Part shown: in pieces, positions 1-45,767 of the stretch
Layout of the letters: the number at the start of each line of letters is the position of its first letter
Numbering within the stretch: position 1 is the stretch's first letter
Source: a virus
Direction: 5' to 3' (one strand)
IMG/VR virus record: IMGVR_UViG_3300037247_000684
Coordinates: 1-45,767 of that record
DNA length: 45,767 bases
Translations under genes and position numbers: made by a program
The notes under the pieces: model-generated
What the model saw: only the letters and a program-made list of their open reading frames with translations
Database searches by the model: none
Told to the model about the DNA's origin: nothing

Positions 1-64
1 CACTTTGCCTAAATTGCAACTCGAACAAATCGCTTTCCTGATACGGAGTGGGAGTTTCGGCTAT
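1..64. repeat. Near-identical terminal direct repeat, left copy
   Basis: These 64 bases match 45704-45767 at 61 positions; differences are at 5, 41 and 50. In the leftward tail tube frame all three are third-position silent changes. Joining the two copies keeps the reading frame exactly. I read it as the overlap of a circular assembly drawn from slightly different genomes, rather than a true terminal repeat or a gene duplication. Confidence 0.85.
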
Positions 65-550
65 TGGTAAGTTGTCATCAGTAAGGTCGGCAACTACCCA
101 ATCTGTGAAGTTGATTATTGGCTTTTCGTGGTCTCCATCTTCGGCATCAGTCGCATCCGAAGTATGAGCAACTAAACATCTATAAATTACCCTTGAGTAA
201 GTTACAAACTGCCCTACTATGTATTCTGTATCATCAGCCCAATTAGTCGGTTCCCCTGACCCAACTACCCTTCCGCCATCAAAAAACATTCTTATATACT
301 CCGGCCCCAATTCAAGAATATAAGCTATGGTATCGGAGAATTGAAAGGCCACCAACCGGCTCTTCTCGGAAGCGTTCTTGACCGAACCGATAAACTGTGT
401 GCCAGGTCTCCGCTCGGCGCTACCATAGATACGGGGAATCATATTATTCAGAGTCCGGCAACCGGCTGCGTATTTCAAAACGTCTGAGCGAGCGTCAATT
501 TGCGGGCTTAAAACACCAGCGTTAAACGATAATAAAGGAATATTTGGCAT
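1..550 (-). CDS. Tail tube protein B-like, N-terminal 183 codons (cut by window edge)
   Basis: This is the start of the large nozzle/tail tube protein of T7-like podoviruses (gp12-like). The ATG at 550 lies in a TAATG overlap with the upstream gene. The N-terminus (MPNIPLLSFNAG, then a YAAGCRTLNNM segment and RRPGTQFIG) is typical of the family, in which the first residues bind the tail adaptor ring. The frame leaves the window at base 1 and continues at 45703-43479. After the 64-base overlap is merged, the joined gene is 2775 nt and encodes 924 aa. The usual C-terminal domain is missing from it and sits in the separate gene at 41525-43285. Confidence 0.85.
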   Translation of the reverse strand, partial: MPNIPLLSFNAGVLSPQIDARSDVLKYAAGCRTLNNMIPRIYGSAERRPGTQFIGSVKNASEKSRLVAFQFSDTIAYILELGPEYIRMFFDGGRVVGSGEPTNWADDTEYIVGQFVTYSRVIYRCLVAHTSDATDAEDGDHEKPIINFTDWVVADLTDDNLPIAETPTPYQESDLFELQFRQS

Positions 551-957
551 TAACTTTCATCATAAATATTGAAAACATTTGTAAACGTACTTACTATCAA
601 AGCGTCTGTTGTAGCGTGCGCACTGGACACATCATCTTCGTCAGCCCCGAATATCTCAGAGGAACCATCCCATAGCATTTCTCCCGTTCCCACAACAATA
701 TCGGTTATGGCAGGAGAGCCACCGGACTGTTCATAGATATTAACCTTGAATCGTCCAGCCGCCGTTACAGGGAAATTTCCAATATACTGACCGCTCGATT
801 TATCCGTTAAAGAAGTATCATAATCAGTTACATTGCCATCCGCCCAGTCCTCGAAGGCAGGCGTACCAGAAGTATTCCATACTTGACCAGTGGAATTAAA
901 TACCCTGGCGTAAAGAGTTTCTCCTTTATCGAACGCAAATTTAATCTCATCAGCCAT
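550..957 (-). CDS. Conserved phage tail-region protein, 135 aa
   Basis: The start chosen is ATG 957 (MADEIKFAF), inside the methyltransferase stop region (8-nt overlap); the longer frame to 1026 has no supporting start signal. The protein is rich in beta-type sequence: LYARVFNSTGQVW, a DYDTSLTD segment, SGQYIGNFP and GTGEMLWDG. I have seen this pattern in small proteins beside podovirus tail and LamG genes, where it probably forms a beta-sandwich. It ends in a TAATG overlap with tail tube B, so the two are probably co-translated. A virion role is inferred from position; no enzyme motif is visible. Confidence 0.75.
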   Translation of the reverse strand: MADEIKFAFDKGETLYARVFNSTGQVWNTSGTPAFEDWADGNVTDYDTSLTDKSSGQYIGNFPVTAAGRFKVNIYEQSGGSPAITDIVVGTGEMLWDGSSEIFGADEDDVSSAHATTDALIVSTFTNVFNIYDES

Positions 958-2038
958 TTTTCTGTATGAAACAAATGTTAGGATAGAACGCAACCGTGCA
1001 AACGTCATTCCGTAAGCACATATCATTTATCATTTTTGCCACTCTATTCATAAGGACAGGTCTTTCTTCAACATATTTTTCCTTAAACCACACATCCTCT
1101 ATAACGTACCAGCCTTGCGAAGCCATACTTGGCCAAAGAGTTTCAAGACTTATTAAAATATCCTGTGGAATATGAGAACCATCATCAACAATTAAATCAA
1201 ATGGGCCTTCCTTGATTACTGTCTTCAAAAATTTAACATCAGTCTGGTCGCCAACAAATAATTTCAAGTCTTTGTTTTTCCTTAATATTTTAGCATTGGA
1301 AACGTCTTCCTTGTCCACGCCAAAGACTTTTGCTTTTGGAAATGCCTTTTTCCATAACAATAAAGATGCACCCCTCTTGACTCCTATTTCCAATATTCTG
1401 ATACGCCTATTACGAAGATTCACAAGACAGGTATCGTAACAATGAATGTAATCATGACACCAATACTTATCAGTAGAGGCGAAACCGTCTCTTGTAAATT
1501 GCTCAAACGCAACTTTTCCTATAAATCCAACATCTCGCCCACCTAAGATTTTCATTGCCTTCTTGCATTTTTTAAAGTTTCGAAACACACGCCCAACAAA
1601 CCACTTGCACTTCAAATGTTTTAATATAACGATTCTCCTATCGCCCTTTTTGATAATTAACTCTCCGTTATTTTTATATACATCTATTGGGATATTCATC
1701 CCATTATTTTTTATGTCGTTTATAAGAGAAATTCCACCTTTTATTTGCTCCATAGCGTGTCGTTTACCTTTGGGAGTTAAGGGGTCTCTGGTGCCTGGAT
1801 GTAAATGCTTAACAAGGTAATCAAAGTATGGCAAACTTTCCAATTCTTCATCCGTATATATCTCACCGCCTAAAACACTTAGTACAAAAGGCGGAAAAGT
1901 CTTATAAAATTCATAAGCTCCTCTCGGATTGTCCTCACTTCTTTTCTCAGGATGATAATGCTTTATAAAATTATCGTAAAATTCGTCTATGCGAAATCTC
2001 TTCAAGTAACATCCAAATAAATATGGATTTTTTTTCAT
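950..2038 (-). CDS. SAM-dependent methyltransferase with ParB-like N-terminal domain, 362 aa
   Basis: Start ATG 2038 overlaps the glycosyltransferase stop by ATGA. Residues about 104-143 look like a ParB/sulfiredoxin-type fold (PIDVYKNNGELIIKKGDRR, then ILKHL). Residues 210-320 are a class I methyltransferase: ILEIGVKRGAS (215-225) is the SAM glycine motif, GVDKED (240-245) the acidic end of beta-2, and VDDGSHIPQD (284-293) matches CmcI/macrocin-type O-methyltransferases. These act mainly on sugars or small molecules. Coupling to a multi-domain glycosyltransferase suggests a joint role in making or capping a glycan on the virion or host surface. The substrate cannot be read from sequence. Confidence 0.75.
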   Translation of the reverse strand: MKKNPYLFGCYLKRFRIDEFYDNFIKHYHPEKRSEDNPRGAYEFYKTFPPFVLSVLGGEIYTDEELESLPYFDYLVKHLHPGTRDPLTPKGKRHAMEQIKGGISLINDIKNNGMNIPIDVYKNNGELIIKKGDRRIVILKHLKCKWFVGRVFRNFKKCKKAMKILGGRDVGFIGKVAFEQFTRDGFASTDKYWCHDYIHCYDTCLVNLRNRRIRILEIGVKRGASLLLWKKAFPKAKVFGVDKEDVSNAKILRKNKDLKLFVGDQTDVKFLKTVIKEGPFDLIVDDGSHIPQDILISLETLWPSMASQGWYVIEDVWFKEKYVEERPVLMNRVAKMINDMCLRNDVCTVAFYPNICFIQKNG

Positions 2039-4545
2039 ATTCCCATCTTCTCTATTAACTTGTGAGCGTTGCCCCACCGTAAAGTAGTGTCTATTGGACT
2101 ATCAACTGTAGTTGACATTGCTTTGTGCATACCAGAATTGTGATGAACATTAACTATTGAACGCTTTGTCTTAAATTCACTATAACCAAAATCCTTGAGA
2201 TTTTTCGGCCTGTTATCTCCGTGTTCAAGATTAGAAGACCATTCTGGTTTGTCTTTTAAGATTTCATTTATCCGCTCAATCAGATATTGCCTATTGCCCA
2301 TAAGCGAACAAAGAGACGAAGATGATTTTCTCAAGTAACATTGCTTTTTGGGAACAAGTCTCAAGATATTTCTATTATAATAAGCCTTATCCTTTGTCGG
2401 TCTAAAAGTAAAATGCTTGGGTGGGTATAAACAATCAGCCTGTGCCATTGCCACGTATTTAGTCGTGGCTTTTTCCGCACCGATTAAAAATTGTCTTAAC
2501 ACATTTTGGCTCGACCGACCTACATCACCTATGCAAATATTCTCCCCGAAATCCATCGGTTTCTGAGAAACAGATATTATCTTGTTGCCGTTGACAGATT
2601 TCAGCAATTCTGACTGTATAATATTTGTCATAGATTCTTGTTCTCTATTAGATGTTACATAAATTACTGTCATATCGCTCCAGCCAGGAACCGGAGAGAA
2701 GTGGTCTATCAACCATTGAAACTTCCTTTTGGCGTGAGGCCATTTATCGCCTATCCACAATTCCACTGACCGTTTATAAGACCGTCTCTTCTCATTAGCG
2801 CCGAGGGCGTAACTTGCCTTTCCCCTGTTCCAGTGAGCGTACCAGGTATTCTTATTAACTAAGACCTTCCCACCGGATAACCACGTCATACAAGAAATCT
2901 CCACCCCTTCCTGCCCGAAAGTGCCGTGTTTCTCATCCATTCCGCCCCAACCGAGGAATTGCTCCCGTTCCATAAGCCAGTTAGAGCCGGAAATCGTCAT
3001 TGTCTCGCCTATCTGCTCGTCTTTATGGAGTTTAGCCCACTCAGGCCAAGCCAAACCCCTTAAAGACAATCCCTTGGGGTCTATCGAGTGATGAGATAGA
3101 TACCTATACGGGCAATCAGTTCGGTCTCTTCGAGTCCAGTTACTTGATTTTAACTCATATCTCATAGCCAAGACGGTATTCCCAGGTTCGCAGCATTTGA
3201 TAAGCTCAGTGTCTATTCCTTTATCGACTATGCAATGAGCGTCTAACCTCATTAGATATTTACCTTTTGCCATTTTCACCATTTTGTTAATCATCGGGCG
3301 CATACCGATACGTTCACTATGACACAAGATAACTCGCGGGTCTTTCTTGAGTTCCGGCTCGTATCCGTCAAGTCCGACAATAATCTCGAAATTAGTAGTC
3401 AGCTTATCAAGGCAATCATCAATGGTCTTTTGGAGATATATTTCGTTGCGGGCGGGAATGATAACGGACAACAGTGGTTTCTTTTCTATCTTAACCAACT
3501 CCCAAGTAGGTATAGGTTGAAACTTCTCCAACAGCCACTTGAAAGGTCTTTTCGCCAAAGGCCATTTATCATTCAGCCATAAATCCCTCGAATATTTTTC
3601 GGATTGTTGTTGTGAACTACCTGGATTCTTGTATGGAAAACTAAACATATCAGTAGTTCTGAAAAGATGGGCAAACCACGTTTTTCTATTAGTAACGTGC
3701 CTGCCGCCAGACAACCACGCCTTACATCCCACTTCAACTCCGACTTGCCCCCAGCTTCCGTGTTTCTCGTCAAGACCGCCCAACTCCAAAAATCTCTCTT
3801 TGTGTTGAAACCAACAAGCCCCGACCCCGTTCATAATATCGACTATATCACCCTTTGATTCTTTCCTCTTGGCGTACTTGTACCAGTATTGGACTTTGAG
3901 GTCTCTGTCCATATACATAAAGTCAGTTTTCTTGTGAAGACGTGGCTTCCAAACCTCTTCCATTTTCACAGGATTTTCACAATTCAATTTAATTAGTGAA
4001 TCTAATTGTTCTATTCTTACTTGTTTTTCTTTTAAATATTCTTCATATCCTTTTATTCCCTTTTTTCTCTTTTCTTCTTCTGCTTTTTTGTAAATATATG
4101 CTAATTCAAATTTTGGCACATCAGAACATCTTTTGGGATAACATCTATGGTTTTTATCAGGATTGGCCTTATCTTGATAAAATCTATGTTCGCCACAGAC
4201 CCAATCGAAGGCGTGAAGATTATACATTCTCGGTATGACCGTCCAGTCGTACTCACAGTCGGCGGCGAGTTTAACATCGAAGCCCTTATCGAACATCGAA
4301 TGGGCATCGGTTTTGAGAATGTACTTACCTTTGGCTATCCGAGCCGCTTCGTTTACGGCGGCACGTTGACCTACCGGATTAGTATGGTGGATTAAGGTTA
4401 CTCTTGGGTCGTCTTTTATAGGCTCAGGCCAATATCCATCTAAGATAGCAATGACCTCTATCTCACCTTCGGCGGATTCTAAAATTGAATCTATCGTCCT
4501 ACCGAGAAGAAATTCATTTCGTGCTGGTATTAAAACCGAAATCAT
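2035..4545 (-). CDS. Multi-domain family 2 glycosyltransferase, 836 aa
   Basis: Two clear GT-A modules lie in tandem. Module 1 begins at residue 1 (ISVLIPARNE), with DGYWPEP near 36-42 and DAH at 80-82 as the metal/sugar-binding acidic motif. Module 2 begins near 358 (LSVIIPARNE), with DGYEPEL near 393 and DAH at 435-437. Residues from about 625 form a third, diverged GT-like part (VIYVTSNREQE, then AQADCLYPP). Each of the first two modules ends with a conserved GGLDEKHGSWGQ / GGMDEKHGTFGQ segment followed by WLSGG. No membrane segment is visible, so it is likely cytoplasmic. It is far longer than a usual single-domain GT2 and is an accessory insertion between the two tail tube genes. Confidence 0.85.
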   Translation of the reverse strand: MISVLIPARNEFLLGRTIDSILESAEGEIEVIAILDGYWPEPIKDDPRVTLIHHTNPVGQRAAVNEAARIAKGKYILKTDAHSMFDKGFDVKLAADCEYDWTVIPRMYNLHAFDWVCGEHRFYQDKANPDKNHRCYPKRCSDVPKFELAYIYKKAEEEKRKKGIKGYEEYLKEKQVRIEQLDSLIKLNCENPVKMEEVWKPRLHKKTDFMYMDRDLKVQYWYKYAKRKESKGDIVDIMNGVGACWFQHKERFLELGGLDEKHGSWGQVGVEVGCKAWLSGGRHVTNRKTWFAHLFRTTDMFSFPYKNPGSSQQQSEKYSRDLWLNDKWPLAKRPFKWLLEKFQPIPTWELVKIEKKPLLSVIIPARNEIYLQKTIDDCLDKLTTNFEIIVGLDGYEPELKKDPRVILCHSERIGMRPMINKMVKMAKGKYLMRLDAHCIVDKGIDTELIKCCEPGNTVLAMRYELKSSNWTRRDRTDCPYRYLSHHSIDPKGLSLRGLAWPEWAKLHKDEQIGETMTISGSNWLMEREQFLGWGGMDEKHGTFGQEGVEISCMTWLSGGKVLVNKNTWYAHWNRGKASYALGANEKRRSYKRSVELWIGDKWPHAKRKFQWLIDHFSPVPGWSDMTVIYVTSNREQESMTNIIQSELLKSVNGNKIISVSQKPMDFGENICIGDVGRSSQNVLRQFLIGAEKATTKYVAMAQADCLYPPKHFTFRPTKDKAYYNRNILRLVPKKQCYLRKSSSSLCSLMGNRQYLIERINEILKDKPEWSSNLEHGDNRPKNLKDFGYSEFKTKRSIVNVHHNSGMHKAMSTTVDSPIDTTLRWGNAHKLIEKMGI

Positions 4546-4742
4546 TATTCTAAATCCAACTGTTCAACTTTTTCATCCAAGTCATCAGAGGTTACAAATC
4601 CACATTCAGAACAATATAGATAGAGACATTCAGAACCATAGTGCATTGTCTCTTTGTGGCATCTCTCACAAATTTGATAATAACCACTATATTCCAAATC
4701 CTCTTTTGGAATCTTTGACCTGATTTTTTCTCTTAAATCCAT
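4545..4742 (-). CDS. Small zinc-ribbon protein, 65 aa
   Basis: Two CxxC pairs (CERCHKE and YLYCSECGF) form a probable zinc ribbon; the ends are acidic. The stop overlaps the glycosyltransferase start by TAATG, so it is coupled to it. Function is unknown. Confidence 0.65.
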   Translation of the reverse strand: MDLREKIRSKIPKEDLEYSGYYQICERCHKETMHYGSECLYLYCSECGFVTSDDLDEKVEQLDLE

Positions 4743-4743
4743 T

Positions 4744-5535
4744 TTATAGGAACCGTTCCTCTCCAGTCATTATCCCCAAACCACCAGAACGGGCTAAAAT
4801 CCAGTCACTTCTACCGCCAACATCCGTTTCGTTATTGTCTATCGCTCGAACTTGAGCCATTAGAGGTTTTAGCTCATTCTTTATTTCGGCGGATAAAGCT
4901 AAAGAAGCACTACCCGCTCCGGCTCGCGCGGGAATCAATTTCAAGGCCAACTGCAAGACGAGAACTTCAATATACAAAGAGTCGAACTTCGTAACGTCCG
5001 TAATCTGTTTGATATACAAAAGACTCACTTCGGAAAGGTTAGTCAGAAGTTTTTGCCCTTCGAGCGCGTGCCTTCTCTTTTTTGAAGTAACGCCAGTCTC
5101 TTCAAAGATAGACCTGAACCTCAAATAGTCGGCAGGTAATGTCCATTCAAAGTCCCATTCAGAATCAGGCACATAGTCAACCGACGTGAGTGTAGTCCAA
5201 AAAGTACCGGCAACAGCGCCGACTCCAGGCTCATCGTCCAAATCGCCGGAAGTATGAGCTACAAGACACTTATAAAAAACATCGTTATTCGATACATATT
5301 GGTCGGTAGTATAAACTGTACCCGTTGCCCAGGCCGAGACGAGGTTTATCCTGTCCCTTGCGAACCGCCACCAGTGAGACCTTTGCAAAGCGTCTCTGTT
5401 CTGCTCGTAATGACGATTACACGCCTGCGCCCGAGGGTCGGTATCGGCAGTCAACTGAGCGGAAGTAATGGCCTTCTCACCTATTCTGTCTAAAGATAAA
5501 TTACATACATCGAGTTTTACTGTTGGTAGAGCCAT
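4744..5535 (-). CDS. Tail tube protein A-like (head-tail adaptor), 263 aa
   Basis: The N-terminus has the pattern of the T7 gp11-like adaptor family: CNLSLDRIGEKAITS, then RAQACNRHYEQNRDALQRSH and WWRFARDRINL. In this family twelve copies form the ring joining the portal to the nozzle. A middle insert (GTVYTTDQYVSNNDVFYKCL, then ahTSGDLDDEPG) resembles a small carbohydrate-binding-like segment and recurs in tail tube protein B here (TEYIVGQFVTYSRVIYRCLV). Length is a little above T7 gp11 (196 aa), explained by that insert. It is separated from tail tube B by the glycosyltransferase block. Confidence 0.85.
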   Translation of the reverse strand: MALPTVKLDVCNLSLDRIGEKAITSAQLTADTDPRAQACNRHYEQNRDALQRSHWWRFARDRINLVSAWATGTVYTTDQYVSNNDVFYKCLVAHTSGDLDDEPGVGAVAGTFWTTLTSVDYVPDSEWDFEWTLPADYLRFRSIFEETGVTSKKRRHALEGQKLLTNLSEVSLLYIKQITDVTKFDSLYIEVLVLQLALKLIPARAGAGSASLALSAEIKNELKPLMAQVRAIDNNETDVGGRSDWILARSGGLGIMTGEERFL

Positions 5536-5538
5536 AAC

Positions 5539-6252
5539 TTATACTCCGTATCTTGAACGAGTTACTTCGTAATCACTTCTGATCTCAGTAGCAGATAATT
5601 CTTTTTTATCTATCATTAACTCGTCGATGAGGCCGTTGGCGTAAACTGTGTTAGAACGGCCTATCCAGACGTCGTGGTCGAGGTTTTCGACAGAGACGAA
5701 AGAACCAGCATTGGTTTGAAAATTTCCATCATCAATCTGAGCAGCATTTAGATACAGTTTAACACCAGAGCTTAAAGTACCTCCATTATATGTTACAACA
5801 AGACGTACCCAAGTATTTTCATAACTGGTTAAAGTAGAAGATGTAAGCCTTCCAATGCGACAATTATCGACGCTTTCATCGTACACATTAAAAAATAATG
5901 TATCAGAACCACTTAAAGCAAATAACCATTCTCCATCTGTATTGTAAAGCCCCTTACTTGCGAGGATGAAATTGGTTGCATCGTGCATATAAACCCAAAT
6001 TCTAATACTAAGCGGGGTAAGAGCTGGCGTGAAATCAGCGTGGTCAGCAACGACAATGTGTTCATTTGTACCTGGTAAATCAATTCCTGGATATTTGAAT
6101 GACGGTGACGTTCCTGTTACGGTTCCGATATGCCCGTTAAGACTATAATCAAAGAGTTTCACCGGAGACGTCAATCCCGCCCAGGGTTTTAAGTGTAGAA
6201 TGGTATCCGCCCCCGTTCTTGGTCGGGGTTCTAAATATTTCGCGTCATACAT
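5539..6252 (-). CDS. LamG/concanavalin-like domain protein, 237 aa
   Basis: After about 30 residues the protein is one LamG-type beta-sandwich: FDYSLNGHIGTVTG, then LSIRIWVYMHDATNF, WVRLVVTYNGG, VKLYLNA, IDDGNFQT and GLIDELMIDKKELSATEI. The last segment is the usual end of the Laminin_G_3 fold. Such domains bind sugars or proteins and are common in phage appendages. It starts in a TAATG overlap with the 122-aa gene and precedes the tail adaptor. A virion surface or receptor role is inferred. Confidence 0.75.
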   Translation of the reverse strand: MYDAKYLEPRPRTGADTILHLKPWAGLTSPVKLFDYSLNGHIGTVTGTSPSFKYPGIDLPGTNEHIVVADHADFTPALTPLSIRIWVYMHDATNFILASKGLYNTDGEWLFALSGSDTLFFNVYDESVDNCRIGRLTSSTLTSYENTWVRLVVTYNGGTLSSGVKLYLNAAQIDDGNFQTNAGSFVSVENLDHDVWIGRSNTVYANGLIDELMIDKKELSATEIRSDYEVTRSRYGV

Positions 6253-6620
6253 TAGATACCTCGTAAGTAAACTGTTACCGTATATGCACTTAATGGGTCT
6301 GTACTTGGCGTTACGCCAATATCCATTACACCTGCTATTGGTTCTGATACGTTGTACTTAAAGGTTGTTGACTCAGCTAAAGAATCAACTGAAAATATCT
6401 CGTTGTCAGAATTATCGTCAATGGCTACGGTAGCAGTTACGCTCGCTCCGCTTGCGCCGCTGCATTTAACGATAATCTTCTGCAAGATACCCATACTCTT
6501 TCTTATTACAGGTAAATTTTCTTTAACTTCAGCCGTATCTCCAGATGCAAAAGTGAATACAGAAATAGTTTCCCAAACTTCCCCTTGGGCAGAATAATTC
6601 GAAGAAACTGAACCAGCCAT
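6252..6620 (-). CDS. Hypothetical structural protein, 122 aa
   Basis: It has a good ribosome site (AAGGAG) before ATG 6620. It is beta-rich, with segments VTATVAIDDNSDNEIFSVD and GVMDIGVTPSTD. Similar small proteins follow LamG genes in podovirus metagenomes. I infer a minor virion or head-decoration role; nothing catalytic is seen. Confidence 0.6.
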   Translation of the reverse strand: MAGSVSSNYSAQGEVWETISVFTFASGDTAEVKENLPVIRKSMGILQKIIVKCSGASGASVTATVAIDDNSDNEIFSVDSLAESTTFKYNVSEPIAGVMDIGVTPSTDPLSAYTVTVYLRGI

Positions 6621-6630
6621 AATTTACTCC

Positions 6631-6846
6631 TTATTTTTTTCCAAATATCTTTTCGTAATTCTTGTCATACTTTTTTTTATTAACTGGCCGAAAATGGTCT
6701 CCTTTGCCTGAACTCACCGGACTACCATCTCGGTTGCAGTATCCTGCCTTTGCGTTTCGGCGAAAAACTTCTTCCTTGACGTTACTTTCGCTTTCGTTCC
6801 AATGAATTATTTCGCCGCCTGATTTCGCCCGTTTTAATATTTCCAA
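6631..6846 (-). CDS. Hypothetical protein, 71 aa (TTG start)
   Basis: A small basic protein with tail KKKYDKNYEKIFGKK. The frame has only a TTG start at 6846, a few codons after an upstream in-frame stop and overlapping the previous gene by 13 nt. A GAAAGA site lies about 10 nt upstream. No family recognised. Confidence 0.5.
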   Translation of the reverse strand: MEILKRAKSGGEIIHWNESESNVKEEVFRRNAKAGYCNRDGSPVSSGKGDHFRPVNKKKYDKNYEKIFGKK

Positions 6847-7001
6847 AACATTAATCTTTCATACCATCGAAGATTATCGTAAAAAATGCGGGCGCATTTT
6901 CTACACACATGCACCCGCCTGTTGTCTATTATTCTTGGTATGCACAGAAAATGCCCACACTTACGGCACGGTTCAACTAAACTTATTAGTTGCCCTTGCA
7001 T
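6834..7001 (-). CDS. Small zinc-ribbon protein, 55 aa
   Basis: ATG 7001 overlaps the 31-aa gene stop by TAATG. Two CxxC motifs (CRKCGHFLC and VCRKCARIF) about 20 residues apart form a probable zinc ribbon, followed by an aromatic tail (RWYERLMFWKY). Too short for the usual ORF cutoff but supported by the overlap chain. Confidence 0.55.
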   Translation of the reverse strand: MQGQLISLVEPCRKCGHFLCIPRIIDNRRVHVCRKCARIFYDNLRWYERLMFWKY

Positions 7002-7096
7002 TACTTCTTCTCTTTTGAGTCATCAATTTCTTTTGGATTCTCCAACTTCATCCATTCCCTTTTTGCCGATAATTTATTTGCTTTTTTGTCTGCCAT
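7001..7096 (-). CDS. Very small charged protein, 31 aa
   Basis: ATG 7096 has AAGGAAAC as ribosome site. The product starts MADKKANKLSAKREW and is Lys/Glu-rich. It is coupled to the next gene by TAATG. Function unknown. Confidence 0.5.
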   Translation of the reverse strand: MADKKANKLSAKREWMKLENPKEIDDSKEKK

Positions 7097-7151
7097 TATT
7101 TGTTTCCTTAAAAAAGAGAGAAAGGGCGGTTGCCCACCCCTTCCCAAATAA

Positions 7152-7958
7152 CTAAATCGAAATCTGTAACATCATCATCGGTGCGCCTTGGCCACCAGGG
7201 TCGCCCTGGCCCCAAGTCATTACGAATCCAGCATGTTGGCTTTGCTTTGTAGTTGCAGAACCAGCGTCATGTGTTTCGACAGAACCGTCATGCCGGAAAA
7301 CAAGTTGGTCAGAACCAGCAGTAACAGTACCAACATCAGCTTGCGGTGAAATCCAACATACACCCCACGTTTGAAGCCAGGTGTAATCTCCATCCGCAGT
7401 TACCCTTGTAGGTAAACCGATGATAGTTCTGTTTGAACTTCCACCAGGAGTCACATCGAGATAAGGACTGGAATGTGCCTCGATAACGTCAGATGTAGTC
7501 AAAAGAACATCCATAGGGACATCAAAAAATATTGTCATTGGATTAGCGCCATCAACTACAGAATTACCAACGATAGTACGCCGGATAGATTTAGCTGAAT
7601 TGTCAAAAATGACAAAATTTCCACCAGCCAAACCATCTTTAAGTATGACCCCATCGCCTGCAACGCCATCACTTGCGCCAACGGTGCAAATCAAGTCGGT
7701 AGCACCCAAAGAACCTGACACTATCGCAGCAAAAGAAACTTCCTGCGGTCTTAGCTGTTCACATCCCTGGTTGGGATTAAGTACGCCATTAGCAAGGGAA
7801 TACTTGTAAACCTTTCCATCCCAGGTGATGTATCTCGTACCAAACATAAATCTCTGAATGGTATCGAGACCATACACGCCAAATTCGTGTGCCGAAAGAG
7901 CGAAATCTCTCGGTTGAGCCCCATCAAAAAGAGGCCCTTTGTTAAATTGAAAATTCAT
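7152..7958 (-). CDS. Probable virion protein next to capsid, 268 aa
   Basis: The gene follows the major capsid gene by 13 nt with an AAGGAG site. The protein is beta-rich and Gly/Ser/Thr-rich, without catalytic motifs: DAQ-type N-terminus (FDGAQPRDFALSAHEFG), a VGTVTAGSDQLVF segment, and a C-terminus GQGAPMMMLQISI. I recognise the type as a conserved hypothetical beside Phage_capsid-like genes in environmental podoviruses. A decoration or cement role is inferred from place and composition. Confidence 0.6.
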   Translation of the reverse strand: MNFQFNKGPLFDGAQPRDFALSAHEFGVYGLDTIQRFMFGTRYITWDGKVYKYSLANGVLNPNQGCEQLRPQEVSFAAIVSGSLGATDLICTVGASDGVAGDGVILKDGLAGGNFVIFDNSAKSIRRTIVGNSVVDGANPMTIFFDVPMDVLLTTSDVIEAHSSPYLDVTPGGSSNRTIIGLPTRVTADGDYTWLQTWGVCWISPQADVGTVTAGSDQLVFRHDGSVETHDAGSATTKQSQHAGFVMTWGQGDPGGQGAPMMMLQISI

Positions 7959-7971
7959 AATAGGCTCCTTT

Positions 7972-8892
7972 CTAAGCTACTTGATTGAGGCATTCGTGGA
8001 CTTTTACACCTTCCATTCTGACGGCGCCTAAATCCATCTTCGAGAAGAGTACCCAGGCAAAGTCGAGCCTTTCAGCCTCTTCTATACGAGTGGAAATGTC
8101 GCCAATGGAAGCCAGGATTAAACCATCCTGTGCCCACGCAAACGAACGAAATGCAGTTGAGGTTACACCGTCTTTGAGAAGACGGTTGCTCCAGAAGAAA
8201 TTGAACCCGCCATAGAAAGTAAAAGCACCTTGTTGAAGTGCCCTGACAGTATTGAAATCAATACTGCCGACTTCCGTAACATTCAATATATCCTCGACCG
8301 CCTTCGGCGTAATTGCCCAGATTTTTTGAATGTCAGGGTCAACATCTTCTTCGTTAAACAGTCGCATCATAGTCAGTATCTTGTCAAGTCCAAAGTCGGC
8401 TACGGACTGTACCGAGGCAAGTGTGCCCAATGTAGTTACCGTACCGTCGCCGTTGATTGACCTTGCCTCGTCTTTAAAAGCTACTGTACTTCCACCGGCC
8501 TTGCCGATAGAGGCTGTACCTAAAGCTGCTTCGATTATCAAGTCATCTTTCTGCCTTCCGAGCGACCTGACCTGGTTCATCGCTACGGGGTTACGTGGGT
8601 CTGGCAGCATTCTGTCAAGGTCTTCCTTGTCCAGAACCTTTTTGTTCGTCCAGGGACGGGGTACGACCCTTCTCCTGCCGAACTCGGCTTCGGAAATCGG
8701 AGTCCCCTGATGCCGACCCGTCTTCTGCGCCGTATCGTCGTCTTCCGCCAGGGTATCGAAATATGCAAGCTCAGCGCTTTCAACGGATTCGTTGCGCACT
8801 TTCGATGCAAACTTCGAGCCTTGCTGCTGGGAGAGTAGATACAAAACAGAAGCGAACTTCTGTGCTGTTACTTGGTCGATTGTGACAGCCAT
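7972..8892 (-). CDS. Major capsid protein, 306 aa
   Basis: It is placed directly after the scaffold gene as expected. The sequence matches the HK97-fold capsid group of environmental podoviruses: N-arm DQVTAQKFASVLYLLSQQQ, then GRRRVVPRPWTNKKVLDKED, a QKDDLIIEAALGTA helix, and a C-terminal SKMDLGAVRMEGVKVHE beta region with acidic ERLDFAW. Length suits a T=7-type capsid. ATG 8892 has AAGGAG. A 125-nt gap upstream, larger than elsewhere in this operon, has short inverted repeats that may tune high expression. Confidence 0.85.
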   Translation of the reverse strand: MAVTIDQVTAQKFASVLYLLSQQQGSKFASKVRNESVESAELAYFDTLAEDDDTAQKTGRHQGTPISEAEFGRRRVVPRPWTNKKVLDKEDLDRMLPDPRNPVAMNQVRSLGRQKDDLIIEAALGTASIGKAGGSTVAFKDEARSINGDGTVTTLGTLASVQSVADFGLDKILTMMRLFNEEDVDPDIQKIWAITPKAVEDILNVTEVGSIDFNTVRALQQGAFTFYGGFNFFWSNRLLKDGVTSTAFRSFAWAQDGLILASIGDISTRIEEAERLDFAWVLFSKMDLGAVRMEGVKVHECLNQVA

Positions 8893-9017
8893 AGTATTCT
8901 CCTTAAAACATATTTAACGGTGTACGACAAAGCTACCGTCAACGGAGACGACTATGCCTTCATTTTACGCCTGATGGGCGGTCGTTTAGGTACGGCGACC
9001 GTCTGGATTCCGAAGAA
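8893..9017 (-). promoter_or_regulatory. Capsid gene leader with short inverted repeats
   Basis: This 125-nt gap between scaffold stop and capsid start is long for the operon. It can form a CGGTCG/CGACCG stem and an ACGGT/ACCGT stem. No convincing sigma-70 promoter is visible. Capsid expression control is only inferred. Confidence 0.35.
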
Positions 9018-9911
9018 CTACCCAGGCTTTTCGGGATTTGCTAATCTATAGAATTTGTCCCATTCTTCTTTAAGTCTATCGTATTCAGGTTTGTTTACAT
9101 TTTGCAAAAACTGACCTTTATCATCCGGCAATAAGAAACCAGGTGTATTCTCAATCTTCTTGGCCTCAATCAGCGCATCGGCAGGTGTAATACCGGTGGC
9201 CGGTTCTGTTTCCGAGATACTTTTATGTTCACTGTATTTGGCAGATATGTTAAATAATAATTCAGCAAAGGAAATATTATTATCCAGAGCATTAAGTACG
9301 GCCTTTTTGTGTTCATCGTCATTGGTAAAATCAGCTACCATACGATTAGCCCGATGGAGTTTGTCTGCGTTATTCGCCGACCATTCCGAAAAAGCGTTGT
9401 CCGCTTCAAGCTCTTGATTGGCAATGGCTTTAAGAGAAGTCCTGATTCGCTTTTCTTCAAACTCCCATAACCTGTCAACTTTCTTCTGGTCGAAACCCAG
9501 CTCGAAGAAAATGTCCCTTGCCTCGGCTATGAGGTTCTTATCGTAAACCTCGGCCAATTCATCGGCAACCTTCATTTGGTACAGGTCTTTGGTATCCGGC
9601 CTGCCCATTTCACGATGGAAGTTGTCCCACTCAGAAGGCGGAGACGCTTCGCCAGGTATGATAACGCCTTTCTTGCCTATCATATTCTGGAGACTGCCTA
9701 ACATCTTCAATCCACCACCGACGTCATCGAAGGTATCGAAAACCTTATCAGCCCTCATTTCTTCTGGTACGTAATGCTCTTTCCAACCTGGTAAGTATTT
9801 TCCGTCTTTATCTATGAATGTTTGCGGTTCTTGCGCTACCTGTTGAGCAGACGGGTCTCCCGTTGTTTGTGGGTCGCTCGCTACCTGTGTCCCAGACGCT
9901 GGTTCTGTCAT
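9018..9911 (-). CDS. Capsid scaffold protein, 297 aa
   Basis: It lies between portal and capsid genes. The N-terminus is disordered (Thr/Gln/Pro-rich), then EHYVPEEMRADKVFDTFDD and GSLQNMIGKKGVIIPGE, a pattern I associate with podovirus scaffolds. A long charged helical middle (residues about 110-240) and a C-terminal DRLKEEWDKFYRLANPEKPG follow. Scaffolds guide capsid assembly and leave the head. The start overlaps the 83-aa gene stop by 4 nt. Confidence 0.8.
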   Translation of the reverse strand: MTEPASGTQVASDPQTTGDPSAQQVAQEPQTFIDKDGKYLPGWKEHYVPEEMRADKVFDTFDDVGGGLKMLGSLQNMIGKKGVIIPGEASPPSEWDNFHREMGRPDTKDLYQMKVADELAEVYDKNLIAEARDIFFELGFDQKKVDRLWEFEEKRIRTSLKAIANQELEADNAFSEWSANNADKLHRANRMVADFTNDDEHKKAVLNALDNNISFAELLFNISAKYSEHKSISETEPATGITPADALIEAKKIENTPGFLLPDDKGQFLQNVNKPEYDRLKEEWDKFYRLANPEKPG

Positions 9912-10159
9912 AAGATTTTCCTTTCGCTAATTACTGTTTCCTGTTTTTGTTCCGTTTTACGTTTTAACATATACCTGATATGCCTTATCACCGAATTAGC
10001 GCCGAGATTAAAGTCTGTCTTTCTGGCACTATTGACATCAAATATATCAGCGTTCTCTAAGCAAAACTTCGACAAATCGCCAATTACTATTTGAGCCTTT
10101 GCATCATCAGCCGATAAGACATCCTTGTAAGCGGCTATTACTTTTTGCTGTTCGTCCAT
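9908..10159 (-). CDS. Bbp19-like small head protein, 83 aa
   Basis: The pattern AAYKDVLSADDAKAQIVIGD, then GANSVIRHIRYML, resembles the Bbp19 family found beside phage portal genes. It is probably a minor head or packaging-associated protein. Both ends overlap neighbours. Confidence 0.6.
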   Translation of the reverse strand: MDEQQKVIAAYKDVLSADDAKAQIVIGDLSKFCLENADIFDVNSARKTDFNLGANSVIRHIRYMLKRKTEQKQETVISERKIL

Positions 10160-10221
10160 TATCTTTTTTTCTTTTTCTTGTGTTTCTTTTTTCGGCGTTC
10201 TTTTGGTGTATGTCCTGGCAT
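10159..10221 (-). CDS. Tiny Lys/Arg-rich protein, 20 aa
   Basis: MPGHTPKERRKKKHKKKKKR joins neighbours by TAATG on both sides, so it looks translated. Very basic peptides starting MPGH occur in similar places in other phages. It may bind DNA or capsid charge; this is inference. Confidence 0.45.
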   Translation of the reverse strand: MPGHTPKERRKKKHKKKKKR

Positions 10222-10382
10222 TATTTTGGTTTCCTTTCTGCTTCCACGCTAAAATCGTCTCTGTTCATTTTCTGCGGCTTACCATCATTTAGTGAAAACT
10301 CCATTTCGTCATAATCCACCGCCATCTTGTAGCAATATTGAATCTTGCCGTTATTTGTTACTTTGAATCCACCTTGTGCCAT
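10221..10382 (-). CDS. Hypothetical protein, 53 aa
   Basis: ATG 10382 follows GATAGGAG. Sequence includes VTNNGKIQYCYKMAVDYDE. It sits in the portal-scaffold gap; role unknown. Confidence 0.5.
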   Translation of the reverse strand: MAQGGFKVTNNGKIQYCYKMAVDYDEMEFSLNDGKPQKMNRDDFSVEAERKPK

Positions 10383-10394
10383 TTTTTTATTCTC

Positions 10395-10571
10395 CTATCT
10401 GCGAACACTGCACTCGTCAATTTTCTTGCCGTGCTCAACTAATATCTTAAAATGTTCTTCTTGAATATTTTCCAACTCTTTCAGTTTTGCCTGAATCTTT
10501 CCAAGAGTTGTCCTGCCGTCAATGACCTCTACTGTTTCCTCCGCAGGTATTGTACTAACTTGTTCTTCCAT
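10395..10571 (-). CDS. Hypothetical coiled-coil protein, 58 aa
   Basis: ATG 10571 has AGGAGAAAGAAA upstream. Residues about 22-50 (LGKIQAKLKELENIQEEH) are a likely coiled coil. Small, between portal and scaffold; role unknown. Confidence 0.55.
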   Translation of the reverse strand: MEEQVSTIPAEETVEVIDGRTTLGKIQAKLKELENIQEEHFKILVEHGKKIDECSVRR

Positions 10572-10581
10572 TTTCTTTCTC

Positions 10582-12237
10582 CTAAACTCCTGTTGCTATT
10601 TCTGCCAAAGAACCACTTTCGGGGGCTTTTGTGGTTTGGCCATACCCCTGAGCAAGAGCTTGGCCTGCTTCTAATGCCTTTTGTTCCGCTAATTGTTCTG
10701 CTCGAACCCGCCTGACCTCTTCAATTTCTTCTCTCGTTGAAAGATGTTCCACCTTCAATCCAAACGTAAATCCAATATCAGGTAACGCCCTGTCGATATT
10801 TATAATGTCCTTAGCTCCTGGGAATACGGGGTCAAGAACAGTTACGAGGTCGGCAAACTGCATAAACGCCCGCGACTGTTGGTCTCTCATCGCTAATGCA
10901 AGCTCACTAATATATTCAATACCAAAACCTTGTCCTTGAAGTTCTACGGGCGGCTGAGGTATAACACCGTTTCTAATCAAGAGTAATACGTCCCTTGTGA
11001 TATTAGGGGTAAGCAATTCGCTTTGGAGTCGAAAGAGAGGAGCGCCAAGTTTCTTCGCAGCTTGCTTTACTCTTTCTCTGATTTCAAGTGTTGTACGCCT
11101 ATCGCCTGTCAAATCTGCTAAAGGCGCAAAAACATCTTTGAAAAAGATTCTGTGAATTATCCCCTGGACAAACTCAAGCATTTCTCTCGTTATGGGAAAA
11201 TTACCTCTCAATCCTTCATCCAAAGCCTTTATCGAACCCATTGATGTAACACGATTAGAAGCGCCAGGTCTTACATCAACCCTGCCTTCGACGGCAGTAT
11301 CGAGAATTTCTCTCGGCGGATTGTTCCATTTATTACCACACTCGATAAAATCGGCGTGCATTTGTTGAAGTTCCTTGGATACCGATAAAGCGATAGTACC
11401 CTGACCTCTTCCGTACTTTTCATTGGATGACTTTTTCCATCTCGGTACTGCGTACGGAAATTCATCGAAACCGCCTTCGTTATCTATGCCTTTCGGGTCA
11501 ATACCTTTTATAACAATCTGTTCTTCTATGTTTACATAAATAGACTCCCAGGGCATATTCAAAGAATCGGTGAACTTCCGATTTCGCTCACCTCTCGGCC
11601 CGACACGATGAATAAAGTCAAATGGTTTCGAGATTGTCTCAGGATTCCCAAAAGCCTTTAAGACCTTCTCGCCTATGTTGTCTTTTCCGAACTCCTGAAC
11701 GGCCTGCCTTGCAGTAAGCGGGTATTTCAATATGAGAGTATCTACAAGTCCCGCGCTGTTTTGTTTGATAGTATAAAAAGAAATGTCCCAGTCCTTGAAA
11801 TTAAGGCCGAGGTTCCATTCAGAATAAAGACAACCTGTTCCGAACCCTATCAATGAGGAAAGCGTCTCGTTCAGTTGCAACATAAAGTTAGAAGCAAAAA
11901 GTTCATCGTGCGTAATCTGGGTGGCAAGGGCAAGATAACGCTTAATACTGTCCACGTTTGCAAGCCGTCTGTCTTTTACGGTAAGCCCGAAGGCAAGCTC
12001 GCCAGGCGGGAAAAAGGCGGCTGACAAACCTGAAACCATATCCTGTAAATCCAACATCGCCGTAGGGTCGTAAATCTGTTTCGACTTGTCCTCGCCAGGG
12101 GTGCGGACTCCTATTATCTGGTTCTCACGGGGAAGCATCTGGTCTGCAACTTCCTGGTACAAATTGCGGAAGTTAGCGGCGTTCTGCTCTTCGCGCTCCT
12201 GTTCTTTAATTACTTCTATCGCTCGTGCATCAGCCAT
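10582..12237 (-). CDS. Portal (head-to-tail connector) protein, 551 aa
   Basis: The sequence has the layout of podovirus connector proteins: an N-terminal helical part with NFRNLYQEVADQMLPREN, then DLQDMVSGLSAAFFPPGELA, a FGTGCLYSEW segment, and the pair KWNNPPREILD and RPGASNRVTSM typical of the Head_to_tail portal family. The Gln/Ala-rich C-terminus (AEQLAEQKALEAGQALAQGY) fits the barrel. Twelve copies form the DNA channel and packaging motor dock. Length is close to T7 gp8 (536 aa). Confidence 0.9.
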   Translation of the reverse strand: MADARAIEVIKEQEREEQNAANFRNLYQEVADQMLPRENQIIGVRTPGEDKSKQIYDPTAMLDLQDMVSGLSAAFFPPGELAFGLTVKDRRLANVDSIKRYLALATQITHDELFASNFMLQLNETLSSLIGFGTGCLYSEWNLGLNFKDWDISFYTIKQNSAGLVDTLILKYPLTARQAVQEFGKDNIGEKVLKAFGNPETISKPFDFIHRVGPRGERNRKFTDSLNMPWESIYVNIEEQIVIKGIDPKGIDNEGGFDEFPYAVPRWKKSSNEKYGRGQGTIALSVSKELQQMHADFIECGNKWNNPPREILDTAVEGRVDVRPGASNRVTSMGSIKALDEGLRGNFPITREMLEFVQGIIHRIFFKDVFAPLADLTGDRRTTLEIRERVKQAAKKLGAPLFRLQSELLTPNITRDVLLLIRNGVIPQPPVELQGQGFGIEYISELALAMRDQQSRAFMQFADLVTVLDPVFPGAKDIINIDRALPDIGFTFGLKVEHLSTREEIEEVRRVRAEQLAEQKALEAGQALAQGYGQTTKAPESGSLAEIATGV

Positions 12238-12442
12238 TTTTCAAGACCATTCTACCTTCCCTGTAAACATAAGTTTTAACTACCGAACCCGAACCAAATC
12301 TGGGTCTTGCAATAGGTATTCTGTATCCAGAACTATCCGTTACTCTTACCGACCTGCCGTAACTATCACAAGTACCTCTTCGGTGGCATTCGACAATCTT
12401 ATCTTTTATGCTTTCTTCGTTCTTAAATTTTGGCATATTCAC
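12230..12442 (-). CDS. Hypothetical protein between terminase and portal, 70 aa
   Basis: It overlaps the terminase end by 20 nt and the portal start by 8 nt. GTG 12442 has AGAAGG six bases upstream, and ATG 12436 is an alternative start. The protein is beta-type and basic (RRGTCDSYGRSVRVTDSSGY). No family recognised. Confidence 0.55.
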   Translation of the reverse strand: MNMPKFKNEESIKDKIVECHRRGTCDSYGRSVRVTDSSGYRIPIARPRFGSGSVVKTYVYREGRMVLKNG

Positions 12443-14039
12443 TTATTACCTTCTCTTGTTTCCTGTGGACAGTTCCCGCCCGCGCTATGCGAGACCTCGA
12501 AGCAGCCAGCAAGAAATAATTCAACGCATTACGATAATGGTCAATCGTTCCTTTGTACCGATACTCCTTCGCTCCTGTCTTTTTGTTGGTGTCAAGTATC
12601 TTGTAGGCATCGCACATCTGTTTGGCGAACTCTTTAATCTCAGGGGAATATCGGGGAAGAATCAGCATACCTGGAGTAACCACCATTCTGTGGGTCTCAT
12701 CGAATAACGCCGTTCGGTAATCTTTTACCACGCCAAGTTTTATGTCCCACTTCCTCAAATAGGCGGGATTATTCGAGTATTCACATAAGAATATCTGGTA
12801 CGGTTCGGACGCCTGGAACTTCTTGACCGTATCCTGGTAAGGACGAATATCAATGACGGCGCTCCTGACGTGAAACTTCCTTGCCAAGTCGTGTATGTCC
12901 TCCCAAGCAGACAGTTTAATTGTTTTGACAACTTTGTACTGCTCTCTGCCGGAACGAACGCCTATTACGATATGTTTGACTATCCCAACGTCAATACCCA
13001 TCGCACAAGGGCCTGGATGAGAGCTTTCCTGATAATCCTGCCCGCAACATTCGTAAACCTGAGACTCCACCAACCTGTCCTCGGCGGCGATATAGGGAAG
13101 ACCTAATCTAAGCCTGTAAACATCGGCGAAATTGCCTTCGGGTGGTTCCCTGAAGTCTCGCAGTATGTCAAGCGGGTCGCAGACGGCACTGGTCAACTGA
13201 GACCACCTGTAACCTCTCATATAGTTCGTATTGTCCTTCAGCTCAGGTTGCCATTCTCCGTCTTTGATAAAGACTTCCCGTCCGCAATTCTTGCAGGCTA
13301 TGTAACCTGTACCATCACTTCTCACTCCTACACATCGTTCAGGGTCTTCTATGAAAAACAATTCTGCACAAGTAAACTTACCGCAAGACGAGCATTTACG
13401 CCACCAATGGCGCTGGTCTGACTTCTGCCACTGTTTATCAATACCTAAACCTGGTATAATCGGGTTTCCAATAAATACCTCTTCCTGAAAAGGCGAATCG
13501 TAATACCGACCCCTGGCTTTGGCAATGACCTCTTCTTCCATATGGTCAACTTCGTCGAAGACTATCTTATCGACCCCGATACTCTTCATCTTGGAGGATT
13601 CGGCCTGCTCGCCGCGCTTTTCACTTAAACGCGCACCACGCAAGTAGAGAAAGGCATTAAATATTTTCTTCAGGGAAGCCGTATCGGTTCCCTTACCGCC
13701 ACTCTTGACGTATTGACCTATTGCCAGCTGATTAGAAGAGAGCAACGGGGCAAAACGACTCTTGCTGAATTCGTTCACATCATCAGTGGTAGGAAATAAG
13801 TACAAAACGCCCTCTTCGTAACGTCTTTTTATCATTCCGTGAAGACTTTTAAGAATCTCTATCTCACTAAAACCCCCACGAGTAGCTTTCATATAACATA
13901 CCCGCTTGCAGGTATTGCCCATCGGCTCTACCTGGTATTCGTGATTATAAAAGGTATAGACAGACCGCTGGAGCTTAATCCCGTTCTGAATCGCCCATCT
14001 TCCGGCGTTTACCTGTGATAGTTCTTGAGGAGTTATCAT
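12423..14039 (-). CDS. Terminase large subunit, GpA type, 538 aa
   Basis: This is the packaging ATPase and nuclease. The deviant Walker A of GpA enzymes is seen as KATRGGFS (51-58), with the lysine at the N-terminal position as in lambda; the usual last Lys is Glu. Walker B is DKIVFDEVDH (157-166). Two CxxC pairs (C216/C219 and C249/C252) form the GpA zinc site. The nuclease domain shows MGIDVG (acidic D350), AVIDIRPYQD (D397) and a C-terminal DHYRNALNYF. GpA-type terminase with a T7-like tail is a mixed but known module combination. Confidence 0.9.
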   Translation of the reverse strand: MITPQELSQVNAGRWAIQNGIKLQRSVYTFYNHEYQVEPMGNTCKRVCYMKATRGGFSEIEILKSLHGMIKRRYEEGVLYLFPTTDDVNEFSKSRFAPLLSSNQLAIGQYVKSGGKGTDTASLKKIFNAFLYLRGARLSEKRGEQAESSKMKSIGVDKIVFDEVDHMEEEVIAKARGRYYDSPFQEEVFIGNPIIPGLGIDKQWQKSDQRHWWRKCSSCGKFTCAELFFIEDPERCVGVRSDGTGYIACKNCGREVFIKDGEWQPELKDNTNYMRGYRWSQLTSAVCDPLDILRDFREPPEGNFADVYRLRLGLPYIAAEDRLVESQVYECCGQDYQESSHPGPCAMGIDVGIVKHIVIGVRSGREQYKVVKTIKLSAWEDIHDLARKFHVRSAVIDIRPYQDTVKKFQASEPYQIFLCEYSNNPAYLRKWDIKLGVVKDYRTALFDETHRMVVTPGMLILPRYSPEIKEFAKQMCDAYKILDTNKKTGAKEYRYKGTIDHYRNALNYFLLAASRSRIARAGTVHRKQEKVISEYAKI

Positions 14040-14239
14040 CCCAATAATCTCTTCTTTCCGACAACTTCCGGCGCAAGCTCTCCGGTAACAACAGTGGTTC
14101 TTCGCCCTCTTCGCCTTCTACGTTTTGCTGCCTCTTGCTGCTTAATCTCTTCAGGAGCCGCTCCGGCAAGCTCAGTCGGGGCGGGCTCAGGCTCGGCAAC
14201 AGGAGGGGTTGATACTGTCTTTGGTTTTAAGAAACTCAT
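14036..14239 (-). CDS. Conserved small phage protein upstream of terminase, 67 aa
   Basis: Start ATG 14239 has GAGGAT. The layout MSFLKPKT, a Pro/Glu/Ala-rich linker, an RRRRRGRRTTVVTG basic patch and the ending GKKRLLG matches a conserved small protein found beside head and terminase genes in many phages. It overlaps the terminase start by 4 nt. It probably contacts DNA or capsid via the Arg patch; function not established. Confidence 0.7.
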   Translation of the reverse strand: MSFLKPKTVSTPPVAEPEPAPTELAGAAPEEIKQQEAAKRRRRRGRRTTVVTGELAPEVVGKKRLLG

Positions 14240-14251
14240 TTTATATCCTCG

Positions 14252-14308
14252 GCGCAAAAGAAAAAGACAAGCCAGTGAGTCGGCACCGACTTGCCTTATC
14301 TTTTGTGC
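14252..14308 (-). promoter_or_regulatory. Long imperfect hairpin upstream of terminase block
   Basis: On the minus strand GGCAAG near one end pairs with CTTGTC, around an inner TCGG-TG-CCGA stem, and an outer CACAAAAGA/TCTTTTTCTTTTG arm extends it. It ends 12 nt before ATG 14239. It could shape translation or mRNA ends; it lacks a terminator U-tract. Confidence 0.4.
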
Positions 14309-14331
14309 TTTGTAAAAAACTTATTTAATTG

Positions 14332-14763
14332 TCAATCAATCAAAAGGCTTACAAAACCACTTTCGTCAATAGTATATGCGGGATGTTTCATCCTTTCAAG
14401 ACATCGTAGCATATACTCACATACTCTATGTCGATACTTCCAATTCGCCCACTCAGAATTATGTAACAAGTGTCTTTTTTCCCACTTGCCTTCTCGTAAC
14501 TGAATCATAGTAAAGTCATCGTGCATATAACCACGAAAAACCCGAAATAATTTACCGCCATAACAAAATGCATCTTTCAATCCATCATCAATTTCAGGTA
14601 GTTGACCCAACTGACTGCGTTCATCATTAAATTTACATCGAGGACAAAGAGTACCATTTTGACCACCACATAAATCCTTAGGTTTCTCCTTAGACTTCGC
14701 TGTACTCGCGAATACCCCTGCGACAAAACCTGTTACTGCTTTAAAGAAATTACGCCTGTTCAT
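14332..14763 (-). CDS. Tat-signal protein of unknown function, 143 aa
   Basis: The N-terminus MNRRNFFKAVTGFVAGVFA is a twin-arginine export signal: RRNFFK, a hydrophobic stretch, then ASTA-K as a possible cleavage region. The mature part has CGGQNGTLCPRC (possible metal site) and a Trp/His-rich region. GGAGAAAGG precedes the ATG. Tat signals send folded, often cofactor-bearing proteins across the inner membrane. The target and role are unknown. A second Tat protein lies 1 kb away. Confidence 0.65.
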   Translation of the reverse strand: MNRRNFFKAVTGFVAGVFASTAKSKEKPKDLCGGQNGTLCPRCKFNDERSQLGQLPEIDDGLKDAFCYGGKLFRVFRGYMHDDFTMIQLREGKWEKRHLLHNSEWANWKYRHRVCEYMLRCLERMKHPAYTIDESGFVSLLID

Positions 14764-14771
14764 CCTTTCTC

Positions 14772-14942
14772 CTAATCATAATCACAAAGAGTTCTGCCAC
14801 AATATCGACACTTATAAATCTTGACAGGATATTTTCCGCCATAACTCGGCGGCAATGGTAATTTTATATCTTCGTGTCTATCACGAATAACACACCTAAA
14901 CCATCTCGTCAATTTATGAATACCAAAAACACCCTTAATCAT
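14772..14942 (-). CDS. Small zinc-ribbon-like protein, 56 aa
   Basis: ATG 14942 has GGAGGAGAAAG, a strong site; the longer frame to 15020 is not needed. The protein starts MIKGVFGIHKLTRWFRC and ends YKCRYCGRTLCDYD, giving CxxC plus C. Function unknown. Confidence 0.55.
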   Translation of the reverse strand: MIKGVFGIHKLTRWFRCVIRDRHEDIKLPLPPSYGGKYPVKIYKCRYCGRTLCDYD

Positions 14943-15127
14943 TCTTTCTCCTCCAACGGAAAAGCCAGAATCTCTTCCATTAACTTGAAGATAACTTGTG
15001 CCTTGGCGGCTATCGAACATTTGTGCTCTACGAAAAGTACATCAGATAACAAAAAATCATCTATGGCCTCGTGGTAGTCGTCATTGGCTTTCTTGAGCTT
15101 CTTTCGGAGTCTTTCTATTTCGGTCAT
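14939..15127 (-). CDS. Hypothetical helical protein, 62 aa
   Basis: It overlaps both neighbours (47 nt upstream, 4 nt downstream). The first half (MTEIERLRKKLKKANDDYHE) is a coiled coil. No family recognised. Confidence 0.5.
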   Translation of the reverse strand: MTEIERLRKKLKKANDDYHEAIDDFLLSDVLFVEHKCSIAAKAQVIFKLMEEILAFPLEEKE

Positions 15128-15383
15128 TTGTAATCCTATCTGACAACAGACCTAAAGGTTTCTTCTTTGGTTCAAATCCACCGCACCAAGCATTAGCCAT
15201 TGTCTTCGACCATACAGTAACCTCTACTATCGTAGGTATCATCTTACCTGTAATTCGATGAAGCTGAGGCACTAAACAAACCGTAGCCGCTGGTGGACTC
15301 TCTCTGCAATAACCCATAATCACACCATTGCCCGGATTGCTCTTTTTATCTTCTTCCCAAAATCTACACTTTTCACAATTCAT
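15081..15383 (-). CDS. Cys-rich small phage protein, 100 aa
   Basis: The pattern MNCEKCRFWEED, then GYCRESPPAATV and MANAWCGGFEP matches a widespread phage family with CxxCxxW, CR..PP and WCG.F motifs, probably metal binding. It is coupled by a 4-nt overlap to the upstream 62-aa gene. The role is not known. Confidence 0.65.
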   Translation of the reverse strand: MNCEKCRFWEEDKKSNPGNGVIMGYCRESPPAATVCLVPQLHRITGKMIPTIVEVTVWSKTMANAWCGGFEPKKKPLGLLSDRITNDRNRKTPKEAQESQ

Positions 15384-15568
15384 TTTTTCACCGGAGAAGG
15401 ACTTTCATTTGTAAGCGGGACAGTTTCGCTCTGAATCGTAGCTATATGATAACTCATCTTTACAGTATCCAACACGCCCACCAAATCAGCGTGGATTAAC
15501 TTCTCTCGGTTTCGCTCACATACTTTACGAATCTCATTTTCAAAATCAGCTATGTCCTGTTCTTTCAT
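15380..15568 (-). CDS. Hypothetical protein, 62 aa
   Basis: A helical acidic/basic protein (KEQDIADFENEIRKVCERNR). It overlaps the next gene by 4 nt. No family recognised. Confidence 0.5.
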   Translation of the reverse strand: MKEQDIADFENEIRKVCERNREKLIHADLVGVLDTVKMSYHIATIQSETVPLTNESPSPVKK

Positions 15569-15576
15569 TTTTCCCC

Positions 15577-15837
15577 TTACAAATATTTACTGTCAATATC
15601 GTCTATCCAAGGAATGTTGTCTAAGCATTCCGCACTGGGACTACAACTGTAAGTAACACTGCCAGATAAAACACCCTCGGAAACATCCTCGTCGGAACAC
15701 TCTTTAGGCATTTCCACTTCTGAGGGCTTAGGCGAAAAAGACGGAACTTTCAAAACGTCAAGGTCATTCTTTGCCTTCGCTATTCCAATTACGGCAGGTG
15801 TCGCTAAAATACTTTTCAAGAAATCTCTACGTTTCAT
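15577..15837 (-). CDS. Second Tat-signal protein, 86 aa
   Basis: Start ATG 15837 gives MKRRDFLKSILATPAVIGIA, a textbook Tat signal (RRDFLK, hydrophobic core, AKA cleavage site). The mature part is only about 60 residues, with three Cys (CSDEDV, CSPSAEC) and acidic. GAGAAA precedes the ATG, which overlaps the upstream gene by 4 nt. A small exported Cys protein could bind metal or act at the envelope; unknown. Confidence 0.6.
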   Translation of the reverse strand: MKRRDFLKSILATPAVIGIAKAKNDLDVLKVPSFSPKPSEVEMPKECSDEDVSEGVLSGSVTYSCSPSAECLDNIPWIDDIDSKYL

Positions 15838-16004
15838 TTTCTCTTGACCCCGAACTTTATTCCACAGCATATCCCGTGGCTGCCTACAAACTTTATAGGC
15901 TTGCCGCATTTGGTGCAAGTGAATTTATCAAAATCCACATCGCCGGACACTATGAAATTACATACTTCACGCCGGCGGGGTTCGACTTTTTTCTTTCTTG
16001 GCAT
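15834..16004 (-). CDS. Small zinc-finger-like protein, 56 aa
   Basis: Start ATG 16004 (GGAGAAAG) gives MPRKKKVEPRRREVCNF; then CTKCGKPIKF and GICCGIKFG provide four Cys. Basic N-terminus suggests nucleic-acid binding; not proved. Confidence 0.5.
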   Translation of the reverse strand: MPRKKKVEPRRREVCNFIVSGDVDFDKFTCTKCGKPIKFVGSHGICCGIKFGVKRK

Positions 16005-16323
16005 ATTCTTTCTCCTGTGGCTTAGGGAAGGGTTTAGATTTAACTTTTTTCCAGCGACACCCATTGCCATCTAAGGGGCAAAAATTCGGTATTCGGGGAC
16101 TTCTATCAGAATCAACAGAATGAATATATGAACAAGAAGGAAGTGAAGATTCACAATTACATTCATAAACAAGGTCGCCCTGTTCTGAAAATCTTCTTTT
16201 ATAACTATCTAATTCTTCTATTGCATCTTTTGCTTGTTTCCTTAATCGAGACGCCTCTCTACTGTCAACTAATTCCACTTTGTTCGTTTGTACTAATTCT
16301 AATAGATTTTCTTCTTTACTCAT
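15967..16323 (-). CDS. Hypothetical protein, 118 aa
   Basis: The helical N-terminus (EASRLRKQAKDAIEELDSYK) precedes a Cys cluster (CNCESSLPSC, then CPLDGNGC) and a basic tail. It overlaps neighbours at both ends. No family recognised. Confidence 0.55.
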   Translation of the reverse strand: MSKEENLLELVQTNKVELVDSREASRLRKQAKDAIEELDSYKRRFSEQGDLVYECNCESSLPSCSYIHSVDSDRSPRIPNFCPLDGNGCRWKKVKSKPFPKPQEKEYAKKEKSRTPPA

Positions 16324-16535
16324 ACTTCGTCCTTATGGGCTAAAGCTCCACTGTCGATACTATCAATATATCTTTCTTTGTAATGGTTACAAGTACCCCA
16401 ATCATTTATACCAATTTCCAGAAGATTACACCAATCATCATCAGGAAAATCCGGATTGCCCCCACAATGTTCACAGAGATAACAGGGCTTATCTTCGTCT
16501 GGCATTATAGGTGCTTTATAATCATTTGGATTCAT
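16320..16535 (-). CDS. Cys-rich small protein, 71 aa
   Basis: CYLCEHCGG, then WCNLLE and TCNHYK, give a four- or five-Cys set resembling small phage metal-binding proteins. Overlaps the next gene by 4 nt. Confidence 0.55.
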   Translation of the reverse strand: MNPNDYKAPIMPDEDKPCYLCEHCGGNPDFPDDDWCNLLEIGINDWGTCNHYKERYIDSIDSGALAHKDEV

Positions 16536-16538
16536 ACT

Positions 16539-16697
16539 TTACGCCTCTAACGGACTCTTTGGGGCTCCTATGGGGACTGGGGAAGACTTAGCAACAAACT
16601 TACAATAAGTCAAACCATTCTTTCTTGTACCAAGAGGATACCTCTGATGAATATGTTTGGCTCGTAACATCCGTCGCTGTGTTTTAGTTAGTATCAT
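16539..16697 (-). CDS. Hypothetical protein, 52 aa
   Basis: ATG 16697 follows AAGGATG. Basic: MILTKTQRRMLRAKHIHQRY. Ends 3 nt before the next gene. No family recognised. Confidence 0.5.
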   Translation of the reverse strand: MILTKTQRRMLRAKHIHQRYPLGTRKNGLTYCKFVAKSSPVPIGAPKSPLEA

Positions 16698-16773
16698 ATT
16701 TCATCCTTATATTAACTTGACATCTGTAAAAACTATATATTTGTCGGTCTACTTAATGACTAAGGCAACCGCT

Positions 16774-16809
16774 GGGGCCTTGGGGGGTCAAGCCCTTTTT
16801 TAAGGCCCC
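16774..16809. terminator. GC-rich hairpin, possible terminator or attenuator
   Basis: GGGGCCTT and AAGGCCCC form a perfect 8-bp stem around a T6-containing loop. The 132-nt gap 16698-16829 holding it has no gene. A T-run lies inside the loop rather than after the stem, so a terminator role is uncertain. Confidence 0.4.
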
Positions 16810-16829
16810 GGCCCCTTTCCTTCATATTC

Positions 16830-17225
16830 TCACGCATAATGCTCATCCCCTGGCTTGGATACTGGATTGTATTGGCCTGGGCTTAGCTGTGAAGCTGGCT
16901 TATAGTGCTCACGTTCATAGTCTGTTAGCTTGCCAGTGAACTCAAGGGCGGGCCTGCTGCTCAAGATATGCCCGTCTTTGGCTGGACTCACCTTAGTTGG
17001 TTGCTTCAAGGCACAGTCATAGCAACACTCAAGCACGGCAAACTCAAGCTCTTTACCGCAATACTTGCAACCTTGCTTAGGTATGACATGAGTATCGGTC
17101 TTAGGTATGACATTCTCAGTCTGTGTCATACCCTGAACATCTTTGGCCAACCCTTTATAAGCTCTCTGCCTTGCCTTAGCCTGTCTATTAGCCTCTCTCT
17201 GCTTGTCCTTGTCTTTATACATCAT
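16830..17225 (-). CDS. Hypothetical protein with Cys motif, 131 aa
   Basis: The start MMYKDKDKQREANRQAKARQ is a charged helix that I have seen at the start of phage and mobile-element proteins. CKYCGKELEF and CCYDCALKQ form a probable zinc site. The rest is Pro/Gly-rich and probably disordered. GGAG precedes the ATGs. Function unknown. Confidence 0.6.
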   Translation of the reverse strand: MMYKDKDKQREANRQAKARQRAYKGLAKDVQGMTQTENVIPKTDTHVIPKQGCKYCGKELEFAVLECCYDCALKQPTKVSPAKDGHILSSRPALEFTGKLTDYEREHYKPASQLSPGQYNPVSKPGDEHYA

Positions 17226-17236
17226 AACTCCTTATT

Positions 17237-17620
17237 CTATCCTACTTTACCCTGCTTTGCATCCTCTAAATTAAGGATATGAGCTATTCTCTGAGCTTCC
17301 TTGGTATGAACCTCGTCTAATTTAACCTTTTCAGTGGCCTCGGTCTCAATAACCTGCTTATCTACTTGGCCTAACTCGTTCTTACCCAAGAAAATGGCCA
17401 TTGCAGGGTGATTATCGGCTAATCTGTTCTGTTTCGCTCTTAAGCTCTGCTTACGCTCACAACGCTTTTTGTGCATATTCTTTCTAAAATGCCTATTCAA
17501 TGTGTTATAAGCTATGCCCATCAAAGTTGCTATCGTACCAGTTTGACAACCTTCAAGCGCATATTGCTCTATTTGTTGTACTTGTTCGTTACTAAATGAG
17601 TTTTTAGGTCTACCTGCCAT
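17237..17620 (-). CDS. Candidate terminase small subunit (HTH), 127 aa
   Basis: Start ATG 17620 gives MAGRPKNSFSNEQVQQIEQY, then GTIATLMGIAYNTLNRHF, a helix-turn-helix, and NHPAMAIFLGKNELGQVD, which matches the NTAAMIFWLKTR-type segment of a phage small-terminase-like HTH family. Such proteins recognise packaging sites. It lies 3.2 kb before the large subunit rather than next to it. It may instead be a regulator. Confidence 0.6.
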   Translation of the reverse strand: MAGRPKNSFSNEQVQQIEQYALEGCQTGTIATLMGIAYNTLNRHFRKNMHKKRCERKQSLRAKQNRLADNHPAMAIFLGKNELGQVDKQVIETEATEKVKLDEVHTKEAQRIAHILNLEDAKQGKVG

Positions 17621-17753
17621 CAGCCAACTCCACCTGAACCTTCTCAATGTAATCCATACACTCTAAAGGCACGAATATCCTTCTTTTGGCCTTTTTAAGC
17701 AATATTTGTATTTTCTGCACTTCTTCTGTAAGCTCTCTTTTAGGTCTTGCCAT
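17610..17753 (-). CDS. First gene of late operon, 47 aa
   Basis: ATG 17753, with GAGAG upstream, starts MARPKRELTEEVQKIQ; the rest is basic and helical. It overlaps the HTH gene by 11 nt. It lies about 20 nt after the predicted late transcript start. Function unknown. Confidence 0.55.
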   Translation of the reverse strand: MARPKRELTEEVQKIQILLKKAKRRIFVPLECMDYIEKVQVELADGR

Positions 17754-17778
17754 TATTTAGTCTCTCAATCACAAACCT

Positions 17779-17808
17779 ATTTTACATTGTTTTATTTGTT
17801 GCTGTCAA
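17779..17808 (-). promoter_or_regulatory. Late leftward promoter, sigma-70 type
   Basis: TTGACA (17803-17808), 18-nt spacer, TAAAAT (17779-17784). The early transcribed sequence GTTTGTGATTGA (17765-17776) is also found after the promoter at 20.6 kb. Confidence 0.7.
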
Positions 17809-17845
17809 TCAATATTTATCCAAGTTTCTTTGCTTTTAAGTATCT

Positions 17846-17873
17846 ATTATACCTGTATTTATAACTATTTCAA
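17846..17873 (-). promoter_or_regulatory. Second, upstream leftward promoter
   Basis: TTGAAA (17868-17873), 16-nt spacer, TATAAT (17846-17851). In tandem with the promoter at 17.79 kb and divergent from the rightward promoter at 17.90 kb. Confidence 0.55.
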
Positions 17874-17892
17874 TGTCACCTTGTATTTTTAT

Positions 17893-17921
17893 TTGACTTT
17901 TGTGCTCAAATCACCGATAAT
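17893..17921 (+). promoter_or_regulatory. Rightward promoter 1
   Basis: TTGACT (17893-17898), 17-nt spacer, GATAAT (17916-17921). The block from the -35 through CGATAATACTTTCA is shared with rightward promoter 2, including spacer bases (TTTnTGC and AAAT), so a common regulator may bind. Confidence 0.7.
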
Positions 17922-17932
17922 ACTTTCATGAT

Positions 17933-18021
17933 GATTACTTGGCTAAACACTCAAAACCGCATTTATTCGCCCGCTGGCACTTACAATTCTTTTAGCCGAG
18001 TAATCGTTTGTGTCGGCGGGC
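17933..18021 (+). ncRNA. Interlocked-helix leader RNA, copy 1
   Basis: Helix A: 17933-17947 with 17991-18005, 15 bp, one G-U. Helix B: 17969-17980 with 18010-18021, 12 bp, two G-U. The order A-B-A'-B' makes a pseudoknot. Spacers: A-B 21 nt, B-A' 10 nt, A'-B' 4 nt. Helix B ends 19 nt before ATG 18041 and is followed by a short U-rich run and AAGGAG. Both copies 2 and 3 share the plan with different sequence. Confidence 0.75.
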
Positions 18022-18040
18022 TTTATTTAAGGAGCCGATA

Positions 18041-18328
18041 ATGTATGACACAACACACGAAAATGGCGTTTTAGTTTGTAGCATCCACCGAACACCTATC
18101 AGCAAAAGTCACGGGCGTTTTTTCTGCCTTAAATGCCAACACAGTGAGGACTATCACAAGCAACACAACACCGAAGAGCATCAAGCGAAAATTGGGAATT
18201 GCATAGCTCAATTAGTTTTGCTCAAGAAACACAAGAACCGCTACCATACAGCCTGGGGCACAAAAACAGACTTAGGGCTTTACCTTAGCGTTAAACGCAT
18301 CTTTGACGAAGAGCGAATAAACATCTAA
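18041..18328 (+). CDS. Hypothetical zinc-binding-like protein, 95 aa
   Basis: Start ATG 18041 with AAGGAG; the longer frame from 18008 runs through the leader helix and is unlikely. CSIHRTPISK and FFCLKCQHSED give a C-H / CxxC set, followed by a His-rich helix. First gene behind leader copy 1. Function unknown. Confidence 0.65.
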   Translation: MYDTTHENGVLVCSIHRTPISKSHGRFFCLKCQHSEDYHKQHNTEEHQAKIGNCIAQLVLLKKHKNRYHTAWGTKTDLGLYLSVKRIFDEERINI

Positions 18329-18373
18329 AATACGCAGGGCCGGGCTGTACGCAGCCTGTGCTTTATGTATTTT
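18327..18373 (+). ncRNA. Intergenic hairpin element E, copy 1
   Basis: AAAATAC pairs with GTATTTT outside, and GGGCTG with CAGCCT inside, around a TACG tip. It begins in the stop codon of the 95-aa gene. Copy 2 is at 21744-21789 with the same tip (GGGCTnTACGnAGC) and changed but still paired flanks. It precedes the ribosome site of the next gene. Confidence 0.6.
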
Positions 18374-18403
18374 AACCAATATTAACTTTTTAAGGAGCTG
18401 ACT

Positions 18404-18649
18404 ATGAAAACCTACAATGGCCACAGAAGCTGGAACGCCTGGAATGTATCGTTATGGATTAGCAATACAGAAGCTACCTATAATTATGCTTTGCATTGCC
18501 TAAAAGAAACGACTTTCCACGGCATACAATCAGCAGGACGGGCAACCACTGAATTTATGCGAGCGTATCCTAATGCACGAACCCCAGACGGAGCAATTTA
18601 CAACCACTTATCAGTTAAGCTCTGTCTGCAGGGCTTTATCAAAGATTAG
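18404..18649 (+). CDS. DUF7249-like conserved protein, 81 aa
   Basis: The start YNGHRSWNAWNVSLWISN fits the YNGxxxxxTWNVxLWI signature of a small family common in phages and plasmids. Role unknown. AAGGAG precedes ATG 18404. Last gene of rightward operon 1, before a strong terminator. Confidence 0.65.
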   Translation: MKTYNGHRSWNAWNVSLWISNTEATYNYALHCLKETTFHGIQSAGRATTEFMRAYPNARTPDGAIYNHLSVKLCLQGFIKD

Positions 18650-18683
18650 CCAAACCAGCCCTGCACGGTTCGCCGGTTCAACT

Positions 18684-18728
18684 AAATGGGATTTGATAAT
18701 TCAAAAAATCAAGTCCCATTTATTTTTG
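18684..18728 (+). terminator. Intrinsic terminator of rightward operon 1
   Basis: 18684-18697 pairs with 18708-18721 (14 bp, one G-T), followed by ATTTTTG. The left half lies beyond and the right half inside the end of the opposite-strand nuclease gene. Confidence 0.8.
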
Positions 18729-19129
18729 TATATTTCCCAGCGATTACCTCGATAATTAACAGGTGCTTTCAATCCACTGTTACCATTTGGGAAAACATTT
18801 AGGCTAACAACATCTATATCCTTAATCGGGATAATATAGAAAACAGGAAAAATAACGCAAATCAAAAAGTCACAATCTTTTAGCGTATATGGTTTTTTCT
18901 GTGATTTCCCGCGACCAATATTAATTCGAAATCCCTTTGATTGTGGGATTTGCCGATTTGTTGATTTTATTTGTAACCTAAACAATTTACCAGCTAAATT
19001 GTCAGCAATAAGGTCGTAACCTGCATATTCACCTTGAGGAATTGATACCACAAAATTGCGGGCTATAAGTTCAACAATGACACGAAATTCCGCAATGGTT
19101 CCAAATTTCTTATTTTGGGAAATATCCAT
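18701..19129 (-). CDS. PD-(D/E)XK family nuclease, 142 aa
   Basis: The core GTIAEFRVIVELIARNF, then SIPQGEYAGYDLIAD and LFRLQIKSTNRQ matches the small PD-(D/E)XK endonuclease family (PF11645 type). Catalytic candidates are E14, D39 and the Q53-I-K55 motif. The same fold occurs in the homing enzyme I-Ssp6803I, so it could be a homing or self-protecting nuclease; a resolvase role is also possible. It stands alone with its own promoter, convergent with rightward operon 1. Confidence 0.75.
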   Translation of the reverse strand: MDISQNKKFGTIAEFRVIVELIARNFVVSIPQGEYAGYDLIADNLAGKLFRLQIKSTNRQIPQSKGFRINIGRGKSQKKPYTLKDCDFLICVIFPVFYIIPIKDIDVVSLNVFPNGNSGLKAPVNYRGNRWEIYKNKWDLIF

Positions 19130-19135
19130 AGCAAA

Positions 19136-19164
19136 TATGTACTATAATTTGCTTTGTATGTCAA
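19136..19164 (-). promoter_or_regulatory. Promoter of the PD-(D/E)XK gene
   Basis: TTGACA (19159-19164), 17-nt spacer, TACATA (19136-19141). The predicted start of transcription falls at or a few bases before ATG 19129, so the message may be leaderless. Confidence 0.5.
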
Positions 19165-19208
19165 GGATAAAACTCAAGCCCAAGGCTTTCAACAGTTTTA
19201 ACCCAATA

Positions 19209-19370
19209 TTAACTTATCAAAGAACTACTACCCAGTATAAACACAATCACACCTTGCTCAATCAGTTTATTGAACCTATGTTGTTCTATGGCATTATCAC
19301 ACTCTTCGGCCATCCTGCGACGTGCTGTGGCCTGTCTTAGGGCTTCTGTGCGTTGTCTGCGCTTGTTCAT
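19209..19370 (-). CDS. Small basic protein, 53 aa
   Basis: ATG 19370 abuts the stop of the 75-aa gene. Starts MNKRRQRTEALRQATARRRM; the C-terminus is hydrophobic (VIVFILGSSS). Function unknown. Confidence 0.5.
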   Translation of the reverse strand: MNKRRQRTEALRQATARRRMAEECDNAIEQHRFNKLIEQGVIVFILGSSSLIS

Positions 19371-19598
19371 TCAATATCCCCCTTCTATTGGTGGGGAAGG
19401 ACGCTGACTAGCGATATTAGCTTTTTCACCCTTTGTTTCTGACCCAATAATAGGGGCTAAATTGTCTTTGGCCTCTGGTGAGGCGCTGGCGGGCTTATGA
19501 TAAGATGCTCCAATATTCTCATTCATTAAATGTGCTTGCTCGGTTAGACAAGTTCTACTTTCATAACTCAAAGATTCAAGCTTTTTTGTGTCTTCCAT
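19371..19598 (-). CDS. Hypothetical protein, 75 aa
   Basis: AGAGGCAAGG precedes ATG 19598. Ser/Pro/Ala-rich and probably disordered. Overlaps the 57-aa gene by 23 nt. Confidence 0.45.
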   Translation of the reverse strand: MEDTKKLESLSYESRTCLTEQAHLMNENIGASYHKPASASPEAKDNLAPIIGSETKGEKANIASQRPSPPIEGGY

Positions 19599-19749
19599 CC
19601 TTGCCTCTTAAATCGTGATATTCACGTTGTACCCGCTCGCAGTGTGCCTTTATTCTTTCCTCATGACCTGGGATATTACAACTCATAGGCCGGATACTCC
19701 TAACTGCGTCTTCTCTTTCGTCTCTAAGTCTATTTTTTAATCCGTTCAC
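19576..19749 (-). CDS. Hypothetical protein, 57 aa (GTG start)
   Basis: Highly charged: LRDEREDAVRSIRPMSC, then PGHEERIKAHCERVQREY. GTG 19749 is 2 nt past the preceding stop. No family recognised. Confidence 0.5.
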   Translation of the reverse strand: MNGLKNRLRDEREDAVRSIRPMSCNIPGHEERIKAHCERVQREYHDLRGKDGRHKKA

Positions 19750-19751
19750 TT

Positions 19752-19946
19752 TTACATAACCGACCTACAAATGGGGGTATTTAACCCTTTATTGATAAAT
19801 TCGACCAATTCCTTGTATAATACTGGGAAACGCTCACAATTGAACATTTTTGAGCACTTTTTACAATCACCTATTTTCTTTTTGCACTTAAAGTCTTTTA
19901 TGTTCTGACTTATACTATTTATATGGTTTTGGTCTTCAATTAACAT
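19752..19946 (-). CDS. Cys-rich small protein, 64 aa
   Basis: KCKKKIGDCKKCSKMFNCER carries four Cys within 17 residues, a possible zinc knuckle. First gene of this leftward block; a strong hairpin (19972-20002) lies upstream. Confidence 0.5.
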   Translation of the reverse strand: MLIEDQNHINSISQNIKDFKCKKKIGDCKKCSKMFNCERFPVLYKELVEFINKGLNTPICRSVM

Positions 19947-19971
19947 ACTTCACTTCAGTTCAGATTTAGGA

Positions 19972-20002
19972 AACTTTCCCCCTGTAAAAAAGGAGGAAAG
20001 TT
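19972..20002 (-). promoter_or_regulatory. Hairpin upstream of the 19.95 kb gene block
   Basis: AACTTTCCTCC pairs with GGGGGAAAGTT (11 bp, one G-T) around a T-rich loop, 25 nt before ATG 19946. No promoter was found for this block in 20003-20255. Confidence 0.4.
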
Positions 20003-20255
20003 AAAACCTTCACTTTCAGACGAGTTTGAGGTTTCCAATCCTTTTGCTGTTTCAGCCTTTTAGCGTAATTTTTTTAACGTGGACTACGAGTAGCAGCGAA
20101 ACTCTCTCTAACCTTTGCAGGCCGATGTATTGGGATTCTCAGTCAAATACACCTATAACCACTTATTGTACCTCTTCGGCTCGTTCTGCCGCTCTGGGCC
20201 AGACTGGAACGCTCAGTCCTATTGTCTCGGCCTACCGGATATTCCCTCGGCCTAT

Positions 20256-20306
20256 AAAAAAAGCGGCAAGGTTCTGAAAATCCCTAAACTCGTCAGAACC
20301 TGCCGC
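20256..20306 (-). terminator. Intrinsic terminator of the candidate small RNA
   Basis: 20293-20306 pairs with 20263-20277 (14 bp, one bulged base), followed on the minus strand by seven T. Confidence 0.85.
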
Positions 20307-20586
20307 TTAGTCTCTTAACTTTTATATCTTCTATCATATTCTGCATCCCTGCGAAACTTAATACTCCGTTAAATGCAAATATGTTCTGTTATACCAACGG
20401 GCAAGACACCACATGTTAGACTGTTCGTTTGCAACCTTCCAGCCCTATCCGATAAACCTTTGATTATTACAAGTAAACTAATAACAACCAAGTTTTTACC
20501 GAGCCAGCGACATTACCGTTCATTGCCTTGTTTCCCCTGCGTGTAACACGCCACCGTCAGCATCTTAACTTGTCAATCAATCACAA
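20256..20586 (-). ncRNA. Candidate small RNA, about 330 nt
   Basis: A consensus promoter (20593-20621) and a strong intrinsic terminator (20256-20306) bracket a stretch with no ORF above about 18 codons on the transcribed strand. The start shares GTTTGTGATTGA with the late transcript. It may be a regulatory RNA; leader peptides cannot be excluded. The gene-poor part 20003-20255 beyond the terminator shows nothing I recognise. Confidence 0.5.
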
Positions 20587-20592
20587 ACAACA

Positions 20593-20621
20593 ATTAGATA
20601 TTATTTTTGACCGTTTGTCAA
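20593..20621 (-). promoter_or_regulatory. Promoter of the candidate small RNA
   Basis: TTGACA (20616-20621), 17-nt spacer, TCTAAT (20593-20598). Confidence 0.7.
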
Positions 20622-20653
20622 TAAAATTAAATAAAAAACTTTCCCGTTTATTT

Positions 20654-20683
20654 AGCCTAAAATAGGGATTTTCAGGCTTTTTT
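20654..20683 (+). terminator. Rightward intrinsic terminator
   Basis: AGCCT/AGGCT plus AAAT/ATTT stem with a run of T on the plus strand. It insulates rightward promoter 2, 20 nt downstream, from upstream transcription. Confidence 0.65.
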
Positions 20684-20704
20684 CGTTTCCTTGACATATT
20701 TCTC

Positions 20705-20733
20705 TTGATGTTTATGCCAAAATAGTCGATAAT
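20705..20733 (+). promoter_or_regulatory. Rightward promoter 2
   Basis: TTGATG (20705-20710), 17-nt spacer, GATAAT (20728-20733), then the shared ACTTTCA. A closer match to TTGACA at 20691 is too far from this -10. Confidence 0.65.
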
Positions 20734-20741
20734 ACTTTCAG

Positions 20742-20832
20742 TATGAAAGCTGACCAAAACAATCAAACAAGCATTAAAAAGCCTCGGCACTCCACGTCTC
20801 TTGGTCAGAGTTCATATTGTGTCGGGGCTTTT
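20742..20832 (+). ncRNA. Interlocked-helix leader RNA, copy 2
   Basis: Helix A: 20742-20757 with 20801-20816: 6 bp, a tandem A-G/G-A internal loop, then 8 bp. Helix B: 20777-20790 with 20819-20832, 14 bp, two G-U. Spacers: A-B 19, B-A' 10, A'-B' 2 nt. Against copy 1 at least four helix-B pairs change on both sides while the GGCAC/GTGTC end, including its G-U, is kept. Helix B ends 20 nt before ATG 20853. Confidence 0.75.
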
Positions 20833-20852
20833 ATTTTTGGAAGGATGGAATT

Positions 20853-21284
20853 ATGAGTGCTTTTATTGTAGATGACAAAACGATTAACAGAGTTGTAGCT
20901 TGGATGCATGATGCAGTCAAAAGACAAACAGATTTTTCCTGGAGTGTCCGAACTTTGCAAAAATTAGGATACAAACTCGACACTGAATTAGGTTGTAAAA
21001 GGCTTGCCGAAGAAATGTTCACCTTGAATTGCGACAGTATTGAGCAGAGATACGGAGAAGGGCAAGCGAAAGAATTTAGGCCGCTTGATTTTCAATTTAG
21101 CCTTGTGCGCCCGCCAGGTCATTATCAAGCACTGAGTTCGATGCGATGCCTCTTGTATCAATGTTGCGAAGGTGATGTGCCAGAGCAAAGCGATTTATAT
21201 AACGCTCTTGACAGAGTTTCGCTCGAATTGAGCTACCAGCTTATAAGTCGCTCAAAGGCTTACGAGGCAGTCACCTGGGATTAA
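20853..21284 (+). CDS. Conserved hypothetical protein, 143 aa
   Basis: Start ATG 20853 (GGAAGG upstream) gives MSAFIVDDKTINRVVAWMHD, a beginning I associate with a conserved mobile-element family of unknown role. Later segments: ELGCKRLAEEMFTLNCDSIE, and a helical C-terminus rich in Ser/Tyr. First gene behind leader copy 2. Confidence 0.65.
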   Translation: MSAFIVDDKTINRVVAWMHDAVKRQTDFSWSVRTLQKLGYKLDTELGCKRLAEEMFTLNCDSIEQRYGEGQAKEFRPLDFQFSLVRPPGHYQALSSMRCLLYQCCEGDVPEQSDLYNALDRVSLELSYQLISRSKAYEAVTWD

Positions 21285-21292
21285 ACTCCTCC

Positions 21293-21337
21293 CGCCCTGT
21301 CCGTGTATCTGGCGTACGCTGCAAGGCAGGCAGGGCG
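21293..21337 (+). promoter_or_regulatory. Intergenic hairpin
   Basis: CGCCCTG pairs with CAGGGCG, with a GCGTACGC self-complement inside. It ends 16 nt before ATG 21354. Related in place to element E but not clearly in sequence. Confidence 0.45.
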
Positions 21338-21353
21338 TTATGAAAGGGATAAA

Positions 21354-21530
21354 ATGGACATAGAAGAAATCCAAAGTGACATAGCGGTTGATTTACTGGC
21401 TGAAAACAAAAAGCTCCAAAAAGCCATAGAAATAGCCGACAAAGATAGACAAAAAGCCTGGCGAGTAATAGGAGAAATTGAGGAAATTTTAGCAGTTTAT
21501 AATAAACGAAGCAAAATAGCCGATAAGTGA
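21354..21530 (+). CDS. Hypothetical coiled-coil protein, 58 aa
   Basis: Start ATG 21354 with GAAAGGGA; the earlier in-frame start would read through the hairpin. Residues 12-45 form a likely coiled coil (LLAENKKLQKAIEIADKDRQ). Role unknown. Confidence 0.55.
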   Translation: MDIEEIQSDIAVDLLAENKKLQKAIEIADKDRQKAWRVIGEIEEILAVYNKRSKIADK

Positions 21531-21553
21531 GCTTTATATGAAGGGATAGAAAA

Positions 21554-21745
21554 GTGATACTTTACCTTGATAGCAGAACCCGCAAAATCACAAACGAAAA
21601 AGACCAAATAGTCCACGTAGATAATGCGAAAGTCTTTTGGTTTGATGGCAAAGTAGAGGATTGCAGTTTGTCTTTTGAGCGGCTTGCCAACTTTGATTTC
21701 GACTTTAACAGACTTGATAAGTTTTATCGAGACAATCCCTCCTAA
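21554..21745 (+). CDS. Hypothetical protein, 63 aa (GTG start)
   Basis: GAAGGGATAG precedes GTG 21554. Mixed alpha/beta; no known motif. Confidence 0.5.
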   Translation: MILYLDSRTRKITNEKDQIVHVDNAKVFWFDGKVEDCSLSFERLANFDFDFNRLDKFYRDNPS

Positions 21746-21789
21746 AATCCACAGGGCAGGGCTTTACGGAGCTTTGCCTTATGAGTTTT
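21744..21789 (+). ncRNA. Intergenic hairpin element E, copy 2
   Basis: Begins in the stop codon of the 63-aa gene, as copy 1 does for its gene. Inner AGGGCT pairs with AGCTTT; outer AAAA pairs with TTTT. Shares CAGGGC and GGGCT..TACG..AGC with copy 1. Confidence 0.6.
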
Positions 21790-21812
21790 AACTTTATTTA
21801 GGAGATAAGAAA

Positions 21813-21968
21813 ATGAGTTTGCCAGCAATAAGAATTGTGGACGTACAACACAATGACGAAAGAGTAGAGTTAGAAGATTTGACACAAACAGGATTAGGCA
21901 CTTTGATTTACGAATGCGAACAGCTTCTCGAAAAACTCAAAGATGCTGAGGCTAATGCAGAAGATTAG
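21813..21968 (+). CDS. Hypothetical protein, 51 aa
   Basis: TAGGAG precedes ATG 21813. C-terminal helix LIYECEQLLEKLKDAEAN. Below the usual length cutoff but well placed behind element E copy 2. Confidence 0.5.
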   Translation: MSLPAIRIVDVQHNDERVELEDLTQTGLGTLIYECEQLLEKLKDAEANAED

Positions 21969-21980
21969 ACAGCCAACCCT

Positions 21981-21999
21981 GGAGCGCAGACAACGCTCC
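21981..21999 (+). promoter_or_regulatory. Intergenic hairpin
   Basis: GGAGCG pairs with CGCTCC around a 7-nt loop, 24 nt before ATG 22024. Every gap in this operon holds a hairpin. Confidence 0.4.
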
Positions 22000-22023
22000 G
22001 GCGTATTGAAAGGAGAATGAAAA

Positions 22024-22212
22024 ATGGAATTAACAATGACCTCACAAGCTGCTAAAACTTTTCTTGAAGATTTCACTAACGATGATTTACAAGCCGTAAA
22101 AGAAATAATATGCGAAGGCTGCAAAGGTGATAATATTTGCTGGTGGGATTCCGATTGCCGTTTTTATTGCGGGGAATTTATCAAAGGTATTATAACCGCT
22201 TATATGGCTTAA
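22024..22212 (+). CDS. Cys/Trp-rich small protein, 62 aa
   Basis: AAGGAG precedes ATG 22024. CEGCKGDNICWWDSDCRFYC holds five Cys in 20 residues, a possible metal-binding knuckle. N-terminus is helical. Confidence 0.55.
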   Translation: MELTMTSQAAKTFLEDFTNDDLQAVKEIICEGCKGDNICWWDSDCRFYCGEFIKGIITAYMA

Positions 22213-22252
22213 TCCCCTTAAACTAAGGACTTGACGTGAAAGGAAATGAAAA

Positions 22253-22372
22253 ATGAGCGATACAATGAGCCAAGAATGTAATATATGCGGAGTCATACTT
22301 GTTATGCACGAGAAATCGCTACCCTCAAGCAACAACGGGATTATTTGCTGGCAACGTGTAAAGAAGCATTAG
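22253..22372 (+). CDS. Short zinc-type ORF, 39 aa
   Basis: GAAAGGAAATG precedes ATG 22253. MSDTMSQECNICGVILVM carries a CxxC. It overlaps the next ORF in another frame, so one of the two may be a remnant. Confidence 0.4.
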   Translation: MSDTMSQECNICGVILVMHEKSLPSSNNGIICWQRVKKH

Positions 22373-22464
22373 AATTGATTGAGATGTTGGAATATGATGG
22401 GGAACCTGTTCGAGAAAATTGTTACAAGTTTTTGGTCGCTGCCATAGCCAAATGCAAGCCTTAG
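22285..22464 (+). CDS. Small protein with repeated C-terminal motif, 59 aa
   Basis: Contains ATLKQQRDYLLATCKEAL and ends LVAAIAKCKP, like the C-termini of the 133-aa and 96-aa early genes (LLAACELAL..AAISKAQP and LLEACKSV..AAIAKAQP). The start at 22285 has no clear ribosome site and it overlaps the 39-aa ORF, so expression may depend on coupling or a frameshift. It ends 2 nt from the convergent gene. Confidence 0.45.
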   Translation: MRSHTCYAREIATLKQQRDYLLATCKEALELIEMLEYDGEPVRENCYKFLVAAIAKCKP

Positions 22465-22466
22465 AG

Positions 22467-22829
22467 TTATGCTTTCGCGTTCATAATATTTCTTAATCGT
22501 GTAATTTCAGCTTCGAGCTCTTTGATTTTATCGTATAACTCTACTACGATTTCATAAATACGCTCGCCAAGGTTAGTCCATTGTGTATCTTTCATCGGCT
22601 CGCCAAATTCATCTATCGAATCACATAAGGACGCTACGCAGTTGTGGTCGTTTTGGAGACGCTTGTTTTCAGTCTCAAGCTCCTCGATTCGTCCTGCTGC
22701 TTTAAGTTGAAGTTTATTACTATCCGCAATTACTTGAATAGCTCCATCCTCAAGCTCTTTGATTTGCTCTCGTTGCTTGTCGCATTTTTCAATCAACAAT
22801 TCTGCTGCTTTTGCATAATCTACCATCAT
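22467..22829 (-). CDS. Coiled-coil protein, 120 aa
   Basis: Long heptad-like helices: AELLIEKCDKQREQIKELED, then RIEELETENKRLQNDH and LYDKIKELEAEITRLRNIM. Last gene of the early operon. A GGGGTG precedes two adjacent ATGs. Function unknown. Confidence 0.6.
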   Translation of the reverse strand: MMVDYAKAAELLIEKCDKQREQIKELEDGAIQVIADSNKLQLKAAGRIEELETENKRLQNDHNCVASLCDSIDEFGEPMKDTQWTNLGERIYEIVVELYDKIKELEAEITRLRNIMNAKA

Positions 22830-23198
22830 TTATTTCACCCCTAATTTATCCTTGAGCCGATTACGCACATTGCTTACATTGACGTTAACTTCTGGAACTT
22901 TCTTCAGTAGATTTTCAATCATTTCTTTAGGCAAACCCATAGGTAATTTTTTTATCTCTTCCCATTCCATATCATCCCAACCTCGTTGATTTATCCAAGT
23001 TACACAATCTCTTGGTACGCCTTCAAATTGTTTGATTAAGTGAACTCTTGCTAAGCATTTACCTTTAATGGCCTTGCTTAATTTTTGCCATTTCAAAAAG
23101 GCAGGGTACTTCTTTCTCTTAATAGAGAGACCTAACTCCCGATTCCACCTTGAAGGGTATGCCTTCCAAAATATCTCAAATTCGGGAGTATAGTCCAT
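22830..23198 (-). CDS. Possible replication-associated protein, 122 aa
   Basis: The start MDYTPEFEIFWKAYPSRW and the following KKKYPAFLKWQKL, then WINQRGWDD resemble the FWxxYPxR...A..W segment found in phage replication-initiation and DnaT-like proteins. Here it is a small stand-alone domain. It is the nearest thing to a replication gene in the window. Confidence 0.5.
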   Translation of the reverse strand: MDYTPEFEIFWKAYPSRWNRELGLSIKRKKYPAFLKWQKLSKAIKGKCLARVHLIKQFEGVPRDCVTWINQRGWDDMEWEEIKKLPMGLPKEMIENLLKKVPEVNVNVSNVRNRLKDKLGVK

Positions 23199-23223
23199 TA
23201 CTTTTCCCACTGCAATTCAATCC

Positions 23224-23637
23224 TTAACTGGTTAGGAGTTTTGGCATTTTTGTTTGTTCGAGCTTTGCAATGTTTTCTGGCAACCTCATAAATTCGCCAA
23301 CCGTAGAGCCGTCCGGCAAACACATCTGGGCAAGAAACTGGTCTTCAAATGATTCTACCCCAGCCTCGATTTCCTCAAATTTCATTTTCAAAGTCATATA
23401 GAGAATCCGCCATCTTTGTCGCATTTCCTGCTCGTATTGCTTTTCTGTTTTGTCGTCTCTGGAGGGCATCGGGACATTCTTTTTATAAACCTTGCCCTTA
23501 TATTTCCATCCGACTCCATCGCCACGGGGACTTCTACCCCAAAATGATTCCTCGATTCCATAAGATACCAGAAGCTCCTCTATTTTCTGCTTTGAACGTG
23601 CTACGGGAACAGTAGTATTTTTTGCGTATCTGGGCAT
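23224..23637 (-). CDS. Conserved hypothetical phage protein, 137 aa
   Basis: MPRYAKNTTVPVARSKQKIE, a short beta sheet, PMPSRDDKT, then RILYMTLKMKFEEIEAGVES and FLAQMCLPDGSTVGEFM match a very widespread phage family of unknown function (the usual pattern has LPDGSTVGxW). Start ATG 23637 is preferred over GTG 23643. Confidence 0.7.
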   Translation of the reverse strand: MPRYAKNTTVPVARSKQKIEELLVSYGIEESFWGRSPRGDGVGWKYKGKVYKKNVPMPSRDDKTEKQYEQEMRQRWRILYMTLKMKFEEIEAGVESFEDQFLAQMCLPDGSTVGEFMRLPENIAKLEQTKMPKLLTS

Positions 23638-23639
23638 CT

Positions 23640-23771
23640 TCACAGTCCTTTCTTGAATAAGGCCAACTGGCCGGCTCTCTGCTCTTTAACTGGTACTCCT
23701 GTATCTACTGCCTCTAATCTCTGATGGGCAATCTCACAGTATTGAGGGTAATATAGCTTATTCTCCTGCAT
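23640..23771 (-). CDS. Hypothetical protein, 43 aa
   Basis: GAGGCACGG precedes ATG 23771. Ends GQLALFKKGL near the next gene start. Function unknown. Confidence 0.5.
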   Translation of the reverse strand: MQENKLYYPQYCEIAHQRLEAVDTGVPVKEQRAGQLALFKKGL

Positions 23772-23938
23772 CCGTGCCTCTCAACATCTTTGCTCTATGT
23801 AATTGTTTAAGTATAGCAATTATTCGATAGCGAGATTTATACCATTCTTCTTTTTTTATGAGGATTATACCTTCGCCCCAAAACGTGAATTGTGGCATTA
23901 TTTTTTCCGCTCTTTCTTCGTATTTAGTCTCTGACATT
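23758..23938 (-). pseudogene. Small gene with apparent one-base frameshift
   Basis: ATG 23938 has AGAGGC upstream and opens MSETKYEERAEKIMPQF. In the five-base A run at 23880-23884 the frame breaks. Removing one base would continue TFWGEGIILIKKEEWYKSRY and so on to the stop at 23758, giving 59 aa; as written it stops after 33. The span is 181 nt, one more than a whole number of codons. Sequencing slip, mutation or +1 frameshift are all possible. Confidence 0.5.
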
Positions 23939-23979
23939 CTTGCCTCTCAATTCTTCTTTCTTCTTAGAACAAGACTTAA

Positions 23980-24408
23980 TTATGCTACTTTCTTATGCTC
24001 TTTTCTGTGACATTTTATGCAAGTTGGCAAAACATCGAGCCAGTGTTCTTTGGCGTAACCTTTATAGTGGTGATACTCTTGGGCTGAATTGGGACAATAA
24101 TTACATCGTAAAAATTTGGCGTTTGGTATCAAGCCGCTTTGTATGGCTCCGTTTACTGCACTTCCTGCTTTTCTTGCTTTAGAATGCCGAATGCATATCT
24201 TCTTTCGGACAACTTTGCCTTTTTCACTTTTTTCATATTTACTACTCGCCCTACGATGCACTTCCCTGCCCTGCTCAGTTTGTATATAATTTTTACAACG
24301 TATCCCAAAACACTTTTTGCACTCGCTTGTACGACCATCTTTAGTTCTTTTCTCTTTGTAAAATTCAGAAAGCTGTTTGTCTTGTTTGCACTTTGAACAG
24401 GTTTTCAT
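23980..24408 (-). CDS. HNH homing endonuclease-like, 142 aa
   Basis: N-terminal zinc motif TCSKCKQDKQLSEFY..SECKKC, a basic middle, and a C-terminal CNYCPNSAQEYHHYKGY..LPTCIKCHRKEH, which is an HNH/zinc nuclease core. It is a paralogue of the plus-strand gene at 41074. It lies 52 nt downstream of the interrupted tRNA-like element, an arrangement typical of mobile endonucleases near introns. Confidence 0.75.
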   Translation of the reverse strand: MKTCSKCKQDKQLSEFYKEKRTKDGRTSECKKCFGIRCKNYIQTEQGREVHRRASSKYEKSEKGKVVRKKICIRHSKARKAGSAVNGAIQSGLIPNAKFLRCNYCPNSAQEYHHYKGYAKEHWLDVLPTCIKCHRKEHKKVA

Positions 24409-24460
24409 TGTATGGTTCCAACTCTTTTGCTGCTTGGATTGTTGTAGAAAATGAAATTAG

Positions 24461-24726
24461 GTGTTGCGAGGCAGGGATTTGCACCCTGCATGGTTAATCT
24501 TAGCCCGACTTCCTGCTCTTTGACTTCATACCTTTTTGTTAAAAGGCTTCGGTCATCCGTTGTGAAACGGCGTAGTTTATTCGTAGGCACGTACTGCTGA
24601 CCAACTCTGTCTGTCAGTCGCCCTTGTAGTAGGAAACTATGAGCGCCAAGCCACAACACTTGGCCGCCTACCTCCAGAAGCAAAACCTTACGAGCACCTA
24701 AGCGTCTACCTATTCCGCCACCCGCA
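24461..24726 (-). tRNA. tRNA-Leu-like halves split by about 190-nt insert
   Basis: The 5' end (TGCGGGT, then GGCGGAATAGGTAGACGC) is a Leu-type acceptor and D arm. The 3' end (CAGGG-TGCAAAT-CCCTG, then CCTCGCA) is a T arm and acceptor; TGCGGG pairs with CTCGCA. CTTAG (24698-24702) and CTAAG (24499-24503) could be the anticodon stem, with the insert in the anticodon loop. The insert has several hairpins (CCTTTT/AAAAGG, CCGTT/AACGG, CTGAC/GTCAG, GCCAAG/CTTGGC) and CGACT/AGTCG. A small group I intron is possible; no anticodon can be assigned, there is no encoded CCA, and a decayed tRNA is the alternative. Confidence 0.4.
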
Positions 24727-24773
24727 TAAAAAAAGCCCTGGGTTGAATGCCGGTCAAGGGATTTCCCAGAGCT
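24727..24773 (-). terminator. Intrinsic terminator just upstream of tRNA-like element
   Basis: AGCTCTGGG (24765-24773) pairs with CCCAGGGCT (24734-24742), then a T-run reaching the first base of the tRNA-like sequence. On the plus strand one pair becomes C-A, so it favours leftward transcripts. Confidence 0.7.
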
Positions 24774-24862
24774 TCTTTTAACACCTAATTGTATTTGACC
24801 GACATTCATCTTACTTTCTACGATAATCCATTTATTCTTGTTCGTCCAGAATAAAATAAAAT

Positions 24863-25111
24863 TTATTTCCCACAATTACGATGTAAATCACTAACAGGTT
24901 TTTCGTCCCCACATATCAGACAAATATCTGTCGGTTCTTCGGTTGGATAATAATTAAAAGGTTTATCCTCTGGTTTTTCACAACGATAGCCGAAATACTT
25001 ATCATATCTTCGCAAAAGCCATTTCCACAACTTACGAGGTGGTCTATTCTTCCAATCCATATTCTCGGCTATTCCCCATAACCAATACCGAATATAAGTT
25101 TTAATTTTCAT
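24863..25111 (-). CDS. Hypothetical protein with zinc motif, 82 aa
   Basis: Start ATG 25111 with AAAGGGAAAAA. Trp-rich N-terminus (IRYWLWGIAENMDWKNRPPR) and C-terminal CLICGDEKPVSDLHRNCGK. The gap 24774-24862 downstream shows no gene. Function unknown. Confidence 0.55.
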   Translation of the reverse strand: MKIKTYIRYWLWGIAENMDWKNRPPRKLWKWLLRRYDKYFGYRCEKPEDKPFNYYPTEEPTDICLICGDEKPVSDLHRNCGK

Positions 25112-25265
25112 TTTTTTCCCTTTCGATTTCGTTTCGGATTCTTTTGCAGGCCCTGCCAGATAGTACCAGCTTATGATTATCGTGGTCACAGTATTGACAG
25201 ATTTCTGATATTGGCAAATCTCTACCGCAAGACTCACAGGTTTCAGCCTTTGGATATGTACTCAT
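25101..25265 (-). CDS. Small zinc-ribbon protein, 54 aa
   Basis: CESCGRDLPISEICQYCDHD gives two CxxC pairs, then a basic helix. Overlaps the next gene by 11 nt. Confidence 0.55.
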   Translation of the reverse strand: MSTYPKAETCESCGRDLPISEICQYCDHDNHKLVLSGRACKRIRNEIEREKNEN

Positions 25266-25303
25266 TTTTGATTCTCCTTTGCTTTTGTTCTGTCAAATAT
25301 ATT

Positions 25304-25648
25304 TTAATTCTCAAACACATGAATACCCGCCAACATTACAGCATTGTGCTTTTCTTGCCCACCTTGCCTGTTAAAAATTATGACGTCTCCCAGCTTCAAG
25401 GCATTGTATTGCTTAGCAGTAAGCACAAAAGCTCCATCCCGAATGGCTTTATGTCTAACTTGCCTAACGAGCTGCTCGTTTTCCTTTTTCAACGCCTTAA
25501 ATTCTTCTGGCGTAATATAGCGCGACCATTTTACCCTTTTTGCTCTACCACATCCAGAGCAGCTAACCATTCCCGTCCTGCCACAATCCTTAACAAATTT
25601 ATACTTATTAATTCCGCATACACAGCGTTGTATTCCGTGATAAGGCAT
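25304..25648 (-). CDS. Hypothetical protein with zinc ribbon, 114 aa
   Basis: CVCGINKYKF and SCSGCGRAKR form a ribbon; the middle is helical and the C-terminus beta-type (LKLGDVIIFNRQGG). Start overlaps the NinG-like stop by one base. No family recognised. Confidence 0.55.
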   Translation of the reverse strand: MPYHGIQRCVCGINKYKFVKDCGRTGMVSCSGCGRAKRVKWSRYITPEEFKALKKENEQLVRQVRHKAIRDGAFVLTAKQYNALKLGDVIIFNRQGGQEKHNAVMLAGIHVFEN

Positions 25649-26037
25649 TATTCTCCTTTCAATTCTTTCAACTTTTGCTTCAATACTTCATACAATGTTT
25701 CCATCTCTGCTGTACTTATCTTGGCTGGCTTGCCATAACGATATATTTCAAGGTATGCTTCACGGGCAGGAAATCTTTCAGCAAACCACTTCCCGCTTTC
25801 GGTCGGATTATCGTGCCACCATCTATGGCAAAACATACAGCCTAAAAAAATGTTCAATAAGTCCCATCGTCTCAAACTCGCGCCACCACCTTTGGCTACA
25901 ACGTGGCAAGGGTGGCTGTTAGAGCCTTTAATCATCCTGTGGCATCTTTGGCATATATCATTGTCTCTTAGTCTTATGACCTTTAGGCATACTTCGTCCA
26001 ACCGGTCTGTTAATTTCCTTCGTTTACTCTTTGGCAT
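25648..26037 (-). CDS. NinG/Rap-like recombination nuclease, 129 aa
   Basis: ICQRCHRMIKG (C29, C32), HPCHVVAKGG (H42, H45) and GCMFCHRWWHDNP (C67, C70, H71) build an HNH-type zinc nuclease as in lambda NinG (Rap), a Holliday-junction/recombination protein. The WWHDNPTESGKWFAERFP segment supports it over a homing enzyme. Sits with NinB-like and OB-fold genes. Confidence 0.65.
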   Translation of the reverse strand: MPKSKRRKLTDRLDEVCLKVIRLRDNDICQRCHRMIKGSNSHPCHVVAKGGGASLRRWDLLNIFLGCMFCHRWWHDNPTESGKWFAERFPAREAYLEIYRYGKPAKISTAEMETLYEVLKQKLKELKGE

Positions 26038-26284
26038 TGGTCGCGTCCTTGCTTTGTTTTTTTGTTGACATACACCACAAGCCGCTCTCTGGGGCGGGGC
26101 AATCCTCGGAAATTAGACATTTATCTTCGCCAGGGCAGGTTATCTTATAGCCTGGTTGACAATCATCCATATTGGGATGTTCACACCAGAATAACTCACT
26201 TGTTTGACAGCCGCAGCCTTCGCCACATAAACCATCAAAGCCATTATCTTCAAGGTGTTTTTTAATGATTTCTCTAAGATTCAT
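26024..26284 (-). CDS. Cys-rich small protein, 86 aa
   Basis: Helical start REIIKKHLEDNGFDGL, then CGEGCGCQTSELFWC and many Cys (nine in all); resembles small phage metal-binding proteins. AGGACAAG precedes ATG 26284. Overlaps the NinG-like gene by 14 nt. Confidence 0.6.
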   Translation of the reverse strand: MNLREIIKKHLEDNGFDGLCGEGCGCQTSELFWCEHPNMDDCQPGYKITCPGEDKCLISEDCPAPESGLWCMSTKKQSKDATNAKE

Positions 26285-26296
26285 AATCTTGTCCTA

Positions 26297-26710
26297 TCAC
26301 ACAGTCGCTTCATCTGAGTCTGGAATTACACAGCTCCAGTATTTTGCTGCGATGATTTTACAATCGTCAATAAACTGTTTCATTTCTTTCATAGTCAAAT
26401 CAGCAAGACTTTTAACTATCGGCATTTCCTTGCCTGTTTTCTTACTTACAACATATTCCGTCAAAAATTCACCCTTGAGCAAGCCTTTAACTTCCATAAC
26501 CGTATAGCCCGAAGCCTGCGAACATAATACAAACACAATTCCGTGAATATAACGTAACTGTTGCAAAGACTTCTCTTTGCGCCAAGGCTGAATAGTACAT
26601 TCGAGGTCGCCCTGTTCAGCTATACTTTGGATATAAGCACAGAATAAGTCTGCCCTATCATAAACTAAATGGTCTTTTTCAAATCTGCAATGGAATCTGG
26701 GTATTATCAT
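26297..26710 (-). CDS. NinB-like recombination protein, 137 aa
   Basis: Start ATG 26710 with GAGGCAAAC. The segment WRKEKSLQQLRYIHGIVF parallels RNRSLDQNRKLWA of lambda NinB, and LADLTMKEMKQFIDDCKIIA matches its C-terminal helices. NinB (Orf) binds ssDNA and SSB during Red recombination. Position beside OB-fold and NinG-like genes agrees. Confidence 0.55.
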   Translation of the reverse strand: MIIPRFHCRFEKDHLVYDRADLFCAYIQSIAEQGDLECTIQPWRKEKSLQQLRYIHGIVFVLCSQASGYTVMEVKGLLKGEFLTEYVVSKKTGKEMPIVKSLADLTMKEMKQFIDDCKIIAAKYWSCVIPDSDEATV

Positions 26711-26718
26711 AGTTTGCC

Positions 26719-27375
26719 TCAGTACGCTGAGCCACAAGCACATTCTTCTTTTAGATTTCTACACCCATCGCAGAATTGAGCTTTGGCAGGACTATTCTGT
26801 ATTGATGGGTCAGGGTCAGGAGCATTACTTGGCTCTATGCCCGTATAACTAAATTCGACTAATTCCGTAACATAACTATACAGTGGCGTCTGCTTATTCT
26901 GTAGCATTGCTACCATAAAAGCCGTTCTTGACATCCTACGAGCAGTTTCAGGCGTTACAGGATAGGCGTAGGTATCAGGCATATTCAAAGCTTGTGGCCG
27001 ACTTAGGGGAGTTTGGGGTGCTTGTGGCACGTTTGGCTGCTGTGGGGTATTGTATGGGGCTGGTGGAGCATTAGCTGGGACTTGATTGACCATAGCCCTA
27101 TCGTTCCAAAAGCCGGAGTAACCCGTATAAGGCTGCCCTTGTTGGTTTTTGCCTGAATAAGATGACAAGGAAAATTCCTGTCTCATATTACAGAGTGCCG
27201 GTGTTGGCATAGTGCCGTAAAGCCGGACAAGATGCTTTTCTCCACTATCATCTGTCAACTGACATTTACACACTTGTTTTTGGTTTTGGGTTAGAGATAC
27301 ACCACCAATTTCGTTGAATGTACCAAACATAGTTACGTTATTGCCGTTGGCTTGTTTTATTGCTACAAAGTTCAT
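26719..27375 (-). CDS. OB-fold, probable ssDNA-binding protein, 218 aa
   Basis: Residues 20-95 look like an OB fold: QKQVCKCQLTDDSGEKHLVR, then LYGTMPTPAL and SGKNQQGQPYTGYSGFW. A Pro/Gln-rich linker (95-135), a helical region and a CDGCRNLKEECACG zinc-type tail follow. It probably handles single-stranded DNA in recombination or replication. Overlaps the upstream gene by 4 nt. Confidence 0.6.
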   Translation of the reverse strand: MNFVAIKQANGNNVTMFGTFNEIGGVSLTQNQKQVCKCQLTDDSGEKHLVRLYGTMPTPALCNMRQEFSLSSYSGKNQQGQPYTGYSGFWNDRAMVNQVPANAPPAPYNTPQQPNVPQAPQTPLSRPQALNMPDTYAYPVTPETARRMSRTAFMVAMLQNKQTPLYSYVTELVEFSYTGIEPSNAPDPDPSIQNSPAKAQFCDGCRNLKEECACGSAY

Positions 27376-27701
27376 AATTTATCTCTCCAAATATCATTTC
27401 CGAATTCAATTACTTTTTGACATTGCTCTATATCGAAATTGGCAATATGAGTTTCTTCGATATGTACACCTAAGAATTTAGCTAATTTCTTATAAGCATC
27501 ACCCCTTTTGAGCATACCAGATTTCCAAAGATGGTCGAATGCTTCATGCGCCTTTATTCTTGTTTGCCTTGTACCATAATCAGCAGGCGAATTGCCATTC
27601 CAAGAAACAACAGTACAGCCACCAACAGGACAAGAATATCTTATGCCATATCTTGTGTTGCAAGGAATAAGATTTCGCGCCGAATGTATGCTGCACTTCA
27701 T
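27372..27701 (-). CDS. Zinc-finger domain protein (DUF3268-like), 109 aa
   Basis: SCPVGGCTVVSWNGN, then RIKAHEAFDHLWKSGMLKRG, AYKKLAKFLGV and THIANFDIEQCQKVIEFG fit the DUF3268 (PF11672) pattern of a small phage zinc-finger protein. Start ATG 27701 follows AAAGGATAT. Function unproved; DNA metabolism likely from context. Confidence 0.75.
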   Translation of the reverse strand: MKCSIHSARNLIPCNTRYGIRYSCPVGGCTVVSWNGNSPADYGTRQTRIKAHEAFDHLWKSGMLKRGDAYKKLAKFLGVHIEETHIANFDIEQCQKVIEFGNDIWRDKL

Positions 27702-27714
27702 CAATATATCCTTT

Positions 27715-28539
27715 CTAATAGTTAATAGTAACGTGTGGGATTTCCCCTGCTTTCATGTGGGCAACGATTGCCGAAGCGCACGGGCCGACATCAACAAAAT
27801 GAAGCAGCGCGGTGTATATATCGTCCTCTATAGACTTGCGATACTTTTCATCATTGATACGACTTGCTTCTATTGCTTTTTCGGCTGCTATATCTGCTAA
27901 CCTTTCTTCCTCAGCAAGCTCTTTAGCCTCTGCAATCATACCTTCAGCCTTAGCTTTTTCCTCCGCCTGAATTTCAAGTCTTTCAGCTGCCTCTTTTGCG
28001 CTGCGGTTTTCTTCTTCGATTTTGGCTATCTTTTCCTGTTGTTCAAAGATAATTCGGTCAGCTTCAGCCTCGTTTTCTCTTCTTACCTTTTCTTCGGCCT
28101 CCGCCTTTTCTCTGGCTATCTTTTCTTCTGCTAATATAATTGCCCGCTCTCTGGCTTCTATTTCGGCTATCCTCTTGGCTTCTGTGTCTGCGTATTCCTG
28201 CTGCCTTGCCAGAGCTTCTTTAGTTTCTTTGGCCTCGATAGCCTCAAGCGGCTTCTGGTGGAAGGCAATCATCTTATCGACTTCGCCGTTATATTCGTTC
28301 TTTTTGGCATCTAATCTCCTGCCAAAAGCCAATGCCTCAGCCTTTGCTTCCTTATGAATCTCACCAACTTTAGTCTTGACCTTACGAAGCTTTGCTATAT
28401 GGCCTTTTACTTGCTTTATACCTTCTTTGCTTTCGTAATCAAAGGCTAACTCTTCATTTTTGACTTTGTAATCAGCGATTATCGCTGCTACTTTATCAAA
28501 TACAACTAACTCGCTTTTAGGTTCTACAATTTCGTCCAT
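27715..28539 (-). CDS. Coiled-coil phage protein, 274 aa
   Basis: An N-terminal domain (1-85; VAAIIADYKVKNEELAFDY, then KVGEIHKEAKAEALAFGRRL) is followed by about 140 residues of Glu/Ala/Lys coiled coil, and a small C-terminal domain. I recognise this layout from early phage genes beside recombination proteins. Start has AAGGAAAC. Function not known. Confidence 0.65.
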   Translation of the reverse strand: MDEIVEPKSELVVFDKVAAIIADYKVKNEELAFDYESKEGIKQVKGHIAKLRKVKTKVGEIHKEAKAEALAFGRRLDAKKNEYNGEVDKMIAFHQKPLEAIEAKETKEALARQQEYADTEAKRIAEIEARERAIILAEEKIAREKAEAEEKVRRENEAEADRIIFEQQEKIAKIEEENRSAKEAAERLEIQAEEKAKAEGMIAEAKELAEEERLADIAAEKAIEASRINDEKYRKSIEDDIYTALLHFVDVGPCASAIVAHMKAGEIPHVTINY

Positions 28540-28557
28540 TTTAGTTTCCTTTCTTGT

Positions 28558-28917
28558 TTATACTAATCTCCAAACTCTACAACTTTCACGAACATCGCCA
28601 GTTGTTTCTATCTTGCCCTTGTCTCGGAGGCCGGAGAAACGCTTGCGACAGATGTCGTAGGCTTTGTGATATGGATAGTTGAGCATGCGCAAAGCTATAT
28701 CTTTGGTAGTAAAATCAAAAGACTTCATTGCACTGCCTGGTATTGATTGGATTTTATCTAAGATTTCTTTTTCTTGATGATTCAATTTCCCACTTTCGAC
28801 CATCTTCTCGGCAGCGACCTTTGAAGTCTCAGGGTCGTTTGTACGACAAAGTTTATTGACCTCAGCCTGTGCCTTCGTTCCTTTTGATGCGAATTGAAAT
28901 AGAGTATCAGTTTCCAT
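28558..28917 (-). CDS. Putative winged-helix protein, 119 aa
   Basis: Segments LNHQEKEILDKIQSIPGSAM, DIALRMLNYPYHKAYDICRK, RFSGLRDKGKIE read as a winged-helix fold; similar phage proteins start with RTNDPETSKVAAE. Probably DNA-binding. ATG in TAATG overlap with the 46-aa gene. Confidence 0.6.
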   Translation of the reverse strand: METDTLFQFASKGTKAQAEVNKLCRTNDPETSKVAAEKMVESGKLNHQEKEILDKIQSIPGSAMKSFDFTTKDIALRMLNYPYHKAYDICRKRFSGLRDKGKIETTGDVRESCRVWRLV

Positions 28918-29057
28918 TATTCTTTCTCCGAATCTTCGAGGGCTTGGTCTTCTTTTTCGCAGTTATATCTACCGCAATTACTGCATCGCGTTACCCATTC
29001 CCTCATACCACCTGGGTTTAATGCTCTTACGATTCCACCGCAATATTTACATTCCAT
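28917..29057 (-). CDS. Small zinc-ribbon protein, 46 aa
   Basis: MECKYCGGIVR and RCSNCGRYNC carry two CxxC pairs. Coupled to the next gene. Function unknown. Confidence 0.55.
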   Translation of the reverse strand: MECKYCGGIVRALNPGGMREWVTRCSNCGRYNCEKEDQALEDSEKE

Positions 29058-29060
29058 AGC

Positions 29061-29324
29061 TCATTTTCCTTTAATGGCTCTAATGGCACACCAATCGCAA
29101 TATGCTCGGTCGGTTTCTTTGCCCCAAATGTAATCAATCTTGCCGTGATAAAGCCCTTGCTCTTTGAGTCGCTGTTGGGCTTCGCCTATGTTCTGAACGT
29201 AGTTCGGATCTTGGATGTAAACTACATTTGCCTCCTGAATCTGGATTATGCACCACATCGCTATCAAAACGACACAGCCTATGCCTACGAGTAAAATTCT
29301 TATCATTGACATTGCTTTATTCAT
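29061..29324 (-). CDS. Membrane-anchored peptidoglycan-binding-like protein, 87 aa
   Basis: Start ATG 29324 gives MNKAMSMIRILLVGIGCVVL, one membrane segment. The C-terminus (GEAQQRLKEQGLYHGKIDYI, then WGKETDRAYCDW) has the pattern of peptidoglycan-binding domain 1, where L..LG.Y.G.IDG.WG..T is typical. It may contact the cell wall. In the early operon rather than beside lysis genes. Confidence 0.55.
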   Translation of the reverse strand: MNKAMSMIRILLVGIGCVVLIAMWCIIQIQEANVVYIQDPNYVQNIGEAQQRLKEQGLYHGKIDYIWGKETDRAYCDWCAIRAIKGK

Positions 29325-29676
29325 TTCCTTCGTCCTTGATAAGCTCAAATTGTTCTGTGATAGCCCATTGGCAAAGAGGCGAGAAATAAGGATTATCCTT
29401 TTCTCCTGCTCTCCATTGCAAATATTCTTCATCCCAAACAACTTTAATAATTCGCTTGCCAGACTTCAAGCTATCCCCCGCAAAAATATCCTTGCCGTTC
29501 TTGTCTTTGGTGACGAAGGGATGGGCAGTGTCGAAATCACATATACCTTGCTCCCAAATATCGCAATCCATATCATCAATCAGGTCTTTTCTGAATACCA
29601 CTTCGCCGTCCTCGGCAAATATTTCCAGATACCCTACTGTCTTGCCGTCTTTTTTTAGCTTGAATTTATGTTCCAT
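29317..29676 (-). CDS. YopX-like protein, 119 aa
   Basis: DIFAGDSLKSGKRIIKVVWD, followed by an aromatic beta stretch, matches the GxxIYEGDxV...V.W core of the YopX family, common early phage proteins of unknown role. Upstream part (GYLEIFAEDGEVVFRKDLID) is acidic. Confidence 0.55.
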   Translation of the reverse strand: MEHKFKLKKDGKTVGYLEIFAEDGEVVFRKDLIDDMDCDIWEQGICDFDTAHPFVTKDKNGKDIFAGDSLKSGKRIIKVVWDEEYLQWRAGEKDNPYFSPLCQWAITEQFELIKDEGNE

Positions 29677-29833
29677 TTGCTTTCATAGCCTCATCGTATT
29701 CTTCGATTGTCGATACTTCGCCACCACAAGTCGGGCAAGAAAACTCTCCACACTTCCGACAACAATGTATTTCGTCATCAACTGTAAAAGTATGGCTTTC
29801 ATTGGTTAAACATATAAATTCAGGGTCAGGCAT
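29666..29833 (-). CDS. Small zinc-ribbon protein, 55 aa
   Basis: Start ATG 29833 with GGAGCAAG. CCRKCGEFSCPTCGG gives a dense CxxC set. Function unknown. Confidence 0.55.
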   Translation of the reverse strand: MPDPEFICLTNESHTFTVDDEIHCCRKCGEFSCPTCGGEVSTIEEYDEAMKANGT

Positions 29834-30269
29834 TTTCTTGCTCCTCTGGTTGATGGATATTGCCAACAACTTCTAAGTCTTTTCTGTGTCCTGAATTATT
29901 ATAATAGTCGTCTATCCAAAGTGTCCAATTTATCATTGTATTCCTCCATAATTGGTAAAAGCCTTTGTCATTCCAAACAACAACACACCAGAATTTATTA
30001 TCACCAAACTTGATTTTATCCCCCTCATATATCTCTTGCCCTTCAGGGTATTCTTTTGTTCGCTTCTTGTCCTTGAGGCCGGTGGATTGCATAATTTCAA
30101 CGTCTTGTGGAACCAACAGCCAATCATCACGAAACAGAAATTTAATTTGTGCCCAATTACCATGAAAAGAAGGTACTTCAGCAGACACAGGCAGAAAGAT
30201 AATTTGGGAAACTTCGTCCATTGACTCAGTTACCTTATTCCACGCTCTAAAACGAATCTCTCTGCTCAT
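29826..30269 (-). CDS. YopX family protein, 147 aa
   Basis: Start ATG 30269 with AAGGAG gives MSREIRFRAWNKVTESMDEV, then DKKRTKEYPEGQEIYEGDKI, VVVWNDKGFY and DLEVVGNIHQ: a standard YopX protein. An in-frame ATG at 30356 would add 29 residues and has a weaker GAGAGG site. Role unknown. Paralogous in core to the gene at 29317. Confidence 0.75.
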   Translation of the reverse strand: MSREIRFRAWNKVTESMDEVSQIIFLPVSAEVPSFHGNWAQIKFLFRDDWLLVPQDVEIMQSTGLKDKKRTKEYPEGQEIYEGDKIKFGDNKFWCVVVWNDKGFYQLWRNTMINWTLWIDDYYNNSGHRKDLEVVGNIHQPEEQENA

Positions 30270-30367
30270 CTGATTCTCCTTCTCAACCTTCTCAATTCTT
30301 TCTTTTAAGCCGGTCGTATGTACAAAACTCTTATGTCCGAAGTCCATTATGTTCATTGGTTAACCTC

Positions 30368-30619
30368 TCAGGACTTGCTCAATTCACGTTTTAGGTCTTC
30401 AATATCACTGTCTCGAACATTTATGTCTCTCTCCATTCCTTTTATCTCAAATTCAAGCTCTGTGATTCGCTCAGTCAAATCAAGTTGTCTATGGGTCTTA
30501 ATCCATTCTAAGATTTGCCTAATATGTTTTGCTTCTAATGTATCAGGTTGGTTGTCGAGCCAAGATATATCTTCGTCAATCAATTTTTCGTATGCTTTTT
30601 TATTTAATGTACAAGGCAT
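30368..30619 (-). CDS. Conserved small phage protein, 83 aa
   Basis: MPCTLNKKAYEKLIDEDISW, then LEAKHIRQILEWI and a coiled coil (RITELEFEIKGMERDINVRD) match a small family often seen in early phage regions. AGGAG precedes ATG. Function unknown. Confidence 0.6.
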   Translation of the reverse strand: MPCTLNKKAYEKLIDEDISWLDNQPDTLEAKHIRQILEWIKTHRQLDLTERITELEFEIKGMERDINVRDSDIEDLKRELSKS

Positions 30620-30633
30620 ATCATTCTCCTATA

Positions 30634-30717
30634 AAGCGGCGGCGGTGCTCATCCTTGAGCTTACTGTTTCTGTATTCCCTTTTGGCTATCCTTTTTCTTT
30701 TGCCGGTGCCGCCGCTT
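30634..30717 (-). promoter_or_regulatory. GC-rich stem around tiny ORF
   Basis: AAGCGGCGGC (30708-30717) pairs with GCCGCCGCTT (30634-30643), 10 bp, placed directly before the AGGAG of the 83-aa gene. The left arm lies in the 21-aa ORF, so translation there could open the stem. Confidence 0.45.
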
Positions 30718-30726
30718 AGTGTTCAT
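30661..30726 (-). CDS. Tiny basic peptide, 21 aa
   Basis: ATG 30726, 7 nt past the previous stop, starts MNTKRRHRQKKKDSQKG. It may act as a leader peptide for the stem above; like the 20-aa Lys/Arg peptide at 10159 in composition. Confidence 0.35.
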   Translation of the reverse strand: MNTKRRHRQKKKDSQKGIQKQ

Positions 30727-30733
30727 AATACTT

Positions 30734-30928
30734 TTATCCACAATGAGGTTTTATATGCTGCTGAACACACTCTGCACAGATATGAATTACCCCACATTTA
30801 CAATCATTACCGTCCCAATAACAAGGATACCGTTTTCCACAATCAGGACAAATGAGCCATTTTGAGTAATGCCAGAAAGTTGGACACTTGAACAGATAGT
30901 GAAATAATCTGCTTATTCTTATTCTCAT
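30734..30928 (-). CDS. Cys/His-rich small protein, 64 aa
   Basis: Basic aromatic start (RIRISRLFHYLFKC), then CPDCGKRYPCYWDG, CKCGVIHICAECVQQH: two zinc sites possible. GGAG precedes ATG. Confidence 0.55.
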   Translation of the reverse strand: MRIRISRLFHYLFKCPTFWHYSKWLICPDCGKRYPCYWDGNDCKCGVIHICAECVQQHIKPHCG

Positions 30929-31326
30929 TTTCTATTCTCCTCTACTTTGGGTTGAGCCTTGGATATGGCAGCTATCAGCACTATTTTGATTTCGCCCCAA
31001 CGCTTGTGCTCGTTATGGAGAGCGAGTTCACACGCTGCCAGTAAATCCTTGTTTATTGCTTCCACATTATCGAGACGTTTACAGAGGTTAAGAATAGCAC
31101 ATATAGCATAGTCTAAGGTACTATCTGTGTGTGGGGCTTCTGCTAACCATCTATCTCGTATCTTTGTCGTGAACTCCGAACTTGGCTGGGCTTTAGGTTG
31201 CTTCAAGTGGCCTATGGCTTGGCAAGCTAAGGTCTTTATCAATGGATAGCCATGCTTTTCATCTGGCTCATCGGTATCAGCTATCCTGAATATTCTTTCC
31301 AACAATTCGATTGTCTCTTGGCTCAT
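30925..31326 (-). CDS. Hypothetical protein, 133 aa
   Basis: Starts MSQETIELLERIF and ends LLAACELAL..AAISKAQPKVEEN. The C-terminal motif and first residues repeat in the 96-aa gene at 31658, and a 40-bp direct repeat covers this C-terminus. AGGAGCAAG precedes ATG 31326. Function unknown. Confidence 0.6.
   Translation of the reverse strand: MSQETIELLERIFRIADTDEPDEKHGYPLIKTLACQAIGHLKQPKAQPSSEFTTKIRDRWLAEAPHTDSTLDYAICAILNLCKRLDNVEAINKDLLAACELALHNEHKRWGEIKIVLIAAISKAQPKVEENRK
30934..30973. repeat. 40-bp direct repeat, copy 1
   Basis: Matches 31667-31706 at 39 of 40 bases. Covers the codons for the shared AKAQPKVEEN-type C-terminus and the following ribosome site. Confidence 0.85.
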
Positions 31327-31334
31327 ACTTGCTC

Positions 31335-31661
31335 CTACTTCAGTGTTTTTATCCGCCCTAAGAATAACTTGGCGTATTTCTTGCGGGCGCGGGGGGTTTT
31401 GGCTTTGCCCCAGCGACTAAAATAAGTATCGCCAGAATTGCAATGACCATATTTTTTGAGATACGGGCAAGTTACGCATTCGCCTGAATTTCTTCTTACA
31501 CTCCCATTGCTTGGATAATGGTTGTTGTATTCACAAAACCAACAATCACTATCTATTCCTTGATGTTTCTCTGGCAATTCACTTTTTTTACAACCTGTTT
31601 TTGCGTGTATCGTCCATGCTTCGATACAAAGCTCAATGGCTTTTTTACGTGATAGTTTCAT
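31335..31661 (-). CDS. Cys-rich small protein, 108 aa
   Basis: DCWFCEYNNHYP, then ECVTCPYLKKYGHC give a CxxC..CxxC set, flanked by basic helices. Similar small phage proteins are known without function. It is flanked by the two repeat-bearing genes. Confidence 0.6.
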   Translation of the reverse strand: MKLSRKKAIELCIEAWTIHAKTGCKKSELPEKHQGIDSDCWFCEYNNHYPSNGSVRRNSGECVTCPYLKKYGHCNSGDTYFSRWGKAKTPRARKKYAKLFLGRIKTLK

Positions 31662-31948
31662 TCTTTATTCTCCTCTACTTTGGGTTGAGCCTTGGCTATG
31701 GCAGCTTCGCATCGACACACACAACAAGAATTAGTAGGTATGCAATCTGGCGCGCTTTTAACTCTTAAACATTCTAATCCACGAGTAACACTTTTGCACG
31801 CTTCCAGCAACTCCCTCCGGCTGGCTTCGGAAGCATCAATGTTTTTAAGGGCTTGGTCAGCTTTAAGATAATAAAAAACATCACACCGTCTTTTACCTGA
31901 TGCAGTTTTTATATCTTCCAACAAATCTCGTATCTTCTCTTGGCTCAT
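31658..31948 (-). CDS. Hypothetical protein, 96 aa, paralogous ends to 133-aa gene
   Basis: Start ATG 31948 (MSQEKIRDLLEDI) fits GGAG spacing better than 31954 and matches its paralogue. Ends LLEACKSV..CRCEAAIAKAQPKVEEN. Function unknown. Confidence 0.6.
   Translation of the reverse strand: MSQEKIRDLLEDIKTASGKRRCDVFYYLKADQALKNIDASEASRRELLEACKSVTRGLECLRVKSAPDCIPTNSCCVCRCEAAIAKAQPKVEENKE
31667..31706. repeat. 40-bp direct repeat, copy 2
   Basis: Partner of 30934-30973; single A/C difference. Confidence 0.85.
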
Positions 31949-32013
31949 TTTCATTTACTCCTATTCCCTGAGCCTCGGCAAAACTCCTCCTTGAGTAATG
32001 CCGGAAACTCATG

Positions 32014-32106
32014 TTAATCTTTTCTTGTCCATAGATATTTAGAACAACAAAGTATCATTAATAATGATAAAACAGTTGCCGTTCCAACTAAAAAGTCAAC
32101 CATCAT
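32014..32106 (-). CDS. Small single-span membrane peptide, 30 aa
   Basis: ATG 32106 follows TGAGGTAAG and starts MMVDFLVGTATVLSLLMILC, one membrane helix, then a basic end (YLWTRKD). First gene of the early operon, directly behind leader copy 3. Could act on the host membrane early in infection; inference only. Confidence 0.5.
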   Translation of the reverse strand: MMVDFLVGTATVLSLLMILCCSKYLWTRKD

Positions 32107-32124
32107 TTTCTTACCTCAAAATAA

Positions 32125-32234
32125 ACCGACAAGGGGCGCGGAGCCAGTTACGATGTGGAAAGAACGCGCCCGCTTGACGGTAATGTGCCGTTGATTTGAT
32201 TTGTTGGGTGGTTTCCATTTTCGTAACTGACTCC
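32125..32234 (-). ncRNA. Interlocked-helix leader RNA, copy 3 (diverged)
   Basis: Helix A: 32221-32234 with 32140-32153 (14 bp, one G-U). Helix B: 32165-32181 with 32125-32140 (15 bp with one bulge and one T-T). One base is shared at the A'/B' joint. B-A' spacer is 11 nt; A-B spacer is 39 nt with a small hairpin. Helix B ends 18 nt before ATG 32106 and is followed by TTATTTTGAGG, as in copies 1 and 2. Confidence 0.65.
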
Positions 32235-32263
32235 ACTTTAACTTTTCAAAACGTACAAGCTAA

Positions 32264-32283
32264 GGCCGTTACCATTAACGGCC
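32264..32283 (-). promoter_or_regulatory. Hairpin in early leader
   Basis: GGCCGTTA pairs perfectly with TAACGGCC around four bases, within the long early leader. No U-tract follows. Confidence 0.5.
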
Positions 32284-32429
32284 TATGTTTGTCAGTTTTG
32301 GCTTTCCCGGTGCCGAGGTCAATTTAGAGATTTAACTTTAGGTTCGATTGAAGATTTTTCTTTCGCATTTTGGGTTCCACCTTTCTTTTTGAATTGACGT
32401 TTCTATCTTTATCCTTTATCATAAGCCAT

Positions 32430-32458
32430 ATTATCTCATATTTTGTCGGCTATGTCAA
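32430..32458 (-). promoter_or_regulatory. Early leftward promoter
   Basis: TTGACA (32453-32458), 17-nt spacer, GATAAT (32430-32435). It is the best consensus in the window and reads into a leader of about 315 nt before ATG 32106. The gap 32107-32534 holds only this promoter and leader; no terminator for the late operon was found in it. Confidence 0.8.
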
Positions 32459-32534
32459 TACAAATCTTTAGATAATCTGCGTTTGGACAATTAGTTTATT
32501 CGGACACGGCGTTATTGACTCAGAAAAGGTTGTT

Positions 32535-32966
32535 TTAGCCAGTATATATTTTCATAGTATCATGAATCTTCTTAGCCAATTCCGGTTCGGCTTCGCCTTT
32601 TACTCGACTAAGACCTTTTTCAAAGCCGGTATTTTTCTTCTTCTCTATGAAAATCCCCAGGGCTTCCAGTATGCCAATTCCAGCCAAGATAGGTACTGCG
32701 TAAGGGTTGAAGGGACTTGTGGCCGCCACGACAGCCTTAACAGCTTCTATGGGGGTCTCAGCGGTAGCCGCAACCTCGTTAAGTTCCTCGACCTGCCCTA
32801 AGACAATCTCGACCTTATCCCTCGTTTCTTTAGACGAAGTGGATACGGCCTCTCGGACTAAAGGTACTATCTGATTAACGGTATTAGTCAAGTTTAATAC
32901 CTCTTGCTGAGTAGCGGGGATACAACCACCACAAAACAATACTGCAATTACAAATAACTTCTTCAT
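32535..32966 (-). CDS. Putative lipoprotein with membrane segment, 143 aa
   Basis: MKKLFVIAVLFCGGC is a lipoprotein-type signal with C15 as the likely lipidated residue. A helical middle follows, then a hydrophobic AVPILAGIGILEALGIFI near 93-110 and a basic end. Placed last in the late operon, after another membrane protein, which suggests an envelope or lysis role (spanin-like), but it is not a recognised spanin. Confidence 0.55.
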   Translation of the reverse strand: MKKLFVIAVLFCGGCIPATQQEVLNLTNTVNQIVPLVREAVSTSSKETRDKVEIVLGQVEELNEVAATAETPIEAVKAVVAATSPFNPYAVPILAGIGILEALGIFIEKKKNTGFEKGLSRVKGEAEPELAKKIHDTMKIYTG

Positions 32967-32997
32967 TGTTTTCTCCTTTCAGCTAATGTGATATTTC

Positions 32998-33237
32998 CTA
33001 TTTTTTAACCTCTTCTAATATCAATCCCACGTCACGTTCAATATTACTTACCTTTTCTTCAAATCTTATCCGATGCTCTGTATTCTGCTTAACTTCCGGT
33101 TGTAACTTGGTATTATCAGATACTTGATGCTCTAATGTAGCAAAACCATAAATAACACCGCCAACAACCCCTAATATAACAACAGCCAAACTCACAACTG
33201 CTATTATTGTCTTTATCTTATTGTTTTTCTTCGCCAT
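32998..33237 (-). CDS. Small membrane protein, 79 aa
   Basis: Start ATG 33237 (GGAG upstream). Basic head, one membrane segment (IIAVVSLAVVILGVVGGVIY), then a coiled coil to the end. Holin or inner-membrane spanin subunit are candidates by topology and place; unproved. Confidence 0.55.
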   Translation of the reverse strand: MAKKNNKIKTIIAVVSLAVVILGVVGGVIYGFATLEHQVSDNTKLQPEVKQNTEHRIRFEEKVSNIERDVGLILEEVKK

Positions 33238-33238
33238 T

Positions 33239-33421
33239 TTATGCTCCAAGTTTCTCCATTTCCGTAGCCAAGCGATTACATAATTCAGACTCTTGATTTA
33301 ATTGCTGGGTAAGTTTCTCTCGTCTGATAACTGCCTCGCCAAGTTGAGCGGCAAGGTCTTTGCGCTTGTTTTTAGTCTCTACGTCCTTCGCTTTGTTTTC
33401 TGTTGCTTTCAGTTTTGCCAT
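33239..33421 (-). CDS. Small coiled-coil protein, 60 aa
   Basis: Highly charged helix (AKDVETKNKRKDLAAQLGEA, then LTQQLNQESELCNRL). Between fibre-like and membrane genes. Function unknown. Confidence 0.55.
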   Translation of the reverse strand: MAKLKATENKAKDVETKNKRKDLAAQLGEAVIRREKLTQQLNQESELCNRLATEMEKLGA

Positions 33422-33429
33422 AATTCTCC

Positions 33430-33630
33430 TTACGCATCAAGTATTGCTATTTTGGCTTTCAGTATATCAATTTTTGCCTGAAAGTCAATTACAGACTGGG
33501 CTGCGTCTAATTCTAAATGGTCAAGTTGAGTCTGGATTTCAGCCCTGTCTTCCTCTACGATGTGGGTCTCGTCTGTTGTACGAGTTACTTCGAGGGTGTT
33601 TTTGTCTTTCTTTTTGTAAGTTTCTGTCAT
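33430..33630 (-). CDS. Small conserved-type protein, 66 aa
   Basis: A beta hairpin (TLEVTRTTDETHIVEED) then a coiled coil (IQTQLDHLELDAAQSVIDFQ). This type is often found after tail fibre genes. Function unknown. Confidence 0.6.
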   Translation of the reverse strand: MTETYKKKDKNTLEVTRTTDETHIVEEDRAEIQTQLDHLELDAAQSVIDFQAKIDILKAKIAILDA

Positions 33631-33640
33631 TTTACTTCTC

Positions 33641-35188
33641 CTATGTATAAAAGTCTGGAACCTTCTTTTTTGTACCTATTATCCCCGTAGTTTGATAGTG
33701 AATATCAATGTAATGTATGAACGGGTCTGGTACACCCCCACCAGTAAGATTATTTGCGTTTAGCCCAGCAGTACAAATTATAACACCATCAGGTTCTAAA
33801 TCATCTGTATCTATCTGTGAACCGGAAGGACTTGAAGCTGATATTTGTACTTCTGTTAATTCCTGTGTGTATTGTGTAGTACTTGCTGTTGCACTTACAA
33901 CCGTTCCGCTTACAGATGCGGGAAAAGCAGCTTGGGCGTGAGCTTTAGCATAAGATATTTCATAGTCAAAAGTTACTGTTCCACCATCAACAGCTACGTT
34001 GGTACTCCAGTGGAAATGTAAAAATATATCCGTGCCCTTGACGTAATCGTGCGGGATATGATAGTCAAAATATTCTTCCTCGCCTGCTGCAAATTCAAAT
34101 TGAAATAAGCCATCTCTGTAAGCTATCAAGGCGGGTCTGGAACCACCTGTATTTTTAACCGCAGGTTCACCTAACAGGTCGGCAAAGCCAAAGGTGGGAG
34201 CCGCCAAATCGACTTTTATGCCTACGCCGGAAGTTTTGTTTATTACCCAATCACCGGTGTTTTGTATCCTTTTTTGTTTTGTTGGTGAATCACCGTCATT
34301 TCCATCATTGGTATAAAAATCAATAAATCCTTTTTCATCATCAGCAGAACCATCGTGACCTATTTCTATCCTTGCCAGAGTAGTTTCCTCGCCGCCAGAC
34401 TGCTCACCTTTGAAGTTTAATCTTGATTCCCTACCACCATCTGAATCTTCATGGGTGGAGTTGTGGAGAGTTAAATAGGGCTCTGTAAATTCTAATTCAA
34501 TCGCACCATTAAACCAATAATTGCTCAATCCATCAAAACTTGCTGTATCGGCTGCATCTACGCCTACGCCTATTTCAAGACTTCTTCTACTATCTCCTGT
34601 TCTGCGACCAAAAATTTGAAGTTCTTGTGTTTCACCCTCGGCGGCGCTTGAGAACATTTTTATTAGAACGTTTGCATTTGCTTGAAGTGAGAGGTTTGTT
34701 AAACTACCTTGCGCTTGCAAATTGCCAGCATTTCCTACCGGATTAAAAGTGATAAAACCACTATTATCAGCGTTATAAACAATTAACTGACCTACGCCCG
34801 TACCCTTGCCTAAAATTTCAACAAGAGTATTTGTATTAGTTCCCTCATCGGTTATAAGTTTCAAACGGCCAACAGTCCACTGAATGAAGGCATGGGAATT
34901 ATCGTGAAAAATCCCGATTTGGTCAGAACCATCAGCAGAACCTATAGAATGTGTATATCCTGGAGTAAATGCCGCTCCACCTACACCAAAACGTCTGTTA
35001 GTAGTATCGAAAAGAGAGAATGTCGCACCAGCAGCGTTCTTGATTTGAAGGAAGGTAGTGGAATCCGTGGTGGGTTGAAAAACCGAACTATTCAGACCAA
35101 AGACGGAATTGCCAGTAATAGTAAGTCCTGTGAAAGTCGGGCTTGACGTTTTCCCTAATGCCTGGGGTATGACGGAGAATAGTTTCAT
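33641..35188 (-). CDS. Tail fibre/adhesin-like protein, 515 aa
   Basis: Start ATG 35188 lies 1 nt past the previous stop. The N-terminus MKLFSVIPQALGKTSSPTFT and repeated short beta motifs with Asn/Gly/Thr (LTITGNSVFGLNSSV; VGVGG-type turns) fit a trimeric beta-helical appendage. The C-terminal 150 residues (YFDYHIPHDYVKGTDIFLHF, then IHYIDIHYQ-type ending) form a separate domain I have seen ending similar proteins. Probably a receptor-binding or capsid fibre protein. Confidence 0.65.
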   Translation of the reverse strand: MKLFSVIPQALGKTSSPTFTGLTITGNSVFGLNSSVFQPTTDSTTFLQIKNAAGATFSLFDTTNRRFGVGGAAFTPGYTHSIGSADGSDQIGIFHDNSHAFIQWTVGRLKLITDEGTNTNTLVEILGKGTGVGQLIVYNADNSGFITFNPVGNAGNLQAQGSLTNLSLQANANVLIKMFSSAAEGETQELQIFGRRTGDSRRSLEIGVGVDAADTASFDGLSNYWFNGAIELEFTEPYLTLHNSTHEDSDGGRESRLNFKGEQSGGEETTLARIEIGHDGSADDEKGFIDFYTNDGNDGDSPTKQKRIQNTGDWVINKTSGVGIKVDLAAPTFGFADLLGEPAVKNTGGSRPALIAYRDGLFQFEFAAGEEEYFDYHIPHDYVKGTDIFLHFHWSTNVAVDGGTVTFDYEISYAKAHAQAAFPASVSGTVVSATASTTQYTQELTEVQISASSPSGSQIDTDDLEPDGVIICTAGLNANNLTGGGVPDPFIHYIDIHYQTTGIIGTKKKVPDFYT

Positions 35189-35189
35189 T

Positions 35190-38100
35190 TTACTTAACTT
35201 TCTTTTCTTGTTCTTCAAATGCTTCTGGATTTTCCATCAGTTCTTCCATAACACCCAAAAGCTCTTCGGTTGTTGGCGCATCTTCATCTTCTATAATGGA
35301 ATCAAGATGAAATTTCTGAAGTTGTTCCGTATATATTATCCATTTTTTGTCAAATTCCTTTTCAGTAATATCTCCATTTGCTTTTTGCATTAAGACTTTC
35401 ACCATATTGCCACGAAGCTCATCAAAACCTTTGGCCATCCTAAGAAGTTTCCATCGTCTTGCCTCACTTACATCAAGAGCTTGTGTTCTTACCCCGAATA
35501 TTGTGTGTGCGATTGCTTCAGGCAATAACATATCCTTACCACGTATTTTTTTGCCTGTAGCCGCGCCATATAGTTTGTCCCAATATATTCCTTTGTAGGC
35601 GATAGACGGCGAAAGTGCCTGCCAAACATACAACATCTTTTTGAAGTTCTGTTCTTTTCTATAAGCAGGAGTTTGTTTATCAACTGGTATAGCATCATCA
35701 TAGATTTTACGACCTGTCCAAGATGATTTGTTTTGCATTATTTCATAAGTAATTTGAACTAATGGATTTGTAATGGCGCTCTTCATCAACCCCCTTTGCT
35801 CTGCTTCAAACAAACCACCCCAAGGAACATTCCAAGTCCAATCGAAAAAGCGTAAGTCGCCATTTGCGTCTCGATAAGGCATCAAAAGATAGCTTCCTTG
35901 ATTCATATATTCAGGAAGAAGTCTTTCTATTTGCTCGTAATCCTTTGTCGTTAATTCCAGTTTGTATAATGAATATTGAGTAAGCGACTTTGCAAGCATC
36001 GGATACTTAGCAATAACAAGAGGACGATTAACAACGGCCTCAAGAACTCTTGGGAGGGCTTTTCTTGGAAATGTATAAAAAGGCATAATGCGCCGTGCGA
36101 TATTTTTTTCCCAATTTGCTAAATCCGAATAATCAAAAAGCCATTTATTCGCCTCTTGAACAGCCTCTATAATAGATTTACCTTTTTCTCGTTGTTCCAA
36201 ATACTTTACAAACTTGCCAATAAATTCTTCAGCTTGATATGCTTCTGCTGGCTTGGCAGCTACCTTACTTATTCCTTTATTAAAACCATTGATAAGAGTA
36301 CGCAAAGCACCTTGACCTTTTGCTTCCTTAAAGCCTTTTAGCATATCATCAAGAAGTTCTCCTCTTATCATCGTAGTACGCATAAAATATCTACGAGCTT
36401 GTCGATATTCCTCGCTATTTTCTTTAATGTGCTTGAGAGCTTTGCCTATATATTTTACTTGTTGAATAGCATCCATACCTGAGAGGTCTAAAAGAACACT
36501 GTTGGAGAACATATTACGGAAATGCACAGATGGCGCCAAAACGGTTTTGCCAAGTTTCCAACCACCTATACCTGCATCATATAATGCTTCAATCTCACTT
36601 TTTGTTCTAAGTAATGCTGTAACATCTCCGTGTATAGTAGGATGTACGAACTTGCCACGAAGAGCGCCGTAAGCCTTAGTATCCGGTAAGGCCGTTTTTA
36701 CAAAGCCAGGTATCCATTCACTTGAAACCCACTTAGGATTACTGGCAGCAAACTCAAATAACTTGGCTGTTTCTATCGCACTGCTCTCTTGAATCATACG
36801 TTTCATAACAGGAAAAGCAGGCTCTTTAATTTCGCCCATTGCTTTGCGTACATCTTCCGGTAGTTTCTTTCTCTGCTTTGCAAACTGCGCCCTGACCCTC
36901 CGCTCTGCAAATAACGGAAGCCCCCTTGCCGCTTGCTCTTCTTTCGATAAAAACATACGCGGAAAATATGCCTCTCCGCCAAGGTGATATTGCTGCTGAA
37001 GGCTTTCGCTTACTTTGGCAATTTTATCGGTAAGCTCTTGTGTTTTTTTTGCCTTACCAGGAAATCGCCTTCGCATTGAACCAATCTTTTTTAATAAAGG
37101 TTTAAGACCAGCCAATTCTAAGCCTTCAATTTTCCCGCCAATAGTAAGCAATTCATCAATTATCCGACTACCTTCTACCTCTCTCAGCTTCAATAATCTC
37201 TCTGTATAAGGCCCAAGTTTGTTTAAGTCAATTCCCGCAATATCAATATCAAGAAGATTGTCAACGGCCTTGCTAATAGATTTTAGAATTTTAGCCCGCT
37301 CAGATTGTCTGGCATTTTCAAAGGTATTAAGCAAGCGACTCAAACGACCAGGCTGTGTTGTTTTTATATCAAGAACCTTCTCAAGGCTATTTAATAGCCG
37401 AGGGTCTTTGCGGTTCATATCAGATATAATTTTCCATAATTTTTGAACTACTGCTTCTCGTCCCTTTATCCTAATTTTCGATAACTGTGCTTCATTAACA
37501 TCTAATAGTTTAGATAATTGCTTAATATATTTTACATCTCCGCGTTCGATACTTTCCGCTAAGCGCAAAACGCGATTTGCAAGCGGAATTTTACCCTTTA
37601 CTCGTAAGGTTTCAGCGGCTTTTTGCAACGATTCTTGGAACGGAACTTTCTCTAATCCAGTAAGCTGCTTTTGCAATTGCGCCCTTTGTTTCAAAAGTCC
37701 CGCCACTCTTTTCTTAGGCAATTTCGTCAGGTATGTATATTCAGGTAATATACCAAGTTTTTTAAGCTCGCCCGACATCCGTGCAAATTCTTCAATCACA
37801 GGATTTGCCTTTGCTGCTAAGTCCGGCTGAGTAGTAATTCCTCCTTTAATTATTTGGGTAAGTCGAAGCTTGACGGCACGGGGCGTTATATTTCGTCCTG
37901 TTTTTTCACTCAAGGCTTTTGCTAACTTACGAATCTCTTTATTGCCAAGAGACTTACCTAAGTCTTTTGCGTCAGTAATCCTTGCTCCCGTCTCAAGCCT
38001 TGCTAACTTTTTCATCTGCTGCCAAGCAGGAAGGCGGCGAGCGGCAATTGTTTGTGGAATTCCTGTTGCTTTTGCCCCCGCCATAATACCCCTTAGCATT

Positions 38101-38642
38101 TTTCCAAACAAATAAGGCGTTACAAGAATTGATGCGCCGCCACCAGATATTGTTTTATACCATTCCGGCGCAGGCTCGTCCGTTAAAGCCTCATAATAAC
38201 TACCAAAGAAATCATTGAAAGTCTTGAGTCCCTCTGGTTTTTCCTTTCCAGGTATCCAAGCTTTTCCAACCAAACCAAGAGTTTTAACTACTTCCTGACT
38301 CTCTCTTAAAAGGTCGTCTGGCCGAAGAAGCCTTGGCTGAATAATTCCAAACCCTTTATCAATACCTTGTTCGGCTAAGGTTTTCTTTCTTTCTTCAAGA
38401 GCTTTCGTTAAAGGCGTTGCGAGAGTATATTCAATTCGCTCAAATGGCCAAGCTATAATTCCAAGACCTGACCATATACCTTTTTTGAACAAGCCAAGAT
38501 ATTTATCAGTTATTTCCTTACTCACTAACACTTTCTCTTTTGGCCGTGGATATAGTGGTGGTTCAGACGGGTCAATAGGCTCATCGACAATGTTATCTAA
38601 CAAGTCTCGTTCTGTAGCAATTGAATCTAATAAATCCGGCAT
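35190..38642 (-). CDS. Large internal virion/DNA ejection protein, 1150 aa
   Basis: Size and position match T7-like gp16-type ejection proteins. The sequence is mainly helical and basic: SGLGIIAWPFERIEYTLATP, long Leu/Lys helices to about 530, then MFLSKEEQAARGLPLFAERR. The C-terminal half has AEAYQAEEFIGKFVKYLEQR, WLFDYSDLANWEKNIARRIM and PFYTFPRKALPRVLEAVVNR, a segment I recall from large phage internal proteins. No lysozyme or transglycosylase motif was found at the N-terminus, unlike T7 gp16. Confidence 0.7.
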   Translation of the reverse strand: MPDLLDSIATERDLLDNIVDEPIDPSEPPLYPRPKEKVLVSKEITDKYLGLFKKGIWSGLGIIAWPFERIEYTLATPLTKALEERKKTLAEQGIDKGFGIIQPRLLRPDDLLRESQEVVKTLGLVGKAWIPGKEKPEGLKTFNDFFGSYYEALTDEPAPEWYKTISGGGASILVTPYLFGKMLRGIMAGAKATGIPQTIAARRLPAWQQMKKLARLETGARITDAKDLGKSLGNKEIRKLAKALSEKTGRNITPRAVKLRLTQIIKGGITTQPDLAAKANPVIEEFARMSGELKKLGILPEYTYLTKLPKKRVAGLLKQRAQLQKQLTGLEKVPFQESLQKAAETLRVKGKIPLANRVLRLAESIERGDVKYIKQLSKLLDVNEAQLSKIRIKGREAVVQKLWKIISDMNRKDPRLLNSLEKVLDIKTTQPGRLSRLLNTFENARQSERAKILKSISKAVDNLLDIDIAGIDLNKLGPYTERLLKLREVEGSRIIDELLTIGGKIEGLELAGLKPLLKKIGSMRRRFPGKAKKTQELTDKIAKVSESLQQQYHLGGEAYFPRMFLSKEEQAARGLPLFAERRVRAQFAKQRKKLPEDVRKAMGEIKEPAFPVMKRMIQESSAIETAKLFEFAASNPKWVSSEWIPGFVKTALPDTKAYGALRGKFVHPTIHGDVTALLRTKSEIEALYDAGIGGWKLGKTVLAPSVHFRNMFSNSVLLDLSGMDAIQQVKYIGKALKHIKENSEEYRQARRYFMRTTMIRGELLDDMLKGFKEAKGQGALRTLINGFNKGISKVAAKPAEAYQAEEFIGKFVKYLEQREKGKSIIEAVQEANKWLFDYSDLANWEKNIARRIMPFYTFPRKALPRVLEAVVNRPLVIAKYPMLAKSLTQYSLYKLELTTKDYEQIERLLPEYMNQGSYLLMPYRDANGDLRFFDWTWNVPWGGLFEAEQRGLMKSAITNPLVQITYEIMQNKSSWTGRKIYDDAIPVDKQTPAYRKEQNFKKMLYVWQALSPSIAYKGIYWDKLYGAATGKKIRGKDMLLPEAIAHTIFGVRTQALDVSEARRWKLLRMAKGFDELRGNMVKVLMQKANGDITEKEFDKKWIIYTEQLQKFHLDSIIEDEDAPTTEELLGVMEELMENPEAFEEQEKKVK

Positions 38643-38644
38643 TA

Positions 38645-40018
38645 CTATTCCTTTATATTAGGTATGATATACCGATTTTGCTCAGCCATTTGCCGAGTCT
38701 TTTTCATATCTCTTCCAGCAAGCTCATACAAACGACGCACTCCTTCACTATTCAATGTAATACTACCATTTGGATTGTATCCACCAATTAGTTCACCATC
38801 AAAGTCATACGCTGGAGTACCTTTTGGTTCTTCTGGTGTAGATTCACGTTTTTCCGGTGGAAATTTGGCATTGATAGTATCCATAACGCCTGGAATGCGA
38901 CTGACGAAACGACCAAAAGCGTTAGTAGCGTGTCTGATAGAATCTTCGCGTGTCCTAAGAGTAGGCAAGGGAAGTCCAAGCACACTACTCGGCGCGCCAG
39001 TTATAAGTTCACCAATAATTGTCTCAATGAATTTCTGGGTAAATGGTATCTTGTCCTTTTCTGCGCTACGTATTGCATCTCTTATCTCGTCATAAGCTAT
39101 GTCATCAAGATTGGCTGGTGCTCCATATCTGCCTTCTCGTGCGAGTTTATTTACTTCTTGAGCCGTAACTTGACGTTCAGGCCAATTTATAGCAGCAGCC
39201 ATATCCAATAACTCGTGCTTCCTTGATTGGTCGGTTATAATATCCGCACCACTGAGTATTCTTTCCCGTTGTTTTTCTATATAGCCCAGCCATTCTCGTT
39301 TTTCATCAACATCCAAATCAGAATCCATTACGTCATTTTCCGAAAGTGAAGTGTCCCTGAGTTTAATAAGAAAATCTTGTTCTACTTGTTCGACGTATTG
39401 GGCGCGCTGTTCTTTTGCATCGACCTTGCGTTTTGCTTCTTCAGCCCTGATAAAACGCTCTCTACTTTCTATTATATTCTGTTTCCGCTTTGCCACTTCT
39501 CCTTTACCATAAAAATTTAATGGGGGACGTCTTCCTACTTCAAGATGTTGAAAATACTTGGTAAAATCTCCTGTACGTACAGCTTCAACTTCGAGAAAAG
39601 CACCTTCATCACTGAAATTCTTTTCAATCCTTAACTGTCGGGACTTTTCCACTCCCATTTCCCAGACAGGCATCCTGTCATTTAACCATAATCGGGCTTC
39701 TTGGGCAGCGAACCTGTTCTTGGGAATAAGTCCCCGTCTTACTTGTAAAGATTTTTCGTACTCAGACTTAAAAGTAGTAGGGTCTAAATTGCCGTCATAA
39801 GACAAAGCAAGGCGATTATGCTCTTCCCTCACTTTCCTTTTGAACTCACTGAGCTGGGTACTGGCCTGCATCAGTTCGTATTTTTGTACCGCTTCGCCTA
39901 AAGCGGATATACCCTCTGCTAATTCTCTTGCACCTGTCCTTACGTCTATATCAGCTCGCGCTGCAGGTGCGATTCCTGGTAATGTTCCTCCTGCTCTGAT
40001 AATCGGAAATTTAGCCAT
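38645..40018 (-). CDS. Internal virion protein, 457 aa
   Basis: Between the small Ala/Gly-rich internal protein and the 1150-aa protein, as T7 gp15 between gp14 and gp16. Mostly helical: ELAEGISALGEAVQKYELMQ, VREEHNRLALSYD and a long charged helix 180-260 (AEEAKRKVDAKEQRAQYVEQ). Probable ejection-tube component. No catalytic motif seen. Confidence 0.7.
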   Translation of the reverse strand: MAKFPIIRAGGTLPGIAPAARADIDVRTGARELAEGISALGEAVQKYELMQASTQLSEFKRKVREEHNRLALSYDGNLDPTTFKSEYEKSLQVRRGLIPKNRFAAQEARLWLNDRMPVWEMGVEKSRQLRIEKNFSDEGAFLEVEAVRTGDFTKYFQHLEVGRRPPLNFYGKGEVAKRKQNIIESRERFIRAEEAKRKVDAKEQRAQYVEQVEQDFLIKLRDTSLSENDVMDSDLDVDEKREWLGYIEKQRERILSGADIITDQSRKHELLDMAAAINWPERQVTAQEVNKLAREGRYGAPANLDDIAYDEIRDAIRSAEKDKIPFTQKFIETIIGELITGAPSSVLGLPLPTLRTREDSIRHATNAFGRFVSRIPGVMDTINAKFPPEKRESTPEEPKGTPAYDFDGELIGGYNPNGSITLNSEGVRRLYELAGRDMKKTRQMAEQNRYIIPNIKE

Positions 40019-40020
40019 AA

Positions 40021-40548
40021 TTATCGCCTCGGTGATACTCCTGCTCTTACTGAAGATTGTGTACCTGGCAAAGTCGATGCCGGAGTACCAACAGTTCCAC
40101 CACCTCCGCCACCAAATCCTGTCAATAATGTTCCGCCAGCTTGTATAAACTTAGCCGTCCTTATATTCCTGCCTCTTTCCATAAATAACTTCCCTTGTAA
40201 TCTGGCCAGTGTAGCTTCAGACCTTGCCCTGCCTGCCCTTGCACGGGCTTCGGCGCCTATTAAGAATCCTGCAAGCTCAGATTCGGCGGCTTGCTCCTCA
40301 GCTAATAGCACAGGAGCGCCTATATCAGTCCTTACGCCTGACACGCCAAGGCTTGCTCGTAAAGCACTTTGAATCCTTGCCGCTTCTCTAACTTGGCGTA
40401 TTCCCTCAAACTTTGCGGTGGTCTCAATGGCTTTAGCTTCGCTTTCAGCCACGGCGGCATTGTAGTTTTCAACATTCTGGGCGCTTTTACCTTCGGCTTT
40501 GGCCGCACGTCCCTCAAAAACCTGGCCTAAAGCTGTTAATGGAGCCAT
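40021..40548 (-). CDS. Small internal virion protein, 175 aa
   Basis: Ala/Glu/Arg helical protein (AAVAESEAKAIETTAKFEGI, then LLAEEQAAESELAGFLIGAE) with a hydrophobic Gly-rich end. This matches the gp14-like class that inserts in the outer membrane during ejection. Starts in a 1-base overlap with the acetyltransferase-like stop. Confidence 0.7.
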   Translation of the reverse strand: MAPLTALGQVFEGRAAKAEGKSAQNVENYNAAVAESEAKAIETTAKFEGIRQVREAARIQSALRASLGVSGVRTDIGAPVLLAEEQAAESELAGFLIGAEARARAGRARSEATLARLQGKLFMERGRNIRTAKFIQAGGTLLTGFGGGGGGTVGTPASTLPGTQSSVRAGVSPRR

Positions 40549-40982
40549 TATTTAATCCTCGCATATCTATAAACATCACAAAAATCTGGTGTATATTTTC
40601 TCATATACCCTTCCGCTTGAAATCCTAACGCTTCTAACATTCTTATCCCTCTTGGAAAGTCAAGTCGAACTACCGCCTGGGCGCGAACTATGTTATTCTC
40701 TTCGATAATTTCGTCTATCTTTCTTCTTATAGCTTCAAGAGCTACGATACTATGAGCGCCATCCAGCTTGGAGTCTTTAGTCAAAATCAACCAGAACTCC
40801 CATACCCCTTTCCACATCATAACCGCACCGCCACAAGCTACAATTACATCGTCCCACAAGGCTGTATAAGAAGCCCTTGGGTCTATCGGCAAGTCAGGGT
40901 AGCATTTGACCGCGTCTTCGAGGGGATTTGCTCTTACTTGCTCCAAATCTCCATCTTTCAAATCTCGTATTTCTATTGACAT
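40548..40982 (-). CDS. GNAT-like protein (gp13-type position), 144 aa
   Basis: Start ATG 40982 (MSIEIRDLKDGDLEQV). ASYTALWDDVIVACGGAVMM, EFWLILTKDSK, then RGIRMLEALGFQAEGYMRKY follow the acetyltransferase fold. T7 gp13 in the same place has a related fold. The Gln/Arg-x-x-Gly acetyl-CoA loop is not clear, so activity is doubtful. The longer frame to 41114 would overlap the opposite-strand HNH gene. Confidence 0.7.
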   Translation of the reverse strand: MSIEIRDLKDGDLEQVRANPLEDAVKCYPDLPIDPRASYTALWDDVIVACGGAVMMWKGVWEFWLILTKDSKLDGAHSIVALEAIRRKIDEIIEENNIVRAQAVVRLDFPRGIRMLEALGFQAEGYMRKYTPDFCDVYRYARIK

Positions 40983-41073
40983 ATTATCGTTGTGCCTTAT
41001 AATAAACAAGCCGACCACAGGTGGTGTATCCTGCAACCGGCTCTGACCATAATCGTCTAATAAGGAGACAAAA

Positions 41074-41556
41074 ATGGCTACCGAAATCATAACAAAACAA
41101 TGTCCTCGTTGCAAAGAAACTAAATCGCTGTCGAGATTTTACAAATCTCATAATAGAAGAAATGGTTGCCAAGTTTACTGCATAAATTGCACAAAAGAAC
41201 ATTGGCAAACCAAAGAATATAAAACTATTCAAAAGCGATATCACCAAAGTAAAAAAGCTAAAGTTGCAAATAAAAAATATCAACAAAGCGAAAAAGGGAA
41301 AGCAATGTTGAAAAGAAAAAATAAACTTTCCTACATTAAAAATCCCGAAAAATGGAAAGCCAATCGTTCTATCAGCCACGCTGTTAGAGATAATAAATTG
41401 CCTCATCCCAATACTTTGCAATGTCATTATTGTCCTAAACAAGCTGAAGAATATCATCATCCGGACTATAGTAAGCCCTTGTATGTACTTCCAACTTGCA
41501 AAAAATGTCATAGAATTATTCATACTAACGTCCTGTTTTGTCCTTTCTCGGAATAA
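41074..41556 (+). CDS. HNH homing endonuclease-like, 160 aa, inserted
   Basis: Start ATG 41074 has AAGGAG. It shows QCPRCKETKSLSRFY..CINC zinc motif, a basic linker with QSEKGKAM, and CHYCPKQAEEYHHPDYSKP, then LPTCKKCHRIIH, the HNH core. It is the only plus-strand gene in the late region, lies between tail and internal virion genes, and its end overlaps the opposite gene by 32 nt. Paralogue of the gene at 23980. Signs of a mobile insertion. Confidence 0.8.
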   Translation: MATEIITKQCPRCKETKSLSRFYKSHNRRNGCQVYCINCTKEHWQTKEYKTIQKRYHQSKKAKVANKKYQQSEKGKAMLKRKNKLSYIKNPEKWKANRSISHAVRDNKLPHPNTLQCHYCPKQAEEYHHPDYSKPLYVLPTCKKCHRIIHTNVLFCPFSE

Positions 41557-43285
41557 TCGCCCGCACCGTGCACGCGAACACATCATTGCCTGAAATGTAA
41601 ATCCTATCGTCTATGGAATAACCGCCGTCAAACGAAACTTTTATATCTCCTGTATTCAATGAAGTTGTCGAATCCCAGTCAATATCTTTCAAATCGTCAA
41701 GTGAACTGCCATACTTGGCATTTAACGTATTCAAGAAGGAAATTACTATCTCTGCAATATGGCCGATACTCCCGTGAGAAGTACCGCCCGCTCCGGTAAT
41801 ATCAAGTCTCATCGGACTTAGAGTAAACCTAAAGGAAAGTCCTACAATCGCTTTCCTTACGAAATTATGAGCGTGGGGACTCAATACCATAAGGGTAATT
41901 ATCCCACCGGAAACAGTCTCATCATCATAAGCTATTGTTACATCATTTACGTCCGTACCCATTATCTTTACGGTTTCACCTTCCAAGTGAGATAAACTGA
42001 CGAAGGTATTCTCAACGTGCTGTGTTGACCCATCGGAGATATAAGCACCAAAACCGGACGTATCTAATTCGTCTCCTGAAGAGCTTGGAGAAGCCGATGG
42101 ACTTGATGATGGGCTTCCCGTAGGCGTGGCAGAAGGACTTGAACTTAGAGAAGCCGATGGCGTTATGCTTGCAGAAGCCGAAGGACTTGAACTTATCGAA
42201 GTTGAAGGCGTTCCGGATGGTGAAGCTGATATCGAAGCGGATGGCGTTCTTGACAGACTTGCGGATATACTCGAAGATGGCGAACTTGAAATCGAAGATG
42301 ATGGCGATGCCGAAGGTGTCCTTGAAGCACTTGCGGATGGACTTGATGAGATACTCGCTGATGGAGTATTACTTAGCGAAGCCGATATACTTGACGATGG
42401 CGAAGCCGAGATACTCGTACTTGGACTTGCGCTTATCGAAGACGAGATACTGGCCGAAGGTGTATTACTTGCAGAAGCCGAAATCGAACTTGATGGACTT
42501 GACGAAATCGAACTGGAAGGACTTGACGAAGGCGTTCCAGACGGACTGGAAGAAATCGAAGATGAAATCGAAGAGCTAATCGAAGCCGAAGGCGTTCTCG
42601 AAAGCGAAGCAGAAATACTTGCACTTGGACTGGAACTTATCGAAGAACTTACTGCACTTGCCGGTTGAATTGCTACTGATACGGCTATCCATTCTTCTGA
42701 GCCTGTTAAAGAAAACGCTGCCGTTCCCGTTGCACCTGTTGTTACTTGTGATTCATAAGCGGCGCCACCAGAAACTATCGTCTGAGGAAAATCATCTACA
42801 TTTTTATCCACAGTAATAACGGTTGTACCAGCAGGTTCGCCACCATCTACTGTTATTTCGTGACCATCAGCACCGAATATCCTTAAAATCAAACAATCAT
42901 CTTTCGTTGTTGTAACAGAAGGACAAGTAGGAGATGCAGAAGTACCTACTCCTAAACCACTGATATTTATAGGCGTACTGGTATCATAGTTGGTAATCCG
43001 CATTATGAAACCATAAACACCTCTTTGATTAGACCAACTAAATGTATAATCAGCACCTTCGCTTGCACCAGCTATCTTATAGGATATTGAAATACTTATT
43101 GCTACTGTGTTATCGCTCTGTATTTCAGTCCAGCCGGAAGGAAGCGTTATTATATTATCCCTCTCGACAGAAATGACCGCTACCATTAAATCGTTTTCAA
43201 CCACTCCGGCAGGTTTATTTATAGTAACATTTACATTAAGAGAGCCTTTGGCTTCTGTAAAACTTTGAAAACTTGGTACTGTCAT
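41525..43285 (-). CDS. Adhesin-like domain, Ser-rich repeats and tail tube B C-terminal domain, 586 aa
   Basis: Residues 1-210 are a beta-sandwich (TINKPAGVVENDLMVAVISV, ITLPSGWTEIQSD, then DDCLILRIFGADG) found in phage surface proteins. Residues about 211-402 are almost only Ser, Pro, Ala, Ile, Thr in SISSSPSAS-type repeats. Residues about 405-586 (TSGFGAYISDG, SHLEGETVKIMGTDV, VSGGIITLMV and a FLNTLNAKYG helix) match the C-terminal domain normally ending tail tube protein B, absent from the gene at 43479. Start overlaps the 66-aa gene by ATGA. Confidence 0.75.
   Translation of the reverse strand: MTVPSFQSFTEAKGSLNVNVTINKPAGVVENDLMVAVISVERDNIITLPSGWTEIQSDNTVAISISISYKIAGASEGADYTFSWSNQRGVYGFIMRITNYDTSTPINISGLGVGTSASPTCPSVTTTKDDCLILRIFGADGHEITVDGGEPAGTTVITVDKNVDDFPQTIVSGGAAYESQVTTGATGTAAFSLTGSEEWIAVSVAIQPASAVSSSISSSPSASISASLSRTPSASISSSISSSISSSPSGTPSSSPSSSISSSPSSSISASASNTPSASISSSISASPSTSISASPSSSISASLSNTPSASISSSPSASASRTPSASPSSSISSSPSSSISASLSRTPSASISASPSGTPSTSISSSPSASASITPSASLSSSPSATPTGSPSSSPSASPSSSGDELDTSGFGAYISDGSTQHVENTFVSLSHLEGETVKIMGTDVNDVTIAYDDETVSGGIITLMVLSPHAHNFVRKAIVGLSFRFTLSPMRLDITGAGGTSHGSIGHIAEIVISFLNTLNAKYGSSLDDLKDIDWDSTTSLNTGDIKVSFDGGYSIDDRIYISGNDVFACTVRAIIPRKDKTGR
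42078..42655 (-). repeat. Degenerate DNA repeats coding Ser/Pro/Ala tract
   Basis: About 580 bp of short, imperfect repeats (units of roughly 9-24 bp, read on the plus strand as GAAGCCGAnGGACTTGA and variants). Codons vary while the residues stay the same, so the protein pattern is selected. Strong open frames on the other strand here are shadows. Confidence 0.8.
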
Positions 43286-43482
43286 TTCTTATTCTCTTCT
43301 TTCAGGAATTTCTGGTATGCTACTTCAGCCTGCATATCTCTTAAAAATCCACTGTTGTAACGACCGCCTAAAATTCTTGATAACATTTCTTTTTCTTTGT
43401 TTGATAACGGTTTTCTAATAACCGTTTCAGATTTTATTACTGGTTTTGTATCTATCACTGGTTGTCCGAATAAAAAAGTCAT
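43282..43482 (-). CDS. Hypothetical protein between split tail genes, 66 aa
   Basis: MTFLFGQPVIDTKPVIKSET, then LSNKEKEMLSRILGGRYNSG and a charged helix. Overlaps both neighbours by ATGA, so it is translationally coupled to both halves of tail tube B. Function unknown. Confidence 0.6.
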   Translation of the reverse strand: MTFLFGQPVIDTKPVIKSETVIRKPLSNKEKEMLSRILGGRYNSGFLRDMQAEVAYQKFLKEENKK

Positions 43483-45767
43483 ACACTTGCGCTCGCACTT
43501 ACAGAAGAACTTGGAGAGCTACTTATACTCGCGCTCGGTGAACTGCTCGGAGACGAACTAATCTCAACAAAAGTCCTTAGTTCCGTACTTGTTTTAGTTG
43601 TATTTCCTAACGTATAGAAATTACCATTCAACTCTGTCATTCCCAAAACGCCGGTAATGTAAATCTGGTCGCCATCTTTCAATCTTTGGCTGCCGTCGCT
43701 ATTGGTATTATCGAAACTTACTACCCCTGGATTGGCCTGGGTAACGTTGGTAATTACAATAGGGTCGCCACCGTCAAATATCAAACCTGAATCCACAAAG
43801 AACGAATCCTCGAAGTCAACGCCTACCCTCGGTTTCATTCGCTCGATTTGCCTCACGGTAGAACCGTCCACCGTTCTTGAGGTACTGAGCCAAATCTCAT
43901 CTTCGGTTGTTCCTGGTATCACCGCTACGGACTCGGCCTTGGCGGAAGTTCCACCTAACGGATGGACAGACCAGGCGATAACGTCCTGGTCTCTTTCATA
44001 GGACATTGACAATAAATTACCGTTAGTAAGTGTTGACCATACAATCGCATCGGGATTTCTCTGGTAATCCAAACTGGTAATTCCCGTCAATGTGATATGC
44101 TCCGCCAATGCACTCAAATCAGGAGCTACATACTTCTGCTTCTCATCGAGGAACGTCATTTCCCTTATCTTGCGACCTACGAAGTCCACGAACAAAATAG
44201 CGTCACCGACAGGAATAGGTTGGAGCTTTTTACTACCATAAGAAGTCTGCTGCCTCTCGTCGAAATTAGTAGGAGTCAACGCCTCGTCAATAGCGGTCGC
44301 CCTTATCCGCCATTCACCGCCTATCGTACCCAAAAGAAGCGCATCTAAAGCAGATAACCACCTGATAGCATTCATATTATCTGAAGACATCGTAAGAGAA
44401 AATGAATCACTATCGTTTATCCCTTCCTCGAAATCCTCGAAATCATCTACTTCACTTAACCATACTGTCTGGGGCTGTTTGGAAGTTCCGGCATATACAG
44501 ACCTACTACTAAAGAAGGTAAACGCTGTTGGATAACCTCTGAAAGCACTCCAAGCACCCTCAGACCATCTCTTGGAAGCATCGGTAGAGGCAAAATTAGT
44601 TAAAATAGTAGCCGTTACTTCCATAGAATTAACAAAAGTATTTATTCTACATATTCCGCTTTCAGTTGAATTATTTACCGTTAAATCGACATTTAATGTA
44701 CCACTCGTAGAAGAAGTTACACTTACTCTATATTGAACATTATTGAATTCTTCATTTCCTGTAAATTGAATGTTCCTATCACTATTGGAAATGAACGTCC
44801 TAAACGTTTCCCAGCCTTCGGAGTTTTCGTTTCTTTCCAACTTGACCGTCATATCCCAAGTCCCGTGAGTATTAAACGAAAATGTACCTTTAACATCTAT
44901 AGGCGAACTTATAACTCCGGTAGTCGGATGGGCGGATGAGCCAGAAGTCTCGGTCGTAGCCCGCGCGTGAGTTATCTTGAATAGTGCCCCTGGCGCGGAT
45001 ATATGCGCTGAATTAAACACTGGCGCCGAAGCGATTAAAGTTACTTTTTTATAAGTAGTATTGACATCCTGTGTACCCCAAGACTCTAATTCATAAACTA
45101 TACAATCAGCAAAGGCATTACTACCTACCCAGTAACTTTTATTAGTTAAAGTTATTCTGACAGCAGTAACATCAGTCCAGGGGCCAAGGATACCAACTTT
45201 ATTATTTGTAGATGTACCTATTTCTGTCCAGACAGCACCTTGTTTAATCTGGACAGAAACAGTTCTTGTCACCGTACCGTTATTAAACCAACCTATCCAA
45301 TATTTGACTTCATCAAGTCTTACAACTGTAACATCAAAGGTTATTGTAATTGTCATCGCCGAGGTTGCACTCCACCAAGTGCGAAATTCACGTTTAGTAT
45401 TGTGTCCTCGGCGCTTTCGGAAAGTCGTAGTATCTCCATCGTTAGTTTCAGCAACAGTACCGGAGGCCGTACCTGAAGCACCAGATTCAACAGCAACACC
45501 ATCCTCAATCGAAGCTGCGAAATTAGCAGAATCATCTCCTGTGCTACTTGGAGTTATGGTAACATCATCGTTATTTTCAAGGTCGTTTCTCGGAAGAAAT
45601 GGCCCTTTGGTAAAACTTATAATTGACAAATCAAACGAAGTAGTGGTAGTTCTGGTTAATTTCCTCGGTGCGTAATCGGGATGAACTATCCACATCACGT
45701 CGGCACTCTGCCTAAATTGCAACTCGAACAAATCGCTTTCCTGGTACGGAGTTGGAGTTTCGGCTAT
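43479..45767 (-). CDS. Tail tube protein B-like, main part (continues from 1-550)
   Basis: Enters the window at 45767 in frame with IAETPTPYQESDLFELQF and runs to the stop at 43479. HPDYAPRKLTR, ATEASGS-type loops, then AFTFFSSRSVYAGTSKQPQT, WLSEVDDFEDFEEG, LLGTIGGEWRIRA and LDYQRNPDAIVWSTLTNGNL, LSMSYERDQDVIAWSVHPLG are the nozzle-protein signature of this podovirus group. The last about 27 residues are a Ser/Pro/Ala tract (EISSSPSSSPSASISSS) replacing the usual C-terminal domain, which is in the 586-aa gene. Confidence 0.85.
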   Translation of the reverse strand: MAETPTPYQESDLFELQFRQSADVMWIVHPDYAPRKLTRTTTTSFDLSIISFTKGPFLPRNDLENNDDVTITPSSTGDDSANFAASIEDGVAVESGASGTASGTVAETNDGDTTTFRKRRGHNTKREFRTWWSATSAMTITITFDVTVVRLDEVKYWIGWFNNGTVTRTVSVQIKQGAVWTEIGTSTNNKVGILGPWTDVTAVRITLTNKSYWVGSNAFADCIVYELESWGTQDVNTTYKKVTLIASAPVFNSAHISAPGALFKITHARATTETSGSSAHPTTGVISSPIDVKGTFSFNTHGTWDMTVKLERNENSEGWETFRTFISNSDRNIQFTGNEEFNNVQYRVSVTSSTSGTLNVDLTVNNSTESGICRINTFVNSMEVTATILTNFASTDASKRWSEGAWSAFRGYPTAFTFFSSRSVYAGTSKQPQTVWLSEVDDFEDFEEGINDSDSFSLTMSSDNMNAIRWLSALDALLLGTIGGEWRIRATAIDEALTPTNFDERQQTSYGSKKLQPIPVGDAILFVDFVGRKIREMTFLDEKQKYVAPDLSALAEHITLTGITSLDYQRNPDAIVWSTLTNGNLLSMSYERDQDVIAWSVHPLGGTSAKAESVAVIPGTTEDEIWLSTSRTVDGSTVRQIERMKPRVGVDFEDSFFVDSGLIFDGGDPIVITNVTQANPGVVSFDNTNSDGSQRLKDGDQIYITGVLGMTELNGNFYTLGNTTKTSTELRTFVEISSSPSSSPSASISSSPSSSVSASASV
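45704..45767. repeat. Near-identical terminal direct repeat, right copy
   Basis: Partner of 1-64; differs at 45708, 45744 and 45753. Confidence 0.85.

Follow-up and report, generated by a model that had tools for sequence, protein, structure and literature searches.

Upstream of the first gene of a rightward operon in the IMG/VR virus record IMGVR_UViG_3300037247_000684 (45,767 nucleotides, the whole of which was analysed and is referred to here as the window) lies a short leader in which two long helices interlock. The locus raises the question of whether such leaders form a family of related RNAs and, if they do, what they might do for the genes that follow them.

Leader structures in the window

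The window carries four such leaders, two per strand, each consisting of two long helices with arms in the order A-B-A'-B', placed before a Shine-Dalgarno (SD) sequence and an ATG. Their parts are as follows, with paired arms separated by a slash.

17893..17921, plus strand: promoter of copy 1, TTGACT, 17 nt, GATAAT; the ATG (17928) lies six bases further on
17928..18041, plus strand: leader open reading frame (ORF) of copy 1, 37 codons, MMITWLNTQNRIYSPAGTYNSFSRVIVCVGGLYLRSR; its stop codon TAA overlaps the next ATG
17930-17947/17991-18008, plus strand: helix A of copy 1, 18 pairs including one G-U; the 5' arm contains the leader start codon
17969-17980/18010-18021, plus strand: helix B of copy 1, 12 pairs, with TTTATTT after B'
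18041..18328, plus strand: 95-aa gene that opens operon 1, without family match; a DUF7249 gene is next, at 18404
20705..20733, plus strand: promoter of copy 2, TTGATG, 17 nt, GATAAT
20739..20832, plus strand: copy 2, helix A 20739-20758/20800-20818, helix B 20777-20790/20819-20832
20743..20856, plus strand: leader ORF of copy 2, 37 codons; its stop overlaps the next ATG (ATGA)
20853..21284, plus strand: 143-aa gene, the first downstream of copy 2, without family match
32125..32236, minus strand: copy 3, helix A 32236-32221/32153-32138, helix B 32181-32170/32136-32125; homologue with compensating changes at L114:2912-3021
32111..32236, minus strand: leader ORF of copy 3, 41 codons from GTG or 35 from an inner ATG; its stop lies 4 nt before the next ATG
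32014..32106, minus strand: small ORF after copy 3, 30 aa, followed by a leftward operon (31954-31658 and on)
24727..24809, minus strand: copy 4, helix A 24808-24795/24757-24744, helix B 24780-24765/24742-24727; the U-run lies inside B'
24405..24809, minus strand: leader ORF of copy 4, 134 codons, traversing the structure and then a tRNA-like stretch and ending in an ATGA overlap with the next gene at 24408

In copy 1, B and A' are separated by 10 nt and A' and B' by 1 nt. The 16 pairs of helix A in copy 2 are interrupted by a 2x2 internal loop, and helix B of this copy has 14 pairs. The sequence CGATAATACTTTCA, common to copies 1 and 2 and directly upstream of both, is the -10 element of a sigma70-like promoter.

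An earlier note on this DNA had described three copies. All three are real, and the two interlocked helices of copies 1 and 2 lie before a first gene as claimed, but the number is four, a stronger copy at 24809-24727 on the minus strand having been missed. The distances given from helix B to the start codon (19, 20 and 18 nt for copies 1, 2 and 3) were measured again at the same values, and a hand alignment of helix B between copies 1 and 2 confirmed the four two-sided changes. The structure placed at 32125-32234 stands as well; it had been given no strand and works on the minus strand, where an ATG at 32106 lies 18 nt past B', while no ORF of at least 60 aa was found downstream of it on the plus strand.

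Several other features of the window were recorded. The stretch that follows copy 4 (24405-24727, minus) has a tRNA-like start (GGTGGCGGAATAGGTAGACGC) and, after about 260 nt, a T-arm-like end (GCAGGGTGCAAATCCCTGC), all within the 134-codon ORF; a tRNA, tmRNA or intron at this position was considered, and neither ARAGORN nor Rfam confirmed one. Upstream of copy 3 (minus; 32422-32468 and 32263-32284) are a consensus promoter, TTGACA-17-GATAAT, a 32-codon ORF and a terminator-like hairpin AGGCCGTTA/TAACGGCCT, which with its downstream flank is also present upstream of the homologous L114 leader. Another hairpin, GGGCTGTACGCAGCC, is common to two different phages, occurring at 18342-18356 of the window before an SD sequence and gene and in L083 upstream of a leader. 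A gene for a PD-(D/E)XK endonuclease-like protein (PF11645; 18701-19129, minus) lies between the operon of copy 1 and that of copy 2.

Search for relatives and curation of members

Since the proteins encoded behind the leaders gave no usable relatives (none for the protein after copy 1 and only remote ones for that after copy 2), the terminase was used as the query, and about 80 environmental, podovirus-like viral contigs were retrieved. The portal and terminase sequences suggest podovirus-like phages. A scan of 84,980 bacterial and archaeal genomes with two peptide patterns gave no match; the clade is probably lytic, and the absence of prophages fits such a life.

A total of 22 records, complete or nearly so, were scanned, giving 23 leaders after hand curation, with L092, L071 and L090 added later. 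The family thus comprises about 25 leaders on about 20 contigs, the weakest being L085 and L016. It includes close homologues (copy 1 with L013, copy 2 with L137 and L148, copy 3 with L114b, and L017 with L018) together with many members that have no alignable sequence.

The scanner for interlocked helices has a high false-positive rate in GC-rich sequence (55 matches in the clade, 16 in shuffles of the clade and 39 in control contigs), and because of this the members rest on hand curation and on tests that were not used for their selection; new members would need the ORF and partner tests described below. Within the window, when both helices were required and the ORF criterion was left aside, four structures reached -42 kcal/mol or better against a mean of 0.025 in dinucleotide shuffles (n = 80, none of which reached four). 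That the leaders are chance inverted repeats or ordinary intergenic terminators is scarcely credible. Helix B with its U-run does by itself resemble a terminator, but the shuffles, the swapped-partner and ORF tests and the recurrence in relatives all speak against this reading and have already refuted it for the family taken together, although individual weak members (L085, L016) may yet be coincidental.

A DNA pattern combining the shared promoter with TGTCGG gave only chance matches in viral contigs, BLASTN of the leaders against named phages and tblastn of one leader peptide gave no match, and patterns of the B' tail matched only within the same clade. The promoter plus ATG pattern in viral contigs (at least 120 stretches) yielded no convincing new member among the matches listed, and no convincing leader was found in three named phages whose terminase or portal is remotely similar, of which one was scanned in part. 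The family has so far been seen in one phage clade, and pattern scans of this kind leave room for its occurrence elsewhere.

Two side observations concern the relatives. In L133, at about 18110-18158, the leader L133b directly follows a sequence resembling the 3' half of a tRNA (CGCCGGTTCAACTCCGGCCCAGGGC), so that its 5' end might come from tRNA processing; ARAGORN called no tRNA there. L016 (4150-4500) and L018 (80-1570) contain long GC-rich arrays of near-repeats (GCAAAGC and CGTTCGTGGTCG types) in otherwise ordinary phage contigs.

Conservation of pairing

A covariance model was set aside because it cannot hold a pseudoknot and because sequence conservation is low; a swapped-partner test and a count of pair types were used in its place. 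Among 22 members, helix A had a mean energy of -22.5 kcal/mol with its own A' and -10.5 kcal/mol with the A' of other members, the corresponding values for helix B being -21.6 and -8.9 kcal/mol. The own partner ranked first for most members, the doubtful L085 reaching only rank 10 of 22. Every position of both helices is occupied by four to six pair types, non-standard pairs are rare, and compensating changes can be followed directly from copy 3 (CAGTTACGA/TCGTAACTG) to L114b (CAGCCGAA/TTCGGCTG). The arms and loops of the members have no conserved motif in common of the sort that an aptamer or a protein-binding site requires.

A search of Rfam 15, which includes the C4 antisense RNA, riboswitches and phage leaders, gave no gathering-level match in the window, and copies 1-3, searched at E values as high as 5, produced nothing beyond chance matches below threshold. 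The open-access full-text literature yielded no account of leaders of this kind, subscription papers lying outside its coverage. The proposal of a new leader-RNA family whose letters differ while the pairing stays is therefore upheld: each arm prefers its own partner in related phages, and the family is well supported.

Thermodynamic folds of copies 1-4 pick either one helix or the other, because the folding program cannot draw both. A' and B' adjoin (0-4 nt apart) except in L017 and L018 (15 nt). Linker L1 is rich in A and C (G 6%), linker L2 in pyrimidines (G 8%). In a rough estimate allowing 2.8 Å per base pair and 6.5 Å per linker base, L2 could span helix A in 19 of 24 members, and L1 could reach across the two helices together in 21 of them; the estimate fails in five members, mostly those in which helix A is extended by weak pairs. 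The linker lengths fit helices that exist simultaneously, which falls short of proof. A classical H-type pseudoknot has a short L2 (from the 5' arm of the second stem to the 3' arm of the first), whereas the leaders mostly have 7-18 nt there.

An open reading frame through the structure

A feature that the earlier note overlooked is an ORF that threads the whole structure. Read from a start codon at the 5' end of helix A, all 23 leaders tested remain open as far as the end of B', with no stop in 693 codons; these members had been chosen by structure, the open frame having already been noticed in the first seven. The other two frames contain 40 stops in 685 codons and 27 in 675 (67 in 1,360 together) and are open in only 4 and 7 of the 23, while in dinucleotide shuffles the frame stays open in a mean of 10.4 and a maximum of 18 of 23. 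The start codon is ATG in 20 of the 23 and GTG or TTG in copy 3, L085 and L016, and the stop is mostly no more than 4 nt from the next start codon. The open frame through the structure is well supported, and its conservation argues for translation, short of proof.

The leader peptides share no motif or codon run and have no Pfam match. Between the near homologues copy 3 and L114b, and likewise copy 1 and L013, indels shift the frame and later restore it, so that selection seems to maintain the open frame rather than the peptide sequence.

Promoters, transcript ends and U-runs

A sigma70-like promoter scoring at least 9 lies just upstream of 12 of 26 leaders (3.9% in shuffles), and for about half of the family no clear promoter is seen immediately upstream. 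The ATG stands six bases past the -10 box in copy 1, L013 and L133, and where the promoter is clear the ATG would be the predicted 5' end of a leaderless transcript. Copy 3 and L135 have apparently longer 5' ends, L135 with a possible SD sequence before its leader ORF. Leaderless initiation employs 70S ribosomes at the 5' end or close to it (PMC9031893).

The arrangement TTGACA-17-GATAAT-6-ATG also occurs in unrelated viral contigs (L231-L310), where an ORF of at least 56 codons follows in 55 of 80 cases among the matches listed; this spacing of promoter and ATG thus marks leaderless genes and offers a simple handle on them in phages.

A U-run (at least 5 U in the 9 nt after B') is present in 20 of 26 leaders and in 8% of downstream control stretches. 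Three others, copy 4, L017 and L018, have it inside B', and the GC-rich members L071 and L090 are without one.

Comparison with known regulatory RNAs

Ribosome-mediated attenuators of the trp/his type resemble the leaders in having, ahead of the structural gene, a short leader ORF that overlaps helices in the RNA and a terminator-like hairpin. In the leaders the ORF runs over the helices (open in 23 of 23) and a hairpin with a U-run precedes the gene (20 of 26, and 3 inside B'), as judged from sequence and with a long loop. Unlike the trp/his type, whose helices compete and overlap, the leaders have A/A' and B/B' on separate, interlocked bases; they share no regulatory codon run, and their ORF, predicted to begin at the 5' end of the mRNA or close to it, extends to the gene start. 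By analogy, the leaders would work most like ribosome-mediated attenuation.

Leaderless small upstream ORFs, cysteine-rich, have been proposed as attenuators in mycobacteria (PMC4633059). These open an operon with a leaderless short ORF and deliver ribosomes to the next gene, as is proposed for the phage leaders, but they are cysteine-rich and the available text of that report describes no A-B-A'-B' structure. The pseudoknots in the 5'UTRs of timP and tisB govern ribosome entry (PMC11228461), as is proposed for the leaders; they belong to toxin mRNAs with an antitoxin sRNA, and a leader ORF threading the knot is not described in the available text of that source.

The T4 gene 32 mRNA likewise carries a leader pseudoknot upstream of a gene, about 28 nt long, with UUAAA repeats and bound by gp32 (PMC535899), whereas the leaders span 80-110 nt, have helices of 8-20 bp, an ORF and a U-run, and precede varied genes. 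Neither UUAAA/UAAA repeats nor a cognate gp32 gene downstream was found in the leaders examined, where the downstream genes are unrelated, and the likeness to this operator drawn in the earlier note does not extend to membership.

Proposed mechanism and alternatives

The earlier note had left a translational switch, an attenuator, an exonuclease block and a terminator open as options. Of these, an attenuator fits the data best, since the structure is contained in full within a conserved ORF that is predicted to begin at the 5' end of the transcript or close to it and that abuts the next gene. We judge it about as likely as not that the leaders of this probably lytic, podovirus-like phage clade act as ribosome-gated attenuators. 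Transcription would start at, or a few nt from, the AUG that opens a leader ORF of 30-40 codons; helix A would hold this AUG, B would lie in mid-ORF and A' and B' at its end, with the ORF stop placed where the first real gene begins. A ribosome entering the 5' AUG while the polymerase is still making the leader would occupy A, leave A' without a partner and overrun B, and would carry transcription and, via termination-reinitiation, translation into the gene. Should no ribosome enter, A would pair with A', close the AUG and, since linker L2 and helix A are of roughly equal length, set B beside the emerging B'; B and B' would then pair and the U-run would end transcription. The sequences show the two helices in every member, the open ORF with its stop close to the following start, the promoter position in some members and the U-run in most; from them we infer ORF translation, termination at B/B', coexistence of the helices as a pseudoknot and ribosome entry as the switch.

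The main weakness of the gated terminator is that the loop of helix B, at 25-45 nt, is poor for an ordinary intrinsic terminator; the answer proposed is that A/A' may bring B to B'. In its specific form, helix A would both hide the leaderless AUG and present B to B', making a poor long-loop hairpin an efficient terminator, and the transcript would continue only after a ribosome had entered at its 5' end. The leader, in which no conserved codon run points to a signal, would sense the availability of ribosomes for leaderless initiation and not an amino acid. We hold this form tentatively, at somewhat less than an even chance.

The main rival of the gated attenuator is purely translational control, in which coupling would tie the first gene to the leader ORF, the pseudoknot sets the use of the leaderless AUG or of the gene's SD sequence, and B is no terminator. 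The overlap or abutment of the ORF stop with the next start agrees with it, as does the position of the gene start, mostly 15-22 nt after B', which is about where the upstream edge of a ribosome bound at a start codon lies. Pseudoknots that govern ribosome entry are known, for example those of timP and tisB (PMC11228461). The U-run directly after B', a mere spacer under translational control, is nevertheless strongly enriched where none would be needed, and we consider this explanation unlikely, if still a serious one. Protection of the mRNA 5' end, with the first bases locked in helix A and stacked on B so as to slow 5'-end-dependent decay, and with the frame serving only for coupling, would suit a helix A that begins at the predicted transcript 5' end and A' and B' arms that usually abut (0-4 nt) and so permit a continuous stack; it leaves unexplained both the U-run and a frame open through all arms in 23 of 23, and is improbable.

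A site for a phage protein or ligand, as in a riboswitch or an autogenous operator of the T4 gene 32 kind, could account for a plan common to several operons of one phage and for the biased composition of the loops. No conserved motif is found in arms or loops, however, and the downstream genes differ, most being small and uncharacterised, which makes such a site very improbable. The C4 antisense RNA of P1 and P7 has an arrangement unlike that of the leaders. It is, as they are, a phage leader-region RNA, and its covariance model (Rfam) gave no match. An immunity element of the C4/P4 CI type, acting as a small or antisense RNA and merely preceding genes, would agree with the compact RNA of about 95-110 nt that the coordinates predict as a terminated product; with no Rfam match including C4, no prophage relatives, and an SD sequence, gene and open frame always present, we regard it as more improbable still. 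Among all these readings we retain that of the ribosome-gated attenuator.

Biological significance

The family probably represents a genetic switch not described before, one that lets the arrival of a ribosome decide whether an operon is read. If this is true, the leaders would constitute an undescribed RNA family that ties the transcription of viral operons to immediate translation with no ligand, protein or codon-specific stall. They would also provide a compact system for the study of leaderless initiation, transcription-translation coupling and co-transcriptional pseudoknot folding, for which about 25 natural variants, identical in plan and different in their letters, are available.

Follow-up and report, generated by a model that had tools for sequence, protein, structure and literature searches.

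A repeated phage leader with two crossing RNA helices and an open reading frame that may act as a ribosome-gated attenuator

In amino-acid attenuators of the trp and his type, a leader open reading frame (ORF) is accompanied by more than one hairpin; H-type pseudoknots, such as those of the T4 gene 32 leader and of the preQ1 and SAM-II riboswitches, carry their arms in the order A-B-A'-B'; and the P1 c4 and P4 CI immunity RNAs combine a phage leader RNA located before a gene with premature termination. The phage leader described here resembles the amino-acid attenuators in having an ORF and more than one hairpin, but its helices have no strand in common, its copies share no codon run, and its ORF runs past the terminator-like hairpin with no stop before it. 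The order of the arms (A-B-A'-B') is that of the H-type pseudoknots, whereas the helices are 8-24 bp long, the short spacer is the one between the two 3' arms and the element consists mostly of ORF. As in P1 c4 and P4 CI, the leader RNA lies upstream of a gene (termination being predicted in our case), but the pairing is confined to one short leader and the 45.8-kb sequence analysed has no Rfam match.

According to passages of PMC4824070 and PMC5021804, the terminator of the pyrBI attenuator is located within its 135-bp leader gene, and a ribosome that follows closely behind the polymerase prevents termination. As far as pyrBI (pyrL) of Escherichia coli is described in those passages, it shares with the phage leader an ORF that spans the terminator, or terminator-like hairpin, and stops near the gene. 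Unlike in pyrBI, the start codon of the phage leader is near the 5' end, within an additional long helix crossing the terminator-like hairpin; furthermore, the phage leader is repeated within one genome and has no known metabolite link, and its termination is a prediction. A passage of a review on leaderless mRNAs (PMC9031893) deems riboswitches unlikely in such transcripts unless they lie within the coding sequence, and structure within the coding sequence, the case exempted in that passage, is the geometry of the phage leader. Among the portions of the open PMC literature covered, we recognised no description of a start codon in one helix combined with a terminator in a crossing helix.

The leader occurs in a 45.8-kb virus record (hereinafter the window, that is, the whole stretch of DNA analysed) which carries terminase and head-tail connector genes. 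The initial annotation had claimed two leader copies; four were found, the two further ones being on the minus strand:

17893..17921, plus strand: copy 1, promoter-like site, TTGACT-17-GATAAT
17928..18041, plus strand: copy 1, leader ORF of 37 codons whose TAA stop overlaps the next ATG (TAATG)
17930..18021, plus strand: copy 1, crossing helices (A, 17930-17947 with 17991-18008; B, 17969-17980 with 18010-18021)
18041..18328, plus strand: gene behind copy 1, 95 aa
20705..20733, plus strand: copy 2, promoter-like site, TTGATG-17-GATAAT, with 9 of 12 consensus positions; common to copy 1
20742-20832, plus strand: copy 2, whole element with both helices
20743..20856, plus strand: copy 2, leader ORF of 37 codons whose TGA stop overlaps the ATG of the next gene
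20742..20757, plus strand: copy 2, 5' arm of helix A, containing the leader start codon (20743-20745)
20777..20790, plus strand: copy 2, 5' arm of helix B
20801..20816, plus strand: copy 2, 3' arm of helix A
20819..20832, plus strand: copy 2, 3' arm of helix B, with a T-rich run behind it that extends to about 20838
20853..21284, plus strand: gene behind copy 2, 143 aa
24727..24808, minus strand: copy 3, crossing helices (A, 24808-24795 with 24757-24744; B, 24780-24765 with 24742-24727)
24405..24809, minus strand: copy 3, ORF of 134 codons that begins at helix A and whose stop overlaps the start codon (ATG) of the gene at 24408
32125..32236, minus strand: copy 4, crossing helices (A, 32236-32221 with 32153-32138; B, 32181-32170 with 32136-32125)
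32111..32236, minus strand: copy 4, leader ORF with a GTG start, its stop being separated by 4 nt from the next ATG

In copy 3, the T-run falls within the 3' arm of helix B; copy 4 has an in-frame ATG directly past helix A, and the gene behind it is an ORF of 30 codons only. The 143-aa protein behind copy 2 produced no match to Pfam or PHROGs up to an E value of 0.1, and a comparison of the window to Rfam gave no matches at the gathering score and, for the region of copy 3, none up to an E value of 5. The second gene after copy 1 (18404-18646) encodes a DUF7249 / phrog_871 protein. Upstream of copy 2 (19950-20700), a stretch of about 700 nt contains no convincing gene, and a similar gap is visible by eye in L173.

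The long pairings that had been proposed for copy 2 correspond to the two crossing helices, A and B, at 20742-20832. Helix A consists of 14 standard pairs flanking a tandem A-G/G-A (20748-20749 versus 20809-20810) and helix B of 14 bp; a fold limited to nested pairs contains B and lacks A (z -3.4) because the two helices cross. The tandem A-G/G-A, which the initial annotation had assigned to helix A in general, is present in copy 2 and absent from copy 1, where these 2 of the 16 pairs are A-T and T-A; among the remaining pairs, with the 3' arms registered by structure, six differ between the copies on both sides, one differs on one side and seven are the same. The alignment of copies 1 and 2 is gap-free along 71 nt, with 70% identity at an offset of 2812 (BLAST E value of 3.7e-4), in agreement with the earlier claim that they have promoter and loop bases in common, and the TCAAA..GCATT loop match sits inside this block. 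The motif CGATAATACTTTCA occurs twice in the window; with up to two mismatches, 0.48 occurrences are expected there, and two or more were obtained in 10 of 100 shuffles. A 24-nt match upstream of the two copies has the same 2812 offset, and in this register the identity is raised around 17760 and at 17900-17960. The common offset and the raised upstream identity suggest that copies 1 and 2 may have been derived from a single duplication.

Relatives of the window were gathered via the terminase and the portal protein (the genes that follow copies 2 and 1, used as queries, retrieved 2 and 0 relatives, respectively), and the 63 records scanned comprise the window, G001-G040 and 22 short contigs, many of them fragments. 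The initial annotation had recommended looking for the cassette upstream of other genes in relatives, and this search yielded 24 distinct leader copies, recognised by score and by eye, in 17 of the 63 records, the window included and G024 counted among the 17. The copies outside the window are located in G001 (two), G002, G005, G006 (two), G007, G008 (three), G011, G017, G021 (two), G022, G023 (the same leader in G024), G028 and G032, with those of G003 and G004 added later. The main scan for crossing helices, limited to spacers of 4 nt or less between the 3' arms, produced 18 matches with a score of at least 54 in the 556 kb of the window and the first relatives (3 judged spurious and 1 a near-duplicate), compared with none in a 1.14-Mb control of unrelated viral sequences, unmatched in base composition, and one in two shuffled sets. 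The control sequences came from a search of viral contigs for the 14-base promoter motif, which gave at least 120 stretches; scanning revealed no comparable leader in them. In a second, more distant set of relatives (636 kb), the same threshold gave five matches, four of which are listed leaders, two of these being one leader. When an ORF and an adjacent gene start were included along with the helices, 21 matches scored at least 46 in 1.19 Mb versus none in the 1.14 Mb of the control; 14 of the 21 are listed leaders (one a duplicate) and 7 look spurious or of another kind. A wide-loop scan requiring an ATG gave 26 matches with a score of at least 50 in the relatives, several of which look spurious, versus 3 in the control. 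With spacers of up to 40 nt, matches scoring at least 52 numbered 29, 29 and 30 in the relatives, and 7, 5 and 13 in the control, for spacers of at most 4, 5-14 and 15-40 nt, respectively. This even spread, together with the leaders that have spacers of 5-15 nt (G006-7522, G003 and G004), indicates that a short spacer is no firm rule.

The lists of matches were pruned by eye before counting. From the first set we dropped G005+13451, G016-3718, G003+4553 and G007-5384 as well as all matches with scores below 51, including G001-13071, although a Shine-Dalgarno (SD) sequence and an ATG are located behind it; from the second set, the other matches in G023/G024 (up to 59.0), G032-19059 and the rest of those without a leader-like context were removed. 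The set of 22 leaders used for most counts below corresponds to the 23 kept leaders plus G006-7522, minus two duplicates (G024 and G006+45502); G006-7522 was added after its leader ORF had been noticed, whereas the other members were chosen before, and G003-1055 and G004-5366 are counted in the 24 but absent from the 22.

Helices A and B use separate arms, with a 1-base overlap in 5 of the 23 listed leaders, and comparison of orthologous leaders, with the arms registered by hand, shows how the pairing is maintained. In helix A of copy 1 and G017, 15 pairs are unchanged, one differs on one side, one differs on both sides and none is broken; in helix A of copy 4 and G008, the respective numbers are nine, two, four and none, with one pair absent from both arms. 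The outer 10 columns of helix B in copy 4 and G008 include eight unchanged pairs, one pair formed in G008 only and one mismatch in copy 4 only. Over the 22 leaders, which include three badly registered ones kept in the pair and energy averages (G006-7522 and the two G021 copies), there are 511 Watson-Crick and 87 G-U pairs against 7 A-C and 15 other combinations, and, with the reservation that the scanner rewards G-U, the large excess of G-U over A-C favours this strand as the one that folds. The mean duplex energies of the same leaders are -20.1 kcal/mol for A and -20.0 kcal/mol for B, a balance that favours alternation of the helices over their coexistence; the nested fold of the full leader selects A in 10 and B in 9 of the 22, and the prefix that ends at the 3' arm of A folds with A in 19. 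In 15 of the 22 leaders, at least five of the 9 nt counted from the end of B are T, compared with 11.7% of random 9-mers. The loop of helix B measures 18-38 nt in the 23 listed leaders; in the loop between the two helices, A is abundant (45%) and G scarce (11%).

In most cases, the leader is an ORF, which the initial annotation had not recognised, and is probably translated. A start codon is located between -4 and +15 of helix A in 17 of the 22 leaders, in a frame that is open past helix B. An ATG at -4 to +6 with an open frame is present in 14 of the 22, against 0.90 expected from shuffles (maximum of 8 in 200,000 draws), and any start codon at these positions with an open frame in 16, against 2.29 expected (maximum of 10). 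Among the five leaders that lack an open start between -4 and +15, three have one when a wider window is used or by eye, and G011 and G021+38090 have none by either approach. The stop codon of the leader overlaps or is located within 12 nt of the start of the next gene in 15 of the 22, including 12 from the ORF survey (copies 1-4, G002, where the downstream gene is cut off at the end of the piece, G005, both copies of G006, G007, G022, G028 and G032), two from the scan for helices and ORF (G008+2913 and G008-13458) and one recognised by eye (G021+35357); this adjacency is not a wholly independent test because the T-rich tail and the start codon that follows had been viewed during selection. 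Five leader ORFs have no stop at the gene start: that of G017 passes it in a different frame, those of G001+5157 and G023 run far beyond, and those of G001+5997 and G008+9812 stop elsewhere.

The peptides of the leaders are less uniform. In the alignment of copy 4 with G008+2913 the two ATGs are one base apart; 87 of the 102 aligned bases differ in frame and 15 are the same, and both ORFs are open as far as the stop at the next start. This difference suggests that, at least in copy 4, the act of translation seems to be more important than the peptide produced. The peptides of copy 1 and G017 are alike, with RIYxPxGTxNSFSRVIVCVGGL recognised by eye. Searches with 10 leader peptides against Pfam and NCBIfam gave no match up to an E value of 10, and by eye the leader peptides have no codon run in common, that is, no shared 'sensor' codons. 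The SD sequence of the downstream gene is outside helices A and B, so that translation of this gene may not require the leader.

Upstream of 12 of the 23 leaders, the sigma-70-like score given by a matrix of general promoter base frequencies exceeds the 95th percentile of random windows taken from the same records, and the best -10 element ends 4-11 nt upstream of helix A in 11 of the 23. Within the window, copy 1 alone passes the threshold, with copy 2 (8.3 versus 8.64) and copies 3 and 4 below it; for copy 2, the matrix ranks a pair of elements slightly further upstream above the GATAAT common to copy 1. Identity is 80% over 181 nt between the leaders of copy 1 and G017 and 84% over 195 nt between those of copy 4 and G008+2913, and in both these pairs of orthologous leaders as well as in a third one (G003/G004) the downstream proteins have no mutual BLASTP similarity, as expected from the previous description of a modular leader placed before unrelated genes. 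The accompanying statement that promoter and RNA move as one holds for the most part; the exception is G008 (L164 14371-14251, minus strand), where the promoter block of copy 2 (89% identity over 63 nt) is found without the leader RNA, before a gene homologous to the one that follows copy 1 (E value of 2e-20, 78% over 36 residues). Furthermore, G006 carries one 92-nt leader twice (L159 892-983 and L161 5902-5993, the second at a contig end) with a partly diverged promoter. Collectively, the unrelated downstream proteins, the promoter without RNA in G008 and the repeat in G006 indicate that the leader is an exchangeable part without a strict tie to its promoter.

Both helices, their covariation, the open frame, the stop-start adjacency and the T-rich tail are read directly from the sequences, and from these we infer translation, termination and the order of events. 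The reading that we tentatively prefer, at slightly below an even chance, is a ribosome-gated attenuator similar to that of pyrBI with an extra helix over the start codon, such that the ribosome may decide on the expression of the gene behind the leader. Under this scenario, helix A would pair the 5' part of the leader, including the start codon, with a downstream arm, and helix B, crossing A, would act as a terminator-like hairpin with a T-rich tail directly before the gene. Helix A would fold once its 3' arm has been transcribed, unless a ribosome already occupies the start codon. A ribosome near the RNA polymerase would mask the 5' arm of B, so that B would not form and transcription would continue, and that same leading ribosome would finish at the start codon of the gene. 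If the ribosome is late or stalled, A would stay open and B would be free to fold, resulting in termination. If this is correct, the leaders would be a reusable phage module that senses translation and keeps its fold as the sequence changes. They also show that folding can reveal short leader ORFs of about 30-45 codons, and the small size of the module and the existence of natural variants with and without the RNA make direct testing feasible. Several features speak against an attenuator, namely the 18-38 nt loop of B, which is long for an efficient terminator, the below-threshold promoters of copies 2, 3 and 4, the SD of the gene outside both helices, the five leaders lacking an open start between -4 and +15, the five leader ORFs without a stop at a gene start, and the absence of shared 'sensor' codons by eye. 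Moreover, if A is the first to form and blocks B topologically, transcription would read through a leader that is not translated, which would weaken the simple analogy with pyrBI. In the corresponding topological attenuator, which we regard as unlikely, early formation of A would enclose a terminator arm in the loop of A and block termination without any shared strand; the start codon would be exposed only while about 60-90 nt are transcribed, and the leader, a reused module, would read out the arrival of a ribosome within a few seconds.

Several other interpretations have to be weighed against the ribosome-gated attenuator. A and B could form together, as a stable 5' pseudoknot that protects the 5' end of the mRNA or binds a phage protein controlling all leader-bearing genes. 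Such coexistence would fit the maintenance of the fold despite sequence divergence, the closeness of A to the presumed transcript start in roughly half of the leaders and the 3'-arm spacers of -1, 1 and 1 nt that an unconstrained scan of the window gave for copies 2, 3 and 4, respectively, but the short spacer is in part a product of the scan, with its maximum of 4 nt, and spacers spread evenly in the wider scan. In addition, the helices of G023 (20 and 24 bp) are connected by a loop of 12 nt, so that by our estimate from general helix dimensions both could hardly be complete and coaxial, and the start codon in A, the open frame and the stop at the next gene are left unexplained by a pseudoknot; on balance it appears improbable. 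The frame and its start codon would be accounted for if the leaders were genuine genes for small proteins, the peptide being the product and the helices merely tuning its translation, and the similar peptides of copy 1 and G017 as well as the longer ORFs of copy 3 (134 codons) and G008+9812 (159 codons) are compatible with this possibility. However, copy 4 and its ortholog are mostly in different frames, the peptides of separate copies look unrelated by eye, and the 10 peptides searched lack Pfam and NCBIfam matches up to an E value of 10, which makes small-protein genes quite improbable.

The resemblance of B and its T-rich tail to an intrinsic terminator would also be expected of a small non-coding RNA that ends at B, with an antisense or immunity function of the P1 c4 or P4 CI kind, and with the gene expressed by read-through; indeed, the T-runs of copy 3, G001+5997 and G008+9812 are long, and these copies lack a usual gene start shortly downstream. 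Nevertheless, most of the listed copies are followed by an SD-like stretch and a gene start within about 40 nt, the window has no Rfam match, and the open frame would again be left unexplained, so we consider this reading very unlikely. That the helices are chance inverted repeats or sites acting at the DNA level is hardly credible: some matches, including high-scoring ones, do look spurious, but the controls and shuffles, the two-sided changes, the prevalence of G-U far above A-C and the single orientation relative to the gene all argue against it. An HDV-like ribozyme, a frameshift pseudoknot, a type I toxin and an Ash/Icd-like peptide were also considered and dropped on the basis of their general features.

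With regard to the distribution of these phages, the portal protein of the window produced 176 matches in named phages, all with less than 60% identity and, among the 40 matches listed, at most 31.4%. In bacterial and archaeal genome contigs, a pattern scan detected no portal relative, and a search for the copy-4 block gave none; relatives are present among uncultivated viral contigs. Searches of further viral contigs with the copy-4 and copy-1 blocks gave one match each, both already in the set of relatives, and searches for distant DNA similarity, with copy 1 against phages and copy 2 against plasmids, yielded short weak matches only. In five named phages with a related portal protein, nothing convincing was found among the best four matches each; these score up to 57.2 (in the high-GC BcepC6B), and a few of them have a GTG or TTG start and none an ATG.

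Three sequences have tRNA-like ends around a long insert: the window at about 24725-24440 (minus strand), L156 at about 12935-13135 and L164 at about 10008-10198. In the element of L156, the acceptor has 7 bp (GGGACAG/CTGTCCC), a T-arm and a Leu-like D-arm are present, and a long stretch replaces the anticodon region; the copy in the window has 23 exact bases around the T-arm in common with it. ARAGORN at default settings calls none of these elements, and in Rfam searches the window copy had no match and that of L156 had only weak ones below the threshold; when ARAGORN was run with loosened settings on five other pieces, intron-bearing candidates appeared in those of the window and L164. Finally, leaders with long T-runs (L156 after 18500; L159 before 7522, minus strand) were seen by eye to precede replication-like phage genes.

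Follow-up and report, generated by a model that had tools for sequence, protein, structure and literature searches.

A podophage tail nozzle encoded by two separate genes, with a putative adhesin on the platform half

The podophage tail nozzle is a pressure-bearing gate whose chain would be expected to be inviolable, and the locus analyzed here raises the question of whether such a nozzle can be encoded, and kept, as two separate proteins. An earlier note on this DNA had described a tail tube protein B whose C-terminal domain is missing from a 924-aa protein and lies instead at the end of a separate 586-aa protein, and the complementary positions of phrog_376 matched by the 2 proteins agree with this. 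The coordinates and all details of that description that we checked were correct. The window, that is, the whole stretch of DNA analyzed, is the complete IMG/VR record IMGVR_UViG_3300037247_000684 of 45,767 bases, and the features of the locus are the following.

2..550 (-), N-terminal part of the 924-aa nozzle protein, 183 aa, 21 of them overlapping the other end (phrog_376 positions 8-124, E 2.1e-38)
43479..45767 (-), first nozzle protein, with the propeller core and the first part of an FCCH-like domain (phrog_376 positions 170-567 of 712, E 8.9e-115; core profile E 5.7e-143)
43572..43757 (-), initial portion of the FCCH-like domain, covering 1-56 of the 83 profile positions (own profile, whole-window scan, E 1.4e-12)
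43482..43562 (-), 27-aa Ser/Pro/Ala tail at the C-terminus of the first nozzle protein (from the sequence, a 26-residue run with Ser at every second position)
43479..43482 (-), ATGA overlap of the nozzle stop and the start of the 66-aa gene (from the sequence)
43282..43482 (-), 66-aa gene (in the other 3 split viruses, the corresponding site encodes 69, 88, and 79 aa)
43282..43285 (-), ATGA overlap of the 66-aa gene stop and the start of the 586-aa gene (from the sequence)
41525..43285 (-), second nozzle protein, 586 aa, with a putative adhesin, Ser-rich linker, last FCCH strand, and platform domain (profile, sequence, model, and structure alignment)
42656..43285 (-), beta domain of about 210 aa at the N-terminus of the second protein, a putative adhesin (57-65% conserved in 4 viruses; beta strands in a low-confidence model)
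42074..42655 (-), Ser-rich linker, 194 aa, predicted disordered (54% Ser, 12% Pro; pLDDT about 28-37)
42011..42079 (-), final strand of the FCCH-like domain, covering 58-80 of the 83 profile positions (own profile; ranked second among FCCH matches in the window, E 0.054)
41528..42022 (-), nozzle platform domain, sole copy in the window (C-terminal-domain profile E 2.3e-57, next best 0.038)

The propeller core of the first protein is homologous to that of known podophage nozzles of phrog_376 (tail tubular protein B, 712 positions), both in the family match (E 8.9e-115) and with our core profile (E 5.7e-143; this and the platform profile were built from few sequences, with split viruses among them), and the 924-aa protein reaches up to position 567 of the family. 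Its gene spans the circular joint on the minus strand, with 183 codons at 2-550 and 762 at 43479-45767, of which 21 residues are shared, so that the product leaves the window at 45767 with 762 aa visible. The terminal 64 bases of the window (1-64 and 45704-45767) are identical at 61 of 64 positions, and the 924-aa length and the N-terminus depend on joining ends that carry these 3 mismatches. Because this overlap falls within the nozzle gene, the circular join mixes 2 near-identical sequences. The N-terminal part (2-550) has a CBM_5_12 match (PF02839, 34.0 bits against a cut-off of 26.2); a carbohydrate-binding match of the same family was found in the adaptor-like tail protein at 4744-5535, and many relatives have an FCCH-like domain at roughly the nozzle position of the N-terminal CBM_5_12 of the window. 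An insert of about 150 aa (window about 45000-45560), for which the Pfam search found no family, is present in the relatives L013 and L023 and absent from L002, otherwise the nearest relative. The first nozzle piece ends in ISSSPSSSPSASISSSPSSSVSASASV-stop.

The detached C-terminal domain of the second protein is the nozzle platform. Residues 406-581 of the 586-aa protein match phrog_376 positions 556-707 (E 4e-13), and our own profile identified a single platform domain (E 2.3e-57) among 993 window frames; the platform is present in the genome and carried by the second protein, with core and platform on 2 proteins instead of 1 polypeptide. In the model of this protein, residues 422-586 mostly have a pLDDT of 80-90, and the top 4 VIA-align rows for the domain were the C-terminal parts of 4 nozzle structures, namely 9efk 660-818 (Z 8.0, 148 residues, 4.6 A), 7y22 609-790 (Z 7.2), 8ck1 656-829 (Z 6.9), and 9vvr 608-781 (Z 6.3). 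These Z values are middling, yet in agreement with the sequence match. Foldseek with the 586-aa model returned nothing at E 0.001 or better.

The remainder of the second protein consists of the Ser-rich tract, which sits immediately before the platform domain, and the N-terminal beta domain. Pfam searches identified no family for the 586-aa protein or for its L013 and L023 counterparts, and fibre families were absent from its PHROG and Pfam matches. With tblastn, the putative adhesin domain matched minor tail proteins and hydrolases of actinophages (E 1e-2 to 3e-5); used alone as a query against viral contigs it gave no confirmed relative, and an alignment of 3 adhesin proteins brought up L023-L025 as new contigs. 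The model of this domain has low confidence (pLDDT about 30-68), and VIA-align of residues 1-140 gave mostly immunoglobulin-like rows at Z 4-5 and one pilin at 5.2, too weak for a fold name. Neither the adhesin fold nor the FCCH-like fold is established by the models, in which both regions have low confidence. From its position, divergence, and architecture, we guess that the beta domain is a receptor-binding adhesin.

Between the 2 halves, as the earlier note had described, lie the 66-aa gene and the adhesin-like domain, joined by ATGA overlaps at 43479-43482 and 43282-43285, and Ser-rich repeats occur at both break points (the 27-aa tail of the first protein and the 194-aa tract before the domain of the second). 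In PHROG- and Pfam-type family searches, every match of the 66-aa protein and its counterparts fell short of the cut-off or had an E value over 0.1. In each of the 4 split viruses, the genes overlap by 1-4 nt at both junctions. Such joints are ordinary by themselves, because short overlaps are common in this genome, with 1- or 4-nt overlaps in 7 of 20 neighboring minus-strand gene pairs of the window (pairs chosen by eye).

We identified the same 3-gene order and the same break in 4 viruses, comprising the window, L002, L013, and L023. Nozzle identity to the window was 92.4% in L002, 55.5% in L013, and 61.5% in L023, and platform identity 94.5%, 54.1%, and 51.4%, respectively; between L002, which comes from another metagenome set, and the window, the adhesin was 65.0% and the small protein 38.3% identical. 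L013 and L023 encode a nozzle core lacking the C-terminal domain, then a small protein of 88 and 79 aa, and then a protein of 568 and 560 aa, respectively, with the same beta domain, Ser-rich tract, and platform. L024 is the L023 virus in another set, at 99.99% identity. In total, 103 loci were classed including the window (L001), and with the best 80 of 102 relatives retained in one search. Removal of L001 and 7 duplicates left 95 distinct contigs, among them 6 records from a phage collection, with L023 and L024 counted apart. The nozzle was intact in 80 of these contigs and split at this place in 4 (3 viruses), the core was in 2 ORFs in 3 (L007, L008, and L059), 7 had the core only (in 6, the contig stops before the gene is complete), and 1 had neither. 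The split arrangement is stable, as the earlier note had supposed, and is kept in 4 viruses; it is neither a chance stop nor, in all likelihood, a misassembly.

The break itself appears, from profile matches, to fall in the loop preceding the last strand of an FCCH-like domain located between propeller and platform. Our FCCH profile has 83 positions and was built from 16 unsplit copies with the split viruses excluded, the copies having been chosen with an earlier profile that included them. In each of the 4 split viruses, the profile match starts at position 1 and runs to 55-58 in the first protein, then continues from 58-61 to 80-82 in the second; in the window, the full set of FCCH-like strands is reached only by taking the 2 proteins together (1-56 plus 58-80 of 83). 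The Pfam model E1_FCCH (PF16190) gave 21.9 bits for the first part in the window, under the cut-off of 29.5, and exceeded this cut-off in L013 (36.3 bits) and L023 (31.2 bits). The last-strand match is short, at 10.7-11.5 bits across the split viruses, and ranks next after the first FCCH half among the 993 window frames (E 0.054).

In L015 and L068, which have unsplit nozzles, the FCCH-like domain lies between propeller core and platform. We ranked 80 platform domains, those with an upstream stretch and with L024 dropped, by the last-strand motif just ahead of the platform; the window copy is absent from this set since the locus L001 ends inside the 586-aa gene. Ranks 1-6 were taken by L002, L013, and L023 together with the single-chain L015, L068, and L038, and no last-strand motif scored above 6 bits outside those 6. 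The spacing from the tyrosine of the last strand to the HLEG motif of the platform is equal in the window, L015, and L068, as read by eye. The matching last-strand rank and HLEG spacing point to a break within a single loop of a single domain; confidence in the FCCH part of the L068 model is low, with pLDDT values of about 48-68. Two points go beyond the earlier note, namely that the break would split the FCCH-like domain itself and that the detached domain is the platform, adjoining the T7 fibre-dock position.

The single chain of L038 (1167 aa) has a LamG domain in the corresponding FCCH loop, ahead of the YxSGG strand and the platform, and plausibly illustrates how the nozzle looked while its chain was still whole. 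We infer that the FCCH loop may be a place where binding domains get added, and that here the chain would have been opened 5' of the inserted domain, which would then retain a single tether. The earlier idea that a surface module was inserted into the nozzle fits both the LamG domain of L038 and a cassette between the halves that is more variable than either of them.

Rates of substitution between the window and L002 show equal, strong purifying selection on the 2 nozzle halves (dN/dS 0.072 for the nozzle part and 0.075 for the platform) and faster divergence of the putative adhesin (0.343); synonymous sites of the small protein are saturated. DNA identity drops right after the first ATGA and recovers within the second Ser tract. 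Runs of at least 8 S-x pairs occur in 20 of 1802 ORFs of at least 120 aa in the loci (duplicates included), all of them in the 4 split viruses, and the tracts are therefore not due to chance. In L013 and L023, a LamG protein adjacent to the nozzle has such runs as well.

The explanation that we favor, and consider probable, is a naturally split podophage tail nozzle in which 2 chains co-assemble, with a putative adhesin on a flexible arm of the platform half. The first chain would contribute the propeller and most of the FCCH-like domain, and the second a free-end beta domain, a long disordered Ser-rich arm, the last FCCH strand, and the platform. Coupled translation would make the chains in sequence, and they would co-assemble as one each per subunit of a 6-fold nozzle, held together by a composite platform barrel and by completion of the FCCH-like domain. 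According to the account of T7 in PMC6702177, the 6-fold nozzle sits under the adaptor and gates the DNA, the platform contacts the adaptor and is formed by the C-terminal domain together with 3 strands contributed by residues 1-45, and the propeller is linked to the platform by the fibre dock, which lies on the outer face. A platform barrel drawn from both chains in the T7 manner would, if valid here, lock the chains together. As a receptor-binding adhesin, the beta domain might be present in up to 6 copies on flexible arms at the place of the T7 fibre dock, and receptor binding could be relayed to the platform and gates. A binding role for nozzle parts is reasonable because the tail tubular proteins of Vibrio phage OWB are reported in PMC7241545 to bind a host receptor.

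We weighed this split nozzle against 3 other readings. The 586-aa protein could be an independent fibre anchored by a borrowed platform, with the 924-aa protein a truncated, platform-less nozzle; the second protein does have its own start, linker, and putative binding domain, and in the intact relatives L003-L006 a fibre-like gene with a T7-like fibre N-terminus directly follows the nozzle (by-eye sequence reading). However, there is only one platform domain in the window, the break passes through what looks like a single FCCH-like domain with both halves equally constrained, and the platform contacts the adaptor in T7 as described in PMC6702177, so a platform-less nozzle should not attach, and we regard this reading as unlikely. 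Still less probable, in our judgment, is that the chains are sometimes fused in translation by frameshifting or re-phasing at ATGA, giving a long-chain nozzle with the 66-aa and adhesin parts in the FCCH loop. The 1-4-nt overlaps at both junctions in 4 viruses and the single chain of L038 with an adhesin-like domain in that loop would suit such fusion, but it requires 2 shifts, one at each end of the small gene, the first tail varies in length from 27 to 5 aa, and, by eye, there is no classic slippery heptamer at the window junctions and there are Shine-Dalgarno-like purine stretches ahead of the second gene start in L013 and L002. In the third reading, miscalled bases or a collapse of repeats disrupted a gene that was originally whole and included the adhesin and the repeats; the earlier note had likewise worried that the repeats caused misassembly. 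Repeat tracts do lie on both sides of the break, and the ends of the window itself overlap imperfectly (61/64), but the identical break in L002, L013, L023, and L024, contigs from 4 other metagenome sets, refutes this concern, and the clean overlapping start and stop codons, the homologous small gene between them, and the purifying signal on each side of the break make an assembly or sequencing error extremely improbable.

How the split nozzle arose is a separate matter, and an adhesin cassette brought in by recombination between existing Ser-rich tracts would be compatible with the split-nozzle explanation. The restriction of Ser-x-Ser tracts to the split viruses, where L013 and L023 also have them in LamG proteins neighboring the nozzle, and the faster divergence of the cassette than of the halves are in favor of such exchange. 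However, the best DNA match of Ser tract against Ser tract is 46 nt at 72%, all 6 Ser codons are in use and mixed, the first tract is only 5-10 aa in 2 viruses, the divergence of the cassette may stem from selection, and the intact relatives are without any such tract as a possible target. We consider this origin doubtful, and of the interpretation given in the earlier note, stability and module insertion hold up, but recombination between the tracts does not find support as the mechanism.

Several further genes were identified around the locus. An HNH-type endonuclease gene (41074-41556 (+), phrog_2340, E 3.3e-24) lies on the opposite strand and shares the last 32 bases of the 586-aa gene; none was spotted at the corresponding site of L002, and L008 has a similar HNH-type gene at 7618-8058 (minus), convergent to the nozzle end. 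Between the adaptor and nozzle genes, the window encodes a glycosyltransferase family 2 protein (2 matches) and a methyltransferase at 2035-4545 and 950-2077, and the counterpart in L002 is one 946-aa ORF resembling both, by eye. The adaptor-like tail gene is located at 4744-5535 (phrog_394), and a LamG protein is encoded at 5539-6252. A separate fibre gene may lie elsewhere in the record, in view of this LamG protein and of the annotation, which covered the lesser part of 14-35 kb.

The conserved break suggests a 2-chain assembly in which a putative adhesin replaces a docked fibre. Tentatively, and at somewhat less than even odds, we suggest a further podophage way of mounting receptor-binding domains, with the nozzle cut within a small domain at the fibre-dock position and the platform half carrying an adhesin on a disordered arm and held in the virion by natural split-domain complementation. 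If true, the platform half would serve as a swappable cartridge for binding, and its pull could be exerted straight on the nozzle with its gate, which suggests a possible coupling of binding to gate opening. The locus also offers a natural split point for studies of nozzle assembly, and it carries a warning for annotation, as the platform half of a truncated nozzle may be hiding in the "hypothetical adhesin" encoded behind it.

The closest known system is the phrog_376 nozzle family, with solved members from Carin1 (8ck1), LME-1 (9efk), and T7 gp12 (9jyz and 6r21), in which a propeller core and a C-terminal platform are homologous to those of the window. These solved relatives align end to end with the model of the intact L068 nozzle (Carin1 8ck1, full-length alignment, Z 42.5, 619 residues, 2.8 A; T7 9jyz, Z 27.1, 538 residues, 3.6 A). 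Solved nozzles have core and platform on one polypeptide, whereas the window has them on 2, with an adhesin-like domain and a Ser-rich arm on the platform half. Among the papers listed in our searches of the open-access PMC literature, none describes a 2-protein split nozzle. The KP36 group (PMC6872550) offers a partial precedent, with a tail protein divided into 2 separate elements, the anchor and the receptor-binding parts; as presented in that account, the divided protein is the distal tail protein of a different group of phages rather than a nozzle, and the division does not run through a single domain.

Among nozzles, Xanthomonas phages CP2 and Olaya and contigs L007, L008, and L059 likewise have the protein in 2 neighboring ORFs. 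In CP2 and Olaya, the ORFs overlap by 1 nt and are divided upstream of the region matched by the propeller core profile (for Olaya, as given in the annotation). The break of L007, L008, and L059 is within the propeller core, and both sites differ from the propeller/platform break of the window; none of these 5 splits has a Ser-rich arm or a small gene between the ORFs. In L059 (split nozzle at 6644-10352), the second half starts with a non-nozzle stretch that is rich in repeats and has a weak, sub-cut-off match to GLUG, again an extra domain at the break. CP2 and Olaya are cultured phages recorded with named hosts, and a 2-chain nozzle can therefore be viable; these other splits show that breaks in the nozzle chain are tolerated. 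L038 shares with the split viruses an extra domain ahead of the YxSGG strand and platform, and differs from them in its unbroken 1167-aa chain and in having LamG in place of the beta domain. Against these systems, the conserved split nozzle is new within a known family, and what is surprising is the apparent break inside one domain and the joining of the platform to a flexible, adhesin-like arm.
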